A stretch of 28,280 nucleotides of DNA, taken from IMG/VR virus record IMGVR_UViG_3300014720_000141, positions 1 to 28,280 of that record; one strand, 5' to 3'. Both the position numbers and the translations under genes were made by a program. Each line of letters opens with the position of its first letter. Positions within the stretch are counted from its first letter, which is position 1. The notes beneath the pieces were generated by a model. That model searched no databases. It saw only the letters and a program-made list of their open reading frames with translations, and had not been told where the DNA came from. Below, piece after piece: positions 1 through 28,280 of the stretch. Source of the DNA: a virus.

Positions 1-3000
1 AAGGTTCCCACTCCTTAAATGTTTGATATGTTCTTATCTCAACACTAAACGGATCCTCCAGAAATGTTTTGGTGAAAAAATCTACAGCTACGTTAAATAC
101 GTAAGAACCACTAGTTATTGGTAATAGATAAGCTTCATTTATCTTGAAATCTACAGGTGAGAAATCTTCTGAAATTTTTATTATTTTAACATCATAATTT
201 CTATGGGTAATAGTACTTGTTCCAACAAAGCTAGCTTCCCCGGTAATATCTAAAATACGATGAGTTATAGGTATAACATTTTTCGCAAGCCAAAGTTTTA
301 ATCCATGTAATTTTACAAGAGCCTCTATTACTGAATAATGCAATACATAATTTCCTTCTCTATCGGTTATTTTATAGGCTAAGTTAAGTAGTTTTGTAGC
401 GGTGTATTTGGGATTAGGTAAATTTAATTTCAAGAAATCTTTTTCATTCCAGCCCTTTATTGTATTATCAAAAATATCAGGTATTTCAACTTTGAATAAT
501 TTACCAAAATTTTGTGATTTTGTATCAGTATTTCTGTAATATTCATTCAGAATTAGATCATTATACCCGAAGTAATTAATACTATTGATTATAGCTTTGT
601 AACTTCCTACATAGTGGAATATCTCATCTCTAGTATAAAGAAACTCTTTTCTTTTAGGATTCAGAAAATTCCAATCAACACCCTGCTCATCTATATTATA
701 TTCTTTAAATATCCAAGAGATTTCAGGTGATAAATCCTTACCAGTGTTTGATATTTCAACTGCGTATCTTGGATCTTCTATTTCTGTTTGTGATGCAAAA
801 TTGAAATTAGCGATTAATTTATCAACAACAAAAATAGTTGTCTTCAAAAACGTGTCAAAACCAGTAGAAGGATAATCATACACCACATTCGATTCTGGTA
901 TGAATGAATCTTCCAAAAAATCAACAACAATTTGTTTTGGATATATCTCTAGTATTTTTACGTTTATACCATTATTATAGGATATGTATTGATCTTTTAG
1001 ATTTGTGATATCTATAAGATTAATTTGTATAATTTGATTCTTTATAAATCCTCTTGGTTGATTATTCTGATCCTGCAAGAAATTTTCATTTGAATTTGGA
1101 TCAAGTGTAATTTTACCGATTATTTTATCCAAAAGTTGATCTAATGATAAATCTACCCGATTGTTATTTTCAATAGTAGGAGTCACCGAGAATGTTGCAA
1201 CATCTCTTTTTAATAATTGTAAAGAATTACTACTAACCCCTTCTATTTTTGAGTTGAATCCAATAAAAATTTCTTGTGATTGTGGTAAAAAACTGAAATT
1301 CGTATTTGTATTAACAAAGGGTAATTCATAATAAACCTCATCAAAAATTGTTTGTTGATACTTTGGATCTTTTATTTTAGCTAAATCTCTATTTGGTTTC
1401 TTATTGAGAACAATTTCGGCCAATGGTTTGGGGCCCGAATACGAATATGATCCAGATGTTTCAAGTAAATTACCAGAAAAATCAAAAAGAAAAAAATCTG
1501 TATTTGTGGGATCTTCCCATTTCCAGATAAATTTCGTTTTGTAGCTCGCTTGGTAATCATAATTTTCTCTTGGTTTTCTAATGAATTCTCTACCTTTTAC
1601 CCAATAAGTATTTTCGGGCACATAGTTTTGATCTAGAGATCCAAAATATTCACCGGATATCTCTTCAAAATTTTGAATTACCGAAGCCTGTGATATAACA
1701 ATCTGAACACTTACCTCAATCAATTTATTTAGGGAAGGCTGTAGAAACAAAATACTTCTACGTTGTGGATTATGTGTATTTACGTTAAGATTAGCTAGTG
1801 TTGTAAAGGAATATTTTGTAAGACCCGTGAGTGAATTGATTACAGTTGCTTTGTTAGTTAATCCAACATAGAAGTTTTGATCTACTGGATTTATGGAAAT
1901 ACGACCATTATTAGCAAAATTACTAGAATATACATTATTGAGCGCATCATCGAATCCATATAATTTACCGGCTGGATCAATTAATATAGAGATATCTCTA
2001 TCAGTATTGTAAGAAAAAAAAGAGTTTTCTGTGCTATCAACAGTAATTGCATATGGATTAGAGACTGTTCCGCCTTTTATAGTATAGATTGTATTATTAG
2101 CAAGTCCAATAATTGTTGAAGAAGGTGGATGATAGAATATATCTCTTCCTAAATTAGTTATAGAATAAGATGCTGATACCTCTCTTGTTTGCGCGTCAAT
2201 CTCTACGAGCTTACTAGTTTGTGTAGTAGCATAAACCTTCTTTTCAACCTCATTTATTTCTATTCTTCTTCCGTTTTGTAAAAGATCGTGATTTTTAAGA
2301 AGTGTATGGTTCTTATCATAAATCAAAAAATCATTCTCGTAAGTGAGTGTTACATAAATATCACCATTTGAAGGGTTTATCTCCAAATCATAAGGTTCTT
2401 GTACTGAAAAAGTAGAAACAATTTCATCAGAAAATGTATTTATTTTATAGATTAAGAACTGAGTAGCAACATAAAGATAACCGTTATAGGTATTATTTCT
2501 TAAAAATCTAGATCCTGAATTTCCAACAAGTGTAATGTTTTTAAGACGATATTTTGAGACCGCATTAAAAGATTCAAGACTATTACCTAGTACATAGTAT
2601 TTTTGAGAAATCGGTGTATATAATACATCAATTGCACCTGATAAAATATTTTGTGAAGAGAGAAAATAACTTGATATTTGACTAAAAGTTCCAGTGAAAA
2701 AAGAACTTGTCCAAGCTCCAATACTGAACTCTGAGCCAATAACATTTGAGTAGGGTTGACAATAAGTATAGGTGAACCCATCCGGATAAGTTACAACTAT
2801 GTCATCAACATCTCTACAAGGTGAAGCCCAGAATGGTCCTTCGTAACTTAAATTCATAAACATTCTAAAGAGGTTTACTATGTTATAATCGCGGTTATTA
2901 TAGGTAAAGGTTGAGTTCAACAGGGATACTGGCATTCCCAATGAAAAGTTAACATCATAAAAATCTTGTGTATTACTAGCAGTGATCCCTAGATAGTTAC

Positions 3001-5107
3001 CCAATACAAGTGCGTTGGATGTAATAAGATTACCTAGATTTCCCGATGCTTTAATAATAAAATTTTCACTAGAATCACCAGGTAAAAGATTAAGATGGGT
3101 GTTGAAAACCAAGGTTCTAACTTTTGTAATATCTTGTGTGTTAATCTCTAATGTCGTATCATTGATACGCACAACAAATACTCCTAATTGATTAAGGTAG
3201 GCTTGCCAGGTGGATACAAAACTATCTAGTGTTTCTTTGACCAAATATCCAGAGCTAGAAGTAGCAGAAGTTACTGCAAATTCTTGACCGTTCAAATTAA
3301 GACCAAGTCTTGGTCCTACTCTAGAAAATTCACCTACATAATAAAGAATATCATATTTTGCAGTTGTACCAACACGAACCGAAAATCTTAACTCTACGTT
3401 TGGATAAAAACTAGAAATATTCACTATATCATAATAAGCAGTACCCCATTTACTGGAGAGTGTGATAACAATGCCTAATTTTGATAATTCAGCGAAGTGG
3501 TTATCTCTCCACGCCTTTAAGGTGAGGTTAATCGTCTTTTCTAGATCAATAGATAGTCCGTTGTAAGCCCAAACCGTATCTTGGTGATAAATTTGTGAGT
3601 TTACAGTAATCTCAATTCCAAAATCATCGATATCAGAAAAGTAAATATTATAGTTAAAGATCTGTGAGAAATCTCTATTTTTTTCAGTGATTAAAACTTC
3701 ACTCACTTCTAAATTACGATTATAGTTAACTTCACTTGAAGTAATATCGGTTAAATAGCTGTTTTTGTAGAACTTAAGATCAAAGTATTTAGAGGAGTAT
3801 TGGGGTTTCACTAGAAGTTTTCTACCATCGAAAGAAAGAATAAGCCCAAACTTCAAGAATTCATCTTCAAACTTATCAACAAATTTAGCAATGTTTTGTG
3901 TATTGGTAAGATTTTGTGGTGAATAAGTTCCACCCTCAAAAATCAGAACATTGTTATTCAATTGAATAGTTGCACCAGAAAGGTTTTCATTTATAACGGT
4001 AGTTTTTAGTGGTAGATAATCAGGTGAATCTGACCAATAGAGTGTATCGGATGGATAAACCGGTGAGTTAATACTGTGTGTATAGGATTGAATACACTGG
4101 TAAATTCTTCCATTATAAACTACCAAATCTCGATTTGAAAAAAACCGATTAGTAAGTATCTGATTGAAACTCAATACGTTATCTACCTGAAGTACAGAAC
4201 TATTTAATGTAGACTCAGGTATATAGAACGTGCTGCCGGGTTTTAAGAAATCTCCGATACTACTCGAAAAAAAGATATTACTACCACTGAGACCTAGATT
4301 ACCTTGATAGATTATGGGAAGTCTTGTAAGAAGTGTTAGTCGAGCTATAATATTATCATCTATATCTACGGAATCTTCAAAAAAGTAATATTCTAAATAT
4401 TCACTATCTTTAAGATTTTTATTGGATATAGTATAAATACCATCATTTTTAGAAGAATTTACAACAGTAAGTTTTCTTCCATTAAAAACTCTTTTATCGA
4501 AATATTGTTCTGACCAACTTGATAATTTGGTTGAACCATCAGAATATCGATAATCACCAACAGAAAGGAAATTAACACCAGAAACAGTAACACCTACATA
4601 ACTATTGGGATTTGAATACGAACCAGACCAATTTGAATAAAAACTAGAATTACTTTGTGTTGATATGATCATCACTGCATCCTTCTTAGTATCAACTACT
4701 TGATAAATTGTATTAGTATCCCCTAAATTAAAGATGTTACTCTCAAATCTTAAAAAAGATCCTTTAGGAAAGTTTCTTTCAAAGTTTGGGCCAGAAATCC
4801 ACTTCGAGTAGAATGTATTATCACGATTCTCTGGTTCTACCTTTGATACCTTAAAACTTTGAGTAGAAGATCCATAGTAATCTAGACCTCTTTCATTGAA
4901 AAGTTGCCACTTCTCAAGTACCATTTTATCGGATAAGTAATCAAAGGCATCAATTTTTTCGAATGAGTAAAGACCATAAGTTCTGAAGGTGTCTGATGAA
5001 TTTTCAGAAAATATCAAATCAGCTTCCCATATTTGGGATTCTGCGTTCCACTTAGTGTTTATCTGGTTACCTTCTTTATCAAAGAAAATAAGTTTTTCTT
5101 CTATCAC
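1..5107 (-). CDS. Giant virion-type protein (tail/baseplate candidate), partial, runs off left edge
   Basis: Reading the minus strand from about 5107 gives one uninterrupted frame to base 1 (about 1,702 codons) with no stop, so the C-terminus lies outside the window. An in-frame TAG sits just upstream near 5141 and no ATG occurs before codon 62 (4924); GTG at 5107 is the best start I can offer, lying about 22 bases downstream of a TATATA late-promoter-like run. Composition is rich in Ser, Asn, Tyr and Asp with many short beta-strand-like stretches and no signal peptide. Roughly residues 850-1140 (about 2560-1690) contain repeated units such as NGYLYVATQFLIYKI, NGDIYVTLTYENDFLIYD, EKKVYATTQTSKLVEID and DQNFYVGLTNKATVIN, which look like blades of a YVTN/NHL-type beta-propeller. 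Size, location among T4-type genes and all-beta character suggest a tail or baseplate component; this is inference. Alternatives are an adhesin or a large structural protein of another virion part. Confidence 0.8.
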   Translation of the reverse strand, partial: MIEEKLIFFDKEGNQINTKWNAESQIWEADLIFSENSSDTFRTYGLYSFEKIDAFDYLSDKMVLEKWQLFNERGLDYYGSSTQSFKVSKVEPENRDNTFYSKWISGPNFERNFPKGSFLRFESNIFNLGDTNTIYQVVDTKKDAVMIISTQSNSSFYSNWSGSYSNPNSYVGVTVSGVNFLSVGDYRYSDGSTKLSSWSEQYFDKRVFNGRKLTVVNSSKNDGIYTISNKNLKDSEYLEYYFFEDSVDIDDNIIARLTLLTRLPIIYQGNLGLSGSNIFFSSSIGDFLKPGSTFYIPESTLNSSVLQVDNVLSFNQILTNRFFSNRDLVVYNGRIYQCIQSYTHSINSPVYPSDTLYWSDSPDYLPLKTTVINENLSGATIQLNNNVLIFEGGTYSPQNLTNTQNIAKFVDKFEDEFLKFGLILSFDGRKLLVKPQYSSKYFDLKFYKNSYLTDITSSEVNYNRNLEVSEVLITEKNRDFSQIFNYNIYFSDIDDFGIEITVNSQIYHQDTVWAYNGLSIDLEKTINLTLKAWRDNHFAELSKLGIVITLSSKWGTAYYDIVNISSFYPNVELRFSVRVGTTAKYDILYYVGEFSRVGPRLGLNLNGQEFAVTSATSSSGYLVKETLDSFVSTWQAYLNQLGVFVVRINDTTLEINTQDITKVRTLVFNTHLNLLPGDSSENFIIKASGNLGNLITSNALVLGNYLGITASNTQDFYDVNFSLGMPVSLLNSTFTYNNRDYNIVNLFRMFMNLSYEGPFWASPCRDVDDIVVTYPDGFTYTYCQPYSNVIGSEFSIGAWTSSFFTGTFSQISSYFLSSQNILSGAIDVLYTPISQKYYVLGNSLESFNAVSKYRLKNITLVGNSGSRFLRNNTYNGYLYVATQFLIYKINTFSDEIVSTFSVQEPYDLEINPSNGDIYVTLTYENDFLIYDKNHTLLKNHDLLQNGRRIEINEVEKKVYATTQTSKLVEIDAQTREVSASYSITNLGRDIFYHPPSSTIIGLANNTIYTIKGGTVSNPYAITVDSTENSFFSYNTDRDISILIDPAGKLYGFDDALNNVYSSNFANNGRISINPVDQNFYVGLTNKATVINSLTGLTKYSFTTLANLNVNTHNPQRRSILFLQPSLNKLIEVSVQIVISQASVIQNFEEISGEYFGSLDQNYVPENTYWVKGREFIRKPRENYDYQASYKTKFIWKWEDPTNTDFFLFDFSGNLLETSGSYSYSGPKPLAEIVLNKKPNRDLAKIKDPKYQQTIFDEVYYELPFVNTNTNFSFLPQSQEIFIGFNSKIEGVSSNSLQLLKRDVATFSVTPTIENNNRVDLSLDQLLDKIIGKITLDPNSNENFLQDQNNQPRGFIKNQIIQINLIDITNLKDQYISYNNGINVKILEIYPKQIVVDFLEDSFIPESNVVYDYPSTGFDTFLKTTIFVVDKLIANFNFASQTEIEDPRYAVEISNTGKDLSPEISWIFKEYNIDEQGVDWNFLNPKRKEFLYTRDEIFHYVGSYKAIINSINYFGYNDLILNEYYRNTDTKSQNFGKLFKVEIPDIFDNTIKGWNEKDFLKLNLPNPKYTATKLLNLAYKITDREGNYVLHYSVIEALVKLHGLKLWLAKNVIPITHRILDITGEASFVGTSTITHRNYDVKIIKISEDFSPVDFKINEAYLLPITSGSYVFNVAVDFFTKTFLEDPFSVEIRTYQTFKEWEP

Positions 5108-5127
5108 TTTTTGAGTTTCAAATTTAG

Positions 5128-5140
5128 ATATATATATAAA
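5128..5140. promoter_or_regulatory. Late-promoter-like element between divergent genes
   Basis: ATATATATATAAA lies between the giant minus-strand gene and the plus-strand gene at 5169. It resembles the T4 late promoter TATAAATA and is nearly self-complementary, so it could serve both directions: about 22 bases from the GTG at 5107 and about 29 from the ATG at 5169. Confidence 0.5.
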
Positions 5141-5168
5141 CTAACAAAAAATACCCCTAAAGAAAGTT

Positions 5169-5756
5169 ATGGAAAATATTTACGAGAATATATTAAAGTT
5201 TGACGACTTCATAGGTCAAAAGCCGAGTAGTAATCTAACTTATCATCTAGAAAATAAAATATCAGTTCTAGAAAACATATTTAGACCGGGTTCAACTTCA
5301 TTTTTTGAGTTACTAAGAGAATCAAGAAATTTTCAAGAGTTACTAGATGATGGTGATCGAGTTCTTTTTGAAGAAAGTGATCTAGGTCTTTGGGATCGGT
5401 TTGAAGGTGAGATGGTTCCACTTGATCTTCCTATGCTTTGTGATGAGTTCATCACCGAAGCTGAGTATAATGGAAAAAAAGTAAGTCTTGGAAAACCCAT
5501 GAGAAGTTCAGGACCTAAAAAGTATAAGGTTTATGTTAAAAATCCAAAGACAGGAAGGGTTAAAGTGGTACATTTTGGTGATTTAAAAGGTGGGTTGACT
5601 GCTAAAGTTAGTGATCCCAAAGCAAGAGCTAGATTTTCCAAAAGGCACAATTGTCCGGAAAAAAAAGATAAAATGACTGCTGGGTACTGGAGTTGTAGGC
5701 TCACAAAATTTCCACATTTATTTTCCACAAAAAAAACCTATTCAGGTTACTGGTAA
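5169..5756 (+). CDS. Conserved phage protein with basic HNC...YWSCR C-terminal domain (DUF5872-like)
   Basis: A 195-residue protein. The N-terminal half is acidic and predicted helical. The C-terminal half (about residues 98-190) is strongly basic, running from NGKKVSLGKPMRSSGPKKYK through VYVKNPKTGRVKVVHFGD to KARARFSKRHNC and YWSCRL. From memory this matches a small domain seen in many T4-like phages and large DNA viruses, filed as DUF5872, with conserved Arg/Lys, HNC and YWSCR positions; its function is unknown to me. It may bind nucleic acid or act in capsid assembly, but this is speculation. The start is preceded by an A-rich leader (AAAGAAAGTT). An inverted repeat follows the stop. Assignment to the domain family is by eye only. 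Confidence 0.8.
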   Translation: MENIYENILKFDDFIGQKPSSNLTYHLENKISVLENIFRPGSTSFFELLRESRNFQELLDDGDRVLFEESDLGLWDRFEGEMVPLDLPMLCDEFITEAEYNGKKVSLGKPMRSSGPKKYKVYVKNPKTGRVKVVHFGDLKGGLTAKVSDPKARARFSKRHNCPEKKDKMTAGYWSCRLTKFPHLFSTKKTYSGYW

Positions 5757-5767
5757 AGAAAAGAATG

Positions 5768-5794
5768 TTTATATGTCTAGACTAGACATATAAA
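5768..5794. repeat. Perfect 13-bp inverted repeat with 1-nt centre
   Basis: TTTATATGTCTAG, one A, then CTAGACATATAAA: a perfect 27-base palindrome in the gap between the genes at 5169 and 5846. As RNA it would fold as an 11-bp stem with a 5-base loop. No T-tract follows, so it is not a standard intrinsic terminator; an operator or an RNA stability/processing hairpin is possible. Confidence 0.75.
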
Positions 5795-5831
5795 GAATAT
5801 TGCAGTTTTTGATGAAAAATCTATTTTAAAT

Positions 5832-5839
5832 TATAAAAA
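5832..5839 (+). promoter_or_regulatory. Possible late-promoter-like element before the mini-cupin gene
   Basis: TATAAAAA, one mismatch class away from the T4 late consensus TATAAATA, lies about 7 bases upstream of the ATG at 5846. The A-rich context makes chance occurrence likely. Confidence 0.3.
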
Positions 5840-5845
5840 AATACT

Positions 5846-6112
5846 ATGAAACTACCTTTTGATGAAAAATTTATAGAAAACAATACATTCATACGTATTT
5901 TCGATCAACATACTGATTCTGGAGATTATGTTTGGCACCGAGATCGGGAAGACAGAATAATAGAATCATTAGAGCACACAGATTGGATGATACAGATAGA
6001 TAACGAACTTCCACAAAAAATATCCGGTCAAATTTTCATACCACAAGGAGTTTATCACCGAGTAATCAAAGGTTCTGGTGATCTTAAGATAAAACTGATT
6101 AAACTTTCTTGA
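5846..6112 (+). CDS. Small cupin-fold protein (mini-cupin)
   Basis: An 88-residue protein about the size of a single cupin barrel. GQIFIPQGVYHRV (about residues 61-73) fits the second cupin motif, G-(X)n-P-X-G-X-X-H. The first motif appears in degenerate form as SGDYVWHRDRED (about residues 26-37), with His32 and Asp34 in place of the usual HxH, and downstream Glu residues. The conserved histidines make a metal site plausible (known for the cupin family), but no enzymatic activity can be assigned. It is a free-standing gene preceded by an A-rich leader and a palindrome. Because it sits between virion-type genes it may be a structural or regulatory protein rather than an enzyme. Confidence 0.7.
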   Translation: MKLPFDEKFIENNTFIRIFDQHTDSGDYVWHRDREDRIIESLEHTDWMIQIDNELPQKISGQIFIPQGVYHRVIKGSGDLKIKLIKLS

Positions 6113-6140
6113 ATATTTAGAGATTGATAGTTCACTTTTA

Positions 6141-6149
6141 GATATATAG
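6141..6149 (+). promoter_or_regulatory. Late-promoter-like element before the Thr/Pro repeat gene
   Basis: GATATATAG lies about 8 bases upstream of the ATG at 6157 and matches the TATATAG element found before many genes here. The implied leader is very short. Confidence 0.45.
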
Positions 6150-6156
6150 TCTATAT

Positions 6157-7461
6157 ATGGCTACAGTAACATTTGAGGCTAGTCCGCTTACCAACTGCAC
6201 TTTACAACTTATTTTTCCAAGTGGAGGTGGAGTTCTTAATATTACCTCTACTTTTAGTTTTCCGTGGACTTTCAATCCGGTTTTATATGGGAGAGGTACA
6301 GATGAGCTGAATGGAACTTATATTTTCAACTGTGATGGGTGTGATTACACGGTTTTAGTATCTGATTATATTCTAACACCAACACCAACATTAACTGTCA
6401 CACAAACACCAACTGTAACACCTTCTACAACACCTACAAAAACACCAGGTGCTTCACCGGATTCGACACCAACTGTTACACCAACCCCTACTCTAACTTC
6501 TACAAATACATCAACACCAACAGTTACAGGTACACCTGGAGCTTCACCCACAATTACACCAACTATTACACCCACACCAACATCCACAAATACTCAAACA
6601 CCAACCCCAACTCCAACAATAACATCTACAGGAACACCAGGTGCCTCACCATCAGAAACTCCAACTGAAACACCAACTGAAACACCCACACCAACAGTTA
6701 CTAAAACCCCTGGTGCATCTGCTGATCCAACTCCTACTAATACCAAAACACCAACTACTACACCGACTACAACACCAACTGGTACATCTACACCAACGAT
6801 AACACCAACTGGTACATCTACACCAACGATAACACCAACTGGTACATCTACACCAACAATAACACCTACAGTCACACCTAGTTTATCATGCAAATTATGT
6901 GTAACTTACACTATTGATCAAACAGGAGTGGCTACAGGATACTATTCCTATTTGAATTGTAACGGTGATATAATAACAAGTTTTGCAGTTCTATCGGATT
7001 CTGTTATCGAAACAGAATGTATAGCTTCCGGAGAAATAACTTGGATTTCTGGTGGTTCGGGTATTGTTTCTCCGAATGTTGGTATCTGTGGTAATGTATG
7101 TATTCCATCACCTACACCATCGAAAACACCAACTCGGACACCCACAAAAACACCAACAGTCACTCCAACAAAAACACCAACCCCAACTCAAACCCTGTTC
7201 ATGTTCATGGGAAGGTCTACACCTGATGCTATCAACAGCCCAGGCGCTTGCCACACATACCAACCCACAAGAGCCTACTATAGTACGAAATCAATTAATT
7301 CACTCATAAATGGTGATATTATTTATGACAACATCGGTTTAACTCAACCCACAAATGGCGGGCAAAAATGGATCGCACTGACTGCTGAAGGTCAAGGTAA
7401 CAAGAAACCATTCCAGATCAATACGAATGGATCGATTATGTCAGTATATTACTGCCTATAA
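6157..7461 (+). CDS. Thr/Pro-rich repeat surface or virion protein
   Basis: A 434-residue protein with four parts. Residues 1-70 form a beta-rich N-terminal domain with two pairs of Cys (NCT, NCDGCD). Residues about 72-243 are low-complexity Thr/Pro with recurring TPGASP and PTPT units, including three near-identical ten-residue [10 protein letters not shown] units. Residues about 244-320 form a second Cys-containing domain beginning [14 protein letters not shown] second short Thr/Pro stalk follows, then a C-terminal domain (about 345-434) starting [20 protein letters not shown]. There is no signal peptide, so it is probably a virion protein such as a decoration or fibre-associated stalk rather than a secreted one. 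The modular domain-stalk-domain layout resembles adhesive or mucin-like phage proteins; binding target unknown. Antisense frames through the repeat stay open because of composition and are not genes. Confidence 0.85.
6781..6870 (+). repeat. 30-nt tandem repeat, three units, in the Thr/Pro gene
   Basis: Units at 6781-6810 and 6811-6840 are identical and 6841-6870 differs at a few bases near its end. Each encodes [10 protein letters not shown]. Near-identity indicates recent duplication or ongoing length change. Confidence 0.9.
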
Positions 7462-7462
7462 A

Positions 7463-7488
7463 AAAAACACACCCGTAGGTGTGTTTTT
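7463..7488. terminator. Bidirectional intrinsic terminator
   Basis: AAAAACACACC, loop CGTA, GGTGTGTTTTT: a perfect 11-bp stem flanked by A and T runs, so it works in either direction. It separates the convergent genes at 6157 (+) and 7512 (-). Confidence 0.9.
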
Positions 7489-7511
7489 AGTTTAATAAAC
7501 AAATATTTTTT

Positions 7512-8177
7512 TTAAGCCTCTTGAGCTTCGGTTGGTGCCACCTCATCACCGGTTTCTGGATCTTCCCAAGAAGCAACCCATTTTTGAATATCACTTGAGA
7601 GTTGTTTAGCGTGATTATCGTAATAGTTAATAATCTTTGAGATTTCACCAATTCTTCTTAAGATATCTGCGAAAATATACGTAGAATATCCAAGACCTTT
7701 AACTTTATGTTTTGATATAAGGTGATACATATAGGTCATCTCAGTAGCGTTAGCTCTATAACCTTTTACTGAAGTATCATCTTTGTTTGAGCCTTCAGAT
7801 ACCCAAGTTCCAAGCATATCTGTTAGTTCTATAGCGATAAAAACTGTATTTACATCGTATTCGAGTTTATCACGAAGAAGTTCGGTTAGGTATTGATACT
7901 GCTTTCTGTTGATATAAAAAGTAAATCTTACATCTCTTAAGATTTTAGCATATTCATTCCACAGCCCTTGCGCATCGGCGTAAAGTACATCTTTTGTGTT
8001 ATCACTTTCGCCGTATCCGTTATTGTTTTTCATATAGTCTTCTATTTGACTTATAAGTCTGTCCATATGAACTTCATCCTCTAGATCAAGAAGTCTATAT
8101 TCGGTTTCATTTTCGAATATCGTAAGTTTTGGTTTTACCGTAGCGGTTTCAATGAGTTTTTTATTTTCGTTTTCCAT
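7512..8177 (-). CDS. Conserved phage protein of unknown function
   Basis: A 221-residue protein, soluble and mostly alpha-helical by composition, with an acidic Pro/Glu-containing tail. There is no signal peptide or membrane segment, and I recognise no catalytic motif. It is the last gene of a minus-strand series that includes the late sigma factor; its start lies within the 3' end of the preceding gene (17-base overlap), so translation is probably coupled. Notable text includes YADAQGLWNEYAKILRD and a Tyr-rich C-terminal half (GYSTYIFADILRRIGEISK). The terminator at 7463-7488 closes the unit. The consistent operon position suggests a late or assembly-related role, but no function is claimed. 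Confidence 0.75.
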   Translation of the reverse strand: MENENKKLIETATVKPKLTIFENETEYRLLDLEDEVHMDRLISQIEDYMKNNNGYGESDNTKDVLYADAQGLWNEYAKILRDVRFTFYINRKQYQYLTELLRDKLEYDVNTVFIAIELTDMLGTWVSEGSNKDDTSVKGYRANATEMTYMYHLISKHKVKGLGYSTYIFADILRRIGEISKIINYYDNHAKQLSSDIQKWVASWEDPETGDEVAPTEAQEA

Positions 8178-8616
8178 AATGTGGTTTTTTTTGTTCTACG
8201 AATCCTTGTTCAGAGTCGAGTTGTTGTTCGTTGTATAAATCTTCAATTTGATTTGCTCTACCTACTTTTTCTAATCCGTATTTCGATATAAGTGAAGTAA
8301 AAGTAGAAAGATTAGGTTTTACAAACTTTATTTTTCCAGTATCTAAATTAATACTGATTTTATCTAATTCCTGTTCGATAAGAATAGTAATACTCTCCTG
8401 GTCAAATTTTGTAAGAAGTTCTTCGTTCATACAAACAAGAAGTTCATTTTGAAGTAAAAAGTTATACTGATCCGGAACTTTTGTGATTTTAATAAGTTCT
8501 TTTTGCTCTTCATGACCGATAAATGCGAAATTAATTCCTAACGGGAAAGCTTTCGTATCAAAAATCTGGTTGAATAGGTTAATGGAGTCTTGTGAAAGAT
8601 TATAATATTTGGACAT
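8161..8616 (-). CDS. Conserved phage protein of unknown function
   Basis: A 151-residue soluble protein. The central part (about residues 50-120) reads NELLVCMNEELLTKFDQES, followed by ILIEQELDKISINLDTGKI and FVKPNLSTFTSLISKYGLEK. This pattern looks familiar from T4-like phages of Bacteroidota and marine bacteria, where it is annotated only as hypothetical, so I give no function. The C-terminus is Gln/Lys-rich (EQKKPHYGKRK). It overlaps the following gene by 17 bases. Upstream, GATATAAG near 8634-8641 (minus strand) could be a weak late-type promoter, but the gene may equally be read through from the sigma factor unit. Confidence 0.75.
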   Translation of the reverse strand: MSKYYNLSQDSINLFNQIFDTKAFPLGINFAFIGHEEQKELIKITKVPDQYNFLLQNELLVCMNEELLTKFDQESITILIEQELDKISINLDTGKIKFVKPNLSTFTSLISKYGLEKVGRANQIEDLYNEQQLDSEQGFVEQKKPHYGKRK

Positions 8617-8645
8617 TTTTTAATTGTTTGTAACTTATATCTAGC

Positions 8646-9083
8646 CTACAAAAGAAGTTTTAAAATAACTAGGCCTAATGATACAATTCCCGCTGTCCAG
8701 GGCAATACTTTCAACCAAAAAGTTCTTGCGAGTTTATCAGTATTAAATAATTTATATCCAATAACAATAAGATAAGAAAATTTATCTACTTTTTTTATTT
8801 CATAAATATCATAAAGCTCATTCAAACCTAAACTATTAAGATACTTAGCTATATTTTGTGAATAATCACGAATGTATTTTTCTGCAAAAATATCTAAATC
8901 TCTTTTTCTGAAATTATAGGGCTCGTCCAGTTCTTCTTTTGGAAGATTAATTACCGTATAAATTCTATAGACTTTATCAATACGACTAGTAAAATTCTGA
9001 AATAGATTCTCTCTATTTTTTTCTAAAGTTTTTCTATAAGTAAGATAAAGTTGTATTTTTTTACGAAGTGATACTTTATTCAT
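8646..9083 (-). CDS. Tail-anchored-type phage membrane protein
   Basis: A 145-residue protein if the ATG at 9083 is used. I prefer this start because it follows the sigma gene stop by 16 bases and has the A-rich leader (AAGAAAAAAAACAATACT) typical of this genome; the longer version from 9128 would overlap the sigma gene by 29 bases. The N-terminus is basic and helical (MNKVSLRKKIQLYLTYRKTL). The middle has a conserved-looking soluble segment (VINLPKEELDEPYNFRKRDL and SLGLNELYDIYEIKKVDKFS). A single hydrophobic segment lies at the extreme C-terminus (VLPWTAGIVSLGLVILKLLL). This places a cytoplasmic domain on the inner membrane. Function unknown. Confidence 0.75.
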   Translation of the reverse strand: MNKVSLRKKIQLYLTYRKTLEKNRENLFQNFTSRIDKVYRIYTVINLPKEELDEPYNFRKRDLDIFAEKYIRDYSQNIAKYLNSLGLNELYDIYEIKKVDKFSYLIVIGYKLFNTDKLARTFWLKVLPWTAGIVSLGLVILKLLL

Positions 9084-9099
9084 AGTATTGTTTTTTTTC

Positions 9100-9465
9100 T
9101 TAGATAGAATGAAGGCCTTGTCCATCATTGGATGATTCTATGGAAATAAGTCTGATTTGATGATCATTATCACCTTTTTTCTTGTATAAGTCGTTATATC
9201 CACGAGCTATACCTCTTTTAAATATTTCAGTGAAGTAGGCGAAGGCATTGTCTGATTTTTCTTCGTTAAAATTATACCAATTAGAGAACATATCAAGTAT
9301 ACCAGATTGATAACAGTCAAGTTTATCGTCATTACTTCTATATCTCATTTTTTTAATCGTTCTTTTTGCTAAAATCTCTAGCATAAGTTTTGATTTATTG
9401 GTAAGTTTTCCGGTTGCTTTGGAGACGATTATCTCCATGTAAAGATCTTTGTTATGAAGATACAC
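9100..9465 (-). CDS. 55: gp55-like late-transcription sigma factor
   Basis: A 121-residue protein resembling the T4 gp55 family of minimal sigma factors, which direct host RNA polymerase to late promoters. The diagnostic stretch is DCYQSGILDMFSNWYNFN followed by EEKSDNAFAYFTEIFKRGIA (about residues 50-90), corresponding to the sigma region 2 core-binding and promoter-recognition helices. The N-terminal NKDLYMEIIVSKATGKLT also aligns with the family from memory and extends upstream of the internal ATG at 9438, so the GTG at 9465 is the better start. T4 gp55 is 185 residues; related phage versions are shorter. Its presence agrees with the many TATATA elements near gene starts. Downstream genes in the same unit overlap or lie close. 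Confidence 0.85.
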   Translation of the reverse strand: MYLHNKDLYMEIIVSKATGKLTNKSKLMLEILAKRTIKKMRYRSNDDKLDCYQSGILDMFSNWYNFNEEKSDNAFAYFTEIFKRGIARGYNDLYKKKGDNDHQIRLISIESSNDGQGLHSI

Positions 9466-9523
9466 GGGTTTTAATTTTTTTTATTGTATAATTTGTTAAA
9501 AGTTTTTATTTTTTCTTTAAAAA

Positions 9524-9556
9524 GTAAAAACCTCTATGTTATATAGAGGTTTTTAC
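9524..9556 (-). terminator. Intrinsic terminator after the 9576-11664 minus-strand unit
   Basis: A perfect 14-bp stem, GTAAAAACCTCTAT / ATAGAGGTTTTTAC, with a 5-base loop, followed on the minus strand by a short T-run. It lies between the gene at 9576 and the sigma factor gene. Confidence 0.85.
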
Positions 9557-9575
9557 GTCTTTCCAAACTTTATTT

Positions 9576-10859
9576 TTACATTTTATACTTATTTGAACTC
9601 TTTACTTCTTTAACTGCCATCAGCTCTTCTTCTAAATGTTCTTTTCTTTTAGAAAGATTTTTACGAGCTTCTAGTAAAACTTTTGATTCTCCGGTAACTC
9701 TAAGTGAATTATTAATTTTTGATAGATTTATATTTACATCTTCAAGTTTTAGGGTTATTTCTCTTTCTTTATCTTCTAATCTTCTGTTTTTTACGATTTC
9801 TTTATCTAGTTTGTTTTCAAAGAAATAGGTAAGATCACTATTTAATTCATTTTTGATTTCATTTACAAGTTCAAGTGCCGTGTCGTATTTATAGAATGAA
9901 TTGCCGTATCTTTGATCGCAACGATATACATAGTTGCCTGCTTTGTAATTGAATACGAAGCATTCTAAATACGGATTAACTAAATTAGTAACTCTTTTTA
10001 CTACATCAAGTTCAACAAACTTATCAATATTCTTCTGTGTTTCTAATAGGATAGGATAAAAGTTTTTGTTAGCAATAGGAATAATAGGTGATTGGAATAA
10101 GGTCTCAAGAGTGGTTTCTTTGTTCATTTTATCATCATTGATATAGATAAGATCCTCATTAGCTACCGAAAGACCAATAGTTAAGTTTTCAGAAATCCTG
10201 AAATTAATTCTATCCTCGTGGATCATTGAATATCTAAGACCTGTTTCGATATTTCTTAAAATTCTAAGATCTTCTTCGTTTTTAATCCAATTTTCAAGAA
10301 GTGTTTTTTCAACACCACCCTCGGTTAATAGGAACCAACTACCATTGATATAAGCACAATATCCACCTTCTACTTGTTCTACGATAGTATAAATACTTTC
10401 TGAACTACCACCAGATAGAAGGTTTGATCTTTGTTCTGGTGATTTAGTGAGATTATGAACAAATAATTTAATTTCTGGAACCCAATCATAAATAGCGAGT
10501 TCGTTAACGATTTTACCCAATCTATCCTGATCTGCTTCCATGTTGATAACTTCAAGAACAACATTGATGGGTTGTCTGTAAAGCTCACCTTGATTCTTAG
10601 AATTAAGAACATTATAGAGGTGTTTCAGTTCATAAATAAGGCTATGATTAGCTACGTCATCATTGAGAGATTCAAGTAAATTTCTAACTGATTTGTCATA
10701 GGTGTGAATTTTCAATGATTCATTCAAAGAAGAAATTACCTGTTTTTCAGATACTCTACCAAGGGCACCCATATGGGAATTTACAATAGTAGATATTTCT
10801 TCTTGATCTAAATTTAAACTTCTTACAAAGTTAAATAATTCTAATTTCAAGTTCTTCAT
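9576..10859 (-). CDS. Probable virion protein with C-terminal coiled coil, unknown family
   Basis: A 427-residue soluble protein. Residues 1-140 are helical with Leu-rich segments. Residues about 155-330 look mixed alpha/beta (VEQVEGGYCAYINGSWFLLT and VFNYKAGNYVYRCDQRYGNS). Residues about 350-420 are a Lys/Glu/Leu-rich coiled coil (LEDKEREITLKLEDVNINLS and ARKNLSKRKEHLEEELMAVK). No signal peptide or membrane segment is present, and no known enzymatic motif was seen. It shares a unit with the gene at 10930 and has its own late-promoter-like element upstream. A structural or scaffolding role is plausible from the architecture and neighbours, but this is inference. Confidence 0.75.
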   Translation of the reverse strand: MKNLKLELFNFVRSLNLDQEEISTIVNSHMGALGRVSEKQVISSLNESLKIHTYDKSVRNLLESLNDDVANHSLIYELKHLYNVLNSKNQGELYRQPINVVLEVINMEADQDRLGKIVNELAIYDWVPEIKLFVHNLTKSPEQRSNLLSGGSSESIYTIVEQVEGGYCAYINGSWFLLTEGGVEKTLLENWIKNEEDLRILRNIETGLRYSMIHEDRINFRISENLTIGLSVANEDLIYINDDKMNKETTLETLFQSPIIPIANKNFYPILLETQKNIDKFVELDVVKRVTNLVNPYLECFVFNYKAGNYVYRCDQRYGNSFYKYDTALELVNEIKNELNSDLTYFFENKLDKEIVKNRRLEDKEREITLKLEDVNINLSKINNSLRVTGESKVLLEARKNLSKRKEHLEEELMAVKEVKSSNKYKM

Positions 10860-10886
10860 ATTAAAAAATGTTGTTTTTTTTTAAAC

Positions 10887-10894
10887 TATATATA
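10887..10894 (-). promoter_or_regulatory. Late-promoter-like element before the gene ending at 9576
   Basis: TATATATA, read on the minus strand as AATATATATAG, about 28 bases upstream of the ATG at 10859. The T- and A-rich surroundings reduce certainty. Confidence 0.45.
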
Positions 10895-10929
10895 TTATTT
10901 AAAAAGTGTGTTTTTTTACTTTTTTTAAA

Positions 10930-11664
10930 TTATATTTTTTGGACTAAGTCGTTGTTTGATTTACCTGATCTACTTACCGCCGGGATTAAATCTCCTCTCC
11001 ATTTTGATAGAACAGCTGAGTTATAATCTTCTAATTTTTCCATAAATGCTGGATAGTAAGAGTGGACTTCTAGAGATATATCAATTTTTATCGTATTATC
11101 TGAAGTTAAGTTCTTGTCTCTAGAAATGGTTACTGTTTCTGTATCTGGAACTATAACTAAAGCGTCGATGTTCATAAAGTTATACTCAAAATACATATAC
11201 CGATAGAGCCAAAGCGTATTCATAATAGCTTGAGAGCATTTAAATACATCAATTTCACTTTTAACCTTGATCGAAAGATCATACGATGCTTGAATAGGTA
11301 TTGCTCTTACTTTTGATAGCATCGTTTTGATTTCACTTTCGTTTTCAACGATAGTTTTAAGCCAAACATTCGGATTTGTGAAATCATCAGATTTTATCTG
11401 CCAAGATTTTAATGTGATATGGCCTCTAGGTATAATATCGGTGTTTATCTCAACAAGACGATTGTTAGATACTACGTCATCAGAAAATGAATCAAGTAGG
11501 TATCTTTCATCACCGGTAAGAGAATAATACATAGGAACTTCAACTTGTCTATCTCCATCAGAAAATCGATTTACCCATTTAAGTTTACCTTCAAGTAAAT
11601 CTAAAAGACAAACGGTCAAATCTCTGAAATAAACATCATCGAAATTAAATTTGTTTCCTATCAT
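10930..11664 (-). CDS. Conserved virion-type protein of T4-like phages, exact role unknown
   Basis: A 244-residue soluble protein. The N-terminal region has a recognisable signature, VYFRDLTVCLLDLLEGKLKW followed by VEVPMYYSLTGDERYLLDSF, then IPRGHITLKSWQIKS. I associate this pattern with structural (neck or tail) proteins of T4-like phages, but cannot place it against a specific T4 gene. The remainder alternates beta-rich stretches (ALVIVPDTETVTISRDKNLT) and a C-terminal helical tail. The upstream element AAATATATAG lies about 7 bases from the ATG. It is separated from the next gene by about 70 AT-rich bases. Confidence 0.7.
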   Translation of the reverse strand: MIGNKFNFDDVYFRDLTVCLLDLLEGKLKWVNRFSDGDRQVEVPMYYSLTGDERYLLDSFSDDVVSNNRLVEINTDIIPRGHITLKSWQIKSDDFTNPNVWLKTIVENESEIKTMLSKVRAIPIQASYDLSIKVKSEIDVFKCSQAIMNTLWLYRYMYFEYNFMNIDALVIVPDTETVTISRDKNLTSDNTIKIDISLEVHSYYPAFMEKLEDYNSAVLSKWRGDLIPAVSRSGKSNNDLVQKI

Positions 11665-11670
11665 ATTATT

Positions 11671-11680
11671 CTATATATTT
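11671..11680 (-). promoter_or_regulatory. Late-promoter-like element before the gene ending at 10930
   Basis: AAATATATAG on the minus strand, about 7 bases upstream of the ATG at 11664, the same form as at 13726-13735. Confidence 0.5.
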
Positions 11681-11736
11681 GTTTTTCTATCTTTCTTGAA
11701 AACAATCAAAAAATCTTTACATATAACTGGCCCTAT

Positions 11737-12720
11737 ATGGATAAACTACTTCTCATTTCTGATAAATGGAGACCTAAAACTCTTGAAGATCTCATACTTC
11801 CAAAAAGAGTAAGAGATTATTTTAGTCAAGGTCTTACTCAAAATATCATTCTTCATGGTCACTACGGCATAGGTAAAACATCTCTAGCTAGGATACTTAT
11901 TGGTAAATACTCAAAATCTTCACCACATATCGAGATAAACTCTTCTTTCTATACCTCTATCGATATTCTACGAGGAAAAATTGATGAGTTTTGTTCAAAA
12001 GTATTCCTTGACTTCGAGGCGGAAGATTTCTCAGCAAATACTATTAAATATGTTTTTCTAGATGAGTTCGATAGAACTTCTATCCAATATCAAGACGCGC
12101 TCAAGGCCTACATCGAAGACTATTCAACAAAAAATGTTCGTTTTATACTATCAACCAACCATTTGAGTAAAATATCTGAAGGTATTCGTAGTCGTTTTAT
12201 TCAAATTGATTTAGAGTGTCAAAATATTCAAGAAGAAAGAGCTCTTAAAATTGATATGTTCAAGAAGATATCAGATCACATCTTACCTTCTGAAGGTTTA
12301 ACGATGGCCAAAGATGATTTAATTTCGCTTATTAAAAGAAAGTTTCCCGATTTTCGTTCAATACTTGTAGAGTTGGAATACTTTAAAAAATCAGGCTTAC
12401 CAACTTGGAGTTCGCAAAATCTATCAAATGAACTTCTTCTAGAATGTTACAATCTTATTTATGATAGGTCTATGGATTATGAGAAGATTTACTTTTTCAT
12501 TTCAGATAAATTTGGAGCTGATAGAGTTGTGGAGTTTTTAGATCTTTGGGGCCAGGGTTTTATTCTTTGGCACTTGGAGAACAAAAAAGTAGATTCAGAA
12601 AAATTATTCAAATACAACTGGATATTAAGTGAGTCTCAAAGACTTCTACCAACATCATCAGACCCACTTGTCGTAGCGGTCGCCTATATAGGTCGTATGC
12701 GTGAAATTAGCTTGAATTGA
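11737..12720 (+). CDS. 44: Clamp-loader ATPase, gp44-like
   Basis: A 327-residue AAA+ ATPase close to T4 gp44 in length (319). It opens with KWRPKTLEDLILP, typical of clamp loaders. The Walker A motif is GHYGIGKT (residues 41-48), Walker B is VFLDEFD (106-112), sensor 1 is STN (139-141), and the SRF motif with the arginine finger (R153) is at 152-154. With its small subunit it would load the phage sliding clamp onto primed DNA for replication; the small subunit (gp62) and clamp (gp45) genes are not in this window. It is the only replication gene here and faces its minus-strand neighbours. Its last 14 bases overlap the 3' end of the gp25-like gene. ATATAAC at 11721-11727 may be its promoter. 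Confidence 0.93.
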   Translation: MDKLLLISDKWRPKTLEDLILPKRVRDYFSQGLTQNIILHGHYGIGKTSLARILIGKYSKSSPHIEINSSFYTSIDILRGKIDEFCSKVFLDFEAEDFSANTIKYVFLDEFDRTSIQYQDALKAYIEDYSTKNVRFILSTNHLSKISEGIRSRFIQIDLECQNIQEERALKIDMFKKISDHILPSEGLTMAKDDLISLIKRKFPDFRSILVELEYFKKSGLPTWSSQNLSNELLLECYNLIYDRSMDYEKIYFFISDKFGADRVVEFLDLWGQGFILWHLENKKVDSEKLFKYNWILSESQRLLPTSSDPLVVAVAYIGRMREISLN

Positions 12721-13096
12721 GTATATTTCCAAATAGAGAATAGACCTCAAAGTCCGCAATCTGAAAACGTATAAACATTATATCTCTAAAATCATTCGGG
12801 TCTTGAAAAAACTCCACTCTCAAAGTATACTTTCTACCTTGTAATTCTGGTATATAAATATTTATTTGTGATTTTATATCATCTTCGACTGCTTCTTTGG
12901 ATAATAAAGTAGTATGTAGTAAATTTTCAAGAGAAGCTCCAAAATCGGGATCTCCAAGTACATCACCTTTAATAGTAAAAATAATCATCTCGTATTTCTG
13001 AATAATAATTCTTATCAAATCATCTTCAATCAAATTAGCACTTTCATATCTAGGATGGCCCGGATAAAGTATATAAAAATCAAGTATATTTCTCAT
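12707..13096 (-). CDS. 25: Baseplate wedge subunit, gp25-like
   Basis: A 129-residue protein, almost the length of T4 gp25 (132), of the gp25/GpW-like baseplate family conserved across contractile injection systems. The family signature is visible as GDVLGDPDFGASLENLLHT (about residues 44-62), followed by a helix and EDDIKSQINIYIPELQGRKY. It supports a contractile-tailed (myovirus) particle. The gene lies 13 bases downstream of the hydrolase gene on the same strand and probably shares its late promoter. It converges with the clamp-loader gene, overlapping it by 14 bases with no terminator between them. Confidence 0.9.
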   Translation of the reverse strand: MRNILDFYILYPGHPRYESANLIEDDLIRIIIQKYEMIIFTIKGDVLGDPDFGASLENLLHTTLLSKEAVEDDIKSQINIYIPELQGRKYTLRVEFFQDPNDFRDIMFIRFQIADFEVYSLFGNILNSS

Positions 13097-13109
13097 CTAT
13101 AAGATTTAT

Positions 13110-13721
13110 TTATATTGGGCAGTGAGATCCCGAGTAGATATATTTCCAATTTCTTTTCATCCCGACACCTAGCGCAGAGGCGGTAATAAAAACATCCTCT
13201 AAGCATTCTTTATCACTTCCACCCACAATAGTAATCGTGTTCTGCGTGTTTTCTATCAAAACTTCATAGAGTTTCTTTGGGCAATGAAACCACATATGAT
13301 TATTCCCGATATAGACTAAAATTGTGTTTTCTTTTGTTCTAAAATAATCACCTCGTCTTAATTTTTTTCTTGATTCTAATTTTTTGATTTCTTGATAGGT
13401 TTTATGGGTTAAAATTTCCTTAAAAAACTCGACATCAACATCATAGTTGTATCTTTTTTCAATCATATCCTCCATATTTGGAAATTCATACAGATCAGGG
13501 TGACCTTCTACTTGAACATTCCGATCATAGAGATAATCTTGATCTACATTCTTTCCATCAACATGATTATCAAAAATATAATAAACCTTGTCAAACTCTT
13601 TGCAATATTTCTTCAACTCGTTTATATACATCTCTGTAAAAAATTTTCGAAAACTTTTTTGGACATCTACAATTATAAGTGTGTTTTGGTGTCTAAACTT
13701 CTCAAAGGTTTTTATCATCAT
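13110..13721 (-). CDS. Isochorismatase/nicotinamidase-like cysteine hydrolase
   Basis: A 203-residue protein from the ATG at 13721. I reject the upstream extension to 13862 because it reads through a terminator and into the next gene, whereas 13721 has a late-promoter-like element just upstream. The core begins TLIIVDVQKSF (Asp19). FDNH at 50-53 resembles the DxH metal motif, EKR at 88-90 gives a candidate Lys89, and GGSDKECLEDV at 167-177 gives a candidate nucleophile Cys173. Together these form the Asp-Lys-Cys arrangement of the isochorismatase-like superfamily, whose members hydrolyse nicotinamide, isochorismate or related amides. The substrate is unknown; an NAD-related role is attractive but inferred. 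The C-terminus ends SGSHCPI. Confidence 0.8.
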   Translation of the reverse strand: MMIKTFEKFRHQNTLIIVDVQKSFRKFFTEMYINELKKYCKEFDKVYYIFDNHVDGKNVDQDYLYDRNVQVEGHPDLYEFPNMEDMIEKRYNYDVDVEFFKEILTHKTYQEIKKLESRKKLRRGDYFRTKENTILVYIGNNHMWFHCPKKLYEVLIENTQNTITIVGGSDKECLEDVFITASALGVGMKRNWKYIYSGSHCPI

Positions 13722-13725
13722 ATTT

Positions 13726-13735
13726 CTATATATTG
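13726..13735 (-). promoter_or_regulatory. Late-promoter-like element before the hydrolase gene
   Basis: CAATATATAG on the minus strand, about 4 bases before the ATG at 13721 and directly downstream of a terminator, which strengthens the case for a promoter here. The implied leader is very short. Confidence 0.55.
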
Positions 13736-13750
13736 AAATATTTAGGGCAG

Positions 13751-13778
13751 AAAAAAACCCCACTTGAGAAAGTAGGGT
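13751..13778 (-). terminator. Intrinsic terminator after the Gln/Gly repeat gene
   Basis: On the minus strand ACCCTACTT, loop TCTC, AAGTGGGGT (9-bp stem with one G-T pair), followed by a T-run. It ends the unit containing the gene at 13801. Confidence 0.85.
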
Positions 13779-13800
13779 AATTTTTCTATTTTTTTTTTCT

Positions 13801-14451
13801 TTATGGAAGTTCCTCAGTATCTTCTTCTCTTTCTCCTTCTCCTTCACCAGTTTCTTCTTCATCTTCTAAATCTTCAAAATCTTCATCTTCAGGTTCACCT
13901 TGTCCTTGAACTTGTGTTTGAACTTGAACTTGACCTTGAGCCTGTCCTTGACCTTGAGTCTGTCCTTGACCTTGAGTCTGTCCTTGACCTTGAGCCTGTC
14001 CTTGAGCCTGTCCTTGACCTTGAGCCTGTCCTTGAGCCTGTCCTTGACCTTGAGCCTGTCCTTGTGGTTGAGCCTGTCCTTGTGGTTGAGCCTGTCCTTG
14101 TGGTTGAGCCTGTCCTTGTGGTTGAGCCTGTCCTTGACCTTGAGCCTGACGTTGTGTCTGTGATGGGCCACCCATTAAAGCATTCGCTGGAATTTTATCA
14201 GCATCCAAATAATTAAGATTTATATGCTTGATTATTTCTTCAGCGATATCCACATCACCGAAAAACTGTCTAAGATTATTACCAGTGACATCCTTAACTT
14301 TTTTAACATATGCGTTGATGAGACTTTGTGGAATATCAACCATAGTTCTTACCTTATAAATATCATTTACTTGAAGAACTGACTCATTGATGATATCTTC
14401 TCTTCTTTTTTGTTTTTGGTAAGAATTAAATCTAGCTACATAACTTTTCAT
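13801..14451 (-). CDS. Gln/Gly/Ala/Pro repeat protein with acidic tail
   Basis: A 216-residue protein. Residues 1-95 form an ordinary helical domain (MKSYVARFNSYQKQKRRED, KVRTMVDIPQSLINAYVKKV). Residues about 96-180 are a low-complexity run built from AQGQ, AQPQGQ and TQGQ units, and the last 35 residues are almost entirely Glu/Asp/Gly. No signal peptide or membrane segment is present. The layout of a globular head, an extended Gln-rich spacer and an acidic tail could suit a virion linker or scaffolding protein, but I do not recognise the family. All other frames through the repeat are open because of the repeat itself, so overlapping ORFs there are artefacts. A canonical TATAAATA lies upstream. 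Confidence 0.8.
   Translation of the reverse strand: MKSYVARFNSYQKQKRREDIINESVLQVNDIYKVRTMVDIPQSLINAYVKKVKDVTGNNLRQFFGDVDIAEEIIKHINLNYLDADKIPANALMGGPSQTQRQAQGQGQAQPQGQAQPQGQAQPQGQAQPQGQAQGQGQAQGQAQGQGQAQGQAQGQGQTQGQGQTQGQGQAQGQVQVQTQVQGQGEPEDEDFEDLEDEEETGEGEGEREEDTEELP
13915..14155 (-). repeat. Six-base-periodic tandem repeats in the Gln/Gly gene
   Basis: An array built on hexamers such as CAAGGA/CAGGCT. It includes four identical 18-nt units at 14055-14126, each encoding AQPQGQ, and variable AQGQ/TQGQ units between about 13940 and 14054. Identical neighbouring units suggest length instability. Confidence 0.9.
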
Positions 14452-14469
14452 AAATTGTTCGTTTTTTTT

Positions 14470-14481
14470 TATTTATATATT
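14470..14481 (-). promoter_or_regulatory. Late promoter with canonical TATAAATA
   Basis: AATATATAAATA on the minus strand, containing the exact T4 late -10 sequence TATAAATA, about 19 bases upstream of the ATG at 14451. Confidence 0.65.
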
Positions 14482-14501
14482 ATTTTTAAAAAATCATTTT
14501 T

Positions 14502-14999
14502 TTAGAAAATTATCGATACTACTAAGAATAACAAAGTTGTAGATCCGAGCAGTAAACGATGACCTTTTAATTTTTTAATCTCATCATTTTTATTTGAGAT
14601 AATCTGATCTTTTTTCTTTGATTGTTCATCACAAAGTTTTACATCACTCTCTAGATTGTTTTCTAAAGAATCTCTTGTTTTGATATCTAGTTTATAATCA
14701 AGTATTTCACCTTCGAGAAGTTTTATTTGATCGTCTTTTGCTTCAATAGCTTGTTTTTGAGCATTTATAACTTCTAGACTAGCTACTTTGTTGGTTTCTA
14801 GCTCTGAGGTTAGTGTTTTTAGTAGTTCTAATAGTTCTCTATCTCTATCTATCTGTTGAGCTTGTTTAACAGAAAAGACAATACCAACAACACTTCCACC
14901 TTGTTTGTAGAGTTGTGGAAAAGTTTCTTCTGTAGTCTGCGCTACTGAAGTAGAAAAGAATAAAAAACTTACAAGTGCGGATAATAATATTTTTTTCAT
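14502..14999 (-). CDS. Exported coiled-coil protein with C-terminal membrane anchor (lysis candidate)
   Basis: A 165-residue protein. Residues 1-20 form a clear Sec signal peptide (MKKILLSALVSFLFFSTSVA) with no lipobox cysteine. Residues about 48-145 are a long Glu/Lys/Leu coiled coil, and residues about 147-165 are a hydrophobic C-terminal segment (LLLGSTTLLFLVVSIIF). It would therefore be periplasmic and anchored at its C-terminus. Its start overlaps the stop of the gene at 14996 by four bases (ATGA arrangement), so the two are translationally coupled. A pair of coupled, envelope-spanning coiled-coil proteins is reminiscent of phage spanins, which fuse inner and outer membranes at lysis. 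The absence of a lipoprotein signal argues against a classical Rz1-type partner, so the role remains uncertain. Confidence 0.75.
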   Translation of the reverse strand: MKKILLSALVSFLFFSTSVAQTTEETFPQLYKQGGSVVGIVFSVKQAQQIDRDRELLELLKTLTSELETNKVASLEVINAQKQAIEAKDDQIKLLEGEILDYKLDIKTRDSLENNLESDVKLCDEQSKKKDQIISNKNDEIKKLKGHRLLLGSTTLLFLVVSIIF

Positions 15000-15433
15000 T
15001 TGTATTTATTTTTTAATGAGTTAAGAAGATCGTCTCCTTCTTTGAGAGGTATATTTTTTTCTAAATTTTCTATTTGTGATTTTACTTCAGATACTCTTTG
15101 ATCTGACTTTTTTAGTTCATTATTAGCGTTAGTTACTTTAACCTCTAGATTAGCAACTTTCTGCTTAACTAATTTAATTTCAAGTTCTTTTTTCTCAATT
15201 TCTGATTCTATATCTGAAATTCTAGTCCTTAGACCGGTCCTTTCCTCGAGAAGAGAATCTCTTACAGCTGCTATTTTTGCGATATCTTCGAGAAGTTTAA
15301 CGTTTTCGGGATTTGTTTCTTTTGGTTTTAGGTGTGTATAGACTATCCAACCACCTAGACACACTATAACAAACAGGTAGATAACATGTATCTTCCAAGT
15401 TGCATTTTTTGATGAAATATTTTGATCTGTCAT
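14996..15433 (-). CDS. N-terminally anchored periplasmic coiled-coil protein (i-spanin-like candidate)
   Basis: A 145-residue protein with one N-terminal membrane segment (residues about 14-33, KIHVIYLFVIVCLGGWIVYT) followed by about 100 residues of coiled coil (heptads rich in Leu, Ile, Glu and Lys, for example IESEIEKKELEIKLVKQKVA). This topology matches inner-membrane spanins (Rz-like) and also generic membrane-anchored coiled coils. It is the first gene of a coupled pair with 14502-14999. A TATATA element lies a few bases upstream. No endolysin is visible in the window; the holin-like gene is at 23993. The spanin reading is inference from topology and coupling only. Confidence 0.75.
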   Translation of the reverse strand: MTDQNISSKNATWKIHVIYLFVIVCLGGWIVYTHLKPKETNPENVKLLEDIAKIAAVRDSLLEERTGLRTRISDIESEIEKKELEIKLVKQKVANLEVKVTNANNELKKSDQRVSEVKSQIENLEKNIPLKEGDDLLNSLKNKYK

Positions 15434-15435
15434 GA

Positions 15436-15450
15436 TTTTATATATAAAAA
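15436..15450. promoter_or_regulatory. Late-promoter-like element between the coiled-coil pair and clpS
   Basis: TTTTATATATAAAAA, self-complementary in its centre, lies about 5 bases upstream of the minus-strand ATG at 15433 and about 37 bases upstream of the plus-strand ATG at 15487. It may fire both ways. Confidence 0.5.
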
Positions 15451-15486
15451 AAATTCCTTATCTTTACACAAAAAAAAATAACTACT

Positions 15487-15771
15487 ATGTCTAAAACAAT
15501 CACCAGAGACAAAACCGAAGAAAAGCTAGACCAGATTTATTCTTCTGGTTATGTTCTTTATCTACATAACGACGATCATAATAGCTTTCAACATGTAATC
15601 AATTGCCTCATTGAGTTTTGTGATCATGATTTCGATCAAGCTAACCAGTGCGCACACATTGTCCATTTCAGAGGTATTTGTGATGTAAAGAGAGGCACAA
15701 AATCAGAAGTTGAAAAGCCTTACGAAGCTCTAAAACTTAATGGTTTATCCGTTACTATTGAAGTAGTTTAA
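15487..15771 (+). CDS. clpS: ClpS-like N-end-rule adaptor
   Basis: A 94-residue protein that matches ClpS (E. coli 106 residues) over almost its entire length. ClpS binds proteins with destabilising N-terminal residues and delivers them to the ClpAP or ClpCP protease. The N-degron pocket residues are visible: YLHNDDHNSF gives Asn28, Asp29 and Asp30, and AHIVHFRGICDVKRG gives His60. The spacing follows cellular ClpS, and from memory QANQCAHIVH...G.CDVKRG is closest to Bacteroidota ClpS proteins, suggesting capture from a host. The N-terminal extension that contacts the ClpA N-domain is short (about 20 residues). Its TAA stop overlaps the terminase stop on the opposite strand. Possible roles are redirecting or blocking host proteolysis; neither is demonstrated. 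Confidence 0.88.
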   Translation: MSKTITRDKTEEKLDQIYSSGYVLYLHNDDHNSFQHVINCLIEFCDHDFDQANQCAHIVHFRGICDVKRGTKSEVEKPYEALKLNGLSVTIEVV

Positions 15772-17912
15772 TCTCTAGCCCAAGGACTTTTTTCGTAACC
15801 TAAAATCTTTTTTAGTCTATCCTTTCTATACCTCTGCTCTTTAATAATTGAAGAGTAGTTGATTGAGTTTTCATCAACTTGATTACCTAAAATAGATTGA
15901 AAATGTTTGTAGAGCTCAGTTCCAGCGATGGTAGGTGCTGCATCCTCGACAATCTCTCTATAGGGATGTTTTTGAAAAACAGATGAAGAATTTACAACGG
16001 TCATAACAATATCATCATTTCCGATATCAGCCGCATAACGTGTGTTTCCAAAAGCGGTAGTGTGTTTAACAAAAGTAGTTATCTCTCGTATATTATCTTC
16101 GTTGTTGATGATAATATTTTTCTTGTTCATATTATCTTGATAATCTTTAACTAGAAGATTTTTATTGTCACCTAATTTTAGACCGACTTTTTCTTCTATA
16201 GCATCGGATTTGTGCTTATATCGAAAGAATATATTACTACCATAGTTGTTATTACCGTCAAACACATGTGGTAAGTGTGCTAAAAACTCATTCCCGTAAG
16301 TATTAATCTCTAGAACTACCCTAAAATTATCAGGATCAAAAAACTCAAATGCTAGAATATAAAAAAGTTCAGCTAGTTGTTTAACCGATATAACATTACT
16401 TCTAAATAACCCAATTTGTTCTAAGCAAAAGAAATCGGAAAGGTTTTTATAATCTGTGCTGAAAGCTTCTACGGTGTCTATAGATTTAGGTGAAATCTTA
16501 AATACGTTCATGACTGAATAGTCTTGACCTAAACCTTCTGAGATATCAATCGAGATTATACCTTTAACTAACTTTCTTCTTTCTTGAGAAAAAATATCAG
16601 GATCATCAATCCATTTAAGATCTTGATAGGAAAAATTAAGTAATGTTTCCATCTTATCAATCTCTTGCCATTCGTAATTTTTCTTACCTTTAATAAGACC
16701 CTCTATAATACTCTCTGAAAGCAAAGATCTTGATGAGTTAATAAATCTTAATCCGAACTCTTGATTGAAGGCATCTTCTCCACCAATATCTTTAATCGCT
16801 TCTTCTTTCCATGTTGAAACTTCACCTATTTGAGAGATATGGATTTCCTTTCCACCAGGTGTTGAAAATCTAAACCCTTTAGATACCTCTTCGGTTATAA
16901 TATCATTATTATACACATGAACAACATCTTTATCAAAATCTGGATTGTATTTAAGTAAAACTTTTGTAGAGTCTTCAAACTCTTCTTTAGCAAGATCGAA
17001 TACCATCTCTTTAGTAAGACCTAGATCTCTCATCTTAAATGGATTTAATCGGTAATAAGTTACAAATCTACCCGGAACTTGATACCAATAGACTCGCATA
17101 GCTTTGTAGTTGTTTTTAAGAGGATCACCCTCTGGTCTTTCAGCTGCAGTTAAGAGTTTATAGAAAAGATTCATACCGTTTGGTGTTGAGGTAATAATAA
17201 TTTTCGAGTTCTGTATAGCAGATACTGTTGGATATGCTGCCGTATAGTATGGCTCGATGATATTTGAAGGTATATGTGCAAACTCGTCCATATAAAGAAG
17301 GTCAATCGTGAAACCAATAGCTGGTGTTTTAGATCTAGCTGCTGTTTTTATTCTACATCCATTATCAAAAACTATACTTCGTTGATTCCAGTTTTTTATA
17401 CCAGCCTTTAAAAAGAAAGGCAGTAGAACATAAATAGATTTGATCTTATCTACAATTTCAATAGTAGTAGCCGCGACGTTCGCTACGATCATCGCGTTTT
17501 TATCGTTATTAAATAGTAAAAAGTGTAGGATTGTAATTGCGGTATTAACTGTTTTTCCTACCTGCCTACTTGAACATAATATAGAAAATCTATTTTTAGA
17601 AAATAAATCCAAAATTTCTTTTTGATAATCACGAAGTTGGATGTGAGTAATCGTTCCATCCTCGGTTTTTATTTTACAATATTTTTGGGCGAAATATTTA
17701 ATATCAAGCTTACATTTGATGTATTCTTGAACTTCTTCTTCTGTTCTATTGAATACAATCCCACTTCTTCTTACACCGATTTCATTTTGAAACCATGGGT
17801 TTTGAAATCTTTTAACTACTACACCATCGTTGATACTTTTAGTTACATTATCAACCATTTTGGTTGTAAATACTATCTGTTTTACGACTTCTTCTTTTTT
17901 TGCTCCAGGCAT
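15768..17912 (-). CDS. 17: Terminase large subunit, gp17-like
   Basis: A 714-residue DNA-packaging motor protein (T4 gp17 is 610). ATPase domain: adenine-binding LRDYQKEIL (93-101), Walker A CSSRQVGKT (113-121), Walker B LLYMDE (205-210) and coupling motif TSTPNG (241-246). RNase H-like nuclease domain: SIDISEGLGQDYS with Asp456 and Asp464, VVLEINTYGNEF with Glu535, and GNDDIVM with Asp633/Asp634, corresponding to the T4 metal-binding triad. It translocates DNA into the prohead through the portal and cuts concatemers. Its stop shares bases with the ClpS stop (four-base tail-to-tail overlap). It is divergent from the candidate small terminase gene across a short region containing TATATATA. Confidence 0.95.
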   Translation of the reverse strand: MPGAKKEEVVKQIVFTTKMVDNVTKSINDGVVVKRFQNPWFQNEIGVRRSGIVFNRTEEEVQEYIKCKLDIKYFAQKYCKIKTEDGTITHIQLRDYQKEILDLFSKNRFSILCSSRQVGKTVNTAITILHFLLFNNDKNAMIVANVAATTIEIVDKIKSIYVLLPFFLKAGIKNWNQRSIVFDNGCRIKTAARSKTPAIGFTIDLLYMDEFAHIPSNIIEPYYTAAYPTVSAIQNSKIIITSTPNGMNLFYKLLTAAERPEGDPLKNNYKAMRVYWYQVPGRFVTYYRLNPFKMRDLGLTKEMVFDLAKEEFEDSTKVLLKYNPDFDKDVVHVYNNDIITEEVSKGFRFSTPGGKEIHISQIGEVSTWKEEAIKDIGGEDAFNQEFGLRFINSSRSLLSESIIEGLIKGKKNYEWQEIDKMETLLNFSYQDLKWIDDPDIFSQERRKLVKGIISIDISEGLGQDYSVMNVFKISPKSIDTVEAFSTDYKNLSDFFCLEQIGLFRSNVISVKQLAELFYILAFEFFDPDNFRVVLEINTYGNEFLAHLPHVFDGNNNYGSNIFFRYKHKSDAIEEKVGLKLGDNKNLLVKDYQDNMNKKNIIINNEDNIREITTFVKHTTAFGNTRYAADIGNDDIVMTVVNSSSVFQKHPYREIVEDAAPTIAGTELYKHFQSILGNQVDENSINYSSIIKEQRYRKDRLKKILGYEKSPWARD

Positions 17913-17935
17913 ATGAACCAGTATGTTTTTAATAA

Positions 17936-17943
17936 TATATATA
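17936..17943. promoter_or_regulatory. Late-promoter-like element between the divergent terminase genes
   Basis: TATATATA, self-complementary, lies about 23 bases from each start (minus ATG at 17912, plus ATG at 17966), so one element could drive both terminase genes. Confidence 0.55.
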
Positions 17944-17965
17944 GAAAAAATGGTTTTTTAAGTAA

Positions 17966-18577
17966 ATGGATAAAAAAGATCAAAAAATGTCCCAACTTCA
18001 AGAGGAGTTCGCACGCCTACAAAATGAGAGTAAAGAGATCGAAGTAGGTAAATATTTAGCTAAAAGAGAAGATTTACCAGATCTTGGAACTATACAGATC
18101 TATGATTATGATAAAGATATTGATGAAACTAGTGAGCAGTCTATAGAGATTTTAGAGAGCTTAGTAGACCTATACCTAGGTGATAATCCATCAATCAGAA
18201 AACACCCCTATGTTATCAATAAACTAAAAGAAGATGCTAATATCTACGCAGAAGCTCTTTTTTTACAGCGCATGGCTAGAAGAAACTTCTTAACTCAACT
18301 AAAACAAGTAGATAACGGTGATAACTCAGCTAGAATGCATGAAGTTATTAATCAATCCATTTCACAGATAAGAGAAAACACTAAATTTTCTCAATCTCAA
18401 AGAACTGAGCTAGAAAAATTCTATAAAGATATGCGTAAAGATTTTGGATTGAATGAAATATCTACTCAAGATGATGTAATATCTGGTGATGACGAATCAA
18501 CAGGTTCTACAACAAATCTTATGGATAATCGTTCACTAAACGACATGATTGATAAATATCTAAAAAATAAAGAATGA
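17966..18577 (+). CDS. Candidate terminase small subunit (gp16-like)
   Basis: A 203-residue, highly charged, mostly helical protein, divergently transcribed from the large terminase. The N-terminus is coiled-coil-like (MSQLQEEFARLQNESKEIEV). The centre has a long helical segment (IEILESLVDLYLGDNPSIRK, ALFLQRMARRNFLTQLKQVD), followed by an acidic Ser/Thr/Asp-rich linker and a short C-terminal helix (NDMIDKYLKNKE). T4 gp16 is 164 residues and likewise a helical, oligomer-forming protein that is poorly conserved. The call therefore rests on architecture and adjacency to gp17, not on a diagnostic motif. The stop overlaps the next start in an ATGA arrangement. Confidence 0.55.
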   Translation: MDKKDQKMSQLQEEFARLQNESKEIEVGKYLAKREDLPDLGTIQIYDYDKDIDETSEQSIEILESLVDLYLGDNPSIRKHPYVINKLKEDANIYAEALFLQRMARRNFLTQLKQVDNGDNSARMHEVINQSISQIRENTKFSQSQRTELEKFYKDMRKDFGLNEISTQDDVISGDDESTGSTTNLMDNRSLNDMIDKYLKNKE

Positions 18578-19008
18578 TTCTAGGCTCTTTAGAGGCATAT
18601 GATTATTTTTGGAAGCAGGACTGCTTTTCAGGACAGTTTAAGTTTTTCACTTCTATTGATAAATATTTATATCCAGAAAATTCGGTAATTTTTTTTATAA
18701 TCGAAATGGATTCCATACCTGTTTGTGTGGCTCATCTTGCTAAAGATTATGATTTTTAACAAAAAACAGCTTCTTTCAGATATCAAAATCCTTGGAAGAT
18801 AAATTTTATATCTACTCGTCTAGGTTTTGAAAGTAAAGGATTTGCAAAGACCATAATAGATGAAATTTTAGATTGGGCTGGGAAAAACGAGGTAACTCTT
18901 TTAGTTAGCGGATATTCACAAACAGGTTGGAAAAAGATAAGACCCTACTTTAGAAAAATGTCGAAACAAACAGATGTTCCGTTTTTAGATTTTGAGAAAA
19001 TTATTTAA
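18574..19008 (+). pseudogene. GNAT-type acetyltransferase interrupted by one in-frame TAA
   Basis: The frame opened by the ATG at 18574 gives 61 residues (ending AKDYDF), meets TAA at 18757-18759, and then continues in the same frame with QKTASFRYQNPWKINFISTR, GFESKGFAKTIIDEILDW and further text to TAA at 19006-19008. The complete product would be 143 residues. After the stop, the segment resembles the acetyl-CoA-binding core of GNAT N-acetyltransferases (beta-strand, then an ESKGFAKTII loop and helix, where the family has Q/RxxGxG/A). Before the stop, the strand SIPVCVAHLAKDYDF fits the preceding GNAT strands. Both halves look intact, with no frame shift, and the final stop overlaps the converging gene by eight bases as in a normal gene. 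Explanations are a recent nonsense mutation, readthrough at TAA-CAA, or a base-calling error. Confidence 0.75.
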
Positions 19009-19840
19009 AAGACTCGAAAGTTTTAATAAACTTTTGTAGAACAACCTGCCCCTCTTGAGTTTCTACTGGATTTACACCGTTATCAAATACCTGATGTGTT
19101 ATAAACTTACAAGGTAATTGAATGAGATTCTCTTTGATAACTTCCTGTATAGCTGGTGTTGAGTTTTTTAGACAATATCGAATAATATCATTGATGTAAC
19201 CTCTATATTTCGGTGTTTCTATAGAGTTATCCCAATAATTTACTTGGCGATACTCTTCTACTTCTTTATCAATAAATTTATTCTCTTCGATTTTGTAGCC
19301 GGTCATGTGCTGGGCTAATATTTTTAGCTTAGCGTATTTAACTTCATCTCTTTTTTGAGAATAAAAAGTTTCTGTAACAAAATAATATCTTTTTACATTT
19401 ACTCCGAACTCTCTGAAGGCATCTTGAAGTTTTTCTAGCATTTTTGTATAGGACGCTCTAGTTTGTTTCGAGAGTATAATATAGATATCATCTTCTGAGT
19501 TTTTTAGAGGTTCTAATATTTGATAGTTTATTTTATAATCAAGTTCGCCAATAATATCAGGATTCAAGAACTCTTGAAGTGAAATACCCAAATTTCCTAG
19601 ATTAACACCTGATTTTTTTATCTTTACACGAAGTTTGTTGTAGGTTTCGGTATCTAAATAGAACTTTTTCCCGTTAAAATCAATTTTATGACCGAGTTTT
19701 TGGTAAATACCAGATTCAAATAAATTGAAGTCTTCTGGTGAAATTTTCATGATAGGCTTATTTGGATTAAGCTTATCAACAATCCAGGCTTTTTGATTAA
19801 CCTTCAATAAACAATCTATATCGAAAAAGTGTGATTTCAT
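19001..19840 (-). CDS. HAD-superfamily-like phage protein
   Basis: A 279-residue protein. Possible HAD motifs occur in the correct order: FFDIDCLL (motif I DxD, Asp7/Asp9), YIILSKQTRAS (motif II, Ser124), a Lys-rich stretch VKYAKLKIL (motif III, Lys168-173) and VNYWDNS (motif IV, Asp204). The insert between motifs I and II (about residues 20-110) would be a cap-like domain. HAD enzymes are mostly phosphatases, and phage members include the phosphatase half of polynucleotide kinase, but substrate and activity are not assignable. From memory similar proteins occur in T4-like phages of marine bacteria as hypotheticals. The upstream AATATATAAC is probably its promoter. The 3' end overlaps the interrupted acetyltransferase gene by eight bases. 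Confidence 0.55.
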   Translation of the reverse strand: MKSHFFDIDCLLKVNQKAWIVDKLNPNKPIMKISPEDFNLFESGIYQKLGHKIDFNGKKFYLDTETYNKLRVKIKKSGVNLGNLGISLQEFLNPDIIGELDYKINYQILEPLKNSEDDIYIILSKQTRASYTKMLEKLQDAFREFGVNVKRYYFVTETFYSQKRDEVKYAKLKILAQHMTGYKIEENKFIDKEVEEYRQVNYWDNSIETPKYRGYINDIIRYCLKNSTPAIQEVIKENLIQLPCKFITHQVFDNGVNPVETQEGQVVLQKFIKTFESFK

Positions 19841-19850
19841 ATCTTGAAGT

Positions 19851-19860
19851 TATATATTAT
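19851..19860 (-). promoter_or_regulatory. Late-promoter-like element before the HAD-like gene
   Basis: ATAATATATA on the minus strand, about 11 bases upstream of the ATG at 19840. Confidence 0.45.
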
Positions 19861-19864
19861 TTTT

Positions 19865-19873
19865 TATATATAG
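19865..19873 (+). promoter_or_regulatory. Late-promoter-like element before the MORN-like gene
   Basis: TATATATAG, about 12 bases upstream of the ATG at 19886; it lies back to back with the minus-strand element at 19851-19860. Confidence 0.5.
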
Positions 19874-19885
19874 AGTATCTGATCT

Positions 19886-20170
19886 ATGAGGTATTCACAA
19901 TTAAAATTCGCTACTTCGATAATAACTGATCAGGATCGTATTGATGAAATCCTGAAATCTGAAGGTTTTCACTGGCTTATAGACTCTGAAATAGAGATGG
20001 CCAAAATAGAAATAAAAAGGGGAACGCTTATATGGTGGGATGGATTTTTCTATTCAGGTGACTGGCATTATGGTATTTTGAAAGGCGGAAAGTTCTGGGG
20101 AACTTTTCATAACGGTATTATCGAAGGAGGCCAATTTTATGGCAAGTTCATAAGTGGTGTTCGAGAATAA
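19886..20170 (+). CDS. Small MORN-like repeat protein
   Basis: A 94-residue protein. After a 45-residue leader it contains three or four short Gly/Trp/aromatic repeats: GTLIWWDGFFYSGDWHYG, ILKGGKFWGTFHNG and IIEGGQFYGKFISG. The W/F-x-G-x-F/W...G spacing resembles MORN repeats (beta-hairpins), which in cells bind lipids or proteins. Short phage proteins with such repeats are familiar in T4-like phages, but I know of no established function. No signal peptide is seen. It is the first gene of a plus-strand run driven by the TATATATAG element upstream. Confidence 0.75.
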   Translation: MRYSQLKFATSIITDQDRIDEILKSEGFHWLIDSEIEMAKIEIKRGTLIWWDGFFYSGDWHYGILKGGKFWGTFHNGIIEGGQFYGKFISGVRE

Positions 20171-20197
20171 ACACTTAAAAAAAAATAATTTACGGAT

Positions 20198-20635
20198 ATG
20201 AAAAAGAATTTAGAGAGCAACGAAAACCTAAGAACTAATAGAGTAGTTCTTATTGAAAAAGAGGCTAATGGTCAATTTTTCTTTGAAATTGGAAATGAAA
20301 TCACAATTGATTTTTGTGAAGCAGTAGCTATAATGATGTCAAAGATAAGAAAAGATGATCCGATTTGGTCTACAAAAATAGTTTTTGATAGAAATATAAA
20401 TCCCGTAAAATCACTTTATTGGCTTACTGGTGGTCATAAGGAGTGGCGACAACCAGAACATTATCGAGGAAATTGGGGAAAATTTTCAGCTAAATTCTCA
20501 GAAAGATGGTCTGATAAAATACTTAAAATATCAAAAAGAGCAAAAACTCTATCTGACGTAAGGAGTGGATTTCTAAAAGAAGTGAATTTTTTAGATATTT
20601 ATGAGTTTGCACTTAAAAACGAGATGTTAAAATAA
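20198..20635 (+). CDS. Unknown phage protein
   Basis: A 145-residue soluble protein that I do not recognise. It is basic with an aromatic-rich centre (SLYWLTGGHKEWRQPEHYRG and GKFSAKFSERWSDKILKISK) and a C-terminal helix. There is no signal peptide or membrane segment. It starts 27 bases after the MORN-like gene, with an A-rich leader and no promoter element of its own, so it is probably co-transcribed with that gene. The codon use and A/T richness look like those of its neighbours. Confidence 0.7.
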   Translation: MKKNLESNENLRTNRVVLIEKEANGQFFFEIGNEITIDFCEAVAIMMSKIRKDDPIWSTKIVFDRNINPVKSLYWLTGGHKEWRQPEHYRGNWGKFSAKFSERWSDKILKISKRAKTLSDVRSGFLKEVNFLDIYEFALKNEMLK

Positions 20636-20636
20636 A

Positions 20637-20644
20637 TATATAAC
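20637..20644 (+). promoter_or_regulatory. Late-promoter-like element before the 901-residue gene
   Basis: TATATAAC, immediately after the preceding stop and about 19 bases before the ATG at 20664. Confidence 0.45.
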
Positions 20645-20663
20645 TAAAAAAAAATATTTAGGT

Positions 20664-23369
20664 ATGCGGTATATTCTTAGAAGAGATACTTTTTTAGAAA
20701 AAGATAAGATAAATGAAGTTGTAAAAAATGATTTAACTTGGGGTGGATCTCTTTTTGGTAGGTTAATTAATTCAACAGTGCGTTTAGCACTGTTGAATTA
20801 TGATTCAATGATGATAGATGGATGCTTAGAAAATATTAGAAATACTATCTATGAAATTCTTCGTGAAAGTATGAATAAAGATCTAAGAGTAAAATTCTAC
20901 CGCCTCAGAATTAAAAATTTAGTAGCTCAAATAAAAGACGTTTCTCTAGCTAACAATACGGCTTTTCCAGATCACGATTCTAGAATCGACTGTTCACCTG
21001 GTACTCCGGGTAATACTAAATTGAATAGATTAATTGGGGCAGTTGGAAATGACACTGACATGGCCGCAACCCCAGATATTTTAGATAGGTGGAAAGATTT
21101 ACCAACTGGTTGTTTAATCGATCAGTTATTGAGTGAGATTGAAAATTCACCCGAGCTGAGAAGACTTTATAAAAGAGAAGAACTAGATGATCTTAGAGAT
21201 ATACATTCCGACTACGCTATTGAACTTAGAAGATACAGATGGAGTAAATGCAACCGAGGCCATGATCTAGGAGGTGATGATGCTCGTAACAAGCAATGGA
21301 AAGGTCGTAGAGTTGTATCAGATTCTGATGAGGTGTTAAGAAGAGAAATATCTGTAAAAGCTAATGAATCAATCAGTAGAAGGATATTTAAGAGGTTTTC
21401 TGAGTATGAAGAATATAGAGCGTTATTAGAATCTAAGAAGAAGAAAAAGACGAAAGATTGGTCATCAACAAGTACATCCAATAGAAATATTAACTACCAG
21501 ATTACACCTAATCAACAACAGCAACAAAATGTATTCAATATAAGCCCAATATTCCAAAATAATCCACACTTTCAACAACAAGCAAATCCATCAATTAATG
21601 TGAATACTGGTTCAGGAAGACGAGGTGGGTCAAGAAGTCTTGGTTCTATAACTACCTCAACTACAACTATTGGAGGTGGATCTATAACTACCTCAACTAC
21701 AACAATTGCTGGTGGAACTACAACTACCTCAACTACGACTATTGCAGGAGGACCTACAACTACCTCAACTACGACTATTGCAGGAGGACCTACAACTACC
21801 TCAACTACGACTATTGCAGGAGGACCTACAACTACCTCAACTACGTCTACAACAACTAAAAAAGAAAAATATATTGCTGATATTTGGAAAAGTTTCTTTC
21901 CCGAAGGATTAGGTGAATCCTATAATTATTCTATAAATGAATCAAAATCTAGAAATTTAGCAGCTTTCAGACTAACCAGGGATGATGAAAGAGAATTACA
22001 GGACCTGAATGCTCGATTAGTTGCAGGAACTTTTACTCTCAATTACTTGATAGCTTCAGACGCTATGGTCAGATTATTCAATTTATTAACAGTAGCCTAT
22101 AGATTATTTGCTACTGAAAATATACCATCAGGTAGGCCAGGTGGAAGAGTATCCATGTTCACTTTTCAACAATATCAAAAATTGGCAGGTGCAGATAAAT
22201 CCAGTGCAGCTGGAAGCACATCTAAAGATGGTGGGGGTGAAGCAATAATTCCCGGACCTGGACCTTGGGCAAAAGTCAAAGTTTATAGAAAATTCCAAAG
22301 ATTTGTTAATGAACTTTTACAAGACCAAGAATTGAGAAAAATATTTTCTAATATAAATTTCAATTATCCAGGATCCGAGGATAAATTCAACGATTCTTAC
22401 AATTTTCGGTTAATCAAAGAAAATGAAGATCCCTCAAAAAAACCTGAAATTACTAAAAAAGGTCAGATGGGCCCAGTTTTATTCAATCTACTTCAAGATT
22501 TAGCCACTCCATCAAAATGTAGAGGTGAAGATTTAATTGATGAGGCTACACGTAAATATTTTGGTGTTTCTATTCCCGAAAAGATAGAGCTGAAAAACGC
22601 TGCGAGTAAAGATAAAAATGATGACACTAATGTCAATTACCTAAGATGGCAAGAAAAAAGAGGACCATTCAAGCCAGGACAAAAATACAACTGGTGCGTT
22701 CCAGTGAGTCCGAAAACTGATTACGATTCAAATAAAGTCAAAGATGATGCAGATGACAGATTAGTAGATAAGACTGGATCAAAAGTAATTGTTTTTATAA
22801 CCGGACTAGGAAACCCAACTCCTATCGACAAAATCCAACTTACTCATAATGGTGTTCAGCTAAAATTTTATCCGGTGAAAATTACATTTAAAACTCCTTT
22901 AGTTGCTAACGATTACTATGGGAAAAATAGATCTGATTACGATGGATACCAAGACTATAGTAATACTTCAACCCCAGCGCCATCTATTTATTATGGGTAT
23001 TGCTGTGCACGTCCTAATAATGTATTCTGGTTATTTTATGTTAAACTTGAGGAACCAATCACAGAAGTGCATTTTCAAAAAGTTGAAATCACACCCGATA
23101 CCTTCGCTGATTTGAATGACCCAAAATCCGATGGCAAATCTGGTTCAGATCTAATCAAGTTATCCACTCTATATGATGTGAAAAATGGAGAAATTTCTTC
23201 ACATACTGAAAAAGTTGATAGTAATCCCGACGACAGAGCAAATTTTGATAGTTTTTACAACCGGAACTTGGATATTACACCATCAATTACGTTTAAGGAA
23301 TACATGGAAAAAATCTTAGATGTTACAGTAGTCGCAAATCATGATCGTCTTGGTGAATTAATATTGTAG
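20664..23369 (+). CDS. Large modular protein with Thr/Ser repeat spacer, probable virion protein
   Basis: A 901-residue protein, unrecognised as a whole. Residues 1-265 are a helical, highly charged domain (RRDTFLEKDKINEVVKNDL, LRVKFYRLRIKNLVAQIKD). Residues about 270-325 are Gln/Asn-rich (ITPNQQQQQNVFNISPIFQN). Residues about 329-400 are a Thr/Ser/Gly spacer made of 12-residue TTTSTTTIAGGP units. Residues about 405-620 form a second helical domain (YIADIWKSFFPEGLGESYNY), and residues about 690-830 a beta-rich domain (VIVFITGLGNPTPIDKIQLT, FWLFYVKLEEPITEVHFQKV) resembling a carbohydrate-binding-like sandwich. No signal peptide is seen. The layout suits a virion protein with a flexible linker, but this is inference. 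A perfect 14-bp inverted repeat lies inside the 5' coding region. Confidence 0.8.
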   Translation: MRYILRRDTFLEKDKINEVVKNDLTWGGSLFGRLINSTVRLALLNYDSMMIDGCLENIRNTIYEILRESMNKDLRVKFYRLRIKNLVAQIKDVSLANNTAFPDHDSRIDCSPGTPGNTKLNRLIGAVGNDTDMAATPDILDRWKDLPTGCLIDQLLSEIENSPELRRLYKREELDDLRDIHSDYAIELRRYRWSKCNRGHDLGGDDARNKQWKGRRVVSDSDEVLRREISVKANESISRRIFKRFSEYEEYRALLESKKKKKTKDWSSTSTSNRNINYQITPNQQQQQNVFNISPIFQNNPHFQQQANPSINVNTGSGRRGGSRSLGSITTSTTTIGGGSITTSTTTIAGGTTTTSTTTIAGGPTTTSTTTIAGGPTTTSTTTIAGGPTTTSTTSTTTKKEKYIADIWKSFFPEGLGESYNYSINESKSRNLAAFRLTRDDERELQDLNARLVAGTFTLNYLIASDAMVRLFNLLTVAYRLFATENIPSGRPGGRVSMFTFQQYQKLAGADKSSAAGSTSKDGGGEAIIPGPGPWAKVKVYRKFQRFVNELLQDQELRKIFSNINFNYPGSEDKFNDSYNFRLIKENEDPSKKPEITKKGQMGPVLFNLLQDLATPSKCRGEDLIDEATRKYFGVSIPEKIELKNAASKDKNDDTNVNYLRWQEKRGPFKPGQKYNWCVPVSPKTDYDSNKVKDDADDRLVDKTGSKVIVFITGLGNPTPIDKIQLTHNGVQLKFYPVKITFKTPLVANDYYGKNRSDYDGYQDYSNTSTPAPSIYYGYCCARPNNVFWLFYVKLEEPITEVHFQKVEITPDTFADLNDPKSDGKSGSDLIKLSTLYDVKNGEISSHTEKVDSNPDDRANFDSFYNRNLDITPSITFKEYMEKILDVTVVANHDRLGELIL
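20768..20800. repeat. Perfect 14-bp inverted repeat inside a coding region
   Basis: TAATTCAACAGTGC, loop GTTTA, GCACTGTTGAATTA. It encodes part of INSTVRLALLNYDS about 105 bases after the start codon. The stem is longer and more GC-containing than expected by chance in this AT-rich gene. There is no T-tract, so it is not a simple terminator. Confidence 0.85.
21648..21845 (+). repeat. 36-nt tandem repeat, five and a half units
   Basis: Units start at 21648, 21684, 21720, 21756, 21792 and (partial) 21828. Units three to five are identical; the first two have diverged. Each encodes TTSTTTIAGGPT-type text in frame with the surrounding protein, so length changes preserve the frame. Confidence 0.92.
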
Positions 23370-23371
23370 TT

Positions 23372-23926
23372 ATGACACATATTTATACCTATAAGTCATT
23401 CCTTGAAAAATATACGATACAAGTAGGTGAAAATGTATCTCTGGTAGATAAAAAAAATCACTATAATACCTTAGAAGATCAGATAAAGCAGTACGATTCT
23501 CAAAGACCCGGATTAGAAACTATCTATAATACCTATCTAGATAAGACAGATCTAATCAACCGTCTGAAACTTGGTAAGTTTATTCAAGACGCCCGGCAGC
23601 AAGAGATATCCTACATAAATCCTCTTTTTTCTAGCTATTCATCTATTTTAGATCTAAAAAGAAAAGTTAAAGATTTAGAAAATTTCAAGGTAAAAACCCA
23701 AAAAGAAGCTCAAGAAAAAGCACAAACTGAAAAATCACAACCCGAACTTTCTAAAGAACTCGAAGATCAATCAAAACTTCTTGATACTCAACTATCCACC
23801 AAAGAAGGGGAAATAAATCTTCTTAAGAGAAAAATATCTGAAGAAGAGACTAAACATCAAAAACTAATTACAGATTCTAAGAAAAAACTATCAGATCTTA
23901 GAATACAAATAGACAATTTCAAGTAA
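23372..23926 (+). CDS. Coiled-coil protein of unknown function
   Basis: A 184-residue soluble protein that starts two bases after the stop of the 901-residue gene, so the two are almost certainly co-transcribed and may act together. Residues 1-90 are mixed (MTHIYTYKSFLEKYTIQVGE). Residues about 95-184 are a strongly charged coiled coil with Lys/Glu/Gln (LKRKVKDLENFKVKTQKEAQ, LKRKISEEETKHQKLITDSK). There is no membrane segment or signal. Family not recognised; a tail or head assembly factor or a chaperone for the preceding protein are possibilities only. Confidence 0.75.
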   Translation: MTHIYTYKSFLEKYTIQVGENVSLVDKKNHYNTLEDQIKQYDSQRPGLETIYNTYLDKTDLINRLKLGKFIQDARQQEISYINPLFSSYSSILDLKRKVKDLENFKVKTQKEAQEKAQTEKSQPELSKELEDQSKLLDTQLSTKEGEINLLKRKISEEETKHQKLITDSKKKLSDLRIQIDNFK

Positions 23927-23966
23927 AAAACCTATCTTTTTGTAAAAAAACCCATTTTTTTTTTAA

Positions 23967-23973
23967 TATATAG
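23967..23973 (+). promoter_or_regulatory. Late-promoter-like element before the holin-like gene
   Basis: TATATAG, about 19 bases upstream of the ATG at 23993; it would start the envelope-gene cluster that runs to the window end. Confidence 0.55.
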
Positions 23974-23992
23974 AAATAAAAAAAAATAAGTT

Positions 23993-24343
23993 ATGGGACT
24001 ACTTACAAAACTACTCTACAACACAGAGTATCAAAAAGTTGAGCCGGACGAACGGTTCACTTTCATGCTGCAAACTATGCAGTCTAATAGATGGAAGATC
24101 ACACTGATTATTCTATCAACATTTTTCTTTATAATCTTTGGTATAGTCATGGCCGTACTATTCAAAGCTACAATTGCCGAAGCCTGGAAAGAACTTTTAC
24201 TTATCCTTCTAGGTGCTTTTGTTGGTAATTTGAACAAAGTAATTGATTTCTGGTTCTCAAACGAAGACAGAGATAAAATGCTCGTTCAAAAAATGGATGA
24301 AGAAGACGGAGTGTCTCTCTCATCTGCAAATACAACAGGATAA
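23993..24343 (+). CDS. Two-TM holin-like protein
   Basis: A 116-residue protein with two hydrophobic segments, residues about 34-57 (KITLIILSTFFFIIFGIVMA) and about 65-83 (WKELLLILLGAFVGNLNKVI), joined by a short loop. The N-terminus is polar and charged, and the C-terminus acidic (DKMLVQKMDEEDG). Size, two-TM topology and the GAFVGNLNKVIDFWF text resemble class II phage holins and holin-like families, which make the inner membrane permeable to endolysin at lysis. No endolysin gene is visible here, so the assignment is tentative. It stands at the head of a plus-strand series of exported proteins. Confidence 0.65.
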   Translation: MGLLTKLLYNTEYQKVEPDERFTFMLQTMQSNRWKITLIILSTFFFIIFGIVMAVLFKATIAEAWKELLLILLGAFVGNLNKVIDFWFSNEDRDKMLVQKMDEEDGVSLSSANTTG

Positions 24344-24348
24344 TAGCC

Positions 24349-26250
24349 ATGAAAAAGTTTCTTGTTGGGCTTTTTGCTCTAATAACGCTAAATGCGTTCG
24401 GCCAAAACGGTAGAAATGAAGTTTTGATCTCACCAAACTCATCTTCACCACACTTTATTATTGACACTGTGTTTACACTTGGTAGCATTCTTCAAGATAC
24501 TACAGTTGTTTATCTTCACTATCACAACCCGACCTTAACGAACTATGCTGGTTTTCAGGTAAGGTTTTTCTATCCGCAATCTTCATTCAAACAGCCTATC
24601 GTTAAATGGGGACCTACTACTACTTCGATCGTTACTAAATACGGTTCGTATTATTCTCAACCAGGTTGGGTTAACGCAACTGCTATTTATACCGGTTCAT
24701 CTGCTGTTTTTGATTGGCCAGATGGTGCTGTGTTTGAAGTTTTACTACCACACGCAGTTGGTTTCAATCCTTCATCGGTAGACTCACTGAGAGTAACGGG
24801 TATTCCAACATACAACAATATAGCTACAACTACAAGTGGTATCGATAATACTCTAGGAACATACAACTTAGGTGGTAGATTTCAGATGGATACTATTTCT
24901 ATACCGGTTTCGGTATTGAATGTTGATGGCACACCAGCAAGTGGAATGCCATTTGCCTTTGACTATAAACTAAAGTCAGAACAAACATATCAAAGAGGTC
25001 AAAGATTCACTACCGATGCCATCGGTATTGCTGGTATCAAAATACCTTACGATACTTCTTTCTACGACGTGAAATTAGTATCAAACTTAGATACTTTATC
25101 CGACAATTCAGCTATTAATATCACTGATGCTTATCGCCTTTCTGATATGAGTATTTACGCTGACACGGCTCAATCCTATGAGTTTCAACAAGCTGACGTA
25201 AATAGAAGTGGTTCGATTTCAGTTTCTGATGCGTATCTTATATTCAATCGTCTAGCTACTGGAAGAACAACTTGGTCACCAGTTGTTGCCAACGAATACA
25301 ACGTAAGATATTATACACCAGGTGAATACGATCAAATAATAACTAACCCGAACACATTCCAAACTTCAATTATTGGAACAACTTTCATTGATCTATTACT
25401 TAATGGTATGAGTTCGATGAGTTACATTGGATATGTTCTTGGTGATGTTACCGGAACAGGTCTTAACAACGTATCTTTCCAAATACAGAGACTTAATACT
25501 GGAAATTCTGGAACTTCTTATGTTCTAGATCAAGGTATGATCTACCAAAACATCAAAGATTCAGTTCAATTTAGAATACCAAAACTTACTATTTCCGGTG
25601 ATAATACGGTAGATGTTAATGTTACACTTATCACTCACGGAAATAAAGTAGGAGCATCACAAATTGGTCTTAAATATGATCCTCAAATCTTCAAGTTTGT
25701 AGGTGTATCTGTAGGTCCAGAAGCAAGTTATTGGAACTCATTTATCTCTTCTAAATCAGGTGAAATCTTATGGGGTGGTCACGAATCAAAAATGGCACCT
25801 TCTTTAATCACCAATCCTACACAAATGTTTAACTTCAAATTTGAAATCTTAAACAATAACTGGGAAGAAGCTCCTATACAAATCATTAACAAAGCGGCTG
25901 GTAGTGAAAAAGCACAAGATTTAAATATTATTCCTTCACCTACTGATGCTACAATCGTTAATGGTAGAAGAGCTAGAGATCTTGTAGATCAACTTGTAAA
26001 TGGTTTCAGAGTGTATCCAAACCCAGTCGTAGATGAAATGTATGTAGATTATTTCCAAACAGCACCAGGCAATCTAACTTCAGAAATTTTCGATTTATCT
26101 GGAAAAATACACAGTAGAGAAACACAATTCGTAGCACAAGATCAAACCGTTACCAGAAGAATCGAAACAAACACTCTCGAGCCTGGCTTATATTTTGTTA
26201 GATTAACTACAGACACGAAACAAAAAATATATAAGTTTATTAAAAAATAA
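24349..26250 (+). CDS. Exported protein with dockerin-like repeats and T9SS type A sorting domain
   Basis: A 633-residue protein starting five bases after the holin-like gene. Residues 1-19 form a Sec signal peptide (MKKFLVGLFALITLNAFGQ). Residues about 20-180 form a beta-rich domain. Dockerin-like EF-hand segments are seen at about 254-268 (SAINITDAYRLSDMS) and 281-305 (ADVNRSGSISVSDAYLIF, ligand positions Asp283, Asn285, Ser287, Asp294), with a further GDVTGTG at 365-371. Residues about 404-515 resemble a cohesin or similar beta-sandwich (VDVNVTLITHGNKVGASQIG, LKYDPQIFKFVGV). Residues 552-633 match the Bacteroidota T9SS type A C-terminal domain: FRVYPNPVVDEMYVDY, IFDLSGKI, LEPGLYFVRLTTDTKQKIYK and a basic end. 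T9SS domains send proteins across the outer membrane to the surface. This implies the phage exports a protein through the host's T9SS. Function otherwise unknown. Confidence 0.88.
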   Translation: MKKFLVGLFALITLNAFGQNGRNEVLISPNSSSPHFIIDTVFTLGSILQDTTVVYLHYHNPTLTNYAGFQVRFFYPQSSFKQPIVKWGPTTTSIVTKYGSYYSQPGWVNATAIYTGSSAVFDWPDGAVFEVLLPHAVGFNPSSVDSLRVTGIPTYNNIATTTSGIDNTLGTYNLGGRFQMDTISIPVSVLNVDGTPASGMPFAFDYKLKSEQTYQRGQRFTTDAIGIAGIKIPYDTSFYDVKLVSNLDTLSDNSAINITDAYRLSDMSIYADTAQSYEFQQADVNRSGSISVSDAYLIFNRLATGRTTWSPVVANEYNVRYYTPGEYDQIITNPNTFQTSIIGTTFIDLLLNGMSSMSYIGYVLGDVTGTGLNNVSFQIQRLNTGNSGTSYVLDQGMIYQNIKDSVQFRIPKLTISGDNTVDVNVTLITHGNKVGASQIGLKYDPQIFKFVGVSVGPEASYWNSFISSKSGEILWGGHESKMAPSLITNPTQMFNFKFEILNNNWEEAPIQIINKAAGSEKAQDLNIIPSPTDATIVNGRRARDLVDQLVNGFRVYPNPVVDEMYVDYFQTAPGNLTSEIFDLSGKIHSRETQFVAQDQTVTRRIETNTLEPGLYFVRLTTDTKQKIYKFIKK

Positions 26251-26264
26251 AAAAAATAAAAACT

Positions 26265-26669
26265 ATGGCAGAAGAAACCGAAAACGATGGCTCCTGGGGT
26301 GGATTGAAAAAAACCATCATAGGCACACTAGCAACTGTAGTAACAGGTGGTGGTGTATGGATTTCTACTACTCTCTTCGGAGGTGGTGGAAACGACAATG
26401 AAGGTGAAAAAACCGAGCAAGCAGCTCCGGCTGCCGCTCCGGTTATTAACCTTAACTTAGAGAATAACAACCAAAATAATTCTTCAAGTAACTCTGGTGC
26501 TGGAGGAACGACCGTTATTAGAGAAAGGGAAACTATCAGAGAAGTAGCTCCTGCTACACAAACGGCACCAGCACCAGCTGCTGCTCCTGTTGAAGAAAAG
26601 AAAGAAACTCCAGCCGAAAGGATGAAGAGACTTAGAGCAAAACAACAAGAACAGGAGGGTGAAGAATGA
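26265..26669 (+). CDS. Small single-TM protein with Ala/Pro/Glu tail
   Basis: A 134-residue protein. One hydrophobic segment lies at residues about 18-38 (TIIGTLATVVTGGGVWISTT) after a short acidic N-terminus. It is followed by Gly/Asn-rich and Ala/Pro-rich low-complexity text (INLNLENNNQNNSSSNSGAG) and a basic/acidic helical C-terminus (AERMKRLRAKQQEQEGEE). There is no cleavable signal. Its stop overlaps the start of the CsgG-like gene in an ATGA arrangement. It may be an inner-membrane partner of the CsgG-like channel or an antiholin-type protein; neither is supported beyond adjacency and topology. Confidence 0.75.
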   Translation: MAEETENDGSWGGLKKTIIGTLATVVTGGGVWISTTLFGGGGNDNEGEKTEQAAPAAAPVINLNLENNNQNNSSSNSGAGGTTVIRERETIREVAPATQTAPAPAAAPVEEKKETPAERMKRLRAKQQEQEGEE

Positions 26670-27358
26670 AAAAGTGGTTATCAATATTCTCACTTAGCCT
26701 TCTAGTATTGGTTGGTTGTAAATCTAGCATTTCAACTACTCAATACCAAGCAGACTTTGAAAAAACAGATAGAACATTAGAGTCTGTCTCAACCTATACG
26801 GGTAAAAAACAAACCGTACAGCTTTCAAAACTGAATGTCAACAAAGAACTCTGGGAAACTTTTCCTGAACTAAGGGAAAAAAGACTAGGTCTTGGTGTAT
26901 CTAACCGTATTGTAGAAAATCTACTTTATACCAATCGTTTCGAATTTACCGAAGAAAAAGACGCCGTAGTCAATCAAATGCTCGACGCCTGGGAAAAGAA
27001 AATTGACGGTCTTGATGATGGTAAAACTAAACTAAAAATGGAGGGTATCCGCTTACCAAAATATATCGTTTACGCAGAGATTTATGATTTTTCTGTATCA
27101 TACTCAGAAAACTACGATAAAGGTAAGTTAAAGAAAACCAATACTACCATTATGGGTATTCAAATTCGTTTAGTTTCCGTAGAAAATTCACAATATATCG
27201 TTGCCTCTGGTCAAGGTCAATCCACACAATTTGGTGAGGGTTACTTCAAGAATCCAGAAATGGGATTTGACCAATCAACTGTTGGTATTGCTACTCAGAA
27301 AGCTTTAGAGGTTGCTACAATGAACCTAGTAAAGCGTCTAGAGCAAAATGGTTGGTAA
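26666..27358 (+). CDS. CsgG-like outer-membrane lipoprotein (curli-type secretion channel family)
   Basis: A 230-residue protein (E. coli CsgG is 277). The signal peptide ends in a lipobox, LLVLVGC, with Cys18 as the lipid-modified residue. The remainder follows the CsgG/HfaB pattern: an N-terminal strand plus NRIVENLLYTNRFEFTEEKD (the region before the family's ER/LE...L segment), then YIVYAEIYDFSVSYSENYDK, IMGIQIRLVSVENSQYIVAS (the R-L-V-d...G segment), and a C-terminal helix ATQKALEVATMNLVKRLEQ. CsgG forms a nonameric outer-membrane pore that exports curli subunits. It overlaps its upstream neighbour by four bases and its downstream neighbour by eleven. Export of the Gly/Ser-rich downstream product is a reasonable inference but not shown. 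Confidence 0.82.
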   Translation: MKKWLSIFSLSLLVLVGCKSSISTTQYQADFEKTDRTLESVSTYTGKKQTVQLSKLNVNKELWETFPELREKRLGLGVSNRIVENLLYTNRFEFTEEKDAVVNQMLDAWEKKIDGLDDGKTKLKMEGIRLPKYIVYAEIYDFSVSYSENYDKGKLKKTNTTIMGIQIRLVSVENSQYIVASGQGQSTQFGEGYFKNPEMGFDQSTVGIATQKALEVATMNLVKRLEQNGW

Positions 27359-28280
27359 ATTTCTATTATCTTTAATATTCACTCTTTGTATAGGTGGAAT
27401 TTTGAGCGTAAAAGCTCAGAGTTTCACCTATACTTATATAAACCCTTGTAACGGAAGACAACAATCCGTTCAATTAACAACACAAAGTTCGCAAGTTACT
27501 ATGTTTTTTGCAGGTCAAGCAAGAAACTTTACTTATAGTGAATTAGAGGCTGGTGCTTACGAACAATGGGTAACTTCGATTAGAAACTCATTACCAGTAG
27601 GTGCGAATCCTTGTGCGTCAGAAGCTGCAAGTGAAGCTACAAATGTTACAAACTTTATAGGAAGTGTTACTGCGAATAATGTAGCATCGCTCACTTCAGT
27701 TGTTTCTATGGCTAGTTCAATTGGAAGTTCAATAGGTGGTGTAGGTAGTGGTTCAGTAGGTAGTGGTTCAGTAGGTAGTGGTGATGGTAGTAGTGGTGAT
27801 GGTGGTAGTAGTGGGGAAAATAATTCGGGTTCGGGAAACTCAAACAATTCAGGTGGTTCAGTATCGGGAAATTCTGGTTCTGGTGGTAATGGTGGTGGAA
27901 CAAATTCTGGAGGACAAGGAGGTAGTTCCGGTAGTGGTTCAGGTGGTTCAGGTGGCTCAGGTGGCTCAGCATCTCCCGGCAACAATTCGGGATCTGGTGG
28001 AACTAATCCAAGATCAGGTGGCAATACCGGTGGCGGATCCGGAGAGGGAAGTTCAGAATCCGGAGGTGGTGTAACTGCTGTAGGTGAGCAGAATCAACAG
28101 GTATCAAGTGGTGGGGAGAGCGGTAGTGGAGATGGATCTGGATCATCCGGTGGTGGAAAATCATCAAGAGGCTCTTCTCGAGCAGCTAACGGCGCTCTTA
28201 TAGCAACTGGTGATATTGTCGTTATAAGAAACGATTCAGATATCACTAAAACAGGTAATGATAATTTTCGTTTTAATACC
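27348..28280 (+). CDS. Exported Gly/Ser-rich protein, partial, runs off right edge
   Basis: The ATG at 27348 lies inside the 3' end of the CsgG-like gene and opens a frame that stays open to the end of the window (311 codons). Residues 1-24 form a signal peptide (MVGKFLLSLIFTLCIGGILS, then VKAQ). Residues about 25-120 form a small domain with two Cys (NPCNGRQQSVQLTTQ, LPVGANPCASEAASEAT). Residues about 125-282 are an extended Gly/Ser/Asn spacer (units such as GSVGSGSVGSG, GGSGGSGGSA). From about residue 285 an ordered region resumes (NGALIATGDIVVIRNDSDIT). It is probably a surface or periplasmic protein exported with, or through, the CsgG-like channel. No repeat typical of amyloid curlins is visible in the part seen. 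Antisense Pro-rich frames opposite the spacer are artefacts. Confidence 0.85.
   Translation, partial: MVGKFLLSLIFTLCIGGILSVKAQSFTYTYINPCNGRQQSVQLTTQSSQVTMFFAGQARNFTYSELEAGAYEQWVTSIRNSLPVGANPCASEAASEATNVTNFIGSVTANNVASLTSVVSMASSIGSSIGGVGSGSVGSGSVGSGDGSSGDGGSSGENNSGSGNSNNSGGSVSGNSGSGGNGGGTNSGGQGGSSGSGSGGSGGSGGSASPGNNSGSGGTNPRSGGNTGGGSGEGSSESGGGVTAVGEQNQQVSSGGESGSGDGSGSSGGGKSSRGSSRAANGALIATGDIVVIRNDSDITKTGNDNFRFNT
27715..28165 (+). repeat. Gly/Ser-coding low-complexity tract
   Basis: Irregular repeats of GGT/TCA/AGT codons, including GGTAGTGGTTCA-type units near 27745-27780 and GGTTCAGGTGGC-type units near 27935-27970. The tract is prone to length variation and to assembly error. Confidence 0.85.

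Follow-up and report, generated by a model that had tools for sequence, protein, structure and literature searches.

The window, a virus record of 28,280 bases, carries at positions 24349..26250 a gene of 633 aa (plus strand, as are its domains and the adjoining module genes located below) whose product ends in a sorting signal for the type IX secretion system (T9SS). This raises the question of why a phage encodes a cargo for a secretion system of its host. The answer that we find fairly probable is that the protein is a phage-made surface scaffold, which uses the host T9SS and docks co-encoded lectins on the infected cell.

Domains and phage context of the cargo gene

Profile searches bore out the T9SS type A domain that the original prediction had placed at the C-terminus. 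Residues 555-633 (26011..26247), at the very C-terminus, matched TIGR04183 (E 4e-12, 45.9 bits, cut-off 23) and PF18962 (E 3e-11, 43.7 bits, cut-off 27), and a profile search of the PDB linked the domain to 8glk and 8glj (E 0.013 and 0.033, respectively). A type B domain was considered for the cargo and rejected, as no such match was obtained. The Sec signal peptide, also predicted earlier, was read from the sequence by eye in residues 1-19 (24349..24405) as MKKFLVGLFALITLNAFG, followed by Q, and its hydrophobic start is conserved in the relatives. A signal peptide and a motif-bearing C-terminal sorting domain (CTD) are what the protein has in common with the T9SS type A cargos (TIGR04183/PF18962) of Bacteroidota. 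Unlike these, it is phage-encoded, lies in a fixed phage neighborhood, and has two cohesin-type domains around an X-dockerin segment. No phage-encoded T9SS cargo was reported in the searched literature, which was mostly open-access and without preprints.

The predicted cohesin-like domain was recovered in residues 408-527 (25570..25929), which exceeded the threshold of the Pfam family Cohesin (PF00963; 30.3 bits, cut-off 24.1) and in a profile search matched the solved scaffoldin cohesins 2vn5 and 1g1k. A second, N-terminal cohesin-like beta-sandwich in residues 20-180 (24406..24888; roughly 20-140 on a narrower delimitation) had been missed. Its sequence matched the cellulosomal cohesins 4ums and 4uyp weakly (E 0.15 and 0.64), and comparison of the two cohesin-type domains by hhalign gave 18%, i.e., they are not clearly homologous. 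When residues 20-395 were modeled, pLDDT was mostly 73-91 across the first 130 residues, corresponding to the beta-sandwich, and mostly <50 in the poorly predicted dockerin region. The best PDB matches of this model in Foldseek were the CohI9-X-DocII fragments of Clostridium thermocellum CipA (4fl4 and 3kcp; E 1.5e-5 to 1.5e-4), with single cohesins ranking after them and low TM-scores of 0.27-0.33 for the multi-domain fit. The predicted fold thus supports a cohesin-X-dockerin arrangement and, because of this match, we read the scaffoldin-like cargo as signal peptide, cohesin-like domain, X module, dockerin-like segment, cohesin and T9SS CTD.

The X module (transthyretin/Ig-like), the dockerin-like segment and a conserved tail together occupy residues 183-385 (24895..25503). 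The dockerin-like character claimed in the original prediction held in part. One calcium loop is kept in the alignment of relatives (A11; N103 and D112 invariant, D101 nearly so) and the fold search backs it; the other repeat is degenerate, residues 252-302 reached 19.4 bits against Dockerin_1 (PF00404), under the cut-off of 22.9, and this family was matched in only 2 of the 30 cargo relatives. PHROGs held no family for the cargo, and a single-sequence search of the PDB returned no match, the profile searches having done better.

The cargo gene is located in a huge-phage contig of a Bacteroidota phage. The terminase of the window shares 61% identity with the one from a 642-kb phage, and replication in Bacteroidetes is predicted for the five genomes >634 kb in the huge-phage paper (PMC7162821). 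Other phage genes in the window encode a gp25-like baseplate protein and a clamp loader. A Bacteroidota promoter-like pattern was found 11 times in the window, with 7.4 matches expected, which is not clearly above chance. LR756502, whose terminase is the most similar one, encodes another T9SS-CTD protein elsewhere, and the 42 kb around its terminase (locus L013) contained no module genes. Cargo relatives with 74-99% identity are present in ten other viral contigs, and a 30% identical one in the isolate Flavobacterium phage vB_FspM_immuto (host Flavobacterium sp. LMO8; ‘immuto’ in short). Misassembly of host DNA into a phage contig, the concern attached to the original prediction, is excluded because these independent contigs and an isolate genome carry the gene.

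The CTD has been retained among the phage relatives: 29 of the 30 aligned cargo proteins or halves matched both PF18962 and Cohesin (Cohesin at E ≤ 0.01), and the sole non-matching sequence is presumably immuto gene 14, a half-protein in which neither domain was matched. For relatives with estimable dS, the dN/dS of the whole cargo was 0.06-0.13 (against L002, L004, L005, L006 and L016) and that of the CTD alone 0.14-0.35 for the same relatives, indicating that the CTD changes faster than the remainder; comparison with the more distant L030 gave 0.19 at a near-saturated dS. The cargo is under purifying selection. Chance uptake of a host gene that does not function in infection, or host DNA fused to the phage contig, is in keeping with the existence of host relatives of this architecture, but we consider it very improbable, as dozens of contigs and the isolate share the module, dN/dS is in the range just given, and the misassembly form is already refuted.

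Split cargo of immuto and the X-dockerin lectins

In immuto, the order is gene 13 (C-type lectin), genes 14-15 (a two-piece cargo), and genes 16, 17 and 18, which is the same as in the other loci except that the lectin precedes the cargo. The proteins of the cargo region are annotated only as hypothetical or cohesin domain-containing. The TAA stop of gene 14 directly follows its dockerin part (...GTGLN). Gene 15 begins a single base further on and encodes a hydrophobic signal peptide of its own, then the cohesin and the CTD. The split is located exactly between the dockerin and the second cohesin, with a signal peptide on each half. In cellulosomes, the primary and anchoring scaffoldins are separate chains, like the immuto halves. 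This split is the most telling indication, short of proof, that dockerin and cohesin associate.

The likeness to cellulosomes includes the cohesin-X-dockerin order in one chain, as in scaffoldins (CipA CohI9-X-DocII, and anchoring ones such as SdbA), the separate cohesin and anchor chain of immuto, and the co-encoding of dockerin-bearing partners. In contrast to cellulosomes, the phage system is viral, its partners are lectins and not cellulases, its anchor is a T9SS CTD, its dockerin signature is weak, and its docking is putative.

The X-dockerin of the cargo is homologous to that of the partner lectins (hhalign 99.4%, E 4e-21). Among 31 representative partners, 11 carry a C-type lectin domain, 11 a PA14 domain, two a laminin-G-like domain and one GEVED. 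Only one of the 76 non-cargo X-dockerin proteins, L084, has a CTD, and this is a truncated cargo. Since the lectins possess an X-dockerin but no T9SS signal, they would depend on docking to arrive at the surface or remain there. Docking to partners had been no more than hinted at in the original prediction; it is strengthened by the co-encoded X-dockerin lectins and the immuto split, although the binding is itself predicted from the domains.

A cellular counterpart of the cargo was found in one of 395 sampled genomes of the phylum, where only the dockerin region matched (L122). It encodes a long T9SS-type protein, whose X module, dockerin-like segment and T9SS-like C-terminus were recognized by eye. 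Proteins of this kind have these three parts on one chain in common with the cargo; L122 differs as a long, repeat-containing cell protein outside the module. A host-protein origin is therefore possible, and the phage scaffold may have been derived from an L122-like surface protein. Because L122 has a similar X-dockerin-CTD end, the modules may also serve architecture rather than docking. The cargo would then be a T9SS-exported surface shield without docking, with its cohesin, X and dockerin-like parts as structural remnants of a host-type surface protein, which would agree with the weak Dockerin_1 matches. We regard such a shield as quite unlikely: the partners share the X-dockerin yet lack the CTD, and the presence of the immuto dockerin and second cohesin on two chains with signal peptides is easiest to understand if the halves meet.

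Conserved gene module and its CsgG-fold lipoprotein

The original prediction described the gene itself well, and its single-gene view missed, besides the N-terminal cohesin-like domain, the multi-gene module to which the cargo belongs. The module order is T9SS cargo, small transmembrane (TM) protein, CsgG-fold lipoprotein, Gly/Ser-rich barrel-like protein, and secreted lectins (C-type, PA14). A 116-aa two-TM inner-membrane protein (23993..24343), holin-like by shape only, is encoded 5 bp upstream of the cargo gene in the window, and its place within the module differs in some relatives. Downstream follow a 134-aa single-TM protein with an Ala/Pro/Asn-rich tail (26265..26669), the outer-membrane lipoprotein with lipobox VLVGC (26666..27358), and a secreted protein (27348..28280, continuing past the window end) composed of an N-terminal domain, a Gly/Ser-rich linker and a C-terminal beta-barrel-like domain, the last of which was seen in relatives.

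Searching viral contigs for the lipoprotein revealed relatives in 432 stretches, 79 loci of which were kept; the counts below include only loci with enough sequence. The lipoprotein had a cohesin cargo upstream in 68 of 68 loci and was followed by the barrel-like protein in 76 of 76; the single-TM protein adjoined it in 65 of 68. Each of the 68 cargos has a CTD at its end, which was recognized by profile in 62; the six that the profile missed are nearly identical in this part to L076, which was recognized. At 56 of 72 loci, an X-dockerin-ended protein was encoded no more than 5 kb away, and at the remaining 16 none was detected. The module was not seen in the 395 sampled genomes and the barrel protein in none of them, while module-bearing controls were detected in the same scan. 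With the lipoprotein as query, a set of 84,980 species yielded four relatives (L093-L096): L096 has the full module with phage-like genes beside it, L095 has part of the module, and the cellular contigs of L093 and L094 have the lipoprotein gene only. A small secreted-looking protein is encoded after the lectins at L002:18444-18848, and related ORFs of ~132-140 aa recur at the same place; a 148-aa ORF at the post-lectin position of L096 shows weak similarity to the lipoprotein profile.

The AlphaFold2 model of the lipoprotein was of moderate quality (pLDDT 65.7, pTM 0.59), and its top 25 PDB matches in Foldseek were all CsgG, with a best E of 8e-10. Neither the lipoprotein of the window nor its 20 aligned relatives matched the Pfam family CsgG (PF03783), and the chromosomal relatives, which are 40-42% identical, exceeded the cut-off of this family. 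Phage-encoded CsgG has been described in pelagimyophages and phage Melnitz, where the functions suggested for it are sibling capture and the timing of lysis (PMC7029224, PMC9004378). The phage curli operons are alike in encoding a CsgG-fold lipoprotein and, in Pelagibacter phage HTVC008M, a PA14 protein. The module differs from them in its T9SS scaffold and X-dockerin lectins, in a CsgG too distant for a direct Pfam match, and in that Pfam found no CsgF or curlin repeat in the module genes of the window, a search that weak relatives could escape. A single protein of the HTVC008M operon joins PA14 and curlin repeats and, by analogy, would place a lectin on a curli-type carrier, an arrangement that parallels the module described here. 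This protein (gp18; L099:8710-10035) is annotated as hypothetical and might supply the curli-type subunit that is otherwise missing from phage curli operons. An Ignavibacteriales CsgG-like gene is located near a CHASE2 cyclase gene (L093:9956-15995), as is CsgG in HTVC008M.

The composition of the module also brings lysis into consideration. The CsgG-like pore, the barrel and the small TM proteins could breach or tune the outer membrane late in infection, with the cargo helping to weaken or strip the surface layer. In relatives, the block has an endolysin (PG_binding_1 + GH19) and tail genes in its vicinity, it is headed by the two-TM holin-like protein, and for phage Melnitz a function of CsgG/CsgF in the timing of lysis has been proposed (PMC9004378). 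A lysis or egress module nevertheless appears unlikely, as it leaves the conserved X-dockerin lectins, the two cohesin-type domains and the immuto split unexplained, and no recognizable hydrolase or protease domain was found in the cargo by Pfam domain search. A virion-attached adhesin was set aside because of the Sec signal peptides and the T9SS signal.

Proposed re-coating of the infected cell

The T9SS tag, the scaffold build, the plug-bearing lectins and the CsgG-like lipoprotein taken together suggest that the infected cell probably receives a new surface coat from the virus. According to its signals, the cargo would pass via Sec to the periplasm, where the CTD would hand it to the host T9SS for transport across the outer membrane and for anchoring or release. 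Its two cohesin-type domains and X-dockerin may bind other cargo copies and the downstream lectins. The CsgG-fold lipoprotein and the barrel-like protein could form the outer-membrane part, i.e., a pore, an anchor or an exit for the CTD-less partners. The outcome would be a lectin coat, most likely blocking or redirecting competing phages, or holding cells together and so helping the progeny to find new hosts. More tentatively, the module might constitute a cellulosome-like viral organelle, in which a T9SS-anchored scaffoldin carries exchangeable dockerin-tagged lectins, and a CsgG-type pore with its barrel partner exports or anchors the lectins that have no CTD; this extended version is conceivable rather than probable.

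If the scaffold reading is true, the module is a clear case of phages sending their own proteins through a large outer-membrane secretion machine of the host and altering its surface. It provides a defined parts list and, with immuto on Flavobacterium sp. LMO8, an isolate open to testing, and bears on why phages carry CsgG-type pores.

Further candidate T9SS cargos were observed in L116, L117, L118 and L100, including proteins of ~520 aa and one of 202 aa in a 642-kb phage; L116 and L100 exceeded the TIGR04183 cut-off, L117 matched only PF18962, and L118 was below the cut-off. A T9SS type B domain is encoded in another viral contig (L120:1474-3099, minus strand; TIGR04131 40.2, cut-off 35). 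The window itself encodes a ClpS protease adaptor (15487-15771, plus strand; PF02617, 52.2 bits) adjoining the terminase, and three low-complexity proteins: a Thr/Pro-rich one (6157-7461), one with Gln/Gly/Ala repeats (13801-14451), and a 901-aa protein with Thr-rich repeats (20664-23369), whose relatives vary in length.
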